Source: Nannochloropsis salina CCMP1776
Lineage: Eukaryota > Sar > Eustigmatophyceae > Eustigmatales > Monodopsidaceae
Assembly (NCBI GenBank): GCA_004565275.1
Contig: SDOX01000009.1
Coordinates: 78,027 to 142,026, forward strand
DNA: 64,000 nt
Reading direction: 5' to 3'
The translations under genes and the position numbers were made by a program. The notes under the pieces are model-generated. The model saw only the letters and a program-made list of their open reading frames with translations. It did no database searches and had not been told where the DNA came from. Below are positions 1 to 64,000 of the stretch, piece after piece. The stretch's first letter is position 1. Every line of letters starts with the position of its first letter.

Positions 1-60
1 GAGGAAGCGGGCGTCTATCAGGAGAGTGCCGACGATTGGGAACCTGTAGGAGGCCTTTGA
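1..60 (+). CDS. 3' end of an unknown gene (partial)
   Basis: Read from base 1, the window opens with 19 codons free of stops that end in TGA at 58-60. The peptide is acidic and ends in ADDWEPVGGL, a composition typical of a real C-terminus and not of random sequence. The rest of the gene lies outside the window, so no function can be given. The tract is too short to be certain it is coding. Confidence 0.3.
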   Translation, partial: EEAGVYQESADDWEPVGGL

Positions 61-407
61 AAGGACAACAGCGACCGAAAATGCATGCAATGCTGCCCCC
101 GCTGTAAGGAAAACAAGTAAAACACGTGTTGTGGCACGATGCGAAGCCCCCGCCCAACCCGTAGCAGCGCTGGAGTTACGACGCACCCGGGCACTGAATG
201 GGTCGGCTCAGAATCAACAGAGGCAGGCATAGGGATGGGCCCAAAAAGTCGCAGAAAGAGAGAACAATAGACATCGTGATCTTCCTTTAGAACATTCTTT
301 GCCTGAATATTTCAATTGACTACATTTCACTCGACCGCCTGCCTGTCTCACGTGATTTGTCTGGACTTTCCCACCTGCGTCACGCCTCCCCCAACCTAGA
401 CTTCATC
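61..407. other. intergenic, no gene seen
   Basis: This stretch separates the end of the partial plus-strand reading frame from the 3' end of the SulP gene on the minus strand. I see no convincing coding sequence or repeat. It probably holds two facing 3' UTRs. Confidence 0.4.
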
Positions 408-2544
408 CTACGCCTGGCCCCCTTCCCCATGCTTGACGCGTCTTATTTCCTCTAAGGACATGGGCGGATGGATATTCTCCACGCCCATCTCCAAGCCCAG
501 CTCCAGCCCGTCCGGCCCCAGCGTCAGCACATCCGTGTCGTGGCCCAAGCAAGCGTCCAGACCGTGCCTCTCCTTCTCTTCCTTCCGTTTCCTCAGCGCC
601 GGGACCCGCAAATGCGAGGCTGCATCCGGGTAGGCTTCGATCATCGCCAAGGCCTCCGGGTTCAGACCCAGCAACGTCACACTCTTCCCCACCTCCTCGT
701 AGTTCTTCCCGGCCTCGTTCAACGCCGTGATACCGGACAGGTCCTGAATTCCGCCGTGCGAGGCGCTCAAGTCCACCACCACGTCATCAGGGTCGTTCAA
801 ATAGTCGAACAGGCAGAGCAAGGACCGCGTCGAGCCGAAAAACAGCGGGGCTTGGACCCTGTACACCTTACGGAGCTTCCCTTCCCCGTTCTCCACCTCC
901 CCTTCCACTCCCTTCTTGGCTTCCACTTTCCCCTCCGGCACCCCCACCGCGGCCGAGGCCGTCAACATCCGCCCGCTGATCCAGACGTGCCAAACGGAGG
1001 CAGCGGCCACGCCTACTGCAATCCCGATCGCCAAATTCGTAACCACGGAGAGGGCGGTGACCAAGATGATGATGGCCGCGTCCGCCCGGGGGACTTTGTG
1101 CAGCTGCATCAAGTTCCGCCATTGGAAGGTGTGGAGGGCGACGGACCAGATAATGCCCGTCAAGACCGCAATAGGCAGGAGGCGGACCGCGGGCGAGAGC
1201 CCCAGCATGATGAAAAGCATGGTCAATCCGGCCGTGGTGCTGGAGAGCCTGCCGCGGGCGCCGTGCAGCACATTGATGACGGTTTCCCCCACCAGGGCCG
1301 AGCCACCCATGCCCTGGAACAAGCCGGTGAACAGGTTGGCAATCCCTTGCACCACGCACTCTTGGTTCGCCTTGAACGAGGAGGGGGGATCCTTGACGAG
1401 CGAGTTCACGACTGGACAGCGAGGGAGGGAGGGAGACAGGGGGGGGGGGAGGAGAGAGAGGGTCGTTGGAAGTGAAGGGATGGCAAAAAAGATACGGGTT
1501 GGTGTATGGTACGTCGAGATAAAGGGTCATGGGCACTGACGGGCAAGCCTTTTCCCCACTTCCCCCCCCCTCCCCTCCTCCTCCCTCTTTCTACTACCCA
1601 CCCTCGTGCGTCATGACCGTCTCCACGCCCCCGATCAAGGCCAAGGACGCGGCGTAGGCCCAGATCGTTCCCCAGGCCGGCGACGCTGGTAAGTCAGGGA
1701 AATGCCACCCGGGCATTCCGGCTGCTAACTCCGCGGTCTCCCCCACCGTTCGCGTCCCGGCCCCGTCTGCGTCCCACACCTGCCGCAACAGGCCCCACTC
1801 CACCGCCGTGCCCACCACGATCGCCGCCAAGGACGCCGGGACGATGTGCCCGACGTGTTTCACCTTGGGCAGGCCCCACATGATGAACAGCGTGAGAACG
1901 ATCAAGGCCAAGGTAGACCAGGTCTGGGCATCGCCCGCCCCCAGCCACACCTCGTCTGCGGAGGGGCAGTCGTTGAAGAGGGTGTCGGGGGTGGCGCAGA
2001 TCCGAAAGGTCTCGGTCTGGCCTTTGACCAGGATGATGGCGAGCGCGTTCATGAAGCCAATCATGGCGCTCTGGGGGATAATCTTGACAAAGCCGCACAA
2101 GAAAGGCGCACACAGGCATTCGATAGCCCCGATCAAGACCACGCACATGAGCAGATGTTCCACCCGCTCGGCTCGGGTGAAATCGCGCAAAGGTCCGTCC
2201 TCCCGAGTCAGGTCCCCCATCACCACAGCCATCGCCCCCGCGGCCCCACTGATCATGGCCGGACGGCCGCCGAACATCCCGGTCAAGGTGCCCAGCCACA
2301 CCACGCTGGCCATCCCGTACGATGGAGACAGGCCCGCCATGAAAGCAAAGGCGATGGACTCAGGAACCTCGATCAGGGCCAGGGTAATCCCGCTCAATAT
2401 CTCCCGGCGCAACGCGGCAGGCCGTGCTTTGTAATACCCAAGGGAGGAGAAGACGTACGCCTTTAAGGAAAACTCTCGTAGAACCTCTAGGCATCCAGGC
2501 TCCATGATCCTGTTGAGGAGGATATGTAAGGGGTTTGGAAGCAT
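408..2544 (-). CDS. SulP-family anion transporter with C-terminal STAS domain
   Basis: Exons on the minus strand are 2544-1602 and 1411-408, joined across a 190-bp intron (GTGGGT...CCAG), giving 648 aa. SulP proteins move sulfate, bicarbonate or related anions across membranes. The N-terminal half shows the family pattern: ALIEVPESIAFAFMAGLSP near residue 56, then GGRPAMISGAAGAMAVVMG and a chain of hydrophobic segments continuing into exon 2 (GLFQGMGGSALVGETVINV). The last ~140 residues form a STAS-like domain (VYRVQAPLFFGSTRSLL, then VVVDLSASHGGIQDLSGITAL). Length is normal for the family. The start is the first ATG in frame. Substrate and membrane cannot be read from the sequence; bicarbonate or sulfate uptake are the obvious options in an alga. 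Confidence 0.9.
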
Positions 2545-2753
2545 TCCATCGGTAAGCGTGTTGGCGCGTGAAAGGAACAGGCGACGCAGGCGGGGGGCCC
2601 TACAAGCCCTCAGGACACATGCATTATGGTAGCTTGGCTGCAGAAACAGTTACTACACACTTGATGAGTAGAGGCTGCTTCCCAAGCTCTCCCATTTCAA
2701 GCAATATAATGGTGTTCCCCGGCTGCACCATCGTCTGTTACCCCCAATTTTTC

Positions 2754-2933
2754 CTACACTTTCGCACTCTTAGACGGGCACGTAACGTACTTGAGTTCCT
2801 CATCGTTCGAATGAACCAGGTCTTTGCCATCTTGGTCTTTAGCCCAGATAGGGGACGAAACAGGCCGAGATGGCATCTCTGGTGGCGGTGGAGGCACGGG
2901 TAAGAATTGTCTGGGGTCGGGCGGGTCCGCCAT
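2754..2933 (-). CDS. small proline-rich ORF, 59 aa
   Basis: A short minus-strand reading frame runs from ATG at 2933 to TAG at 2754. It begins MADPPDPRQFLPVPPPPPE and continues with WAKDQDGKDL and a Lys/Ser-rich tail. The balanced, charged, low-Leu composition looks like protein and not chance. It lies about 210 bp upstream of the SulP start on the same strand. The bases before the ATG (ACATTCAG) resemble a splice acceptor, so it could be the last exon of a longer gene. I do not recognise a family. Confidence 0.35.
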   Translation of the reverse strand: MADPPDPRQFLPVPPPPPEMPSRPVSSPIWAKDQDGKDLVHSNDEELKYVTCPSKSAKV

Positions 2934-3519
2934 TTGAAAAACCTGAATGTCCTAGAGGCCAGTGGATCAAAGTGTGATGCGTTGTCCCTGTGGCAGGAAG
3001 GAAAAACCAGAAAGAGTGACGCACGCATACGTGAGTTGATGGCCAAGTGGCATCGTTTGCATGTGCATGTTTCCTGTGTCACACAAAGTTCGCACTTGGA
3101 AGCCAGTCGTGTCGGGCATGGAATCGTCACATATTTGGTGCTTTCCGTCACAAAACTCGTCACTCTTCCGAGTCTGGTTGAGCTTGTAGCCAATGGAAAG
3201 GACGCAATAAATGTGCTTTGCAGCGAAAGTTATCACTTATTACACAATAAGATAATGCCGACGCATTGTAGGATTTTAAAGACCGCTGTACGTGGTGCAC
3301 ATATATATTTCGGTGGTCTCTCCCATGACAAAGTGATCGCTTTATCCTCCCCCCCTGCGTCAAAGCAATTTGGGTCATGCCCCTCCTCTAAAACCTTTTA
3401 TACAGCGCCACTACCCACAACTACCCAGGTACATCATTGAAACATCCAGTCGGACTGCCTGGGGGAGAGGCGCGGCGGGTGTGCGAGGCGCAAGCAGGCC
3501 CTGTCACGAGGCCGAAAGC
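2934..3519. other. intergenic region
   Basis: About 590 bp between the small minus-strand ORF and the F-box-like gene on the plus strand. It should contain both promoters if the two genes are real. Reading frames here are short and not convincing. A donor-like CAG/GTACAT near 3428 could mark a 5' non-coding exon of the downstream gene. Confidence 0.35.
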
Positions 3520-5437
3520 ATGTGGGAGCAAACAGCGACGTCACCCTCTACCCGCGACGTACCACCCCTCCTATGCTCCTGGCCGTCGAATGAAGGGGAA
3601 AGAATGTGTGAGGGCACCAGTGGCAACTCAGAAATGTGTGAGACTAGCCATGGTGGTAGGGGAGGTCATGTCAATTTTGCTAATCCTGCGGACGTGACGG
3701 TGCATGCTAAAGTCCTGGCCGCCGGGGAGGTAAGGAGGTTGGAAGGAATGACGACGAGACTTTCTGTGCCATGGTATGTTGAATCATCTTGTCTGACGGC
3801 TGATTGCTATATCTTTTCTCCTTTTGAAAGCTTCTGAAGATAGTCCATGCTATGCTGGCGGGGACAGGAATCGAGGCTCGAACGCTGCTCGACGCGGGGC
3901 GGGAGTATGCACCCGCCACGAGGAGCAATAGCGACCATGCCCGAGGTGAGGGGCCTGGTGAAGTCGAGGAAGAGAGTTATGCCCATACTCAAAAGGGGAT
4001 GAATGCTATCACCAATGCGCTCCGCCACATGCTTGTGGAGAAACTGAAGCCAGGTAGAGGGCAGGACAAGGATTGTAGGGGCGAGAACATGACGAGACAG
4101 AAAAAGGCATTTAATGATGAATATTTAATAGAAAAGATGCAACATAGGCTAGGAAGAGGTTTGAAGGTAGTCACACGCGACGGAGGACGAGATGAATGTT
4201 CCTACCTGTATGACCACGAAAGACTCGTCCCTAAAGTGGAGCTAAACCCTCAATAATAATAGGCTCAGCAACCAGTGTCGTGAACGACGACGCCGTCCTG
4301 CAGGAAATCTGGGACTTCCTTCTGCAGCCCGGAGCGGGTGGACGCGTGCAGCTCAGTATCCTGGCCTTGGTGAGCCGGCAATGGAAGGCTCTGGCTGTGG
4401 CCGACACTTTCTGGCGGCCCATCAGTTTCGACCTCTTTCCCGCGTGGCCAGAGGGAAGGAAAGAGGCACACGGTGGGAAAGATTGGAAAAAAGAGGCGCA
4501 AGAAAGGGTGAGGAGCGACATAGAGGCCAAGGGCATCGTGCAGCGGCTGAGTGCGCCTGCAGCAGAGACGGAGGTGGAGTCAATGAGATCCTCCCTGTCG
4601 TCACTCTCCCCAGCGTCCAGCTATACTCGAGACAGCAGCAGCACGGGTCTTTCTCCTGCGATTTTGGCTGCTTTTCCCCCTGGAGGAACAATTCTGTCCA
4701 CCAACACGCCTCGAACAGGATGCCGGGCGCAAGTCATGGCCTATGGGAAAGCCGTCGGGAACCCACGGTTCCGCACCGCGTCCGCCTGGCAGAAGGATAT
4801 AAACATGGTCTTTGAAGTGACTGATACCGCAGACAACTGCCGCCTCTTCTACGGCGAGGGGCCCATTCAGGTATCCGCAGGTCAAAACGTCACCCTCCGA
4901 TTGGCTGGGGCGTGTCGTTTTGAGGTCTCTGCGCCTTTCTCAGCCGCAGATCGAGACCAGGAGCTGGGACGGTTCCCAACCGTTCGAGAATATTTTAAAT
5001 ATGGCCACGGGCTGGAGTATTCCGCGAACTTACGGGTGCGGGTGGTGCTATGCGACCATCGCTCAGGGAGACTGGCTTTGCTATACCAGTCCGACAAAAC
5101 CGCAAAACGCCATGCAAAGACACCCAATGCTCCATATTGGCAAGATTTCTTGCCAGGACGCTCCTTCTACATATGGGATCCGGACACAGTGTGTTTTGGG
5201 TCAGAAGGACAGATAAAATTGGCGGCAGCCTTTTACGTGGTTCCAGCGGACGAGGATGGAGTGGTCGGGCGCGAAGTAGGGGTGGAAGACGGGGAGCTTG
5301 AGAGGCGTCGTATGTACAAGGTGGCAGGCGGGAACGCGGAAGAGTATGCGACGCATGCTTCGTTTGTGTCCTTGGATTTTAATACTGCGGATGGGGATAC
5401 TGTTGGGCGTTTTATAAACAGCTTGCTGGCACCATGA
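3520..5437 (+). CDS. F-box-like protein, three exons
   Basis: Proposed exons are 3520-3729, 3831-4053 and 4269-5437 (533 aa). The junctions are GAG/GTAAGG, CAG/GTAGAG and acceptors GAAAG and CTCAG; all phases agree. Around residue 145-195 the sequence has an F-box-like core: a short helix (AVLQEIWDFLL), a Ser/Gln-rich turn, then LALVSRQWKALAVADTFWRPI. F-box proteins recruit substrates to SCF ubiquitin ligases through Skp1. The C-terminal ~250 residues are a beta-rich unknown domain (from VMAYGKAVGNPRFRTASAW to the end) that could be the substrate-binding part. The N-terminal exons are low complexity. The first exon and ATG are the weakest part of the model; exon 3 is secure. Confidence 0.6.
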
Positions 5438-5453
5438 GGCTCGGCTTGGACAG

Positions 5454-5687
5454 ATGCTTGGAGGCATAGCGGCCTTTGCAGGCGTTGCCAACAAAGAGAA
5501 TTTCCTGAGGGTATACAAACGGCAGAACGATGAGCATATTCATGGTGTATCTTGGCGCAGCTCTTGGGAGATCAAGGAGAGCGACACGTTGGGATGGGGC
5601 ATGGACCACGGGGTTCGACACCGGCATCCTCGCATTTATTTCCCAGACACTCCTGAAAGGTCCCATGTATTCGGGCGATGGAAATAA
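5454..5687 (+). CDS. short ORF just downstream of the F-box-like gene, 77 aa
   Basis: An ATG-initiated frame starts 16 bp after the F-box-like stop codon and encodes 77 residues rich in Trp, His and Arg. A CTTGGACAG acceptor-like sequence precedes the ATG, so it could be an alternative terminal exon of the upstream gene rather than a separate gene. No family is recognised and chance is possible. Confidence 0.2.
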   Translation: MLGGIAAFAGVANKENFLRVYKRQNDEHIHGVSWRSSWEIKESDTLGWGMDHGVRHRHPRIYFPDTPERSHVFGRWK

Positions 5688-6252
5688 GACATGTAAATGT
5701 TTCTAAAGAGTGGTGTAGATGCTCATATAGAGGATGGGTTCAGCATCATGTATAAGTTGCTTTCTCTCATGTACAGCCGATTGTCGCCTGTGGTATGACA
5801 TATGCACTGAAAGTTCTGTATACGGCTTACATCAAAGCGATGTCCTTCTCAGATGGACTCTTAATGTGTGTATAGCTATGGGTGTCGCGGAAAATGGCTC
5901 ATGGTAGAGATATGGAGAAAAAAAAATTACTAGAGCCATCTGCAATTTTGAAAGTTAATCGAGGATAAAACCCATGGGCTTGCTTTTACTTTATTACTTT
6001 TGCACCTTCAAAGGTGTGCTTCTGCATCTTACTCGCTGAACAGTTGCAATTTTCTACTATTTCTATGTGAACCGCGTGCATCCAAGATGGAGCCACCCGG
6101 TTTTCGTAGTGCCAAGGACTATTCTGTCGCTGGTTGACGCTCTAGGTGAAGGACCTACGTAGCCGTCTTCTACAGTTTCCTATCGTTACAGTCCCGCGTA
6201 TGATATCGTGATATCGTGATCGCTCCTGTTATGGATCCATTACTTTTCACTC
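5688..6252. other. intergenic, facing 3' ends
   Basis: AT-richer sequence between the plus-strand F-box-like locus and the 3' end of the minus-strand GUF1 gene. It contains a perfect tandem GATATCGTGATATCGTGATC near 6201-6220. No coding sequence is evident. Confidence 0.4.
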
Positions 6253-8328
6253 TCAATCCTTGGAGATCACCGCCCAAAAAGCTTCTTGACTCAACGACAC
6301 CTTTCCCACCATTTTGGCACGTTTCTTTCCTTGCTTTTGCTTCTCAAGAAGCTTCTTTTTTCGTGTCACGTCCCCACCACCAACATTTTTCCCCGCCTTG
6401 GTAACCAGCACATCCTTTCTATACGGCGCCACTCGCTCCCGGGCTACCACCTTCCTTCCCACCTTTGCCTGAATGTTGATCTCGAAATTTTGTCGGTCAA
6501 TGACATCCTTCAGTTTCAAAGCCACCCTCCTCCCTTCCCGCTCGGCTTTGGTCCGGTGACAGACGAAGGAAAGAGCGTCCACCTCCTCTCCATTCAAGGC
6601 TAACTCGACCTTGACGAGATCGTCCGACGCGTAGCCCACTTCCTTGTAATTCAACGACGCATAACCCGCACTCACATTCTTCACCACATCGTGGAGATCG
6701 GTCACGACCTCCTGCCAGGGCAACCGGTAAGTGAGCACCACGTTCTTGTCGTCCAGGTACTTGACGTCTTCTTGCACCCCGCGCCTCTCTTTCAAGCAAG
6801 TGGTGATGGCTCCCACGCTCGTCACCGGCGTCAGGATGGTCGCCTCCACCACCGGCTCCTCGATTTTCAAATCTCGATAATTCGGCGTCGTCACTGGGTC
6901 AGGCCAATCGGCCAACGTCTGAATGACCTTCACCTCTGCTGCTTCTCCCTCTTTTTGGCTGTGGATGATCCGGTAGGGCACCGTGGGCGAGGTCAGAAGG
7001 ACTGCGGTCCCAAACTCGTCCCGTAGTCTCTGGTTGAACACTTCCATGTGCAGCAGCCCCAGAAATCCACATCGCAGCCCAGAACCCAGCGAGGTATTGC
7101 TCCCTTCCCGCTGCACCGTCACGGAGGCGTCGTTCAAGGTCAACTTGTTGACTGCCAGCTCCAGAGAGTCAAAATCCTGGGTGTCCAGGGGGTAAATACT
7201 GGCGAAGAGCATCGATTTGGCGGTCTCAAAGCCGGGCAATGGGTCCACTCCGGCTTCGGCGGCCTCCGCGGCTCCCTTTTGGTGGTGGTAGATGGTGTCT
7301 CCCATCTTCGCCTGCCGCGTGGATCGCATCCCAGCGATCACGTAGCCGACCTGGCCAGTCAAGAGGGAGCCTGTCCGAAGCTGGTAGGGGCACAACACCC
7401 CCACCTCCTGCACCGAGAAAGATTCGAAGGCGGCCAAGGAATGGGCGGAGATCCGATCGTTCTCCTTGATCGATCCGTCCACGACTTGGACGAGACAGAC
7501 CACCCCGCGTGTGGGGTCGTACCAGGAATCGATGAGCCGCGCACGCAGAGGGGCGGTGGGATCACCCGCGGGGGCAGAGATCCTGTCAATCACCGCGGGA
7601 AGGATAGCGTGCACGCCCTGACCAGTTTTTGCGGACGTGACCAGCACATCCTCCAAGTCCATGTCGAAGGTCGTAGCCATTTGAAGCGTGACGTCATCGG
7701 TCTGAGCGTGCGGTAAATCGGACTTGGTGACGACGGGGATGATGGAGAGTTTCGCTTCTTGGGCAAAGGCATAGGTAGAAAGAGTTTGTGCTTGTATCCC
7801 TTGCGTGGCGTCGACAAGGAGCAATGCGCCTTGACAGGCAGAGAGGGACCGGGAGACTTCGTAGGCAAAATCCACATGTCCGGGGGTATCCACAAGGTTT
7901 AGAAGATATTCCTTGCCGTCTTTGGGATGTCGGTATACCATACAGGCTGTCTGAGCTTTGACGGTAATGCCACGTTCTCGCTCCACTTTCAGCGTGTCAG
8001 TGTACTGGGCCTTGGCCTTCTTCTCGGCCGACGTGATGTTACCCGTGAGTTCAAGCAAACAGTCGGAAAGAGTACTTTTCCCATGGTCAATATGGGCAAT
8101 GACAGAAAAATTACGAACACGGGATTGAGGTATGCTACCAAGACCGTCTGGTCTCTGGGCAACTATTTCTTTGAGGGTAAGATCCGCATGTGAGGGTTGG
8201 GAAGTAGGGGAGGCAGTAGCTGGGGAGGTCGTAGAGAGGAAAGCGGTGGCAATGCGCCAACCCCATGGTGTTGCTCGAGATTGACTGCGTAAAAGAAGAA
8301 GGCAGCGTGCGTGTTGAAGGCTTAGCAT
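6253..8328 (-). CDS. GUF1: mitochondrial translation factor GUF1 (EF4/LepA family GTPase)
   Basis: Single exon, 691 aa from the ATG at 8328. EF4/LepA back-translocates ribosomes and supports mitochondrial protein synthesis under stress. The first ~40 residues are rich in Arg, Leu and Ser without acids, as in a mitochondrial presequence. The GTPase core follows: P-loop AHIDHGKS (78-85), DTPGHVDF (147-154), and the G4 position reads TKSD (201-204) in place of the usual NKxD. EF-G-like domains II, III and V are present, and the C-terminal domain specific to LepA follows (NFEINIQAKVGRKVVARERV, then lysine-rich KKLLEKQKQGKKRAKM). Length matches the eukaryotic family. An in-frame TTG lies 42 bp upstream, but the ATG is preferred. 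Confidence 0.95.
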   Translation of the reverse strand: MLSLQHARCLLLLRSQSRATPWGWRIATAFLSTTSPATASPTSQPSHADLTLKEIVAQRPDGLGSIPQSRVRNFSVIAHIDHGKSTLSDCLLELTGNITSAEKKAKAQYTDTLKVERERGITVKAQTACMVYRHPKDGKEYLLNLVDTPGHVDFAYEVSRSLSACQGALLLVDATQGIQAQTLSTYAFAQEAKLSIIPVVTKSDLPHAQTDDVTLQMATTFDMDLEDVLVTSAKTGQGVHAILPAVIDRISAPAGDPTAPLRARLIDSWYDPTRGVVCLVQVVDGSIKENDRISAHSLAAFESFSVQEVGVLCPYQLRTGSLLTGQVGYVIAGMRSTRQAKMGDTIYHHQKGAAEAAEAGVDPLPGFETAKSMLFASIYPLDTQDFDSLELAVNKLTLNDASVTVQREGSNTSLGSGLRCGFLGLLHMEVFNQRLRDEFGTAVLLTSPTVPYRIIHSQKEGEAAEVKVIQTLADWPDPVTTPNYRDLKIEEPVVEATILTPVTSVGAITTCLKERRGVQEDVKYLDDKNVVLTYRLPWQEVVTDLHDVVKNVSAGYASLNYKEVGYASDDLVKVELALNGEEVDALSFVCHRTKAEREGRRVALKLKDVIDRQNFEINIQAKVGRKVVARERVAPYRKDVLVTKAGKNVGGGDVTRKKKLLEKQKQGKKRAKMVGKVSLSQEAFWAVISKD

Positions 8329-9135
8329 GTTAAGTGACGTGTGACAGGTCTTGAAATGTAGGGATGGCAATTTTACGGTGGGGGGTTGTCCCGTATTTTG
8401 CTAAGAATGGAGTGGGAAGAAGAGGTACTTTAGCAGGGCAGGAGTAGGGAAAGGGCGAATTGGATGGCTGACGATAGCCCTCAACTTTCGAAGACCTGGT
8501 TGAAATGTTAAATAGTTACAAAGGATGCATAGGGAGGAGGTCAGAAGGCTTGCCGTGTAGCGAGGACATGGGGTTTAGAGCGATAAAGAAGTGAAACAAA
8601 TGGCACGGCCATCGGGTATCCAGGCCACCGTCATCCCTTTTCCTGTTGACGTCCTCCCCCCCTTCGCATCCGACATTGCGGGTTGTTCGGAGCCAAAATT
8701 GCATTCAATTATGTTACAACTGACGATAATTTGGTCGTTTTGTTTGTCCTTGCGTCGACTGGAGACTATTTCGGTGGTTATCATAATCGACGAGGCGAAA
8801 GGGACGTCGTGAGTCGAAGGGGTAATAAGAACGACACATAGAAAAAAGAAGGTTCCAATTCACAATATAAATGGGCAAACATGTGAATATGAAAGAGGAA
8901 TGAAGTTCGTGGCGACTCGAATGTAAGGGGAATTGAGGATGTTGTAGCTCCATGCTTCTTGTCACACAAGGTTCAACAAATCTCGGATTCACAAGTGTTA
9001 AATTTAAGACCGCCCCTTACGTACTTTGATAAAGAGTGATCAATACAACACATGCACAGGAAACTCCCCTCCGTATGCCTACTAGGACCTGACGACAATC
9101 ACATTCACTCTGTTGGTAAAGCTCGAGTCCTGCCC
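8329..9135. other. divergent promoter region between GUF1 and BRF1
   Basis: About 800 bp separating two divergently transcribed housekeeping genes. It should hold both promoters. The stretch 8820-9030 is AT-rich. A second in-frame ATG for BRF1 lies at 9052. No other coding sequence is convincing. Confidence 0.45.
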
Positions 9136-11094
9136 ATGGAGCAGATCCTCCGGTGCCCTAGCCCCGATTGTCGGGGGACAGACCTGGAATACAGCGAACC
9201 TGATGGCGCTACCATTTGTATGGCCTGCCATACCATTGTGGAAGAAAATGCGATCGTCTCGTCCGTCGAGTTCAACGAGAATAACGCCGGAGGGGCGTCG
9301 ACTGTAGTGGGTCAATTCGTGGGCCCGGAGATGACCAAAGCCTACAGCTCCGCAGGGCGTGGTCGCCGTCGATTCTATGCACGCGACTCCCGGGACACCA
9401 CTTTAAACAATGGTCGCCGCGCCATCCAGCAGGTCGTATCTCAGCTTCGACTCCGCCAAGCTTTTGTGGACCGGGCCTGCCGCCTCTTCCGGACCGCCGT
9501 GGAGCGGAATTTCGTGCAAGGCCGGAAGACCATGTGCGTGGTCGCCGTCTGTTTGTACATGGTGTGCCGGGAGGACAACTCCCCGCACATGCTCATCGAC
9601 TTCTCGGACGCCGTACAAATCAACGTGTACGTCCTGGGCCACGCCTTCCTCAAGTTCAAGCAGCTGACCGGTCTCAACCTGGCTGTTATCGATCCGTCCA
9701 TCTACATCCACCGCTTCGCGGCCCGTCTTGAGCTTGGCAGCGAGCAGGAACAAACCCAAGTCTCGCAACTCGCCCTTCGTCTTGTCGCGTCCATGCAACG
9801 CGATTGGATTCAGGCTGGACGCCGGCCCTCGGGCATTTGCGGAGCTGCCCTTTATCTCTCGGCAGTTTACCACGAAAAACCCCGCACGTACAAGGACGTC
9901 GGACGGATCGTCCGAGTCTCGCCAGATACAATCAAGAAACGCGTGGATGAATTCGAACGCACCCCGATTTCAGGGATGATGTCCCGGGAAGAGTTGGCGG
10001 AGATGGCGATCTCGGACTTTGAGGACCTGACACGGAGGCAGGGGCCAGGGTCCTACTTGGGGGAGGCGGACCCGCCCTCCTTCACGCGAGCGCTGAAAAT
10101 GAAGGAAGCCCAAGCATTGCACGAGGGGGAAAAGGATTCTGAGGAGAGGAATGGGCCCGGGGCAAAGGAGCAGGAGAGGTTAGCGACGTTAAAAGACTCT
10201 TCTGCCCTGTCGGCCCCTGGTACTGTCAGTGCCGCCGCTGCCGCAGTCGCTGCTGTGGCTGCCGTCGCTGCCACGATAGGAAGCAAAAGAGGCGGGCTTT
10301 GTCGTGGGAGGGGACGCGGAGCAAGTATAGCTACGATACGGAGCAGCAAACGAGTGCGGAGGTCGGGCCCTCTGGAAGAAATTGCACAAGAAGAGGACCC
10401 TCTCCCTCAGAAAGAAGACGAGGATGAAGAAGGTGGGGTGGGAGATTTAGACGGGGGATTGCACAAGGAGCTGATGGATCAGTTGTTGGATGAGGAAGAG
10501 GAGAAAACGAAGAAGATCGCGGTGGCAGAAGCGGCAGCGGCGGGATGTCAGGCACCTGGTCGTCAACAGCATGGGGGAAAGAAGGGCGGAGAGATAGCTT
10601 TTTCAGAAAGCGGCGTTGAAGCGCTAGGTGATGGAGTAATGCAGGACGAGGCAGAAGAAACGGATGATACTGCGCAGTACATTCGGTCGAATGCTGAGGT
10701 AGAGAAATTGAGCAAGGTCTGGCATGAAGTTCACAAAGGATATTTGGAAAAGCAAGCACGAAAGAAGGCGGAGGAGGAAGCAGTGAAAAAGAGGGCAGAG
10801 GAAGACTTTAACTACAGGCCACCGGGCCAAAGCAATCAGAGAAGGAAAGCAGCGGCGGCGGCAGCGGCAGCGTCCGTGGTTTCAGGAGCGCAACAAGGAG
10901 CAGGAGAGGGAGGTGCCATTACATCAGTAGGGCCCGAAAGGTCCCCTGCTGAGATCGCCGTGTCGAACCATTTGGCGAAGAAGCGTATTTCTAAGAAGAT
11001 CAACTATGAAGCTGTGAAAATGCTGGGGAATGATGATGACTTGGACGCGCATCCTCCAGAATTAGAGGCAATGATGTCTCAGCATCAAGCGTAA
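9136..11094 (+). CDS. BRF1: transcription factor IIIB subunit BRF1
   Basis: Single exon, 652 aa from ATG 9136 (an in-frame ATG at 9052 would add 28 residues). BRF1 bridges TFIIIC and TBP and recruits RNA polymerase III to tRNA and 5S genes. A TFIIB-type zinc ribbon opens the protein: Cys7 and Cys12 (CPSPDC) with Cys28 and Cys31 (CMAC). Two cyclin-like repeats follow (IQQVVSQLRLRQAFVDRACRL; LRLVASMQRDWIQAGRRPSG with the conserved GICGAALYLSA). A charged low-complexity region leads to the conserved BRF1 homology block near the C-terminus (YIRSNAEVEKLSKVWHEVH, then KKRISKKINYEAVKML), which binds TBP-DNA in the family. The first Cys pair is spaced by four residues instead of the usual two. The ATG at 9136 has a good ccATGG context and puts the ribbon at the N-terminus, as usual. 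Confidence 0.93.
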   Translation: MEQILRCPSPDCRGTDLEYSEPDGATICMACHTIVEENAIVSSVEFNENNAGGASTVVGQFVGPEMTKAYSSAGRGRRRFYARDSRDTTLNNGRRAIQQVVSQLRLRQAFVDRACRLFRTAVERNFVQGRKTMCVVAVCLYMVCREDNSPHMLIDFSDAVQINVYVLGHAFLKFKQLTGLNLAVIDPSIYIHRFAARLELGSEQEQTQVSQLALRLVASMQRDWIQAGRRPSGICGAALYLSAVYHEKPRTYKDVGRIVRVSPDTIKKRVDEFERTPISGMMSREELAEMAISDFEDLTRRQGPGSYLGEADPPSFTRALKMKEAQALHEGEKDSEERNGPGAKEQERLATLKDSSALSAPGTVSAAAAAVAAVAAVAATIGSKRGGLCRGRGRGASIATIRSSKRVRRSGPLEEIAQEEDPLPQKEDEDEEGGVGDLDGGLHKELMDQLLDEEEEKTKKIAVAEAAAAGCQAPGRQQHGGKKGGEIAFSESGVEALGDGVMQDEAEETDDTAQYIRSNAEVEKLSKVWHEVHKGYLEKQARKKAEEEAVKKRAEEDFNYRPPGQSNQRRKAAAAAAAASVVSGAQQGAGEGGAITSVGPERSPAEIAVSNHLAKKRISKKINYEAVKMLGNDDDLDAHPPELEAMMSQHQA

Positions 11095-14000
11095 GTCAAA
11101 AGACGTCGACTCATTTTGCATGAGAAAGCGCGTTGTGTATCTGTAAAAATTAAGTGTTATACAAGAAATTAAAGAAAGCACAAGAAAAGGCTATATTCTT
11201 ATGTTATCTGTCCGAGACGAATGCCCAACTGCAGAGATCATTATTGATCACCAGTAGAATATTCAGAGTCAGATCCAAGCATAAAACAGCGAAGATGATG
11301 ACACGGACATGCCATGCGGGGAATAATTATCTGTTCTTTGTAGGGGGAAAGTGCAGGCGTATCGCAGGCGTACCTCCTTTGAAAAGCGTGAGCCTTGAGT
11401 CTCCCAGCTTATAGCTCCATAGATATATCGCGCCCGAGGAAATTGACATGGCGCAATAATTGTGAAAGGTGCGCAGGATCCTTCCACAAATGTTGGAACC
11501 GTGCTACTATAGATTGTATGGGTTCACGCCACTGATTTTATGCTACTGTTGCTTCCCCGCTGGATCTTTCACACCTATCAACATTATATTGGAATGATTT
11601 GTGACAGATAGTCGAACATTGTACCCGAGCACAGGTGCCTTCGATGATTTCCTTTGGCAACCGTGGGCTATTTTTCGTTTCTGCCTGAAGACGTGCAAAC
11701 TCGCAAACCCTTTAGTCCTTGTGCCCGTAGCCATACCTGCGAGCATAATGATTGGAAGAACAGTACACTAAGACGGTCTGTACTTAAAGACAGTACGACT
11801 TGAGAAGATTTTTTTTTACAGAGTTCCAAACTATACAGCATTGCATGGAAAATACGTATCAGTTGTGAAGCTGCAACTCACACTGCAGCTTTCTGATACA
11901 CAACCGGGCAAATTGCGAGAAGTGGACTAGTGTCCTGAGGCGGTGGACGAAATCGGCTAACGCAAGTTTTTGTTCAGAACTTCTAATCTTTCTGCTGGAC
12001 TATTGGCCAGACTTCGTATAAAATTGCGTCATTTCGTGATTAAGTCCTTCATATTGCATCCCTACGGAGGGTGAAGGCAGTATAGTGACCGTCTTTGAAC
12101 CGGCGCTCCGTCGTGCAATGCTTCGATAAAATATGAGAACCTTGCATGCTCAGGAATGTAAAGATTGACGCAAGTAAAAAAACGAAACCCTGTGATATTC
12201 CTGGAGAAAACGCAAACATACAACAAAACAGGGGATGAAATATTAAGTGGTGAATGTTAAGTTTTGACCCTTTGGACCGTAGCCATGGATTCCTCATTTC
12301 TGCAATGGATGCTTCGGTTTCTTGCAGAAATGGAATATTCCACACACGCACACGTACACACATACACATACATACACATGCACACACACAACAAAAACAC
12401 ACACACACACGCACGCACTCTCAAACAAAAAAGGAGCACTTCTGTGCAGCCACGACGGAGAGATCCTGAATGCATGGTGTATCATATTTTCATGAGGACC
12501 GGATGTCATAACGTTGCGCATATAGAAGAGATTAATTGGGATGAACTACTCAATTTCCTTCTGAAAAACCAAAATCTATCGCCCGAGAAAATCGCAATAA
12601 CGACCAAACGCGGAAGAAGTTTTAAAAAATGGATCCTATCGGAGACACCCCTGGTCCACAACTCTCGAAAGGAAAGAGAAGTACTAAGCAGGTACCTCTT
12701 TTCAGAACAGGCCTTTCTCGTTTTCTTCAAGTCTACTCCCGTCCTCACTTTACTGGGGCTGATTGGGATACATTTGATCCTATATAGTCAATATGGTTGT
12801 GATCTGGAGCCAACCCGGAAAAACAAAGTTTCTCTTGTAAGATTGAATCCTCCAAATTTGTGCATATTCAAATGAAAGGGATTTTGTCTGGAGCCACCTA
12901 TCGGAATCACAAATGTAACCCAGACCTTCGTCCAACACGATGGATTGGAGCTGCAAATGAGGTCACCTTTCATGAAAGCTTTTATGTCAATAATTCAAGT
13001 GGCTCTGCGAGAGTCTGTGCCAATGCAATAAATGTATTGGAAAAATCACGATGTGTGAGATGTAGTCGTAGACAAAAAATCATTTGATAGAGCTCTTACT
13101 ATTTTGTCTGCTGATATGTAGTGGTTTTAAGGCGGATTGCTGTCTGTTTGTTACACGAAGATGAGTGAGATAAGATATCCTTAGATATAGCTTTCATTCC
13201 AAAATATGAAGACTTCTGATTCTTGATAGCACCTCATTCTGCTTTGAATATCTAATATGTAGAGGACTGGCATGGTTGGGATAAACTTACCAGGCTGCCC
13301 CTGACAATAGAATTGTCTGAGTGTCTTAAAAGTAAGTCAGCATCGGATCGAGTCGGACATATAGAGGTATAGATTCATTTCCATTTCAGCGACATCGTGT
13401 CTGATCATAATACAAACCTGTGTCATGGCTTTATGTATCAAAAATGTATCATTAACGCGCAATCCCTGGTGGTCGACCGCATATATTCGTGTCTAAATGC
13501 AGGACGCTCATCGGCCGCATTTATTTTGAAATATAAAAGTAGCCTTCGTTGACAAATACGTGATGAACATTCTCACCAAATTTTTGCATGTCCAACAAGA
13601 GCATTTCGACATTTGAACTTATGTATTTAAGAGAAGATTTGCATTTTAAAACGTAAAGGTCCTCCCTAAATGGGAGCGTAAAACAACATTAAAACTCACA
13701 TTGATAGAGCTTCCGCCAGACATGTTCAGTTAGGACACGACTGCAGTACGCGAGTCATACAGCTAGAATCTACGTCAAAGGATTTCAGAAAAACTTTAAA
13801 ATCGACGCAGTCTCTTTTTTTGACCAGAAATATTTTTCTATTCGAAAATAGGAGGATATTAGCCATAAAAATGAGGCCTACAAATTTTCATCGAAGAATC
13901 TATGCCACGGCTGTCACAACCCAACCATCAGGCAAAGATTTTGTTAAAATCATATTGTTGTTATTGTCGGGAGGATGGACACAAGTCTTGATTTATGTCG

Positions 14001-14651
14001 GGCCGGTTTCTGGGGTTCTTGGCGAGATGCTTTCTCGTCTCCTCAAGGAACGCTCCTTCTGCCGCCCCCTCCCGAAGGAACATATCCATGTGTCCCTGTC
14101 CTTCTCTTGTCCGTGTGGGGCCTTTTAAGTATCTTTCGATGTGCCATGGGCCTGTGCAATATCCTTTGTAGCCTTAAATCGCGACTGGTCGCGGTTTTTA
14201 AGCATATTGTAAATGACCCTATTTTGTGACAGCGATTGCTTTGCGAAGTGGTACCCGTGAAGGGATGGATAAGAAAGTGCCCATAGCGAGCTTCTATTCA
14301 AGTACGCCTGAAAACGGGATGCTGCGCTTTATAGATCACCATTTGAATCTGAACTGCCGCGCATGAATAGAGTTACCAAATGCAACTTATGACATTTATT
14401 GCTGGTGATGACCGTAGCCTCTCCACCGGCTAAGTAATGAATTGCCGTGCTGCCCAACTAAACTTCTTTCAAAAATCGCAAAAAAAAATTTCCTCATTTC
14501 TTAAAGTACTGATACACGATTCTTCCATGTAGATAATTAGGACCAGATGGTGCACTTGTGGACATCATTATGAAGATGCTTAAGATGGCCAAGAAAGCTC
14601 TTAATTGCGCCGCCGTACCCTCCCCTTAAAACAGGATAAGGCCCTGGAATA
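11095..14651. other. 3.5-kb gene-poor AT-rich region
   Basis: Between BRF1 and NTAN1, both on the plus strand, base composition turns AT-rich and stop codons are frequent in all frames. Apart from the CA microsatellite I find no protein family, no RNA gene and no terminal repeats of a transposon. The longest open frames (12264-12875, 13820-14128) have no recognisable content. It may hold regulatory DNA, non-coding RNA or decayed sequence. Confidence 0.5.
12341..12419. repeat. CA/TG dinucleotide microsatellite
   Basis: About 80 bp of imperfect (CA)n with interruptions by CG, TA and AAAA. It lies in the gene-poor region and encodes only His/Thr repeats if translated. Likely polymorphic in length. 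Confidence 0.9.
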
Positions 14652-16118
14652 ATGCCGTTGCTCTTGCCTTCTTCTCCATTATCTGGCATTTCTTTGATTG
14701 AAAACGTGTCTGTGGAGGTCACCTCGCACTCGCATCGGCTTGAGAAGGACATAAATGTCCTTCTCCGGACAGCGTTACACGCCAAGCGAAGCCCCCGGCC
14801 CCTGCTCTCCGCGTCCTTCGGACAGCTCCTTGTTGACATCCTTAAGCACCATCTACCTGCCCTTTTGGAGCGAACACGCAAGTTTGCCAATCAGGCATCC
14901 TGCAATACCCTGATCGGCCATTTATCTGCCGCATGCTCCGCTTCTCATGAGAACAAAGTAGGGGCAGAGGAGATTAAAGGCCGTTGTCGCCGCGCGCGGT
15001 GCCTGTACATTATGCAACACGAATGGGCAGTGGTCGGACCTGGGGATAAAATAGATTACATAGTCAGCGACGACGCCACAACGTGCCATTTGGTGGGAAT
15101 TCGGGAGCCATGTACAGGTGTTGTGGGTCTGGCCCATGTCGACGCGGTGGAGGTGGTGCCAGATTTGGTGGCCGTTGAAGACGCCGTCCAGAAAGAAAGC
15201 ATGCTGCGGTTGGGGAGGCATGTTGGGAATGCCCCAGGTGGCTATCGACGGCCGACTGAGCCGCTAACCTTGGATCTCTTTCTGGTCGGGGGCTACGAGG
15301 GCGACAGCGAGGGCGGACTCTTGACCGCTGCGATCCTGCAGCATTTTCAATCCACGTCTGTGCACAATTATAACCTACAGCTGGCACTTGTTTCCTCTCT
15401 CAACACGTGCACACTCCCCAGTGCCTTTTCTTCCTCCTCTATGACGCCTTCGGTCCCCGCTCCCCTCTGCCGTTCCCTGGGCTTCGTAATAGAGCCCCCC
15501 CGCCACCCTGCCGCGGCGGGCCCCTCCAAAGCCAGTGGATCCTGTGATCTTTTTGGGGCGCACGTGCTCACGGGAGACGTACCAGAGAGCTTGCGGGGTC
15601 CCATGCGGACGCTTCGTGCCCTCCGCCTTTGGGGAAGAGGGTCTCGTAGACTCGTGCAAGTCCGGCTGGCGCACTCGCTGGGAGAAGCCGAAGAGGCGGC
15701 GTTCGATCAAGAGGACATTGCGAACTCCTCACGATGTTCTCGGCCTCAACCCAAGTCTGCCCCCTCTTTCTCCTGTCCTCCCTCCGCCCCGTCCGCCACC
15801 AATTCCGAGGTCAGCATCGTCATAAACCCCTTCCGGTTCCGTTGTTCGGAAGACATCAAGGCCCTGGCCTGCCTGGAGGACGAGGCGCTCAAATTGGAAA
15901 CGTCCACTTCTCCGGCCATCGAATCCCCGTTCTTTGTCTCGGACATTCGGGCAGTGTTGAAGATGAATCAAACGGCTTTTCCCGAAGATTTCTTCGGGCC
16001 ACGTGTCTTGCAACCGTTACTGGTACCTCTGCACGCGGTCGAGGCGGCAACGCTGCTGACAGCGGAGAGTAAAGGAGGGGAAGAGAGAAGGGGAAACAGA
16101 AGAATAAATGTGACATGA
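14652..16118 (+). CDS. NTAN1: protein N-terminal asparagine amidohydrolase (NTAN1)
   Basis: Single exon, 488 aa. NTAN1 deamidates N-terminal Asn to Asp, a first step of the Arg/N-degron pathway leading to arginylation and proteasomal decay. The diagnostic block is IVSDDATTCHLV at residues 137-148. Cys145 matches the essential Cys75 of the human enzyme, which sits in the same SDDATTCH string. The flanks also match the family: an N-terminal YIMQHEWAVVGPG, then VVGLAHVDAVEVV, LDLFLVGGYEGD and a C-terminal INPFRF block. It is longer than the ~310-aa animal enzyme because of an N-terminal extension of ~70 residues and a Ser/Pro-rich loop (about 260-295). The start is the first ATG. Confidence 0.9.
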   Translation: MPLLLPSSPLSGISLIENVSVEVTSHSHRLEKDINVLLRTALHAKRSPRPLLSASFGQLLVDILKHHLPALLERTRKFANQASCNTLIGHLSAACSASHENKVGAEEIKGRCRRARCLYIMQHEWAVVGPGDKIDYIVSDDATTCHLVGIREPCTGVVGLAHVDAVEVVPDLVAVEDAVQKESMLRLGRHVGNAPGGYRRPTEPLTLDLFLVGGYEGDSEGGLLTAAILQHFQSTSVHNYNLQLALVSSLNTCTLPSAFSSSSMTPSVPAPLCRSLGFVIEPPRHPAAAGPSKASGSCDLFGAHVLTGDVPESLRGPMRTLRALRLWGRGSRRLVQVRLAHSLGEAEEAAFDQEDIANSSRCSRPQPKSAPSFSCPPSAPSATNSEVSIVINPFRFRCSEDIKALACLEDEALKLETSTSPAIESPFFVSDIRAVLKMNQTAFPEDFFGPRVLQPLLVPLHAVEAATLLTAESKGGEERRGNRRINVT

Positions 16119-16216
16119 AACTATGCAGATACCTCTGGAGTCGTCCTGCTTAATCAAAGTAGCCTACATTCGACGCGGGTATACAAACAGTCTGTGAATA
16201 AGCGTGATGTAGTATG

Positions 16217-16382
16217 TCAACACGAGAGTGTGCTCTCATTTTTTCTAGCCAAACTGCCCCCTTTCTTCTTTTTAACCTCCTTCTCGTACATGATCCTGGC
16301 CATCTTTTTAGAGACTCTGTACTTGTCTTCAATTTTATTTCATTTTAGCCCGTAGATCCTTGATTGCGTTCAAGTTATTCCG
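16217..16382 (-). pseudogene. coding-like remnant or unmodelled small exon
   Basis: On the minus strand, two adjacent reading frames each look like protein: one reads RNNLNAIKDLRAKMK and stops, the next, two bases out of register, reads NKIEDKYRVSKKMARIMYEK plus a Lys-rich tail ending at TGA 16217-16219. Read together they look like one basic helical protein end with a frame change between. It could be a decayed gene, a sequencing indel in a small gene, or an exon pair I cannot resolve. It lies downstream of the SDR gene on the same strand. Family unknown. Confidence 0.25.
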
Positions 16383-16569
16383 CTAAGCAGCACGGAGCTT
16401 CAACAAAATCACTTTTCCTCCTTGTATCCATCCCCGTTTCTCATACCTGCCCATGCTTACAGCCTCGCATTATGATACCACCATTGTACATCTCTCCTGC
16501 AGCACGCGTCATACCTCAAAAGGGATTGAGCAGGACGCTATTGCCTTTCCCCATCCTTTCTGGATTGCC

Positions 16570-17571
16570 TCACGAGAATTTTCCCATGATAAAATCCGCC
16601 AACCGGTCCGGACAGAGCCAGACCAACCAGCCCAGCCAGAATGCTGGTATTCCGCTCACATTTGCCACAATGTAGCGTGTATGTGGGTAAGGAGACGTCA
16701 ATGCATGAGTTATCGCGTCTGTGGTGACAGAGGGGGGGCTTGCTTTGTCCACAGCCGCTCGGTCTTTAATACGTTTTTCGGTCCGGAAAAAATACCCGTA
16801 GGTAGACATGATTTCCGGCGAGACTTCGACTTTTGTGTCGATACTTTGGGTGACTTTTTTGAAGATGGCCGTGTTGACGTACGCGGGTTGTACGATGGAC
16901 ACCGAACAATCGAAGTCGACGAGCTCTCGTCGTAGCCCGTCGCTAATCCCCTCCACAGCCAATTTGCTGGCACCGTAAGCTGCCCCTGTTGGAAGTAGCA
17001 CAAGTGCAGTGATGGAGGAGAGATTGACGATGCGACCTTTGCTGGCTCGAATGGCGGGCAAGAGGCGCTGGGTCAGTTCGAGAGGCCCTATCACGTGGAT
17101 GTCGAACATGCTGCGGAGGTCCGTCAAAGGGTGGAATTCCAAGGGAAACTTCTGTGCAACGCCTGCGTTATTAACGAGACCAATAAGGGGTCTCTTATCT
17201 TTCGAAAGGTCTGCCAGAATGGTTTCGGCCCCGTTCTCGATGGATTTGGCCTGAGCAACGTCCATGATAATGGGTCGCAGGTTGGGCAGCCCTAGCGCCT
17301 GAATAGCTTCCACGTCTGCTGGCTTCCGTACGGTACAGTAGACGATATAACCTTGCCTTGCCAGATACTGTGCAGCATGGTTGCCAATTCCGGTGCTTGC
17401 GCCAGTAATGACGATGGCTCCCCCCTTGGGAGGAACTGGAAATCGCTTGCGGAATATGAATACTGTGAGGTGATAACTCATTATGGCAAGCACAAAGGCA
17501 CCCAGCAAGCCTAAGGCCACACCCCGTAAGAGGTCTGGTGTTATTTTATCGATCATTCCCATGGGTTTCAT
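16570..17571 (-). CDS. membrane-anchored short-chain dehydrogenase/reductase
   Basis: Single exon, 333 aa. SDR enzymes reduce or oxidise carbonyl/hydroxyl groups with NAD(P)(H). The classical motifs are complete: cofactor loop TGASTGIG (56-63), NNAG (134-137), catalytic Ser near 185 (VNLSS), Tyr199 and Lys203 in YGASK. A hydrophobic segment at about 13-40 followed by RKRF suggests an N-terminal anchor with the catalytic domain on the cytosolic side. A second hydrophobic, Trp-rich stretch lies near the C-terminus. Overall it resembles the 11-beta-HSD/retinol dehydrogenase-like group, but the substrate cannot be told. In-frame TTG at 17646 is not used as a start; ATG 17571 is the first. Confidence 0.88.
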   Translation of the reverse strand: MKPMGMIDKITPDLLRGVALGLLGAFVLAIMSYHLTVFIFRKRFPVPPKGGAIVITGASTGIGNHAAQYLARQGYIVYCTVRKPADVEAIQALGLPNLRPIIMDVAQAKSIENGAETILADLSKDKRPLIGLVNNAGVAQKFPLEFHPLTDLRSMFDIHVIGPLELTQRLLPAIRASKGRIVNLSSITALVLLPTGAAYGASKLAVEGISDGLRRELVDFDCSVSIVQPAYVNTAIFKKVTQSIDTKVEVSPEIMSTYGYFFRTEKRIKDRAAVDKASPPSVTTDAITHALTSPYPHTRYIVANVSGIPAFWLGWLVWLCPDRLADFIMGKFS

Positions 17572-18724
17572 CTGTGTGAGTGTGCTTGGTGAAGTGTTTG
17601 CGAAATACAAGTCAGTCACGGCTACAAGCTGAACACTGCCTGGCAAGCGATCTCTTATGTAGAGGGGTATTCGTGTTGTATATTAGCCAAAGAATTCCCA
17701 AGCCACAATATTAGATCAGGAAGGATATCGACATTCACTTGATTGTTCTGTATGCCGAAATGTGATGAAGAGATAGCTTATAATGACTGCTGGATTGTTG
17801 TCTATATTCTGGCGACGTGCTGTACTCAGTCTGACTTCCCACAAAAGGCACGGTTTTTCTGAGCCATTCGTGGCATTTTGACTTGTGAATCTTCGTTTAT
17901 TCAATATTTTACTTCCTTTCCAAATGCGTATGGTATAGTAGTCAATGCTTTCTGATATAAAGAGATAAAATGGCGCACGCAGGGAAACGGAATCGATCCG
18001 CTTCGGAGCTTTCTTCAACTCTCTTGTTCGCCATTTTTTTTTTCCAACTTCTTATTGACTCCTTTTTATCCACAAAGTAATAATACGCTTGCATTGGCTG
18101 CGATAAGCGTATTCGTCTTTCCTACGGGTCTGTCACTTTGTGTGTGTTTTTCCACTCGAAAACATTCGTTATTGACGCCTCCCTTCAATGGGGTGGGTCG
18201 GTGACAAAATGACCTCGACTGCGGCAGGGAAGGACGAGGAGGCTATAGCTCAAAACATTTGGTTCTAGGAAAGTAAAACTCACATCCTAGAATGTATATA
18301 ATGTTGCCCTTCCATGATGCGCAATCCGTGAAAAAGTTTTGCGCGAACCGTAGATATCTTCAGAGGGTGACCAGGCGGGTCACATCTTTGGATCCAACGA
18401 AAAAAAAAAAATAACCGAGAAAGCATGTGAAGCCTCTTCTTGTCATGCCTCCAATCAACAGATCCAATTTGAGTCGTTGAAGTGCGCGCCTTGATTTTCA
18501 TTTATTTTCTTGAGGCGTGGCTGATTGTCGCGTCTTTTCCGCGGCGACCCAGCGGCGGCACCATAATACCCATGCCTAATGTTTCCTCACACGAGGAGCA
18601 CAACGAATACTCTGTAATCTTAATATTATCCGCGCAAATGTCTGTAGCTTCATGTTGTTCAATACCGCGCTTCTCAAGGGAAGGACTGACCCTCAAATGC
18701 CGTCATAAGGATGGTCCAGCTCTA
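17572..18724. other. intergenic, 1.15 kb, with one small coding-like frame
   Basis: Mostly AT-rich sequence between the SDR start and the 3' end of the SAP/STI1-like gene, both on the minus strand. On the plus strand, 18292-18414 holds an ATG-started 40-codon frame (MYIMLPFHDAQSVKKFCANR then RYLQRVTRRV...) that ends in an A10 run. It follows an acceptor-like ATCCTAG. Nothing else recognisable is present. Confidence 0.35.
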
Positions 18725-19972
18725 TCATTCCATCCCCGGGGGCGGTGGAAACTGGGATGGATCCAGACCCGCTTCTGCTGATAGCTTTTGGAAGCGAGCC
18801 ATGAGTTGTAGAACCTCAGCGTCGGCCATGTACTTTTGAATGACGTCCTGGTCCTTGGACATGACAGCTTTCATCAATTCCTGTGATACGTGTGAGAGTC
18901 AAACATAGAAGTACAGAGAGGCGTAGTCATGCACTGAGACTGACCTGCAGACGAGGGTTGCTCATAATTTCCATCATCTCTTGACTGCTCGTCAATTTCT
19001 GCAGGGCCTCCGGGTCCACCCCCCCAGGGAGGTTGCCTGTTGAATCAAAAAAAGCAAGCGTCAGGGGGGGGAGAGTTTAAGTACCCTTACGGGACGACAA
19101 ATCACGGTATCGAGGCGATACAAGACAAATATCTCCTTTATTGAATGTTCAAGTATTCTACGTACCATCGCCCGCCTTCGCGGCGTCCCAATCAAAGTCT
19201 GGTTTCTTTCCCGTCCGCGCTTCCTCCGCCTCTCTAGCGTGAGAAAGCATGGAACAGGGTATGAGTAAGCCTAGCGGGCATCTCTTTTTGACGTTTGCCA
19301 TTGATAGTTCCATATCAATCCTTCTTACTAGGGTGCACACATATATTTCCGTCAATTTTCACGCATCGTTCCCAGCGCCGCCTCCTTCGTACGACGCCCA
19401 CCCCTCCGTCCCTCCGCTACACCAGCATTTCTCCAACCCTACCGCTGTTCATTGAAAGTGTCCAATATTTCAGGTCGTGCTTTCCCTTCTATTCGGGCCT
19501 TGAGCAGGAGAGCTTCCAGCTCAGCTCTGTCGACAACGCCTGCGGAAGTAACGCCCCTCAAATCCAGCTCGGCTTTCATTTCGCTCACTTTCATCTTGCC
19601 CGGCACGACTTCCTCGTCGTCTTCATCGGACGATCCATCCATGGCAGTGTCCGCTGCCGCGTACAGAGGCGAGAGGATGAAGGGGCTCCGGGGGATGCCG
19701 TACCCCAGAGTGGTCGCCATGGGGGGACTAGGGAGATGGGCATCTTTTTCGAGAAGAGAGAGCAATTATACCAATCGTTAGAAAATAAAATGTAAGATCA
19801 TCGAAAGCACAATGTTGCGGCGGTATGATTCGAACGGCAATCGCTTTGTTGCCACCATGACTTCTGACAAACCTGAGGCAGGTCCCAATGATACTGGGAG
19901 CAGAAATGCTGCGACGCCCTTTCCAGTTGCACTGAGAAAGCCAATGAGCAAGAGGATGTGATTTTTGGCCAT
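18725..19972 (-). CDS. plastid-targeted SAP-like/STI1-like protein
   Basis: Five exons on the minus strand: 19972-19873, 19743-19443, 19233-19166, 19036-18945 and 18880-18725 (238 aa); every junction is GT-AG and in phase. Residues 1-22 form a signal peptide (ILLLIGFLSATGKGVAA) and Phe23 begins FLLPVSLGP, the bipartite plastid-import pattern of heterokonts. A SAP-like helix pair follows (MKVSEMKAELDLRGV), a form common in algal plastid proteins. The C-terminal ~70 residues resemble the STI1/Hip-Hop helical module (MMEIMSNPRLQELMKAVMSK, then VLQLMARFQKL), which binds Hsp70 or clients in Hip, Hop and Tic40. A chaperone cofactor role inside the plastid is therefore plausible. The link between exon 1 and exon 2 is the least certain junction. 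Confidence 0.72.
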
Positions 19973-20382
19973 TTATACCCTTGTGCTTACGATTATAGGC
20001 GCTGATCGTTTTGAAATGTCCAGAAGTAGAGACAGTTTGCAGTAGGGCAACTTCGTTAGGCAGTGGCGGGAGGTCGAGGTCTGCTGACTCCAAGGCCCTT
20101 TCTACCCTCTCAATAGGATTCTCCCTTTATGATGAGATATATATTCACGTGCCTGCCAATGCACCTGTCGATAATATGTGTGCAGGCCGGGAGTTAGAGG
20201 AAAAATGTACGGACAAAGGCCACTCGCTAGGATGAGAGCGACACCCTAAAGGCCCCTGGTACTCCCTCATTCTGATGCCTTCTCATCTGCCCTCCGTCCT
20301 ATTTGCCTACATTTATTACTCTGATGCTTTATCGTATTTCCTGCCATGCACTATTAACTTCGATACAGCCAACGCTCCTGTA
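19973..20382. other. divergent promoter region
   Basis: Separates the minus-strand SAP/STI1-like gene from plus-strand eIF2B-alpha. A GATATATATTCACG element lies near 20136. An in-frame upstream ATG at 20275 would extend eIF2B-alpha by 36 residues of unlikely composition. Confidence 0.4.
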
Positions 20383-21504
20383 ATGGAAGCAGCTCTTGAG
20401 CCTTCAATACCCCCTTCAAACTTGCCCTCCCATTCCTCAGCTCCATCGTCGGATGACCCTCTTTTATCCGTCTTTCGAAGTCATTTGGAGAAAAATGTTC
20501 CCGTCCCTATAGCAGGGGTGCAGACTCTCCTCCATGTGATGAGTAGCAGCCGTGCAGTCACAATAATGGGAATTCAAAATGATCTCAAAGCAGCGACGAG
20601 CGAGTTAATTGAATATGAACGGAGGATAAGTGGTGGTCGGGCCTCTATTTCCTTCCGTGCCTGCGTCGAGCTTTTTTTCCGGTATGCAACACGCGAGAAC
20701 GACGACGTCCCTGATTTTGAGACGCTGAACAAACTTTTCATCGCACGTGGACATCATTTTGTGGCGAATGCTTTGAAGAGCCGGCTTGGGATTGCCGAGC
20801 TCGGGCATAGCTTCGTGCAAGATGGCATGATGATCCTCACCCACGGACGCTCGGAAGTCGTCACCGGCGTCCTCATCCGTGCTGCACAAAGCAACAAAAA
20901 TTTCACGGTGATGGTGACGGAAGGACGTCCGGAGGGTTCAGGTTTCAAAGCCGCCGAGCGGTTGACAGAAGCCGGGATCCCCGTCACGGTGATATTGGAC
21001 TCGGCCGCCGCATACTTCATGGAGCGCGTCGACATAGTCTTGCTCGGAGCAGAGGGCGTGGTTGAAAGCGGAGGGATCGTGAACAAAATTGGGACGTGTC
21101 AATTGGCCATGGTGGCGAAGTTGTACAACAAGCCTTTGTATGTGGCGGCTGAATCATATAAGTTTGCTCGATTGTACCCGCTGACACAGGCCGACTTAGA
21201 GGACAATGTAGACAACGACGTAGAGAAACCACTGTTTCCACCTTTACTTACCGGCATGGAGGGTGGGACGGCAACGGTGAAGGTGGAGGAGGGAGAAGGG
21301 CGGCATACACAGGAGAGGGGAAGCTCGGGGACCCTATTAGGTAGGAACACCGTTTTCGACAGCGGGCCCGGCGTTGCCGCCATGACGACGAAGAACCCCA
21401 GCTGCGACTATACGCCTGCCCAGTACATCAGCCTTCTGTTTACGGATCTGGGAATTTTGACGCCGGCTGCCGTTTCGGACGAGCTGATCAAGCTTTATCA
21501 ATGA
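20383..21504 (+). CDS. translation initiation factor eIF2B subunit alpha
   Basis: Single exon, 373 aa from ATG 20383. eIF2B is the guanine nucleotide exchange factor for eIF2, and the alpha subunit takes part in sensing phosphorylated eIF2. Family landmarks are clear: FVQDGMMILTHGRSEVV, VMVTEGRPEGSG, the VDIVLLGAEGVVESGGIVNK block, KPLYVAAESYKFARLYPL and a C-terminus LLFTDLGILTPAAVSDELIK that is almost the same as in animals and yeast. A low-complexity insert of ~40 residues (about 290-330) separates the last two blocks. The upstream ATG at 20275 is in frame, but the added sequence is hydrophobic and not typical. Confidence 0.93.
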   Translation: MEAALEPSIPPSNLPSHSSAPSSDDPLLSVFRSHLEKNVPVPIAGVQTLLHVMSSSRAVTIMGIQNDLKAATSELIEYERRISGGRASISFRACVELFFRYATRENDDVPDFETLNKLFIARGHHFVANALKSRLGIAELGHSFVQDGMMILTHGRSEVVTGVLIRAAQSNKNFTVMVTEGRPEGSGFKAAERLTEAGIPVTVILDSAAAYFMERVDIVLLGAEGVVESGGIVNKIGTCQLAMVAKLYNKPLYVAAESYKFARLYPLTQADLEDNVDNDVEKPLFPPLLTGMEGGTATVKVEEGEGRHTQERGSSGTLLGRNTVFDSGPGVAAMTTKNPSCDYTPAQYISLLFTDLGILTPAAVSDELIKLYQ

Positions 21505-21833
21505 CAAGGCTCCCAAGGAGACAAAAGAAAGCAACAAGCAATCGATTTCAAGTCTCTTGTCTCTCAATATATATTTTGTCTCCTTCAGATCCTCGCCGAA
21601 AAAAACAATGTTTCAGTTTTGAATCGAACGGGGGCATTCTCAGGTTGTCCTTCAATCCGATCATCGTGTGGCGACACAGGGATCCACCCTCAACCACACA
21701 AATACTCTAAAATATTCACTCTACTCACTTACCCACAAGGCGGGCGCTCCTGTGGACCTAAACCAGGCTTGCCTGTCCTCTCGAATAGTCAGCCCTCTCC
21801 CGCTTGTCCTCCGCTTCCCTCCTTGTCTCTCCC
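21505..21833. other. facing 3' ends
   Basis: About 330 bp between the stops of eIF2B-alpha (plus) and the DUF4079-like gene (minus). Holds both 3' UTRs; nothing else seen. Confidence 0.45.
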
Positions 21834-23006
21834 TCAAGGCCATTTTGTGAACCCCCACACCTTGATGGCAATCTCCAGCCCCGTTCCCACCTGCCACGCG
21901 AACAAAGCCAGGTTCAATGCGTTCAGGCCGATGTGCAGCGAGCGGGCAGTCTCGTTGCCTTTCTGCATCGCCGGCACCATGGAGGCCGCCACTGCCCACA
22001 GGACTGTTATTCCTGCTCCTGCGTACAGGTGGGGTCCGGGAAACAGCTTCCCGGAGCGGAAAAAGGTATTGAAGCCGCCCAGAATGGAGGTGAAAACTCC
22101 CAGCCCTAGGAGCGTGGAGGCCGTGTTGTAGTGCCGGTCTCGGAAATCGCCTGCAAGCAAAGTCTTGCGCTTCTCGCTCAATGCGGCCATCTGCGTGTCC
22201 AGAACGGCCACGCCGGGCGAACGCAGCAGGTTGAGGTCCGCTTTCATTTGCTTCGCTTCCTCATCGCCTTCTCCCATGTTCTTCAAGGCACTCTCCACCG
22301 AGGCGATCTGTTTCGAGACCGGCAAGGTCACCTTGCTTCCGTCCGAAAGTTTGGGCAGCGAGTCTTTTAACGCGCTCATCTCCCCCGCCAACGTACGGAT
22401 GGTTCGGAACTGCCAGCCCAAGTACCCCGTGTAAGCGGTGGTCAAAAATAAAGCCCCCATGACAATCGGGTGCACGAAGGCGAAGCTCCGTCCTTCCAGG
22501 ATACCATACTCCCCCCCCTTGGCCATAGCCTCCGAGGCTCCCAGGACTAGTGGGGCTACAAATGCCACCCCCTGCGCAATGCTTTTCAGATCCAGTGCTT
22601 CCGGACTTACAGGCAAACCAGGAATAGTCGGCGCAAAAGATTCTTTGGTGTCAAACACGTGGTAAGGCTTTTGTGCGTGCACGCGCGACAAGGAAGGGAG
22701 TCGGGCTGGAGAAATGGTTGAAAAAAAGGAGGAGTGAACACAGGCGAGACCGGCAGGTATTCAATGACACTGCACAACAAGTGCTTCGTGCCATGTCACG
22801 CATACGGACAGTTATCATGAGGGAAAGGCCCCGATGTTAAGATAAGAGGAGAGTCCTGAAGAGAGACCTGCACAATGAGACATACAAGCCTGCACCGAGA
22901 GGTACCCACCTTTCACGCCAGCTCCGATGAAGGCATCAACACGTTGAAGAGAGAAGCATGCGGTAGTGACCACGGTCACCGCCGCCATCGCATAGGTTCC
23001 TCGCAT
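21834..23006 (-). CDS. plastid membrane protein, DUF4079-like
   Basis: Two exons on the minus strand, 23006-22910 and 22705-21834 (322 aa), joined AAAG/GTGGGT to CTCCAG/CCCGAC in phase 1. Exon 1 is a bipartite presequence: signal peptide AAVTVVTTACFSLQRVDA then Phe26. The mature protein has a conserved membrane core: FVHPIVMGALFLTTAYTGYL (about 110-130), a central helical hairpin (LAGEMSALKDSLPKL to MAALSEKRK), and a second membrane half with RHYNTASTLLGLGVFTSILG and ARSLHIGLNALNLALFAWQ. His residues in the membrane segments (FVHP, HYN, SLHIGLN) recall haem or pigment ligands, but that is inference. Plants, algae and cyanobacteria have related proteins of unknown function in plastid or thylakoid membranes. 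Confidence 0.8.
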
Positions 23007-23529
23007 GGTGACTTTTTCCTTGTGCCCTAAGGGAAGTCAAGTACGTGTGTAAGACGGCGGAGGAGACTAGCCTGGTATTGCCCCAATTTGTTTTTCAGTG
23101 CCGGTGTTACAACACACCAATGAATGACAAAGCGTATCAAGAATACCCATACTATGATTCCTTCGAGACATCACGGCGAATGCGACAGGTGCGGTCTCCG
23201 AGAGTCCGTCGTGGCAAACATGATTCAGCATCCATTACCCAAATAGCTTTGAAGCGATATGTCTCTCCGGCGACTCCGCTGGCTACACGATGAAAGCCGC
23301 ACAAAAATCGACAAGGCAGCGACGGTGCGGACTTCCACGCAACGAATTCCCTTTCCACGTCAGAATTCTACTCCACTCCCTGATCAAAGGGCACGGTTTA
23401 AAGTATCTTCTGGGCAATTTCCTGCTTTTGACCTCCCCCCTGCTTACCCCCCGATACCACTCAGGTTACCACCCTACCCATTCCCATCAGCCTCTTGAAA
23501 ACTGCACACTTGGCAGCGAGGACGGGGAA
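23007..23529. other. divergent promoter region
   Basis: Lies between the DUF4079-like gene and the SNF2 gene. The frame of the SNF2 gene stays open back to an ATG at 23290, but the 80 residues this would add do not look like conserved protein. Confidence 0.4.
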
Positions 23530-26500
23530 ATGGAGGAGGATGGCCTGGTGGTGGACCTTTATGGACGATGGGAATGCCCAGTGTGTACATTGATCAATGA
23601 CGGGGGAGATGATGGCGTTGCCACGTGCTGCCGGGCCTGTGAGACTCCGCGGCTCCTTAATGCCCCATGGACATGCCGATATTGCACCCTAATCAACCAG
23701 TCCGCGCTCAAACGATGTGATGCATGCGGTAAAAAAAGAAAAAGGAGAAGGCTAGTGGAAGGGGAAGGCGCAGGGCACGGGCAGGACACCGCGCCTACTG
23801 GAATCAAGCTGCATGCCCTCGGTCGTGAGAAGCCAAGTCTCCCTGCTACAGCGGCCACTCCCACGTTTCTTCCTTCCCACACCGGCTCTACGTATGCGAG
23901 CTGTGCGACTGGTGAGGGAGAAGACGAGGATGACGACGAGGATTTAAGAACACAGGAGGCGTTTGCACGCTCCCTCTTCGACGAGTTCGTGCTACCCATC
24001 CAACGGAAAGCCAATTCTCCCTTAAAATGCTTATGCTGCGGCAAAATCCATTCTACACGACGGATCATGACAATGCATTTCGTGAAAATGCATTTAGGAG
24101 TGTTTAATGGGGCGTTCGATCTTGAGAATGACAAGGCGCTCCGGGCCCTACGGACACAAGCTGACGAAGCAATGGCTCGTGCGCTGCAACGGGAGGAAAA
24201 CGGGCTCCCAGGTGAGAATGAAGAGGGAATCACGGCGGAGATGAGGCACGAAGAATCTACGAGTCAGGCATCACCTGCATGTCTTCCAGGGGGAAGACGG
24301 GGAGAGAAGAGGCGCACGCACATGCGGAAGCGGCGTTTGCGGATGACCTTTTTGGAGGAGGAGGACGAGGGCGAGAAGGACGAGAGCGAGGAGGAGGAGA
24401 GCGAGGAGGAGGAGAGCGACGCGAGCAGCGATGCGATGGGAGATGGAAGTTGGGATGGCGTGCCCGTGGTAGGGCCGACGACTCGGGCGGGCACCACCCT
24501 TGTCTACCAACCACGGCCTCCCTCGTCCTACTCGATGGGCCCAGGGAAAGACAGGGAGAGGGAAGGAGGGAGAGCAGGAGGATCAACGCGTCCGGTGCGG
24601 GAGTCAGAGCGGGAGATGGAGGAGAGGAAGCGGAAGCGGTTGCCGCTGTTGATGGAACGGACGCGGGAAATTCGGAGCCGGTTGGAGCAGGGCATCGCCT
24701 CCTTGCGGGCGGCGGCGGGAGGAAAGGACAGAGGAGGAGAAAAGGAAGGAGGGGAAGGGAAGGGGGAGGCTGAGGAGGGGCAGCGGTCTAGAGCGTCGCT
24801 CCTGTGCGGGAGGACTCTGAGAGGCCACCAGGAGCAGGGGCTCTCTTGGCTGCTTTCTCTGCACCGGAACGGGTTGAACGGGATCTTGGCCGACGAAATG
24901 GTAGGTTAAGACTGGAATGGCTGGGTAAAAAGAGAGGAGCGGCGCAGGGTTCGTGGAGTCGTTTAGGTATGATGCGATTCTTTGTCAAGCCATCATCTTC
25001 TTCCTTCCCTCCCTCCGTTCTTCCTTCCCTCCTTCCCTCCCTCCCTTTTCCCTCCCCTTCTTCCCTCCATCGATGCGCAGGGACTGGGGAAAACCCTCCA
25101 AGTCATCGCCCTCCTCCTCCACCTCCACCGTTCTAACCCTATACCGGCGCCGCATCTAATCGTCCTCCCCCTCTCCGTCCTCGATAGCTGGGAGCAGGAG
25201 CTGCGAGCGGTCGCCCCCCAGGCCTGTGTCCACGTGCATCGAGGAGAACAAAACGCGCGAAAATTGGCCTTCCGCCGGGCTATTCATGCCCGGGCTGCTC
25301 ATTTCCGCTGTGCGTCTCGCCCCTGTAAAGCTCCCGGGAGAGCGGAGAGCACCCCGGGGGAGCCTCCTTCTCCTTTCCCGCCCCCTCTCCCCCTCCTTCT
25401 CGTCCTCACCACCTACGACATTCTCCTTCGCGACTTTGCCCTGCTCCGTCTGGGACCCCGCGCTCCGCTCCCTTCCTGGCATTATCTTATTGTCGACGAA
25501 GGCCACCGGCTCAAAAATGCGCGAAGCAAATTGCTGCACCAGCTGGCCCGCCTGCCCACCGCCCGACGCTTGCTCGTCACGGGCACGCCATTACAGAATG
25601 ACCTGAAAGAACTCTTCACCCTCCTGGCCTTCATTCAACCCACCGTGTTCCACCACGCCTCAAGCCTGCAAGAATGGTTCGAGAGGGCGTGCGATACAGA
25701 GGGAGGGGGCGCTTCGGCCCTCGATAGCGGCCTCCCCCGCCTGCCTCACACCGACGCGTCCCACGGAGGCACGCCAGGGGGAGCCACTGGCACGGGAAGA
25801 GCAGTGCGGGAGAAGGAGCTCCGACCGGTGGTGCTGAGTAAGGAGGAGGAGAGTCTGGTCCTCTGCCAGCTGCACAGCGTCCTCCGCCCCTTCCTTCTCC
25901 GGCGCACCAAGTCTCAAGTCCTGTCTCACCTTCCCCAGAAACAAGAACGGCTTCTCGCTTGCCCCCTCTCCGCCTGGCAACGTCGGCTCTACCGCCTCTT
26001 GGAAGATCTGTCCCGTGCCCCTCCCTCCGCCCCCATCTACCTCCTTCCCCCGTCCTCCGCCCCTCGTCTCACCACCTCCAACCTCCTCAATCAGCTCCGC
26101 AAGGTCTGTAACCACCCCTTCCTTCTCCTCGACTCCCAGGACCTCAGCCGCTTTCTCCCCTCCTCGTCCCCCTCCCTCTCCCCTCTCGCCGCCACCTCCC
26201 CTTTCTTCCTCTCCTCGTCTGGGAAGCTCCTCGTCCTCGCCCGCCTCCTGCGCCGGCTCCAGGCCCTGGGTCGTCGACCCCTGATATTTTCCCAGTTCAC
26301 CACATCCCTCGACCTGATCGAGGACTTCTTTATCCATCGGGGGTTGCCCTATTGCCGTCTCGACGGTCGGACGCCAGCTGACGCCCGCGCGGAGATAATC
26401 GCCGAATTCAACGGCGGAAGACGTGCCTCGTTCACGGCCTTTTTGATTACCACCCGGGCGGGTGGGGTCGGTCTCAACCTCCAGGCAGGCGCCGACACGG

Positions 26501-27572
26501 TGATTATCTTCGACAGTGATTGGAACCCGCAGAGCGACGCGCAAGCCATGGCGCGGTGCCACCGGATCGGCCAGACCGAGGAGGTGCTTGTGCTCAGGCT
26601 CGTGTCGGTGGGGAAGGGAGGAGGAGGGAAGACGGTGGAGGAAAATTTGCTGGAGGTGGCGCGGGCCAAGATGAAGAAGGAGGCGACCGTGATTGGGCGG
26701 GGGAGGTTTACGTGGGGGGAGGCAGGAAGGGGTGGAGGTGAAGAGGAGGGGCGTGATGCAAGATGCCATGGCCAGAAGACAGAAGGGAGCGGGAAAGGGT
26801 CTGGAAGTGGAGAGGGAGCCCAGGCATGGACCGAAGGGGAATGTAAGGATATGAGCGAAGGGGAGAGGCACAGGGGGGAAAGCCTTGCGAAAGACGTAGA
26901 GAAGCTCGCGTTTCCGTCACACCTGCTGAGCAAGCAGGCGCTGGACGTGGCGTGCGCGCGAAACGAGCACGAGCTGGAACGATTGCAAGCGATCGATGGA
27001 GAGGAGGAGGATAGATTGATGGAGGAAAGGGGCATACCCGAGTGGTGGGAGTGGCTAGAAGGGGAAATGAGGAAAGGAGGGGAAGAGGAAGCAGGTACAC
27101 TGGAAGGGAAGAGGAAGCGGCAGAGGACTGGGCGATACGTCACGCTGGATGAATCAGCGATGTTCAAACAACAGGTGAAGGAGATGAGGGAGGTAATGGA
27201 AGAGGAGACATCGAAGGGGCAGGAGGGAGAAACAGGCGGAAGGAAGGAGAAGGCAGGTGCAGGGCGGAGGCCTGACAGCCAAACGAGGCGGGTAGAGTCT
27301 CAAGACAAAAGAAGCACGGCCTCACGCACCCAAAACAAAGTAGGAAGACAACAAACGAGGGAGGCAGCTGCAAGATGTACGGCCCTTGATGAGAATAAAA
27401 GCCGATTGAAAAGGGTGAGCGGCAGAATGATTACGGAGGAGGAGGGAGAGAAAGAGGAAATAGACGATGACGTTAATGTGAATGCCGGTGACGAGGAAGA
27501 CGCAGATAAAACACAACAAAAAAACGAGGATAAAGGTAGGGCTGAGAAAAAAGAAGAAGAAGAGGAAGAAGA

Positions 27573-27606
<34 letters not shown>

Positions 27607-27717
27607 AATGATGACGATGATGAGATATCGGATGACGAGGCTGACAGAATGGATGACAAAGACGACGACAGCTGGGATGAGTGGGACCTTGAAATGTCCG
27701 AAAATGAGGAGGACTAA
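23530..27717 (+). CDS. SNF2-family chromatin-remodelling ATPase with zinc fingers
   Basis: Exons 23530-24900 and 25081-27717 (1335 aa). The junction falls inside the ATPase P-loop: ILADEM at the end of exon 1 joins GLGKTLQVIALLL in exon 2. Two RanBP2-type zinc fingers open the protein (WECPVCTLIN...CCRAC and WTCRYCTLINQSALKRCDAC), followed by a C2H2-like finger (CLCCGKIHSTRRIMTMH). The two helicase lobes are complete: DEGHRLKN (motif II), LLVTGTPLQNDLKELF, the second lobe RLDGRTPADARAEIIAEF, and GGVGLNLQAGADTVIIFDSD with CHRIGQTEE. Such enzymes slide or evict nucleosomes in the nucleus. A ~350-residue charged tail ends in an almost pure Glu run. It does not clearly fit ISWI or CHD because no SANT or chromodomain is visible. 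The start could also be ATG 23290. Confidence 0.9.
27551..27607 (+). repeat. GAA/GAG trinucleotide run coding poly-Glu
   Basis: About 57 bp of purine-only GAA/GAG codons inside the SNF2 3' end, encoding an acidic stretch before the DDDDE-rich terminus. Likely slippage-prone. Confidence 0.9.
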
Positions 27718-27948
27718 TTGGATCAAAAATACAGAAATAGAGTTCCAAAAGGAAATGAGGACCGCACTTGCAGTTAATTAAAAAGCACGTACAAAGAAAA
27801 AACAGGGATCGTAGAAAAATCCTTCCATTTTGGTCCCCAGATGTTGATCATAACTATAGCTTCATACATCTGTTTTTGATTGGTACACTTGCTTTGGTTG
27901 ACATGTCCAGTCTTGAGTATTTTACACGAGAACCCGTTCATCTTGTCC

Positions 27949-28218
27949 TTATTTGGTCCCCCATTGCATGGCATTCTGCCCTGTGAACGCCGCATCCCGT
28001 TGTGCCTGTTCTCTTCGTTCCGTCTGCTCCTTCAATCGCTCGCCTCCACCCCCTTGCTTAAAATTGTTTCTCCGGGCCTCTGCAGCCTCTGCGCGGCGTG
28101 CCCGGAGTGCTTCCTTCTCGTGTGCACTTAGGACGTATGGGCTAGCGCCATGGTCTCCATGTGTGTCACCGGCAGATGCAGTCGTGCCACCGCTTGCACA
28201 ACAACAAAGGGCTCCCAT
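27949..28218 (-). CDS. SVIP-like small VCP/p97-interacting protein
   Basis: Single exon, 89 aa. The N-terminus MGALCCC predicts N-myristoylation on Gly2 plus palmitoylation, so membrane attachment. Residues 39-49 match the VCP-interacting motif R-x5-A-A-x2-R exactly (Arg39, Ala45, Ala46, Arg49) within a basic helix. Animal SVIP has the same plan: acylated N-terminus, VIM helix, ~77 aa, and an aromatic C-terminal tail; here the end is MQWGTK. SVIP inhibits or redirects p97/VCP in ER-associated degradation and lysosomal dynamics. Convergent with the SNF2 gene, 231 bp apart. Assignment rests on motif and layout, not on extended similarity. Confidence 0.65.
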   Translation of the reverse strand: MGALCCCASGGTTASAGDTHGDHGASPYVLSAHEKEALRARRAEAAEARRNNFKQGGGGERLKEQTERREQAQRDAAFTGQNAMQWGTK

Positions 28219-28391
28219 CCTATTTGATATAATAGGAGTATGTATGAGTGTGTTGGGTTTTTCTTCGGCTAGTAAACGGATATCACAGAGACCGCGATCT
28301 ACAGGATTGCAAGCTGACTCCAGTTTATTGGTTTATCATTTTAAACGCCAGCGCAAGAACCCTATTCCAGCCTCAAAGTCAAACGAGGCTC

Positions 28392-28583
28392 TTATCTAAG
28401 CTGGCATGTACGTCCAAGGCCTGCCTGGCATACTTTCCAGGTGCTGGGTCGTAGTAAATTAGGCATGACCGTTGCAACGACTGACGAACATGCCAACGCT
28501 TCTGCTTCAACTTGCGAAAGATTCGCTCTCTGTGCAGCTCCGTAAACCAATAGAAACCCAGCAAAAGTTACTGTGGCTCTCAT
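28392..28583 (-). CDS. possible small secreted protein, 63 aa
   Basis: A minus-strand ATG frame begins MRATVTFAGFLLVYGAAQRA, a plausible signal peptide, followed by a Leu/Ala/Val-rich stretch with two or three Cys. It sits between the SVIP-like gene (same strand, downstream) and the divergent FYVE gene. A donor-like GAAA/GTATGC near 28431 suggests it might splice further. No family recognised; a chance frame cannot be excluded. Confidence 0.28.
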   Translation of the reverse strand: MRATVTFAGFLLVYGAAQRANLSQVEAEALACSSVVATVMPNLLRPSTWKVCQAGLGRTCQLR

Positions 28584-28778
28584 CAGGACGGTATTGTTTG
28601 AAATGTATATATCGATTTGAATTGAGTGCCAGAAGGCTACTCCATACTAGGGATTTGGTGGAGCAGCAACGCACGATACTCACTCCATTCTGACCTCCCT
28701 GCTTCACGTGCCAGGCATCGAACAGGCCCGGAGCCGTAGCGTACCCTACTTTGTGGGTTTCTCGCTTCCCAGCAACGT

Positions 28779-29940
28779 ATGGAGGAGCATGATTTCTTTG
28801 ACAAACTGCTTCAGTCGAATTTGCCCGTGCCTGAATTTCCGACACAGGGAAAGCCGTGGGTACAAGACGATATCCAGCAGTACTTATTTATCTTCAGTAG
28901 CTGTATCGACAAATGACACTGTGGTCCCGCTTCAAAGAATAAAAAAAGGTGGTGGCGCGGCTCTCACTACGTCAATCTCTGACTTGGCGGCCGTACCAGT
29001 GCATCCTGCTATTGCGTTGCCAAGATATGTGATGGACGAGGAGGTGGAGGTACGTGCTGGTGTCTTGGGGCACAACTCTCGATTTTACATGCTTCATCAG
29101 CTCATCTCGATGGTTCAATCTATGATCCATGTAATGTGGTACGAATATTAACTTTGTACTTCTATTAGTTTTATGTTTCCGACAATCCTCACGTTGTCGT
29201 CATCATTGCCTTTCTCCTAGCGGTGCTTCGCATGCGCGGTCCCCTTTGATTTCGCGCAGAGACGTCATCACTGTCGGCGTTGCCGCAACATTTTCTGTGC
29301 GGCTTGTACGTCCCGAGAGCGGCCCGTCCTGCTCTACAGGCTGTCCGATCCTGTCCGTGTGTGTCTTCGCTGCGGAAACGAAGTAGGAAAGGAGAATGAA
29401 TTTGTGGACCGGCATTTAAAGGGCTTGACGGAAGGGTTGGAAGTGACGGTGACACGGGGTGTCAGCGCCGTGCTTGGCCGACGACAGCCAGTCTCTCTCA
29501 TTCTCTCTGCAGATCTGAAGACACTCCAAGTCGTCGATCTTCCTTCGCTTCCCGCCTACCACGACGCCTCCCGCCCTCCGTCTTCGCTCGACTGCCCACG
29601 CATCCTTATGCACTTCCCCCTGGTGGACATTGGTGGGGTCTCGGAGGAAGGCCCACTCTCCTTCCTAATCTTAACCAGCACGGGCGTTCGACGCAAATTT
29701 GAAACGAGCGGACCGGGGCAACGGCAGGCATGGGTGGCGGCGATACGGGAAGCGGCGCGGCTTCTCCCTTCGATGGCAGGGTTGCGAAAGAGAATCGAGG
29801 AGGAACGGATCCAACGTGCGACACAAGAGAGGATGGCGATGGCGGAGCGACATGAAAAGGATGCGTTGCTAGCGAAGAAAAGGGAGAAGGCGGCCCTCCG
29901 GCATGCCATCGCAGACAAGTACGGTCTGGCGAGAAGATGA
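28779..29940 (+). CDS. FYVE zinc-finger protein with PH-like domain
   Basis: Proposed exons 28779-28879, 28938-29049 and 29221-29940 (310 aa). The exon 2/3 junction (GAG/GTACGT to CTCCTAG/CGG) is firm; the 58-bp first intron is chosen by phase and is less sure. The FYVE finger starts at about residue 72: CFAC, QRRHHCRRCRNIFCAAC and PVRVCLRC give eight ligands plus the basic RRHHCRRC and RVC motifs that bind PI3P on endosomes. The usual upstream WxxD is YVMD here. A ~120-residue PH-like fold follows, ending in the typical Trp helix (RQAWVAAIREAARLL), then a charged coiled coil. Expected role: endosomal membrane recruitment. Together with Rab5 at 38.5 kb it suggests an early endosome system, though the genes are not adjacent. 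Confidence 0.75.
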
Positions 29941-30767
29941 ATCACAGGCTTCCAAGTCTCCCGTATGCCGAGGGATCTGGACAGAAAAAAAGCAACTTGT
30001 GGGCTGCTACAGCGGTATGAAGTGAAGGGTAGATGTGAGACAAATGGGGACCGTATGTGCAGCCGTGTAATGATGGATGGGGTGACAGAGTGAGGACGTG
30101 GGGGGGTCAGGGGGCAGGGAAGGGGCAGGCAAACGAGGCGGGATTAGATGCTTGTCGTGTCCCCAAAGTATGTACAAACGACCGAACCGAACCTTAAAGA
30201 AAGTGCTAAAGTAAGACTGGAACCGTGTTCGTGGTTGAGAAACGGGCTCGCGAGACGCTCCTTGAGTGCTCCTCCCCCTGTTTCGGGAGGCTGGTGGCGG
30301 CCCATTTAATTCTCCACTTCTCCGCCTTCCCCTTTGCCTCTATTTTGCCCTAGTAACGTCAAAACCGCGCTACTTTCTCTCCACTCAATCATCATCACCA
30401 CCGTGCTTCCCCTTCCCTTGAACATCCGATGTCTTTCTGCCTTCCTGTGGCCTGCCGTATGCTCTGAGTTTCTTCTTTCTCTCAAGCCGCAACGCCATCC
30501 GCCCAGCCTGTGTCCACCTCTTCCCATAGCCACACGCATTCAAGCCGGACAACTTACTTTCCCCTTGACCCCTTTCCACCCCTTCCCCTCCATGCCCTTA
30601 ACGGTTTCTCACAGCCAGACACTCTGTCAAGCTTCCTCGCGCCCAACATTCCCCCTTCGCGCCCCAGGCGTCTCCCGCAGGTGAGTTCACCACCTGCCTG
30701 GCCTGTGTCTGCCAACCATCCCCCCTGTCCCTCTCCCCCGCCCTCTTGCCGTCGTCAATCTTCTCCT
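29941..30767. other. facing 3' ends, pyrimidine-rich
   Basis: About 830 bp between the FYVE gene stop and the stop of the minus-strand helical-repeat gene. The second half (30480-30780) is C/T-rich. Open frames here are low complexity and not supported as genes. Confidence 0.4.
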
Positions 30768-32263
30768 CTACAGCTCCACCCGGCCCCGCCCCGCCCCTGC
30801 CTTGCCCATGGGGAGCCCCGCCGCGCCCCCCATCTTGGCCATCTCACTCTCGAGGTCCTTCATGAAGGCCTCCAGTTTCGCAGGGTCCTTCTGCAGCTCC
30901 TCCTGAATGGATGGTAAATAAAAGTCGGAACCGGTGCAGGTGTCTGCTGACTACCAAAAAAGGACCCGAAAAGGCGGGGAGGAAGGGAAGGAAGGAGGGA
31001 GGGGAAGAGGGAGGGAGGGAGAGCTTACGGTCAAGGCTTGGGCCTGTTGCATGGCCTCCGCAAACATCGGAGATTCTGCCATCTTCTTCATCTCGCGCTG
31101 GAAGTCCGGATCCGCCATCTGAAGAAGGTCGAGAAAATAAGGGAAAGAACGGATATCAGCACGTGAAAGGCCTCTGCGCAAGGAGCGACGAGAGTCAAGG
31201 GCAGCTTAGGGGGAGGAGAAAGATGGAAAGGGTGAGAAGGTGGAGTGAAAGAAAAGCGGCGGAGAGAAAAAGCCCGTCCACAAAATTACCAGGGACTCCA
31301 CCTCCTTGACGACCGCCGGGTCCTTGAGCATGTCCATGGCCTGCATTAGTCCTGAGGGGTCTTGGACCGAGGCGGCCAGGGTCTCCAGTCCCGTGCGTGC
31401 CGACTCCGTGCCATCCTCCGCATTGCCTTGCATGGCCGCCAGCATTTTGGATTGGAAGGCCTCCAGGGCCTTGGGGTCATTGGCCAGCTTTTCCGCCATT
31501 TTTAACGACTCCTTGACAGCGTCGCTGTTCATGTATCTGGGAGGGGGAAGTGAGAGGAGCAGATTAGCTCGAAGACGATACGTAAGACGCAGTGATGATT
31601 GAGGGAAATAGAAACATCTGCAACCCCAGTGTAAGACTCGTCAATCCATTTTCGGTCCTTTCAGAGAACGACTACTCAAAAGTTCCGAGGGATAAACATT
31701 ATCACCACTTACTCGGCCATGTAAGCTTGGAATTCTGGGTCCTCCAATAGCGTCTCTACCTCACGCATGATCTCTGGATCTTTTTGCATGTTCATGAGCT
31801 CCTGCATGCCGCTGGGATTGGCAACTAAATGGGATGGAGAGAGAGATTAAGCAAGGTCAAGACTCGACGGCCTCGAATCCTTGGGGTTGATCGTCTGGTA
31901 GTATAAAAGAGCATTTCTAAAAATGCAAAATGGTTTATGAAGGAGATCGAGGTCATATATACATGATACTTAGCAAAGAAAATACGCACAAGTCATATCA
32001 AGAGGTCTTGCTTCAATAACACAATCATCCCCCACCCTATGGATCGATCAATTGCATCACTTACAAAGGTCTTGGAAGGCTTCAAGTCCCATATTCGCGC
32101 TTTCAGTGCCTGTAAACACTTTTTCTTCATGTTGTTGCTCCTGTTGCTTCTTTTTTTTGGCCAGTTTACTGAAAAGGGCGTCCGCAGAGGAAGAGACAAG
32201 GAAGAGGACGAGGACCCCCAAGAGCAAAGCCACGGGCCTCAGAAAGGATGCTGGGCGACTCAT
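30768..32263 (-). CDS. secretory-pathway protein with two DP/STI1-like helical repeats
   Basis: Five exons on the minus strand: 32263-32065, 31824-31713, 31536-31290, 31118-31029 and 30902-30768 (260 aa); all junctions GT-AG and in phase. Residues 1-29 are a signal peptide (VALLLGVLVLFLVSSSADA). The rest is alpha-helical and made of two copies of one unit. Copy 1 has NPSGMQELMNMQKDP, EVETLLEDPEFQAYM and DPKALEAFQ; copy 2 has DPSGLMQAMDMLKDP, EVESLMADPDFQREM and DPAKLEAFM. The Asn/Asp-Pro helix caps and Met-rich grooves resemble STI1 (DP) modules of Sti1/Hop and ubiquilin, which hold hydrophobic segments. Could be a secretory or plastid-lumen chaperone; the residue after ADA is Leu, not Phe, so plastid import is not predicted. 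Confidence 0.72.
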
Positions 32264-32434
32264 GATGCGTTTTTATTTGCCTAAGAGGGCACAAATAACA
32301 AAATGGCACGAATAAGAAACTTAAGACTTTCGTACGTCAACTTCTTCCCGCGGGCGTCGTGTTTCAGATCATAAAGTGGCCTGACAAGTGCCTGCAGCTC
32401 GAGCAACAGCACCAGCGGCCCGGGTTCAAGGATA

Positions 32435-32650
32435 CTACGTCCCTGCCTCCTCTTTGAGGCCATAACCATGACCAATACTGCCAAAGTTGCCCGACACGCC
32501 ATTGATGACACGTCCTAGCAGGTGCATGCTACCCTGCGACCACCCTTCCAAGCCTCCAGGGCCTGCCGTGGCATGGTTTGACGCCTCGCAGAGATTCGGG
32601 CACTGCTCCCGTGTTGGTTGACGGCGGGAGGCGGGAAAGTCGTATATCAT
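32435..32650 (-). CDS. possible small ORF, 71 aa
   Basis: A minus-strand frame from ATG 32650 to TAG 32435 has protein-like composition with a Gly-rich second half (HLLGRVINGVSGNFGSIGHG). It lies 172 bp upstream of the helical-repeat gene on the same strand and inside the region that must also hold the CAF-1 promoter. An acceptor-like CGCCTAG precedes it, so it may be a terminal exon. A second, overlapping frame (32281-32511) also looks partly coding. No family recognised. Confidence 0.25.
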   Translation of the reverse strand: MIYDFPASRRQPTREQCPNLCEASNHATAGPGGLEGWSQGSMHLLGRVINGVSGNFGSIGHGYGLKEEAGT

Positions 32651-32910
32651 TTGCTTCGCCAAGCCTTCTTTCTAGGCGATAATTTCACTTCCAGCTTGGC
32701 TCCTGCCCTGCGTGTGCATTCCCCCAAGGTGTGCGTCCTGTTTTAAGGCTCGGAGGAGGTCTTAAGTATGGCGTCTGATAATGTGTCGTAGACGAGTGTC
32801 ACCAAAAGAGTAAGGAAATGGATGGTAATCTCTCTCTCCCCCCCCCTCCTAGGGTACAGAAATCGGAAGGACGCACACCAGCTTTCTTGCCTGCACCTAC
32901 CACCAGCACG

Positions 32911-35900
32911 ATGAAAATAACAACACCACAGATTACATGGCATGGAGGTGAGGCTGGTAAGAATGATCCAGTGTTGAGTGCGGATGTACATCCCTGCGGT
33001 GTTCTGGCCACGGGGGGGGCAGACGCGGAGGTGCGGGTAAGTCGATTTGGGCGATCGACAGGGGAGGCCGATAAAGAAAGAGGGGATGGCAAATATGTGG
33101 AGTGCACGTGCATCTGTCATACATTCGTCGGCCACAAATGCTGTTCATCTCGCTTTACGAGCCTGAGAGGGCGGGGAAGGCGACACTTTCTTCCCTCCTT
33201 GGTCGCCACGGAAGGCTGTGGCAGTCTTCTCTGTGAAAGTGATTGGTTACCTCTTCGACTCCCCGCGATGACCGCTGTGCCCTATCTATGCAGCATAAAA
33301 CTTGATCATGATTTCATCCCTCCCTTTCTCCACCCCGCATTTTCAGCTCTGGCTTCTCCACCTGGACGAGAACGAGGAGAGCAAATTTCAAGACTACCTC
33401 TACAATTTCGAAAACCACCAACGCTCCGTCAACAGCGTGCGCTTCTCGCCGGATGGACGCGCGCTCGCGACTGCAAGTGACGGGGGCGTGATCTTCGTCT
33501 ACCTCCTTCCCCCCGGGCGCCCCACCCGCTTTTGGCGACGGCCCATGTGCCAGCGGATGGTCCTCTGCCGCCTGGTTAGGACCACGCAGTCCGACATCTA
33601 CGACCTAGCCTGGTCCCCGTCCTCCCGGGAGCTCTGCAGCGTGTCGGTGGACAGCAAGGTGGCGGTGTGGGACGTGACGGGCGAGAAGAGCCCCTTGCTT
33701 TCCACGTTCACCAGTCACAGCAACTACGTCCAGGGCGCCTGCTGGGACCCGGCGGACGAATTTTTGGTCTCTCAGAGCAACGATCGGAGCTGCAGGGTGT
33801 ACGTGAGGAAGGAGGTGAGGGGAAGGAAGAAGAAGCGGAAGAAGAAGAAAGGGGAGGAGGGGGGGAAGGAAGGGAAGGAGGAGGCAGCGCCGCCCACCGA
33901 GTGGGTGGAGCAGGGACTGCTGCGTCTCGCCTGCCGTGAGGAAGGTGGTGGGGAGGAGGAAGAGGAAGCGGGGCGGGAGATAAGCAAGCTGGTTCCGGTT
34001 GCGTCCTCGACGCCAGTGGTGTCGGAGGAGAGAAATGCCGGTCAGGGACATCGGGGAGAGGGGCATGGAGGAGGGAAGAGGGACGACCACGTCACCGGCG
34101 AGCACGCGCCGGCTCTGACGCAGGCGGGAACACCCGTGGGCAAGGAGGGAGAGGAAAAAAAGCCAGAGGAGACGGGGGCGGTGGAGACGGAGGTCTCAGG
34201 GGTTGGTCAGGAGGGAGAGGAAGGGAGGCAGGGCACGATGGAGGGCGAGGTGAAAGAGCGGGGCGAGGAGGGTCCCCTTCCTGGCCAAGGCGGCAAACCC
34301 GCGTCCAAACGTACCCCTCGCCTCCACCTCTTTGCGGACGAGACCGTCCCGTCCTTCTTCCGCCGACCTGCCTGGTCCCCAGACGGCTGCCTCCTCCTCA
34401 CGCCCACGGGACTTCTCCCTCCCTCGGGGCACAGGGGCGGGCCCGAAGGAGGCAACAAAGCCGGCGGCGGCAGTGCCCCGACGCGTTTTGCCACGCACGT
34501 GTACGCGCGAGGGGCGTTCGCAAAGCCTGTGCTCGAACTGCCCCACCCGGGCGGAAAGGCTTCGGTCGTCGTCCGCTTTTGCCCCCAACTTTTTGCCCTG
34601 AAAACCCAGGAGCGGAAAGACCTGCCCTCCCTCCCTCCATCCCTCCCTCCCTCCCGCCCGACCTCCTTCCTGCCCGCCGGCACGCCCGCGGGGGAGGAGA
34701 AGACAGAGCCCTCCCCCGATCCCCCTCCCTTTTTGACGAACCTGCCTTACCGGATGGTCTTCGCGGTCTTGACCGTGGGCGGCATTTATGTGTACGACAC
34801 CCAGCACCATTTCCCTCTGGCGGTGGTGAAGAACTCGCATTACGCCCCCTTGACCGATGCGGCCTGGGTCAATGACGGCTCCGCCCTGGTCGTCACCTCC
34901 ATGGACGGATACGTGACGGTAGTGTGCCTCCCGGAAGGGGAGCTAGGGGCGAAGTTGGAGCTGGAGAAAGTTCCAGGAACGGTCCAGCGGGTCCACGGGG
35001 CGCACTACGACGGGATCAAGAGGGAAGCGGAGGAAAGGGAGGAGGAAGAGGAAGAAGAAGAGCGTGAAGAAAGGGAGCGGAGGTCAGGGAGGGAAAAAGT
35101 GAGGGAGGAGGAGGAGAAACGGAAGGCCAGGAGGCAACAAGAAGAAGCGGAGGAGGAGGAGAAAAGACGGGAGGCTCCGGTAGACAGATGCAGACAAGCT
35201 GGGGAGGTTATCGATGTGTGTGACTCCGAAAAGGAGGACGGAATGGCAGAGGCGACAGCGAATTTGGAGGGGCCCTCGGGGGAGGGCGAAGAGGGAAGGA
35301 AGGATCCTCAGAAAGGGAGGGGAGGGAGGACGGAGGAGGCGGGCATCCTTTCCGACAGCGAGTCGCTTCACAGTGAAGAAGTCAGCGAGGAGGAGGATGA
35401 CGAAGGGAATGGACAGAAGGAGGAGGCAGGAGAGGGGGCGGTGGCAGGAGAGGGGGCGATAGCTGAAGAAAGTGACGACGAGTGGGAGGAGAAGAGGATG
35501 GCGGTCGCCACAGGTACTGGGACTAGAAAGGGAGAGCACAACCATGCGCAGGAGAAAGGGGAAGCGTGCCATGGCGTCAAGCGCAAGAGTGACGAGGGTG
35601 GCAAAGAGGAAGGAATGGTCCAGGAATTAGGAGAGAAGCAGGCCCAAGGCAAGAATGACGATCCCCAGTCCACTCTGACGCCGGGAAGGAAGACGCGAAC
35701 GGTGCCAACAGCCAGTCCTATCCATGCACAGGGGTCTCCCTCTGCAGCCCCGCTCAATTTATCGCATAGCAGCAGCGATAGCGCCGTATCCAGCGCACAG
35801 AAGAAGAAACGCATCCGTCCCACGCCCGTGGGGGAAAACCATGCTGCTGAGGTGTTTGCGGCCGCGGCGGGCGTGGGCGAGGCGAGGTTGCCCGTCGCGC

Positions 35901-36067
35901 GGCTAATGACGGACGAAGGGAGCAGGAGCAGCTGTCAAGGGACAGGAGTCTTGAAGGAGGCCAATCGTGGACCTGCTGCAGCGCCACTTAAGATCGCGGA
36001 AAAGGCAAGCAACAAGCCTGTGAAAAAACGCTTGGCACCCACACTCATCTCCTCTTCTCTGTCCTGA
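32911..36067 (+). CDS. chromatin assembly factor 1 p60-type WD40 subunit
   Basis: Exons 32911-33036 and 33347-36067 (948 aa), joined CGG/GTAAGT to TTTTCAG/CTC in phase 0. CAF-1 deposits H3-H4 on newly replicated DNA through PCNA; p60 (CHAF1B, Cac2, FAS2) is its WD40 subunit. The start MKITTPQITWHG matches the family N-terminus. Propeller blades include HQRSVNSVRFSPDGRALATA, SDIYDLAWSPSSRELCSVSV and HSNYVQGACWDPADEFLVSQ, then RPAWSPDGCLLLTPTG and TDAAWVNDGSALVVTSMDG. Two features enlarge it from the usual ~500-560 aa: a ~150-residue Lys/Glu/Gly-rich insertion between blades (about 190-330) and an acidic, low-complexity C-terminal third. Nuclear location follows from the family. Confidence 0.88.
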
Positions 36068-36692
36068 GCTTGCGGAGGGAAGAAAATTCAAGGATGCCGT
36101 AGAGAAGGGAGGGCCTGGTGCGGAAGACTCACATCTCACATGAGGGTCCTAGCAATACGCGAAAAGAGACGCTTAAAGGTAAAGCGGAGCGATACCGCTT
36201 ATCTCGGCGGCGGTATCGCCCTTGTCCATCCACACAAAGTCAAGAATGTGTGGCAAGCAGAGCGGCATCCTTGGGTGAGTATGGAGTAGAGAAGGACAAT
36301 GCTGGAGGGAGAAGACTGTCCAGTATAGAAACTGAAATGAAATGTTTTCAGAAATGGTAGTGGGCAATGAGAACTGGATAGTTGTGATTGATGGAGGATG
36401 CCTTATATGTGAAGAGAGATATCAGCTTACTGCGTGAGCAAGTCTTCACGACCAAGCTTACGAGCGAGAACATGGCAAAACGAAGAGGGGCGGTGCGATT
36501 AAGCATTATACACCAAAGAAAAAATTCTTCATTTTACAGACGAGGACCCATCCAACATGTATCGATGCGTTAGCCTCACTTTGTGCATGGCCATGCTCTG
36601 CAGGACAGAGGGGCCGTCGAGGGAAATCATCCAGTTATCGTATCGGCCTACAGCCTGCTCTATACATGACCCTCCTGAAAATGGATTTTTTT
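36068..36692. other. facing 3' ends, with a hairpin
   Basis: About 625 bp between the CAF-1 stop and the stop of the minus-strand carrier gene. Apart from the inverted repeat at 36189-36219 nothing recognisable is present. Confidence 0.4.
36189..36219. repeat. perfect 10-bp inverted repeat (hairpin)
   Basis: GCGATACCGC at 36189-36198 is mirrored by GCGGTATCGC at 36210-36219 around an 11-nt loop. It lies 122 bp past the CAF-1 stop codon, so it could fold in that transcript's 3' UTR or mark transcript ends between two converging genes. Confidence 0.6.
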
Positions 36693-38049
36693 TCACTCAG
36701 CGGGGGGCAGATGTGGTATTTCTTCCTCCTGGTGCAGGGCGGCCAACGTGGTTTCGTAGCCCAGGAAAATGCAGGCATTTAGCGGGAAAGCCCGGATCAA
36801 AGCGACAGGTAGCCCTCGAAAGAAAACGCCTATGCCCTCTTGTTGGTAGCTTTTCTTCGCGCAGTCCCAAACATTGTCGTACACCCCAGGCAAGGCACTT
36901 TGCATTCGGCTTTTTAACACGTCGAGACAGTAGAAAGGAGGGAGCCATTGGACTGTCCCGGCCACGCCGCCTGCAAGGAGGAGAAGATGGGGAGGCAGGG
37001 GCGTCGAGGACGAAGGCTTCCGGTTTACTCTATTCTTTTCATGGCTGCTGCTGCCAGAAGCGTTCGATGCAGCCATCATTTTTTGGAGGGCGCGAACGTT
37101 CATCTCATACTATGCCGACAAGGGTGGAGGAAACATGGAGGAAAGGCCGGTATACAAGCTTGTGAGCTGGCGCTTCGAAGTTTTCGCGAAGACACCATGG
37201 AAAGATGTTAGAACGTGACAGTGACGTCATGATCAGTTTTACTCACAGTATTGCACGTTTTTCACAAGTCTCGCCTCCTCCCAACCTACCAGGGGATAGT
37301 ATACAGCAAATTGAGGCACCTCCCTCAAAGCTGTTGCATCTAAACCGCGAAATAGGCCATTATACAGGCCTTCTTTCCTCACAAGCTGTACCAGGCATTC
37401 ACCTGACCATCGGTAGGGGGCTTTGTCAACCCCGCCAGCGGCTTTTCGGACTTGCATGACTGATTTTATTCTTTCGAATATTTGACGCGCAGGACTCTGT
37501 AGAAGCCCAGCCCATGCACCTGATGCTGTCATTTCCCCCAGTGTCAGCTCTCGTTTGTCGTCGCCTTTCCGAAAAAAGCGCGTGCCCTGACCATACCCAG
37601 CAAAGGAGATCGCGAACGTCACACCAAAGCCAGCTTGAGGGCTCAATAACCCTCGGTACAGGGAGCTAATTCCACCCTCGCGTACCATCGAACGTATCAC
37701 ATCGATAGGGCCTTTATAGTGGGGATATGCCTGTAATCGGACTTTTGCAGTATCTAGAGGAAAGATCAAAGTGATGCCTACGACGCCTCCTACCGTTCCT
37801 GGGGTGTTTAATATTTACGGATTAATATGTAAAAAAATTATGGGCAACAATTAATTGATGAATTTTGACCCTAGAAAGAGCACCGTATAACTACTTCAGG
37901 GAATTAAAACATGCTGAGGATGTACATGAGAACGCTATCGTCTACATGTCGATCTTTTCGTAGGAGGGCGGAAGTATGCTATCGATAATAAAAGCATCGT
38001 AAGTACCTGCCAAGAGCTCATGTACAAATTTATTGTCCGCTACCATCAT
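36693..38049 (-). CDS. mitochondrial carrier, carnitine/acylcarnitine-like (SLC25)
   Basis: Three exons on the minus strand: 38049-38007, 37798-37290 and 37109-36693 (322 aa), in phase throughout. SLC25 carriers exchange metabolites across the inner mitochondrial membrane. Repeat 1 has the signature PLDTAKVRLQ after LAGTVGGVVGITLIF. Repeat 2 has SPARQIFERIKSVMQ, like the APGERIKCLLQ of carnitine carriers, and ends in VPQFAVYYPLYE. Repeat 3 has AGGVAGTVQW, DVLKSRMQSALPG and IRAFPLNACIFLGYE, very close to the animal acylcarnitine translocase. The third signature reads FYCLDVLKSR, so the usual Pro two residues before Asp is Cys, and the loop is one residue longer than in human SLC25A20. Substrate assignment is by resemblance only. 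Confidence 0.85.
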
Positions 38050-38491
38050 CACTCTGTCTTGTGTGCTATTGCTCTTGTCGCCTAGGAGTCAGTGAGGTGT
38101 TATGTGAGCATAGTTGTCTAGGTCTTAATGGGACTTGCTTCACCCAGCGGGCTCGGTCAACGGCGAGCTTTTGCTTCTTGTGCCGTCAAATTCCGCGTGG
38201 TTTGTGTCCACATCCGACGCCTTTAATCCCACGACCTTCATAACAGCAGTTTGGGAAATTGATGACATATTCCACGTCTGGCTCTGCTCGAGAGCTTCCA
38301 TCAATGGCGCAGCAGATGCTTTCTTGCGAGGAAGAGGCAAAGCTCCCGCCCAGTGTGATGATCAGGGCAGGCGACGAACTGAGCGACTTCTTTATGCACC
38401 ACAACGCGTGACACTTACCCTTTCCCCCTCCAATGCATCTCAGACAACCACTCAGTTGCACCCCCAAAAAAGTAGAGACGATCTCAGAACC
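38050..38491. other. divergent promoter region
   Basis: About 440 bp between the carrier (minus) and Rab5 (plus) starts. No TATA box is obvious and no coding sequence is convincing. Confidence 0.4.
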
Positions 38492-39420
38492 ATGAGCAGC
38501 GGCGGCGGCAGCAATAGCAACAACCGGGTGTGCCATTTCAAGCTTGTCCTTCTGGGCGACACAGCAGTTGGCAAATCATGCTTGGTTGTCCGCTTCGTCC
38601 GAGATGAGTTTTTTGAATACCAGGTACGAGATATGACATGAGGGTAAAAATGGGGGCGTTTAGTAAGGGAATAACGAGGTTGGGGGGGGAAAGAAAGAAA
38701 CCTTCATCGGTTTACATTATGAGAGCAGGAACAGCCGTGTCTCGGGGATTGCCAGTAGAAGGGGTTGACCTCAAAAACGTGACAGTAAACTCAGCTTTAA
38801 ATTTAGATCAGCAATCTAAACGGAAGCATGGTCAGGAAAATGGTAATTCATGTCTGTGTCGAAAAAGATAAGTCGGTGTTAACTTACTCCCTACCTTCTT
38901 CCACCATTCGCTGTTACACTCCTTCACACGTCACGTGAGCTAGGAACCTACCATTGGTGCAGCTTTCCTTACGCAAGCTGTAGTACTGGAAGATTCCACA
39001 GTAAAATTCGAAATTTGGGACACAGCTGGCCAAGAACGTTACCGGTCGCTAGCCCCCATGTACTACAGAGGAGCTTCGGCGGCTATTGTCGTTTATGATG
39101 TTACCAATGCGGAGAGCTTCAAAGGTGCCAAATCGTGGGTCAAAGAGCTACAAAGGCGGGGAGATCCCAGCGTAATCATCGCCCTGGCAGGAAATAAGGC
39201 GGATCTGGCGGGGACGCGTAGGAAGGTTGATTTAAAGGAGGCCGAGGAGTACGCCCGAGAGAATGGCTTACTGCATTTCGAAACCAGCGCAAAAGATGCT
39301 CAAAATGTCAAAACCCTTTTTGTAGAAATCGCGAAGCGATTGCCCAAGGCAGTTGCACCCGTGGAGCGGGAGGCTTTTCCTATTGTGGCCCCGAAAGCAT
39401 CAAAACGGTCTTGTTGCTGA
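38492..39420 (+). CDS. RAB5: Rab5-type small GTPase
   Basis: Exons 38492-38623 and 38944-39420 (202 aa), joined CAG/GTACGA to GAGCTAG/GAA. Rab5 controls fusion and identity of early endosomes. G motifs are complete: GDTAVGKS (22-29), effector loop [11 protein letters not shown] directly after the intron, WDTAGQE (69-75), GNKADL (128-132) and ETSAKD. The effector loop and [15 protein letters not shown] are typical of Rab5/Rab22 rather than other Rabs. The C-terminus ends KRSCC for double geranylgeranylation. The N-terminus is a short Ser/Gly/Asn tail without a myristoylation Gly2, so this is the conventional prenylated type and not the acylated Rab5 variant. Confidence 0.93.
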
Positions 39421-39767
39421 GAGAAAGTGAGGCACATGCGAAGGTCGGCAGGGTGGTTGTCCATAGGCTCGTTTAAGGTGATGATCAAGACAGTGGAAGC
39501 GTAGGGATTGATAAGTGTACGTCAGAGCGCTGAGCACGGTAGGAGCTCCTCGCTTTTTTTGGCGGAAACTTACAGGTCAATTTGGGGAGCGGCAAGAGTA
39601 TAAGCAATGTAAATCATGGTAGGAAGGAGAGATAGTGGAGAAATGGAGAGACGGGGTTCACAGCAAGGAAAAATTAAATGGTAAGGTGGATCACTAATAG
39701 CAGAGAGAGCTTGCGATGGTTGTGATCGCACGTAAAATTGGGTCAAATACATGCACCCGATAGGCTC
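39421..39767. other. facing 3' ends
   Basis: Short AT-rich interval between the Rab5 stop and the stop of the small minus-strand gene. No feature recognised. Confidence 0.4.
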
Positions 39768-40118
39768 TCATGCAGCTTGATTTTGCGTGAGACTTTGAAC
39801 CACTTTATTCCACGGCAAGTCTCCTGATACGATCGCGACAAAGGTACGATTATCATGGTTGTGGTACTGCCAAGGTGTAAAAGTTGACTCTCCGCTCTTC
39901 TTTGCGTCTCCGGTCCATATCTTGCTGCCCCTCGAGCCATCGACATGCGATGCTCCATTTGCAGCGGTCGCTGCCTTGTTTCAATAATATAGAACCGAGG
40001 AGTTTGAGGAGGCGGAGTCTACAAAGAAGGTACCTACTTCAGTCTTGATCCAGCTTCTAGTGGTTGAAAACTTCCTAAACAAACCTAAGCAACAAATCAA
40101 TGAAACCTCCCTATACAT
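39768..40118 (-). CDS. small, probably mitochondrial protein, two exons
   Basis: Proposed exons on the minus strand are 40118-40034 and 39970-39768 (95 aa), joined GTAG/GTACCT to GGCAG/CGACC in phase 1. Exon 1 encodes a basic, hydrophobic leader (MYREVSLICCLGLFRKFSTT then RSWIKTE) that resembles a mitochondrial presequence. Exon 2 has no ATG of its own but reads as ordinary soluble protein, with GSRGSKIWTGDAKKSGESTF, TPWQYHNHDNRTFVAIVSGD and LPWNKVVQSL before TGA. The sequence could be a small respiratory-complex or ribosomal subunit; I do not recognise it. An alternative junction (GAA/GTAGGT to CAAG/GCAGCG) gives almost the same protein. Confidence 0.5.
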
Positions 40119-40264
40119 ATCGACCATTTTTGGAATAAGCACACGTTATATCTTTCTTCTTTCCTTATAACGGTAAAATTAATTTCCAACATTGCATTTT
40201 CGACATCCCTTCGCAATTTACCACTTCATGCTGCAAGGCATGCACTCATTTACTTCATTTACTT

Positions 40265-41540
40265 TTACGTCGCCATGGTGTCTAGCTCGAAGAGCATGCT
40301 GGGGTCGGAAAGAACTCTGTGTGCACAGAAAGAGAGGATGGTGAGTATCGACTTGGACGTAAGTGTGATGTGATATTTTTTACTTACTTTCTGACGAGCG
40401 GGTCCTCGCCCGTAATGAGGTCGAAGACCTTGGGCTCCTCCTTCATGACGATCTCTCGGAGCACCTTCAGAGCCTCGGGTTCTTTGCCCTTGAACTCCGA
40501 CAAATCGATGGCTGAGTGCAGCGACGGGGAGGAAAAGGATTCGAAGTAAGGGTAAGCAAAACAATAGTAACAGTCATTATACGAAGTTCCGATTCAAGCC
40601 ACTTACTATTCCCCCACAGGCTGTCGGCAATCCTGTCGTGGAGCTGGCCGGTGGCTTCCGGGTCGCCCTCCTGCGTGTGAATGCGACGAACAAAACAGAT
40701 GAGTTCGGGATAGATGGTACTGCAAATCCTCTTTTCTAGAAACGTACCTCCACGCGTCGGACAAGCTCCGTCATACGTCTCTCTTCTTCTGTCAAAGCTC
40801 TGTGGGAACCATCCGGATTTTGTGTGACAGGACTCATGGCATCCGAGTACTTTTGCATGATGGTGGCCATCCCCACAGGATCCGCCATATCCTTCATATT
40901 TTTAATAGCGTTTGAGACAAAGTTTCGGTAACTCTCAAGGACACTAAGGCTCTGTTACATGTTGATTGGAAAAAAATGACGGGAGTTGCGGTGCTTAGTG
41001 GGATGCGGGGCACGTATATAAAACTTCCAAAGCTCGCAGGTACACCTCAATCTTATCTCCTCACTTACATCAGCTTTTGTGAACAATTCTTTGGGCTTGG
41101 CGCTCAATTCTTTCACCCCATTAAGAACCTTGAACATGGGAAAAACTGCAAGAGGAGAAAGGGAAGCATTTGAGAATGACGGCGACGGAAGCAAGCTACC
41201 CAAATTGTACCTAACGGAGGGTCACTGGCGTACCTTGGAGCAATTGGTAGGAGACTTCCGGGTTTTCAAAGATCTCTTGCATCTCTTTTCCCATGCTCAT
41301 GTCAGCGAGGATGCCTGCATGGTCGCCGTTTATTAAGCGTCTGGCACCACTAAGGACAGAGTCGAAGCTCCAGGAGTCCTGAATATCCTCCTCTTCTCCA
41401 GCACTTGTGGCTGTAGCCGCAGTTGCATCTGTGGCCATCATGCGTTTGACACGCTGCATAGGACCGCCTTTCTTCTCGCTTTCAGCAGCGTGGCACGCGG
41501 TGACTGCTCCTATTAGCAGGGCGATGACATGGAAACGCAT
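40265..41540 (-). CDS. secreted helical protein of unknown family, six exons
   Basis: Minus-strand exons: 41540-41234, 41145-41069, 40951-40748, 40670-40607, 40511-40388 and 40316-40265 (275 aa). All five introns are GT-AG and phases agree. A signal peptide opens the protein (MRFHVIALLIGAVTACHAA). The mature part is predicted mostly helical and charged, with Met-rich amphipathic segments (MSMGKEMQEIFENPEV, MKDMADPVGMATIMQKYSDA) and a tail VLSDPSMLFELDTMAT. The Asn/Asp-Pro capped helices recall the helical-repeat gene at 30.8-32.3 kb, but I cannot align them convincingly. No catalytic motif is visible. It may act in the ER lumen, plastid periphery or outside the cell. Confidence 0.65.
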
Positions 41541-44500
41541 GGCTTCTGGAAGGTCAGGTTGCTCCCTATACTATTGGACATTTCGATGAGATGACGCAGA
41601 TGTATATTTCATGTGCATTGTAATGTTCCAAGAGATCAAAGTAGATTTGTTCCCTATCCTTCTTTGGATCCCGTCGTTACATCCATACCGTCCCTCTTTC
41701 TCTTCGCAATCAAGCCATAAATTGAGGCTTTAGACCAGATACTGACACGATCTCAATCGAATAGAATATGGCTCGATCGTATTAAAAATAGATTCAGTAT
41801 CCGTACCGTAAGAAAAGGAAATGTCGCAATCCATTTTCAGCCTCTCAAGCATTGGAGTGCGCGCCTTTGACACACTTGCTGAGAGCCAACGGACGACACT
41901 GCAAGTGCAGAAGACCGATACTTCTGCCCTTGCACAAACACGCATAAGAGCGTGATTCCCCTCGCTGCTCTTCAAATATACAACAGGTCCCGTTTCTTTG
42001 ATGAGACCAGCAAGGCTATTGTCCCGTAGGACTGGCTCGTTCTGAAGGTATATGGGCCTGCGAACGAGTGCGGGTTGTCCTGCCTGTGGACACCCCCCGC
42101 TCTGGCGTCATCGAATCTCAACGGCCGCCCGCTCTCTTCATGAAAAAAACTTTCTATCTCAGGATAATCTGGAAGAATAGTCAAGAACCCATTAATTATA
42201 TGCTTCCAAACCCGACCATAGATCATGTGTAACATCTTGCATCTGTCCCTGTACTCAGTCACAGACTTATGATGGTGTTCAGCGCAATACAGTTGTTGAA
42301 CTATGTCATTTGAATTTTTCAATTTTTGGATCGTTTGTCTTCCTGGAGGGGGATAGACGGGGGAGAGTGAAGAGAGATCGAGAGAAAGAAAGCCTCCCTG
42401 AAAGCTCTTATTTCTACTCAAAAATCGTGGGCAGCACTTTCAAATATCAATTTAAAAATAAACTTCTTCGCAATCATCAGATCCTACGAAAAGTGCTCAA
42501 TATACAAGGCTGCTTCTACCATAATGAATGCAGACATTTATATCTTGTAAAATGAAGGAAATTCTGTTTGCTACGCACAAGTGACCAAGTACCGCAGTAG
42601 TATTCTTTTGCATTGAAGTCTGCAGTGCTACTTAAGAACTTTTATTCGAACAGTTGAGAGGAATGACAAACAAAGTTGACGTACAGCTAGAAGTTCATCT
42701 GTTCGTATGGTGTGTTCATGCTCTTCAACTATTATGTGAGTGTAAAAAAGAATTTCTTGTCCAATCTGTCTATGGATAGGGTTTTTTGATGCAATAGATA
42801 GTAAGGCATTTCGTGAGACAATGCTGAATGACAAAAGTAAGTATGTATTGGGCTGAAAATAACTGCTTCAAAGGTAAGATCAAGAAGAAACAAATATGAA
42901 TCTATCAATTGTAATGTAATGACAATTGAATTCGCATCGAGTTTCATAACAAGGACTTATTTGGTGTTGTTTTTCTTTCCATCCGACAGAAGCGTGAGCA
43001 AAACGTATGACTGCTTACGTCTAAATCGTTTCATTTCCGCTCTGATTCTTAGTGCTGAGAATAATGTGTAATGCAGGCTCACTTTACGGATTTTTTTGAA
43101 TTTGAAATGAGCCTTTGGATTCTCGTCAAAGACTTGATTGATAGTTTCTGTCTTCCAAATCTCTGCCCACCTTCAAGGGCCTTTTTCCCGTGACAGTTGT
43201 GGATCCTCTTTGGCAGAATAAGACAAAGAGTGTTCGCTTACGCACATCTTTTTTCTCATGAATAGAATTAGAGACATAACAGTCTGGGCCTTGCAATTTT
43301 GACCTGACGCTCAAAAGTGTGCATGATTTTTGGAAAAAGATAGATGCATTCTTTGTTACCCTAAGATATACGTAAAAAGACCACACAAGCCTGCAGAGAA
43401 GCTGTTTCTTCTACATGTCGTCAGGTTTGTCGATAATTCGGCAGAATGATGCACATCGAGCGTGTCGCGATGGTGATGAACAACTCGTCGCATAAAAAGT
43501 GATTGCAGCAAGCCGGAAATATGGAGGAGCATAAAGTATAACGTGGATCCATGTCCCAATATTTTTCTGTTTTGAAGTGTACCTCAAGGTGTAAGACCTG
43601 GGTGCACGCACCTCCCCTTTTCAGGTCTATCACGGCAGTATAATCAATATTGACGAGACCATTGAAGAAGTAAGCATCAAACCATCAACAAAGTCTTATG
43701 CTTGCCTGAATCCATGTAAAAAATTATAAATGTTTATCTTTGTTTGTGTGGATATGTTGAAAACGTGACATAAAGCTCGGCTACTTGGTTAGGCTCTGTC
43801 TCTTACATGCATCCAAACGTAACATGGTAAGTCTTAAACGTCTTTCCAGCTGCTGGTCATAGTCAAATAACATCATGTGAATAAGTAAAGCAATATTTTT
43901 ACACGAAGCGCTCTAAACCTTCAATTTTATGGTTGTGTATTTGTTTGTTTGTCCAACCACTGGCAGACCCAAACCAAATCATATATTTGGCGACAGATAA
44001 AAACAATGTATTTAAAACGAATAAAGCTTGCCCAAAAGACAATACTTTGAGGAATACATCCTCTGATGTAAAAATTGAAACAAATTAGTGTCCTTTTGCT
44101 GTCTTTCGTCTCGTGCTTCGCTCTCAAAATCGTACTCTCCCCACCCCCCAGTAATGGCGTCATCGCCACGGTGTCTTATGACAGGATCTTGTGACAATTG
44201 TCCAGCCTTGAAGGTACGAGGTAGGAGAAAGCTGAAATTTCCAGTACATTTTATTCCGGGTATGCTCATCACGCCCAGACGGCTCCTTTTCAACCCAGAA
44301 ATCGTACAAGCGTGACAATTGACACGAATGAGACCATGCGTTGGCCAGTGACCCGAAGACACCCCGATGCCGGTTACCTGACCAACTCGTTCACACAGAT
44401 TCAAAGCTTTTTTCAGGAGAGAACCTAGACGTCCAAGGAGAGGAGTGCTGATTAGATGTACTTGCAAATTGCTTTGTCCTTGGTCTTTTTGTTTTTGTTG

Positions 44501-44847
44501 TTTGATGGTCTTTTATGCGGCTTAAAGGATAAAGCTTGGTGTTTTGATCGGTGGGAACGTCTACTTGACGACTTGCTAACATCGTAACGGTGACCAGGAC
44601 GTAGACATGGGCCGGACCTCGAAGAGACACTGAACGCACACCGCAAGTCGAGCAGTTTTACCGGTCAATGGCATGCTTGAAGTTCTATTTATACCCTAAA
44701 ATTCCATATAATAAGATGCGACAAGTTCCATTTTGACTCTGACAAACGTTTTTAGATAGTGCGAGTGGGCCTTTTCCATGAGGGTAAAAGTGCGTATAAG
44801 TTTAAGCTCACAAACAACGAAAAAATCACTTGAGCAGTTGACACCCC
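41541..44847. other. 3.3-kb gene-poor AT-rich region
   Basis: Between the secreted orphan (minus) and paralogue A (plus). Most of it is AT-rich with frequent stops. The longest minus-strand frames (41972-42421, 44012-44467) have no recognisable family. The last 500 bp contain TGACCCGAAGACA (44349-44361), which recurs upstream of paralogue B. Confidence 0.45.
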
Positions 44848-47800
44848 ATGGCCAGTGGTATGCTTTCTAGCGACCCGCAACTAGGGCAGGCCCCCCGCCG
44901 CCGTCGTCGGGTCCTGCTGATTTCTCTTGGTGCAATATGCCTCATCGTGGTCGGTGCTCTAGCCATTGGCTTCGGAATCAAGGGAAAGGACAACGATAAG
45001 CACACATCAACGCATGGCAATAAGCACGGGCCCGCGACAGAAGCGGTTTCTTCAATGGCTGACACGAAGAACACGATCGTCCCCTCACAACCCGAATCAG
45101 GTACGTGTGAAAGTGTAAAATTGAGGAAAGACCAGAATTGAAATTAAAAATTGATTTGATACTCGGAAGTACATGGGTATCTCCTGGATCCATTTGAAAT
45201 TTCCAATGAAGCTACCTATTGCAGATCATTGCTGAGTTCGGACAACTGTGATTCTATGACGTACTGCTATTTAAAGCTGAGGCGTGTGCGTTCCCTGATT
45301 TTGAGCAAGATCATTCGTTCTGCTCTCTGGTTTGACATGCTGCACATGATTTCTATTTAATCTACCACAGCGCCGGCTACTGTTGTGGAGCCCGTGAAAG
45401 CTCCTGTTTCCGAGTCCAAGCCTAGTTCTCCCGCGACTACCACAAAGGTAGACGAGTCTGACAAGATCCTGACGTTTGGGGACGGAGAAAGGAACCCCCT
45501 CGGTCCATTGTTCGGTGCCCTTCCTGGCGCTGCGGCTATCAATGGTGCTTTCAATACCCTGGCTGCTAGCGCTGCCAATCTGGCTGGCTTGCAAGTCTGC
45601 TATCCTCAGAACGGTGAGGAGCTGAAAGGGATGACGGAAAGCGGGAGCTCCTGTAGCGTGATCATTTTGAAGAAGGGGTCGTCCGACAAGTACACTTTAC
45701 CCTCGACTGTAATTGTAACCTCTCGTAAGATCGTCTTGGGTCATCCCATTGATCTTCCGCAGATCCATCCTGACAAGGGAGTGTACCGCCTTTTCGAGGT
45801 GAAGCCAGGCGGCAGCTTGGATATTCGTTTCGTGAGCCTTTTTCGCCCGTCTCCACGGAAGGTGGACGACAATCTCAGTGTTATCGTTGCGGGCGTTGCG
45901 CTTGTGGAGCTTGGGGGCTATATGCGGGGCACAGCTTGTATTTTCCGACAGCCCGCGCAGACATTTGAAGCTTTCGTGAAAACGCTCGAAAACCCCTTTG
46001 CACGCAAACGCATTGTAGGTGGTTTCGTCTTGGTGCTGGGGGGAACTTTCTTTTGCTATGGATGTCAAGCAGTTCGCTGGGCACCTTACGGGTCGCCTAA
46101 TGTCAATGTTGTCCAGATCGGACGGGATTATCTGGTCATGGCCGGCTCGAATGTGTGCATCGGATGCTATCACGTTGCCTATTCACCCTACAATTCTGCA
46201 ATCAGTGTGGGAAATGCCATGGGAGTCTTTGGTGGCGTGAATATCCGAATTGGAGGCGGGACGATCGGATCCTCCGTGTTAAAAGGACAGTTCGGTGAGT
46301 AAAACAAAGTGCCTTGTCTATATGATATCGCTTACATACATGTCAATGGAGGAATGCAACAACTCATTATATTTACGTCATCTAGGTGCTGGACAAAATA
46401 TATTCGTCGGCGGCGGAGTGATCGTGAATGTGGGTCACCAGCAGCAGACTGCTTTCGTCTGCCTCATTCGTGCAGGATATGCCATGACTGCTGTCGGATC
46501 AGGAGTAATGGTGCTTATTGCAGAGCTGGAGAACCGCACTTGGGGCGTTGCCGGTATCAACGGTGCTGGTCAGGTGTACGCGAATGGAGCTGGCGTCCTC
46601 GATAAGACCGGAGGAGAGGTTGTGAACAGCGCAAGCTCTGTCTACCAGGCCATTGTGGGTGGAAGCGCTTATCTCGGCACTGGAGACATGAACATTGTGG
46701 GCGAGCAGTATGCCCGTGTCACGGTGACCCTGGATCAGAATGGCGTGGGCCTGACCTTCTTCAATGGCGCGGGACAGACAAGTTTGATTTATGTACCAAG
46801 TTTCGTGTCGGCAGTTGTCCGTTCGCAGAAGATTCTCGGCGCTGAGGTGAGATATGACAAATCTTCGTCCTTTGGAGAACTTAACAGGAAGATCTATATT
46901 GTTTTGTACTCATATATTTGTCTATATCGCCTCAGGCATTCTTAGGCGCTGGTTTCTTTACGAACGTCAACAATACACGCTGGACCATTCAAGTGGTGAA
47001 TGCCGGTATTCCCGGATACGAGGGGTGGATTGGTCTCGGAGCTGCCCTCTTTGTCCGATCCCGCACTACGGTCAGGCGTGTGGTCAACTTCCGCTTCAAT
47101 CCTTACGCATGGGTAGTCAACGGCCAAGGCGTGCCTGGGTCTGCGTACCGCGACAACAACATTTTCGTCAACAAGGACGGCATTCGCATCAACAAGCCCA
47201 ACCCGTCGAAGAGCCGTCTGCTCGCTGCCGTGGACGAGATGGTGGATGGTCATCTCAAGTCCAAGAGGAATATTCAGGGTCTCCTCGCGGGCATCAAGAA
47301 CTTTGTGGACCGTCCGGCCGTCGTGATGGCGAACAGCGAGATGGACTCGGCGCGCATGCGTCCTCCCGATCCCCAGATCTTGGCCGGAAAGATCCTGTCC
47401 ATGGTCACGTCTCTGAAGCACAAGCGCCGTCTTCAAGGTCAAGCCGTCGTCAATCCTACGCGCATGATGAACATGTTGGCTGGTCTGTCACCTGGGAAAT
47501 TTATGGAGGCCTGGAAGGAGGCTACAGAGGAGACCAACAGGAACCCTCTGCTCAGCTTGGTGCAAGGCAGCAGCCGCGCATTGGCCGAGACCGCAGATCC
47601 TACGGCGGTGGACGAGAACGGTCGATGGGCCGAGCAGGTATACGTGGGCGGGAAGGAGACCCAATGTGTCATGTGCGGTGTAGGCCCGGGGACTTCGTCT
47701 TCTCACTGGTCGACAGGAGGGAACGACACTGCGACTTGCCACGTGACGGAGGAGTGCACTTCCCGTAGCTCATTCCGAGACATTCTGGCAGCGGCGAAGA

Positions 47801-48810
47801 ATGCGTTGCCGCAAAACGAGGAGCTGGTCTTGCCACCTGTGGCGAAGGGCGTCGCGAAGGCCCTTGGCTCGACGGATCTCGCGCCCAAGTACACTCGTCG
47901 CATCTTGCAGATGATGGAGGAGCACCAGGAGGCGAACCCTGGAGCGGAGCCCAAGCTGCCCGACCACAACATCCTGGCATACGAGCTGTCTCTGTACTGC
48001 GGTGCTGACGACGCAGACTGCAGCTTCAACCAGGCGGACATGAAGGCGGCGGTGAAGCTGTTCCTGAGTGAGCAAGCGGACGAGGAGTCGGCATTCAATG
48101 TCGCAGCTTCGACGACAGATGTGCATCCTGCTCTCATCGACTACGTGAAAGAGGCAAGCAGCGAGTTTTTGGATTCTGTGAAGGCCCCGTCCCACGGCAG
48201 CGGATGTGGCAAGGGACTGAAGTTCAACGTGCAGATGACGGCGCCTGACGCGGCCTCTGTGAAAGACTTGCAGAAGATCTTCGAGGGCGTGGCCAGCAAT
48301 GGCGAGTCGTTGCTTGATACGATCAACAAGTACGACGAGCGTGATGTGCCGTTCTGCGACGTGAAGGTCAGCAAGCCATCGACGCTCTTCTTCCCGTCGA
48401 TCGATACGGCCCAGGGTCTCAAGTTCTACCAGGGGCTATACACGGGCAGCGCTCTCGACACAGGGTCTCTGTGGCCCGACGTGACGCTGGTCTCACCGCA
48501 TGAGGTGGCACCCGTCCAGCACGCTGTGGTCGGCCAGCCGTACACGGTGCTCTTGGAGGGCTTCGCGATGAAGGGAGACGTGGTCGTGGAGCTCTTCCAG
48601 GGCACTGAGAAGAAGGGCGTGACTGTCGCTACGGTGCCGGGCGGGATCGCCCCTGGCGAGGTGCGGGAGGTGTCGTGGACGGCTCCTGAGCCGCTTGATG
48701 GAGTGTCTGGGAACCGAGCCTACCTGCGCGCGTACCACGCGGGGATGCCGGCGATCTATGCCCAGAGCGAGGTCTTCGACCTGTTGCCGTCATCTGTGCT
48801 TGAGCTCTAA
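44848..48810 (+). CDS. tandem surface-protein family, copy A (unknown family)
   Basis: Exons 44848-45100, 45371-46294, 46386-46846 and 46936-48810 (1170 aa); all GT-AG, phases 1, 1, 0. Residues 1-21 are polar with five Arg (17-21), residues 22-44 form one membrane helix, so the protein is type II with nearly everything outside. A Thr/Ser linker leads to exons 2-3 (about 85-546): a Gly-rich series of short beta strands (RLFEVKPGGSLDIRFVSLF, VNIRIGGGTIGSSVLKGQFG, INGAGQVYANGAGVLDKTGG) that I read as a right-handed parallel beta-solenoid. Paired Cys (LQVCYP, SCSVII; CYGC, CIGC) suggest disulfides. Exon 4 continues the beta strands, then ~350 helical residues with CVMC, CGADDADC and SGCGKG, then a C-terminal Ig-like domain (VGQPYTVLLEGFAMKGDVVV, REVSWTAPEPLDG) resembling Kre9/Knh1-type wall domains. 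Function unknown; a cell wall or surface role is inferred. Confidence 0.82.
46936..48780 (+). repeat. exon-4 repeat unit, copy A
   Basis: About 1.85 kb almost identical to 52932-54776 and 58653-60497. Scattered differences from B change roughly a dozen of 624 residues (for example NIQGLL versus STQGLL, LSPGKF versus LSPAKL, LLEGFA versus LLENFA). The preceding intron 3 is unrelated to those of B and C. Confidence 0.9.
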
Positions 48811-50825
48811 CAGGCCTGCCCACTGTGAGTATTGCTTTTCGAGATGGGCTGGTCGTTGCAAGCCCTTGGGCCTTTTTCCAGTTTACAATGTATCTTGATC
48901 GACTTATGGTATGATACGGGATATACAAAAGGAGAAGACATGACGAAACCGAAGAGAGGCACCAAAGAAGAAGCATCAAAATTAACAATTTGAACTATAT
49001 AACGAGAGAAAGAGAGAAATTTAGCTCTTAGAAATCATCATTATTAGGAGTATTGACGTACTGGGTGACGGCGGCTGAATTTAATTACGTGGTAAGGGAT
49101 GATTGTTGCTGAAGACATATCTAATATGCTTCCAGGGCGTATAATAGGTAGAATGAAATATCTACTGTTGTTGAGAGAAGTGTTTTAAGGAGGTGAAGGG
49201 AATGATTGGCACAGAAGAGGAGAGTAAAAACCAAAGCAAAGTACCTTTTTGAAAAGCCTTCCTTATGGATATTTTACTCTTGCTTACTGGTCTGGGCAAG
49301 TGTCTCTCCGGGCCACACCACGCATAGCTGGAAATTTCGTTCTTGAAATTACGATGGACCAGCTTTTCACGCTATCCGGTGTCGACAAGTGATACATGAA
49401 AGAATACTCACTTACCTGGCAATGATTTAGTGATTGCCCGCTTGAGTAGTAACAGATCAATAGCATCGCCTTTCTGTCGAAGGTTGCTTAGCAGTAGTTC
49501 CACATTGTCGCTCTTTCTGCGTTACTTCGACGAGCAAAAGTCTGGGTAAGCAGCTTTTAGATGAGTTTGTGGTGCATAATGGTCAAATACAGTTTACTGC
49601 TTCTTTATTGAGGAAACTTCGCTTTTCACGATTCAACGCGATGACGCGGATCTCATGGACGTCGAAAATGCCAAATAAAATCCTTATGGGCTCAATAAGT
49701 GTTGTATTTGTAAAATTGGTGTGCTTACAATGGATTAAATAAATAGCCTTCCCTTTTCTTGTCGGTGGCGAATTGCGACGCAGGTTGATTAGATGAGTAG
49801 TCCGAGCGTAAACAAGAGCCTTAATGAATTACAGATGGCTCCTCTTAAGTTCGAAGACTATATTCTTTAAAAGGCGACCACTGAGTCTGAGAATGCAAAG
49901 AAAAAGGGATACAAAGTCGAGCTTGAAAAAAGAACAACAAAGTTTTAAAGTTATGTAAAAGTGGGGGGACGGAATGTCTTTCGCGCTTATCCAGACTCCT
50001 TCTGGAGACTGCCACGTGCCTCACGTCCCTTCAACTCATTCAATAGCGTTCACTTTTTAATGAAAGTTTACGCCCACAGCCGCCTTTCGTAGCATGCATA
50101 CCTTCACTCCCAGCCTCCCCAAGCTGAACTCCCTCCGCTGCCATGAGTCGCCGTCGTGGACAGCTCAGACTTCTGCGATCAACTTGCAATGAGATACTCA
50201 CGACAGTTTAAAGGCTATGTATCATAAAATGCTTCAAACGCACGACGTGTGTCGACGCGATGCCCAGAATATTATTCAAAACCCCCAGTTCGGCATTGAG
50301 GTCGCCGTTACTTGACGTTAGGTCTGGGGTCCGTCCGTTGGAATTCAAACAAATTTCACGAGAGAAATAAACCATTTGGTTCTGGGTCCCGGGAGAGGAG
50401 CCCCCGTGAAATTGCATGGTGTCAAGACTCCTTAAGACGTTTGTTTTTGTCTACTATCATGCTAAATCTTTCAATTGCGCAATTGCCTGAAGTCCGCGGA
50501 TATTTGGACTTTACGAGTTGTCTTGGTCCGGGTTAAGCACACGTACATTTCTCTGTTTCCTGACCCGGCTCGGGACATCAAATGGGCCATGACCCGAAGA
50601 CATGCCGAGCGGCCCTGATCTCCATAGGTATTTGGATGCTTGCAAACAGTTTATAATCACACAAATGCATTTGTATCCGCAAAAGACACCTAAGAAAAAT
50701 CATTTTTGCGGCGCAAATCGTAGATCCACCGCGGTATTCATTTAATACGCGCGGTATTCAGAGGAGACCGCGCAGAAGCTAACGAATCACAAACAAACAA
50801 AAGTATTTTGACAGCTCTTTGCTCT
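48811..50825. other. 2.0-kb spacer between copies A and B
   Basis: AT-rich, no convincing gene. The distal part, which should be the promoter of copy B, contains TGACCCGAAGACA (50590-50602) shared with copy A and an imperfect GC-rich palindrome at 50728-50755. Confidence 0.45.
50728..50755. promoter_or_regulatory. imperfect palindrome upstream of copy B
   Basis: ACCGCGGTATT and AATACGCGCGGT face each other around CATTT, about 70-98 bp before the copy-B ATG. GCGGTATTCA also occurs twice as a direct repeat (50731 and 50751). It could be a factor-binding site or a 5'-UTR hairpin; no equivalent was seen before A or C. Confidence 0.35.
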
Positions 50826-53800
50826 ATGACTAACGGTGCGCATTCTAGCGACCCGCAACTAGGGCAGGCCCCCCGCCGCCGTCGTCGGGTCCTGCTGATC
50901 TCTCTGGGTGCACTATGCCTTATCGTGGTCGGTGCCCTAGCTATTGGCTTCGGAATCAAGGGCAAGGACAAGCAAAACGAAGCGCCCACTGCAGCAGAGA
51001 CGGAGCCTATTTCTTCCTTGGCTGACATTACAGATGCTCTTACTCCCACTGCGCCCGATTCAGGTAAAAGACAGTTTGTCAAGGAGGAGAATATCATTTT
51101 TTTTAAAAAGTAGTGTGCTCCCTGATTTGACACTTTCTGCCAATCAGCCTTTCCCCCCTTTTTTAAGGGTTTCCAAAACCGTGGTCGAAATCCCAAATAG
51201 ATGACTCAAATAATTAGAAACAAAAGGATTCAACACCTTGCATTTTGGAAACCAAATCTTGGGGTCAAGCTGGAAAGAGTGCAAATTCTGACCCCTGACT
51301 GATTTGACACTTTTGCACATGCTGTTATCAAATTTCAACCCACCACAGCGGCAATTACCGCGCCGGCCACCGTCGTGGAGCCTGTGAAAGCACATGCTTC
51401 CACTGCTTCCGAATCCAAGCCTAGTGATCTTACCATTGCCACGAAAGAAGACGAGTCCGACAAGTTAATATCTTTTGGGGACGGAGAGAGGAACTTCATC
51501 GGTCCATTGTTCGGTGCCCTTCCTGGCGCTGCGGCTGTCAATGGTGCTTTCAATACTCTGGCTGCCAGCGCTGCCAGTCTGGCTGGCTTGCAAGTCTGCT
51601 ATCCCGAGACTGGCCCAGAGCTCAAGGCGATGGTGGAAAGCGGGGGCTCATGCAGCGTGGTCATTTTGAAGAAAGGATCCTCCTACATTTACCTTCTGCC
51701 GTCTACCGTGATGGTAACCTCTTCTGTAATTATCTTGGGCCATCCCATCGATCCTCCGCAGATCCATCCTGAGAAAGGAAATTACCGCCTTTTCGACGTT
51801 GCGGCCGGGAGTCACATCGACATCCGCTTTGTAAGCCTCTTCCGCCCGGCCCTCCGAAACGTGGGAGGCAACCGCTCGCTCATTGTCGCCGGTTGTGTGC
51901 TTGTGCGCACAGGAGGGTATTTCAGGGGCTCAGGTGTTATTTTCCGACAACAAGCGCAGACATTTGAAGGTTTTGTCAAGGGTCTCATGGACCCCCTCGC
52001 ACCCAAACGTATCGTAGGCGGTTTTGTCTTGGTGGCAGGCGGGGCTTTCTTCTGCTATGGCTGTCAAATCATTCGCTGGGCGCCTTATGGTGCACCTAAT
52101 ATTAACCTCGTCGAAGTAGGACGTGACTATTTGGTGCTGGCCGGTACAAGTGTATGCATCGGTTGCTATCACGTGGCCTGTGCTCCATTCCAATCCTCAG
52201 TTAATGTGGGAAATGCTGTGGGGGTATTAGGTGGCGTGGGAATTCGCGTTGGGGGTGGAACGATCGGTGCTGCCGTATTGAAGGGTCAATTTGGTAAGTC
52301 AATTTGATTGCACGCAAATATGATTAGTCGTAGTTAAGCTTGTGCTTGAAACATAGAGAAGACTTTATACTGATGCTGAACGGATCCACAGGGGCGGGAG
52401 AGAATCTTTTCGTCGGCGGGGGAGTCCTCGTCAATGTGGGTCATCAGCAACAGACTGCTTTTGTCTGCCTCAATCGTGCTAACTTTGGTATGACAGCTGT
52501 CGGATCAGGAGTAATGGTGCTTATTGCAGAGCTCGAAAATCGTGCTTGGGGCGTTGCTGCCATCACTGGTGCTGGTCAGGTGTACGCGAATGGAGCTGGC
52601 GTCCTTGACAAGACCGGAGGAGAGGTTGTAAATTGTGCAATCTCTTTTTTCCAGGCCCTCGCCGGTGGAAGTGTGTATCTCGGCACTGGAGACATGAACA
52701 TGGTGGGCGAGCAATTTGCCCGTGTCTCGGTGACCCTGGATCAGAATGGTGTCGGGATGACCTTCTTCAACGGTGCGGGACAGACAAGTTTGATTTATGT
52801 GCCAAGTTTCGTGGCGGCAGTTGTCCGTTCGCAGAAGATTCTAGGCGCTGAGGTATGTACGAAGTAAATGAAGTTGAGCATATAGACAAAGCGACATCGT
52901 CCAAAAACACTCTTTTCTTCGAACCAAACAGGGATTCCTGGGCGCTGGTTTCTTCACGAACGTCAACAATACACGCTGGACCATTCAAGTGGTGAATGCC
53001 GGTATTCCCGGATACGAAGGGTGGGTTGGTCTCGGAGCTGCCCTCTTTGTCCGATCCCGCACTACGGTCAGGCGTGTGGTCAACTTCCGCTTCAATCCTT
53101 ACGCATGGGTAGTCAACGGCCAAGGCGTGCCTGGGTCTGCGTACCGCGACAACAACATTTTCGTCAACAAGGACGGCATTCGCATCAACAAGCCCAACCC
53201 GTCGAAGAGCCGTCTGCTCGCTGCCGTGGACGAGATGGTGGATGGTCATCTCAAGTCCAAGAGGAGTACCCAGGGTCTCCTCGCGGGCATCAAGAACTTT
53301 GTGGACCGTCCGGCCATCGTGATGGCGAACAGCGAGATGGACTCGGCGCGCATGCGTCCTCCCGATCCCCAGATCTTGGCCGGAAAGATCCTGTCCATGG
53401 TCACGTCTCTGAAGCACAAGCGCCGTCTTCAAGGTCAAGCCGTCGTCAATCCTACGCGCATGATGAACATGTTGGCTGGTCTGTCCCCAGCAAAGCTTAT
53501 GGAGGCCTGGAAGGAGGCTACAGAGGAGACCAACAGGAACCCTCTGCTCAGCTTGGTGCAAGGCAGCAGCCGCGCATTGGCCGAGACCGCAGATCCTACG
53601 GCGGTGGACGAGAACGGTCGATGGGCCGAGCAGGTGTACGTGGGCGGGAAGGAGACCCAATGTGTCATGTGCAGTGTGGGCCCGGGGCCTTCGTCTTCTC
53701 ACTGGTCGACAGGAGGGAACGACACTGCGACTTGCCACGTGACGGAGGAGTGCACTTCCCGTAGCTCATTCCGAGACATTCTGGCAGCGGCGAAGAATGC

Positions 53801-54806
53801 GTTGCCGCAAAACGAGGAGCTGGTCTTGCCACCTGTGGCGAAGGGCGTCGCGAAGGCCCTTGGCTCGACGGATCTCGCGCCCAAGTACACTCGTCGCATC
53901 TTGCAGATGATGGAGGAGCACCAGGAGGCGAACCCTGGAGCGGAGCCCAAGCTGCCCGACCACAACATCCTGGCATACGAGCTGTCTCTGTACTGCGGTG
54001 CTGACGACGCAGACTGCAGCTTCAACCAGGCGGACATGAAGGCGGCGGTGAAGCTGTTCCTGAGTGAGCAAGCGGACGAGGAGTCGGCATTCAATGTCGC
54101 AGCTTCGACGACAGATGTGCATCCTGCTCTCATCGACTACGTGAAAGAGGCAAGCAGCGAGTTTTTGGATTCTGTGAAGGCCCCGTCCCACGGCAGCGGA
54201 TGTGGCAAGGGACTGAAGTTCAACGTGCAGATGACGGCGCCTGACGCGGCCTCTGTGAAAGACTTGCAGAAGATCTTCGAGGGCGTGGCCAGCAATGGCG
54301 AGTCGTTGCTTGATACGATCAACAAGTACGACGAGCGTGATGTGCCGTTCTGCGACGTGAAGGTCAGCAAGCCATCGACGCTCTTCTTCCCGTCGATCGA
54401 TACGGCCCAGGGTCTCAAGTTCTACCAGGGGCTATACACGGGCAGCGCTCTCGACACAGGGTCTCTGTGGCCCGACGTGACGCTGGTCTCACCGCATGAG
54501 GTGGCACCCGTCCAGCACGCTGTGGTCGGCCAGCCGTACACGGTGCTCTTGGAGAACTTTGCGATGAAGGGAGACGTGGTCGTGGAGCTCTTCCAGGGCA
54601 CTGAGAAGAAGGGCGTGACTGTCGCTACGGTGCCGGGCGGGATCGCCCCTGGCGAGGTGCGGGAGGTGTCGTGGACGGCTCCTGAGCCGCTTGATGGAGT
54701 GTCTGGGAACCGAGCCTACCTGCGCGCGTACCACGCGGGCATGCCGGCGATCTACTCCGAGAGCGACCTGTTTGACTTGTTGCCGTCGTCTGTGCTGGAA
54801 AACTAA
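50826..54806 (+). CDS. tandem surface-protein family, copy B (unknown family)
   Basis: Exons 50826-51063, 51349-52293, 52392-52852 and 52932-54806 (1172 aa), with the same phases as copy A and exons 3 and 4 of identical length (461 and 1875 nt). The N-terminus MTNGAHSSDPQLGQAPRRRR plus the membrane helix is almost the same as in A after the first few residues. The linker (KQNEAPTAAETEPISSLAD...) differs. Exon 2 is clearly homologous to A but with many substitutions and a seven-residue longer start. The 3' part of exon 3, intron 3 and exon 4 are nearly identical to copy C. The start is the first ATG; an in-frame TTG lies 18 bp upstream. Last residues are SSVLEN. Same inferred topology: cytosolic Arg-rich tail, one membrane helix, beta-solenoid stalk, helical domain and terminal Ig-like domain. 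Confidence 0.82.
52705..54790 (+). repeat. B/C homogenised tract, copy B
   Basis: About 2.1 kb running from the last third of exon 3 through intron 3 and exon 4 to the stop codon, almost identical to 58426-60511. The 79-bp intron differs at one base. Identity stops within a few bases of the stop codons. Only 54403-54459 is clearly different from C and instead equals copy A. Confidence 0.9.
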
Positions 54807-56653
54807 GCGATCTGCCGTCAAGATTGTAGTTGTTTTGAGTAAGATTGTGCAATGTCGTATATGAATCAGAGGTAAGGATCTGTTTTGAAAAGAGCATGGC
54901 TTGGGGCTCCTTTTTTTATTTCACAGGCGGGCTTAGGAATGTATGGCAATGGAAAGTCTGTATACGTTCAAGGTCGACAATTGCGATGTATTGAGTGAAA
55001 ACACCCTGGCCTTTTTTAAATTTCTCATGTTCTGCATTCCGTATCCACCTCTTCCTCACAGACACCATTATAATACTGGGTTGTCAAAACAGAAAGGGAT
55101 CGAGGGGGAAAGTGTCTTAAGAAATAGGACAATAGTTCAGAGCGCTGTTCAATTTTTGGCAGGCCCCATGAGCAAAGTAAAAGTATAAGTGAGAATTATG
55201 TTGGAGGAAACAGTAAGAAGTACAAAAGCAAAAAAGCAAGAGACGGTGGACAAGAGCTAGATTATTTTCGAGATGTTTGTATTGTGACTTATCATTGCTA
55301 GCGCTTTACTGAGGCAATAATTTCATTCAGGTCGGTCTTCTGCCAAATGACGATGTTGTATTGATGCCTTATTTTGCCTTGAACACAACCATTCCTCCTC
55401 GCGAGTCCCCTTCGAAACTTTTTTGTTTATCTCTGTAAATTACCTGACTTCAGCATGAACAAGCTTGTTCAGGTATACCCATTCATGTTTATATGGTAAG
55501 GTAACTTTGTTTTGTATACACAAGCGCTTCGTAAAATAATGGTAGGATCGAGTTTCTCCTTACTATATCTCTCTAGTACAACTTTTTCGTGTCTTTCATG
55601 GCCTGAAGGTCACCGCTACGTAGGGGTTGGAAAAGATGCGCAAGTAACGGTCTTTTAGAAGAGGCTGACTGAAATATGGCTGTTTTTAAACACAAGGTCA
55701 CTTCGCGTATCCGATCCTCATATGTTTTTTGACATGGCTTATAAAATTATGGATCTGCTCAACAGACATCAATCGTTTAACATATTGCTTGCTATCCACA
55801 CATAACCTTTCATCAAATCATACATAGGTGATTATTGACCAATGTTTCCTCCGTACCTTTCCACGATACACGTTTGGCATTAAGCAGGACATATACATCC
55901 CATACTTCTTTGTGACCCAACTTAGCAAAGTGCTGCGGGGGAATGTGGTATATTTCTCCATCCGGGGAAATGTATGGCATGCTTATCCAAGACTTCGCTG
56001 CAAGGCAAAGTCTACCAAAAGGCAGAGCTTCATTTTGCCATCGAAATGCATAGCTTGCTTACACTACGAAAGTTTTATTATGATGGTTATTCTTCACGTT
56101 GAAGTCTGAAAGATTTAATCTGCTCTGTCGAAAAGAGACCGACTTTGACTTTCTTGGACATGCTCGCCATAAGTCGCCGCTCTGGGTCATGTCCGAGAGT
56201 CTATTTTCCCAATGCCGCCGTTGATTCGATCGGCCAGCCATTCACCAGTTTGTGTATAAAATATTATTCTCCAGTTCATATAGAATGGGAAGACAGAAGC
56301 TTGTTGTAGGGTAGGCTTAATCACAATCGGTGTCGAATAGCAAAACTCCGAGGTTAGCGCGGGGAGGTTTTTAAAATTCCGTTGCACAGCTTCTTCTCTC
56401 GTGGGCGTTGTTTTTCCATGCCTCATACGTCTTTCCGTGCTTCCTCGTAAGTCCTTCTTAAATGGTCACTCACGCCAGACAAAAATTGCCCTGATACTCC
56501 TTTAGCTTATCTGGGGGCTTGCTTACATTCGCGAAGCGACTGTTTGAAATGACCTTTGGAGAGAAGCACCACTTCGTTAATGATATATACACAATCTTTT
56601 TACAGGGACGATCCGACGATTCGATTCTTGATAAGCAGAGAGATTTCTCGCTC
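54807..56653. other. 1.85-kb spacer between copies B and C
   Basis: AT-rich, with no convincing gene, no transposon ends and no obvious similarity to the A-B spacer. It must carry the copy-C promoter. The lack of shared flanks means the copies are not a fresh whole-unit duplication. Confidence 0.45.
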
Positions 56654-59600
56654 ATGACAAGCATATCGACAGCAAGAGGAACCCAAGAAGAGCAAAGCTG
56701 CCATCACTGTTGTAATTATCTGCTCATTATCTTCCTCAGTGCCCTCGTACTCCTTGCAGTGGTCGGCGCGTTCGCCATTGACTTTACAGTCTATGGCCGA
56801 GATGAAAAAGATTTTAAGTCCAAAAATGTGGTACCAGGGATCTATTTAAGTATTAATGACACCACAATGGCCTTTTTCTCCGTTACTCAGCGAGTTGGTA
56901 AGTGGTGGTTTGGCGAGAGTATACTCATTTCTCTTTCCCTCGATGTCATCTGATTCAGCCAGAGTTTGCGTTATTATTTCGAGGATAGCAACTATGTTTA
57001 TTGTCTATTGATAGCTTGTTCATTCAAAGTGAACCAAAATAAACTGGGCTTTTTGTAACCGGAATCACACCGTAGTGTTTTTTCTACTCTTTGCCCCAAA
57101 ATATATTTATGGTGTGAGGACGTAAAAGGCTCCCCGCTAGACAGACATGAAGATAAATCGCCAGCGAAGACCATTTCTACTACGTCGAACGCCTCTGACA
57201 TAGCTTTACACATCAATGGAACTACTTACAGAGCGGCAGGATCTCTTATCGGTACTCTTCCTAATGTCTCTGCTGCAAAGCACGCCTTCAATGCCCTTGC
57301 CCTTCGTGCTGCCAGCCTGACCGGCCTGATAGTATGTCATGCTGTGAGTGCGTCCGATTTAGAGGCAATGGTGAGGGCCACAAGCAAGTGCACCGTCATC
57401 ATTCTAACCAAGAGGCCCTTCCAACAGTACGTTATCCAAGATACCATGGTTGTGACTACCCGCAAAATCGTTCTAGGTCATCCCATAGATCTTCCTGAGA
57501 TTAAGGGCGAGAATGGTGTCAACAGAATATTCGAAATACAGGCGGGGGGCAACCTGGATATCCGCTTTGTGAGCCTCTTCCGCGCGTCTCCCCGAAAATT
57601 GAGTCCCATTTTAAGTGTGATAGTTGGGGGTATTGTGCTCGTGCAGCTTGAAGGTTATTTTCGCGGAACGGCTATCATCTTTCGAGATCCGCCACAAACA
57701 TTCGAAACCTTTATAAACGATTTAGGCTCGTCTTTGCAGCGTCGGCGTGCGTTTGGCGGACACGTTATGGTGCTTGGTGGGATTTTTTCCTGCTACGGTT
57801 GTCAAGTGCTACGCTGGTATCCTTATGGCCTGCCCATTTTTAATGTGGCACAGGTTGGCCGAGACTTTCTAGCCATGGCGGGGTCCTGTGTTACTGTAGG
57901 CGTCTATCATGTCTTTTACGCTCCCTATCTGTCATCCATCAACGTTGGAAATGCTGTGGCAGTTCTAGGTGGTACGCATATTCGCATCGGCGGTGGGACA
58001 ATAGGATCTGCCGTGCTTATTGGACAGCTCGGTAAGAAATGCAATAAAGAGCATTTGGGAGGATACATCTACAAGAAACACTTACTTACCATTTATACGA
58101 TCCTTACCATAGGAGCGGGACAAAACTTTTTTGTTGGTGGAGGAGTCCTCGTCAATGTCGGTCACCAGCAGCAGAGCGCCTTTGTCTGCTTATTTCGTGC
58201 AGGTTTCGGAATGAGCTCCGTAGGGGCAGGAGTCTTCAGTCACATAGCGGAGCTGGAAAATCGCGCCTGGGGCGTTGCTGCTATATTAGGTGCTGGTCAA
58301 GTGTACGCGAATGGAGCTGGTGTTTTTGACAAGACCGGAGGAGAGGTTGTAAATTGTGCAGTCTCTATTTTGCAAGCCTTGGCGGGCGGAAGCTCTTATC
58401 TTGGCACTGGAGACATGAACATTGTGGGCGAGCAATTTGCCCGTGTCTCGGTGACCCTGGATCAGAATGGTGTCGGGATGACCTTCTTCAACGGTGCGGG
58501 ACAGACAAGTTTGATTTATGTGCCAAGTTTCGTGGCGGCAGTTATCCGTTCGCAGAAGATTCTAGGCGCTGAGGTATGTACAAAGTAAATGAAGTTGAGC
58601 ATATAGACAAAGCGACATCGTCCAAAAACACTCTTTTCTTCGAACCAAACAGGGATTCCTGGGCGCTGGTTTCTTCACGAACGTCAACAATACACGCTGG
58701 ACCATTCAAGTGGTGAATGCCGGTATTCCCGGATACGAAGGGTGGGTTGGTCTCGGAGCTGCCCTCTTTGTCCGATCCCGCACTACGGTCAGGCGTGTGG
58801 TCAACTTCCGCTTCAATCCTTACGCATGGGTAGTCAACGGCCAAGGCGTGCCTGGGTCTGCGTACCGCGACAACAACATTTTCGTCAACAAGGACGGCAT
58901 TCGCATCAACAAGCCCAACCCGTCGAAGAGCCGTCTGCTCGCTGCCGTGGACGAGATGGTGGATGGTCATCTCAAGTCCAAGAGGAGTACCCAGGGTCTC
59001 CTCGCGGGCATCAAGAACTTTGTGGACCGTCCGGCCATCGTGATGGCGAACAGCGAGATGGACTCGGCGCGCATGCGTCCTCCCGATCCCCAGATCTTGG
59101 CCGGAAAGATCCTGTCCATGGTCACGTCTCTGAAGCACAAGCGCCGTCTTCAAGGTCAAGCCGTCGTCAATCCTACGCGCATGATGAACATGTTGGCTGG
59201 TCTGTCCCCAGCAAAGCTTATGGAGGCCTGGAAGGAGGCTACAGAGGAGACCAACAGGAACCCTCTGCTCAGCTTGGTGCAAGGCAGCAGCCGCGCATTG
59301 GCCGAGACCGCAGATCCTACGGCGGTGGACGAGAACGGTCGATGGGCCGAGCAGGTGTACGTGGGCGGGAAGGAGACCCAATGTGTCATGTGCAGTGTGG
59401 GCCCGGGGCCTTCGTCTTCTCACTGGTCGACAGGAGGGAACGACACTGCGACTTGCCACGTGACGGAGGAGTGCACTTCCCGTAGCTCATTCCGAGACAT
59501 TCTGGCAGCGGCGAAGAATGCGTTGCCGCAAAACGAGGAGCTGGTCTTGCCACCTGTGGCGAAGGGCGTCGCGAAGGCCCTTGGCTCGACGGATCTCGCG

Positions 59601-60527
59601 CCCAAGTACACTCGTCGCATCTTGCAGATGATGGAGGAGCACCAGGAGGCGAACCCTGGAGCGGAGCCCAAGCTGCCCGACCACAACATCCTGGCATACG
59701 AGCTGTCTCTGTACTGCGGTGCTGACGACGCAGACTGCAGCTTCAACCAGGCGGACATGAAGGCGGCGGTGAAGCTGTTCCTGAGTGAGCAAGCGGACGA
59801 GGAGTCGGCATTCAATGTCGCAGCTTCGACGACAGATGTGCATCCTGCTCTCATCGACTACGTGAAAGAGGCAAGCAGCGAGTTTTTGGATTCTGTGAAG
59901 GCCCCGTCCCACGGCAGCGGATGTGGCAAGGGACTGAAGTTCAACGTGCAGATGACGGCGCCTGACGCGGCCTCTGTGAAAGACTTGCAGAAGATCTTCG
60001 AGGGCGTGGCCAGCAATGGCGAGTCGTTGCTTGATACGATCAACAAGTACGACGAGCGTGATGTGCCGTTCTGCGACGTGAAGGTCAGCAAGCCATCGAC
60101 GCTCTTCTTCCCGTCGATCGATACAGCTCAAGGAATCAAGTTCTACCAGGGGTTGTTTACGGGCGACGTCCTGGACAAGGGGTCTCTGTGGCCCGACGTG
60201 ACGCTGGTCTCACCGCATGAGGTGGCACCCGTCCAGCACGCTGTGGTCGGCCAGCCGTACACGGTGCTCTTGGAGAACTTTGCGATGAAGGGAGACGTGG
60301 TCGTGGAGCTCTTCCAGGGCACTGAGAAGAAGGGCGTGACTGTCGCTACGGTGCCGGGCGGGATCGCCCCTGGCGAGGTGCGGGAGGTGTCGTGGACGGC
60401 TCCTGAGCCGCTTGATGGAGTGTCTGGGAACCGAGCCTACCTGCGCGCGTACCACGCGGGCATGCCGGCGATCTACTCCGAGAGCGACCTGTTTGACTTG
60501 TTGCCATCGTCTGTGCGAGCAATTTAA
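56654..60527 (+). CDS. tandem surface-protein family, copy C (unknown family)
   Basis: Exons 56654-56897, 57129-58031, 58113-58573 and 58653-60527 (1160 aa), same phases and same exon 3 and 4 lengths as A and B. Exon 1 is quite different: no Arg run, a CHHCCNY motif before the membrane helix (LLIIFLSALVLLAVVGAFAI), and a shorter linker. The exon 2 start at 57129 (acceptor GTAAAAG) was chosen by phase. Exon 2 keeps the beta-solenoid pattern and landmark strings (IVLGHPIDLP, LDIRFVSLFR, IRIGGGTIGSAVL) but at far lower identity. From late exon 3 it becomes nearly identical to B. Exon 4 carries a private island (60124-60180) reading GIKFYQGLFTGDVLDKGS. It ends SSVRAI. Confidence 0.78.
58426..60511 (+). 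repeat. B/C homogenised tract, copy C
   Basis: Partner of 52705-54790. Apart from the island at 60124-60180 the encoded exon 4 is the same as in B almost to the last few residues, in strong contrast to exons 1 and 2. Confidence 0.9.
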
Positions 60528-61257
60528 GCCTGTGTGCCATCTTGCCATGTTGATTTCTACATTTATTCATGTAACTTAAGATGGACATCTGAGCTTGATT
60601 GATTGATTTTTCGGAAGCATCCCATGGGACGAGTTTGAAGGATACAAAAGAAGAATCGACGCTCAATAGAGGCGATCGCGAACAAGAAACATGAGATTAT
60701 TGTGCGATTATGTGTGCTGTAAAAGAACACTGGCGAGGTCAATCTAATTTGCCAGGGTGATCAGGATGTCTGGATAGGACAGAAACGTGGGGATGTCGAC
60801 TCTGGGCCGCTGTGTGGAGCAGACGACAGCATGTTCCTGTGCATGCAGATTTTTAGAGAGGGCCATGCGTACAACAAATGAGCAGAATTTTGAATGGAGA
60901 TTTTGCACCACGTAGTACCAGCGTCTGTGAAAGGTAAATATCAGAACTGAGCAGAATTAACAAAAGATGAGAAGTAATTGAAGATAACAATCGGTAGGAA
61001 TATTTGCTGAAAACTCTACAGGAAATTGATATTTTTAATCTCTACTTCCAACGCACAATTTGTCCCTGAGGACCATCCTTGTTCAATAGAAAACATAAGT
61101 CTTCTTAATGGACTCCTCACTCTCTGTCGCCCATCCTCTGCCTAGATCCTCTCAGTTTCTTGGAAATGCGATGTATGACATTGTATACCAGAAAGCAAGC
61201 GTTCGACGCCTGACATGGTGTCCCACCGCAATTTCTCGTGATCTCTGTTTCGGAATT
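60528..61257. other. facing 3' ends
   Basis: About 730 bp between the stops of copy C (plus) and the VOC gene (minus). No gene or repeat recognised. Confidence 0.4.
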
Positions 61258-62821
61258 TTACTCACCAGCCGAAACGGTTCCCACCAATTCCTTCTCTAAA
61301 TCTTCGGCCTCGACCAAAACCACCCCAAGGCCTGTGACCGGATCTTGTGTTACCGCAACTTTGGTCCCTATGCCCGGCGCCTCCCCAGCAAACTTCACAT
61401 CCACCCCGCTTGCTTTCCAATCCTCTGCTCCTCCCTTCCCTACTACGTCTGTCCCAAGAATAGCCAGCTTATCCACTACCCCTCCAAGACGGACACCGGC
61501 CTTGGCCTCTTTTTTTGGGAGAGGCAATAGCAATATCCCGAAGCCGTCCTCATTGAAAGCGAGAAATCGGCTGCCCTTCGGCTGCTTTGGCTCATAGATC
61601 GACTCTGGGATTCGTGAGAGCGGATAGGGCTGTTCTTGCATACCCAGGGAATTGACATAAAAGTGAGAGGCTTTCTGCACGTCGGGGACATTCAGGGCTA
61701 GCATCATGATGGGGTCTCGCCGCATCCCGACTATGACTTGATGGCGTAACCCGCCAGGAGAATCCACAAGGACCCATCCGTATGCAGATTTTATCTTGCC
61801 CCCTGCTTCCGCCAATTTGGAGAGACGAAGTGAAGGAACGGCCAACTGGAGGTAGGCAGCGGCATTTCCAGGGTCAAGCACAGGTGTGTCACCCTGAATG
61901 ATGAGCGAAGGACGATGAAAGAGGGAAAGAGAAGGGATTGATTTGATCATCATACGCTGGGACGTGTCTGAAACAAGTGGTCTATCCAATCTTCATTGTC
62001 TTGCCATGAATGGTCTGTAATTTGACCGCACTCTGGGTTGTGCTCAGTCTCGTCGTCTTCAAGCTAACATAACCCCCCCTCCCCCCGGGGAGATAAACGC
62101 GCCTACTCACCTCTTCCGTTTTGAGAACCTCGTTCAGTTCCAAAGCGAAATGGGCCCCGTACATTGAAAAGGAAGAGACACCAGGATACCAGCCCTTTGG
62201 CGTTTTCAATGTCTCAGGTCCATACCCAACGAATGTACTATTTTGCCCCCCTACAAGTCGGGATCGCAGCACCTGCATTTGCAGGCCATCGATGTAGAAG
62301 GATAAGGCTGCAGCCATATCTGGAACATTGATAACAAGATGCTGCGTGAAGCGTGGGTTAGACGCCCATTCTGGCAGTTCGCCAATCGCATTTGCAGCAT
62401 TCGGACGTGACGGGAAAGCACCCGTGATACTGCTACCCAATACTCCGGCAGTGGTGGCTACTGTCACACGCTGTAAAAGTCCCTGCCGATCGATTAATTC
62501 AACTTTGCGGCGATTTGGCATACCGTCTTCACCGTTCTCGCTATCTATGTTGGGAAACAGTATGATTTGTCAAGTTACGCAGGTGCCATGAAGTGGCACT
62601 CAGGAGGTTGATATACCGGCTCTAGCGTCAATCTTTGACATCTGTTAAAAACAAATAACATTGAAACGAAGACTCTCACCTTCCACAATATCACTCTTCA
62701 TTGATATTGTTGCACTCCTTGTCATCACCCTGGAAGGATAGAAAAATGACTCCGTCATAGGATACATGCAACTGACTGCAACAATTAGGGCCGCCGACCA
62801 GGCGTTCCTACCTCCCGGCAT
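61258..62821 (-). CDS. plastid (possibly thylakoid lumen) double-VOC/glyoxalase-like protein
   Basis: Three exons on the minus strand: 62821-62680, 62544-62111 and 61893-61258 (403 aa), all GT-AG and in phase. Exon 1 is a bipartite plastid presequence: signal peptide AWSAALIVAVSCMYPMTES then Phe26-Phe27 and a basic, Ser-rich stretch. A second signal follows: Arg59-Arg60, a hydrophobic segment at about 70-91 (LLQRVTVATTAGVLGSSITG) and ANA (98-100), as in thylakoid-lumen import. The mature part has two vicinal-oxygen-chelate modules, FTQHLVINVPDMAAALSFYI and MMLALNVPDVQKASHFYVNS, the usual paired betaalphabetabetabeta units of glyoxalase I, dioxygenases and resistance proteins. Metal ligands cannot be assigned with confidence, so no reaction is proposed. 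An unrelated in-frame ATG at 62521 would drop the presequence and is not favoured. Confidence 0.8.
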
Positions 62822-63134
62822 GTCTGGAAAAGTGAGTGGAAATACTGCCTTATGAGATGCACCTGTCTTTAAATGGTTCTTTGAGCATTATCGAGTTCGT
62901 CCATATTGAGCGACTCGGATTGAATTATGTGAAAGAGATGCATGTGATAAATATTTCAAGGGAGGAACCGAAGTATCGCCCTCTTCCGGGTCGCTTTCCC
63001 CGCGCTAAAAAATCGAAGAAGATCCAGAGGTAAAGAGATTTTTAAATTTCGGCGCTTTCGTTTACACAGTCATAGAAAGTGTTTATCAACAGAGCCATGA
63101 GATTCACGTCTTTAATTTTCTTTTTCTGCGTGTC
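62822..63134. other. intergenic, same-strand genes
   Basis: About 310 bp between the start of the VOC gene and the stop of the upstream KAP3-like gene, both on the minus strand. Should hold the VOC promoter; nothing distinctive seen. Confidence 0.4.
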
Positions 63135-64000
63135 CTAAGTCGCATTAAAGCCCACATCTATACACCACCTGGGGTTCTGCGCTTGGAAACGTGCCCTGCG
63201 CAATTGCAACAACTCGTGAGATCGGCTTGCTGGTTCTGAGACCTTTCCGATCGTCTCGTAGGACTCGTTCTTGAAAAGGAGCTCCACACATTTATCTGCA
63301 ACTTGCCGGATTTCAGCATTTGGATGTTGCAGCGCTTCTAAGACATCTGAATGAAATTGGAGACCAGGTCTCAATGCTGACGATGTAAACGACATGTAAT
63401 ATAAGCGATACATCAACACAAGAGCTTGTAATGCGAGTTCATTATCGATCCTAGCAGTATCACACCATATTGAGTGCATGGCCTTCAGAAACTCAATGTC
63501 TTGGCTCATTTGCTCACTGCATACCGGGTCCAAAGCGAGCGTCTGCAGCAGTAAAAGAATTTGAAGCAGCATGTCGACTGTGTATTTTTCATTTCCGTAG
63601 TCCCCAACTGTAACTCTGTTGTGATCAGGACGTCTATCACGATGTGACTGTAATTCGAGCATCGCTTCCTTACAATACACTAACAAGCTTTTTGGTGATT
63701 CTTGCTGCGGTTCCTGTGATAGCAAGGAAGCCAAATTAAAGTCATGCCATTGCATGCCGATAGGTAAATCCAAAGGTGTCAAATTGGCCAGAATTCCTAT
63801 TGTCTCTAATACTAAGGGTTCCGTTGGCTGCCTGGAGCCTGGAGGTGGCAGCATCACCGAGCCGGATATAGTCGAAGACAGCGCCGGACCCCCGGAGCTC
63901 GAAGCTGACCCAGCCAAGGCTGGCAACATAGCCAAAAGAGGCTTTATGTGAGATGGCCACAAATTACGAAGGTTATATTCCTTTTCAGGATCTTCAAGCG
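63135..64000 (-). CDS. kinesin-associated protein KAP3-like, C-terminal part
   Basis: The reading frame is open from the window edge to TAG at 63135, so about 287 C-terminal residues are seen and the rest lies beyond 64000. KAP3 is the armadillo-repeat accessory subunit of heterotrimeric kinesin-2, the anterograde motor of intraflagellar transport. Support comes from LVLETIGILANLTPLDLPIG, the helical pairs YTVDMLLQILLLLQTLALDP and ALQALVLMYRLYYMSF, and the end EIRQVADKCVELLF with a final PRWCIDVG, parallel to the family's NEIRKVCDNTLDII and SQWLEMV ending. Ser/Gly/Pro-rich residues interrupt the repeats near the upstream end. It could instead be another armadillo protein, but the tail favours KAP3. 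Confidence 0.65.
   Translation of the reverse strand, partial: LEDPEKEYNLRNLWPSHIKPLLAMLPALAGSASSSGGPALSSTISGSVMLPPPGSRQPTEPLVLETIGILANLTPLDLPIGMQWHDFNLASLLSQEPQQESPKSLLVYCKEAMLELQSHRDRRPDHNRVTVGDYGNEKYTVDMLLQILLLLQTLALDPVCSEQMSQDIEFLKAMHSIWCDTARIDNELALQALVLMYRLYYMSFTSSALRPGLQFHSDVLEALQHPNAEIRQVADKCVELLFKNESYETIGKVSEPASRSHELLQLRRARFQAQNPRWCIDVGFNAT

Follow-up and report, generated by a model that had tools for sequence, protein, structure and literature searches.

The tandem genes g1, g2 and g3 are members of a family with at least 23 loci in the Nannochloropsis salina genome, which is much wider than the triplet described in the initial annotation, so that the trio is real but was only an incomplete picture of the family. 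Nannochloropsis-type algae are lipid-production models, and the proteins that build their resistant wall are, to our knowledge, largely unknown. A family of this size that is recognised by none of the Pfam, NCBIfam and PDB sequence searches offers a ready candidate set for such wall proteins, its members combining a strikingly regular, charge-poor glycine ladder with a secretory-type anchor. The triplet, moreover, appears to illustrate clearly how gene conversion can be confined to one half of a protein, with divergence in the other.

The window, i.e. the whole stretch of 64,000 nucleotides that was analysed, covers positions 78027-142026 of contig C93 in a 26.5 Mb, 103-contig genome. Open reading frames, repeats and the raw sequence revealed three head-to-tail genes of four exons each:

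44848..48810, + strand: g1, exons 44848-45100, 45371-46294, 46386-46846 and 46936-48810; 1170 aa

50826..54806, + strand: g2, exons 50826-51063, 51349-52293, 52392-52852 and 52932-54806; 1172 aa

56654..60527, + strand: g3, exons 56654-56897, 57129-58031, 58113-58573 and 58653-60527; 1160 aa; model uncertain in exon 1 and at the first acceptor

All introns are of the GT-AG type with phases 1, 1 and 0, and exon 3 (461 nt) and exon 4 (1875 nt) are of equal length in all three genes. The models were checked by our own spliced protein-to-DNA alignment of the N. oceanica protein P0009, which placed introns 2 and 3 at identical bases in all three genes and reproduced intron 1 in g2. Intron 1 of g1 was displaced in this alignment (donor by 12 nt, acceptor by 30 nt), and the alignment to g3 begins within exon 2, so that exon 1 and the first acceptor of g3 are the least certain parts. 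The exon models and the P0009 alignment thus confirmed the gene architecture that had been proposed initially, and the protein lengths agree with the earlier estimate of about 1165 aa. P0011, a gene call on another contig, was seen by eye to read across extra sequence where intron 2 lies, hence this intron seems to be shared. Intron 2 of g3 (58032-58112) is 81 nt long and free of in-frame stops; exon 2, intron 2 and exon 3 of this gene form a single open frame (57059-58588), and retention of the intron would add 27 residues.

A genome search with exon 4 as the query led to four more genes, located on C71, C19 and, as a duplicated pair, on C42. Solenoid-bearing queries (the C19 paralogue, P0010, L026 and L017) added further loci at C93:491k and on C8, C1 (two), C14 (two), C12, C6, C21, C15, C94, C62, C9, C98, C26 and C61, which ruled out a lone novel triplet; the C98, C26 and C61 loci rest on partial exon matches and may each represent a broken gene. 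The C71, C19 and C42a models, set by hand as low-intron-cost spliced alignment over-split the paralogue ends, are 26-35% identical to g1, g3 and P0010, and the rows L012, L013 and L016-L028 are stop-to-stop ORFs whose ends may include intron or flank residues. In a 20-row family tree, from which C42b and the short ORFs of L027-L029 were left out, g1-g3 group with P0009/P0010, followed by C42a and then by C71 and C19, each of these forks with 100 bootstrap and 99-100 SH-aLRT support, while the deeper forks are weak in part and L016 and L022 form long branches. Two recent tandem or near-tandem pairs were noticed: on C14 (L020), ORFs of 840 and 850 aa that are nearly identical by tree branch length, and on C42 (L014/L015), copies about 10.6 kb apart. 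By eye, L016, L019 and L020 also carry low-complexity, seemingly metal-binding repeats in their linkers or tails (Met/His/Asp in L019, His/Asp in L020, an Asp-rich tail in L016; also acidic and Met/Asp types).

Beyond this genome, the closest proteins with an organism name come from N. oceanica: P0009 is 51% identical to exon 4 over 76% of its length, and P0010 is 53% identical over 70%. When 5.8 billion proteins were searched with a nine-row profile, 28 matches were listed among 7998 scored candidates; P0013 and P0030 appear to be the window's own proteins, and among the matches listed, P0009 and P0010 are the only ones with an organism name, both from N. oceanica. A viral origin was rejected as far as exon 4 is concerned, since a scan of viral contigs with a profile of this exon gave no relative.

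The statement in the initial annotation that these proteins belong to no recognised family stood up well. Pfam scans returned no family for g1 and exon 4 or for five further pieces, no credible match for 15 and 11 alignment members (all weak) and none for 16 paralogue ORFs; NCBIfam gave nothing over cutoff for 4 and 8 proteins, PDB sequence searches yielded no credible match, and a full-length match to a characterised family was found in none of the three. The Pfam matches set aside (PHBC_N, DUF7521, DUF5351, MG2, Plasmodium_HRP, ZrgA, Adeno_E1B_55K, DHU1_N and Pentapeptide_3; E 0.04-2.3) were weak and under cutoff where one was given, as were NCBIfam GltJ on P0010 and two models on L019; matches to designer PPR proteins in the PDB, of which no stretch passes alone, were taken as an artefact. 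Searches of the open-licence PMC literature returned no paper that addresses this solenoid family by title.

The identity among g1-g3 is distributed very unevenly, amounting to 97.0-98.8% in exon 4, 80.9-86.6% in exon 3 and 57.0-74.8% in exon 2, and falling mostly to about 30-50% in the flanks.

46936..48810, + strand: exon 4 of g1, an apparently gene-converted segment together with 52932-54806 and 58653-60527; 97.0-98.8% identical

Purifying selection alone is ruled out for exon 4, because its synonymous sites hardly differ either (dS 0.03-0.08 among g1-g3) and g2 and g3 are 100% identical in a block over intron 3, compared with 51% for g1 against either; in exon 2, dS reaches 0.88 for g1/g2, and the other two pairs are saturated. 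Gene conversion that keeps exon 4 near-identical while exon 2 diverges is the simplest account. In the exon 2 tree, g3 groups with N. oceanica-type sequences (83/86), while in the exon 4 tree g1-g3 stay together with P0001 (85/93), which hints, with moderate support, at an old duplication followed by homogenisation; two rows of the exon 2 tree are imperfect, P0017 being badly cut with a non-homologous tail and P0012 a short piece.

One alternative is that the proteins are surface adhesins or recognition proteins, whose diverging solenoid faces would mediate contact between cells or with microbes, while conversion keeps the C-terminal base uniform. Beta-solenoids form adhesin stalks in other organisms, the paralogues are many and divergent, the contrast between exons 2 and 4 fits, and exon 4 residues 495-509 form a patch that is common to g3, P0001 and P0002 save for one residue but differs in g1 and g2. 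However, dN/dS is below 1 in all comparisons in which dS could be estimated, and this test, which was not site-by-site, detected no diversifying selection. We regard an adhesin function as rather unlikely.

The glycine-rich region was delineated in g1:

45580..47199, + strand: N-terminal cap and putative solenoid of g1, about residues 155-634, crossed by introns 2 and 3; extent judged by eye on the ladder

46386..46846, + strand: exon 3 of g1, 461 nt or 153.7 residues, close to five coils

In g1, glycines recur with a spacing of 30 residues from G372 to G552, and such a ladder comprises seven rungs in each of the three proteins, which was matched by none of 500 shuffles for each gene, ruling out chance periodicity. 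Lag 30 is the strongest periodicity in all seven sequences, and the ladder persists in paralogues that share 18-42% identity with the first aligned row. The solenoid core contains 2-10% charged residues, compared with about 20% in the remainder of most of these proteins. The ladder bears out, at the level of sequence, the beta-solenoid-like region described earlier, while the right-handed beta-helix that was to be predicted as a check was not obtained, as the AlphaFold models were poor. The region is likely a beta-solenoid, and probably a variant of the parallel type.

We consider a right-handed, pectin-lyase-like solenoid more likely than a left-handed one. The pectin-lyase-like right-handed parallel beta-helix likewise has periodic Gly-rich coils behind a helix-plus-strand cap, the cap region of the family weakly matches the fold of 7o77, and P0010 bears the name of this fold in its source ('pectin lyase fold virulence factor', one homologue); the name is a fold class label, and nothing here suggests virulence. 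In contrast to that superfamily, none of whose Pfam families was matched, and whose coil is typically 22-25 residues long, the coil here is a regular 30 residues with very few charges and no invariant acid or His. For the left-handed hexapeptide beta-helix, the likeness is confined to the best PDB sequence match of the 16-row profile, the left-handed beta-helix acetyltransferase 3mqg, which is non-significant (E 0.059, 37 residues); coils of that type measure about 18 residues, unlike the lag found in our sequences, which is not 18.

The same resemblance raises the question of whether the family comprises glycan-active enzymes of the pectate lyase or epimerase type that act on wall polysaccharide, as the carbohydrate-modifying option of the initial annotation would have it. 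The fold name of P0010 and the weak fold match to an alginate lyase point in this direction. Nevertheless, among eight aligned sequences, solenoid residues 155-680 include not a single invariant Asp, Glu or His, so that no conserved catalytic set comparable to that of pectate lyases, polygalacturonases or epimerases was recognised there, which speaks against a catalytic site common to the family. The invariant positions do comprise seven Arg, one Lys and one Gln, and single members could be active. Gly alone is invariant in the wider 16-row alignment, and no enzyme family was found in Pfam or NCBIfam. Although the seven Arg are invariant too, this pattern would rather suit a structural or binding role, and we infer a solenoid without catalysis. 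The enzymatic reading is therefore disfavoured and appears very doubtful.

Downstream of the solenoid, three modules were delineated in g1:

47665..47757, + strand: four-Cys motif, residues 790-820

47947..48405, + strand: predicted ferredoxin-like alpha/beta domain, exon 4 residues 338-490; weak model

48502..48753, + strand: predicted Ig-like domain, exon 4 residues 523-606; weak model

What had been described as a Cys-containing helical region is a four-Cys motif followed by a probable ferredoxin-like domain and then the Ig-like domain. The cysteines and a partly helical character of that region were retained, but its second half is predicted as beta-alpha-beta; the C-terminal Ig-like domain was recovered as well, albeit in a weak model. 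Among Ig-like families, FlgD, Kre9/KNH and MG2 had no Pfam match over cutoff in the family, Kre9/KNH being absent from all of its Pfam scans and MG2 scoring 14.3 bits versus a cutoff of 32.8.

An N-terminal hydrophobic helix is present in all eight family sequences examined, with a 19-residue hydropathy of 2.91-2.98 in g1-g3.

44911..44967, + strand: membrane-anchor helix of g1, residues 22-40, preceded by an Arg-rich stretch

This agrees with the single N-terminal membrane helix noted initially. The solenoids of g1-g3 each contain weaker hydropathy peaks of 1.6-1.8, hence single-pass topology is an assumption, as are the type II-like orientation and the lack of cleavage. A signal anchor would suit any secretory compartment, so these proteins may also be residents of the Golgi, the ER or another endomembrane, where they would act as scaffolds or chaperones for secreted material without going on to the surface. 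The seemingly metal-binding repeats of some paralogues would be compatible with this location, and nothing specific speaks against it; the sequons (3-6 in each of g1-g3) and cysteines suit the lumen and the outside equally. We deem it unlikely.

The reading that we put forward, tentatively and with somewhat less than even confidence, is that of type II-anchored, extracytosolic, non-enzymatic beta-solenoids that scaffold or bind a wall polymer. The short N-terminal tail and the single membrane helix would hold the solenoid on the lumenal or outer side, where roughly 15 parallel coils of 30 residues would be stapled by the glycine ladder, and the four-Cys module, the ferredoxin-like domain and the Ig-like domain that follow would position it. 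Few charges and a place outside the membrane would favour interaction with a neutral or hydrophobic polymer such as cellulose or algaenan, on which the uncharged Gly/Ala/Val/Phe/Ser faces may dock or against which they may pack; this docking is the most speculative step of the explanation. As the paralogues differ chiefly in the solenoid, their binding partners or sites of action would differ as well. Nannochloropsis walls are described as rich in cellulose (PMC5509672) and as containing algaenan, for which a route has been proposed (PMC11211512), and the wall would thus be an obvious starting point; the main text of the latter source contains none of the terms pectin, beta-helix, adhesin and membrane protein. 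A bolder version, which we hold to be quite unlikely, is that these eustigmatophyte-expanded, near-uncharged solenoids bind or template algaenan or assemble laterally into a hydrophobic sheet, gene conversion keeping the triplet's anchoring modules uniform while the solenoids differ. Transformation is described as established for Nannochloropsis and Microchloropsis (PMC13427358), so that the family of wall candidates can be tested.

Downstream of g3, two neighbouring pieces on the minus strand (together 61258-62569) show Glyoxalase-type similarity, 62569-61985 over the Pfam cutoff (22.9 vs 20.6 bits) and 61992-61261 under it (16.7 bits). The ORF at 63138-63998, also on the minus strand, matches KAP (kinesin-associated protein) with 25.4 bits, just under the Pfam cutoff of 25.6, which is curious in an alga of the Nannochloropsis type, usually described as lacking flagella.
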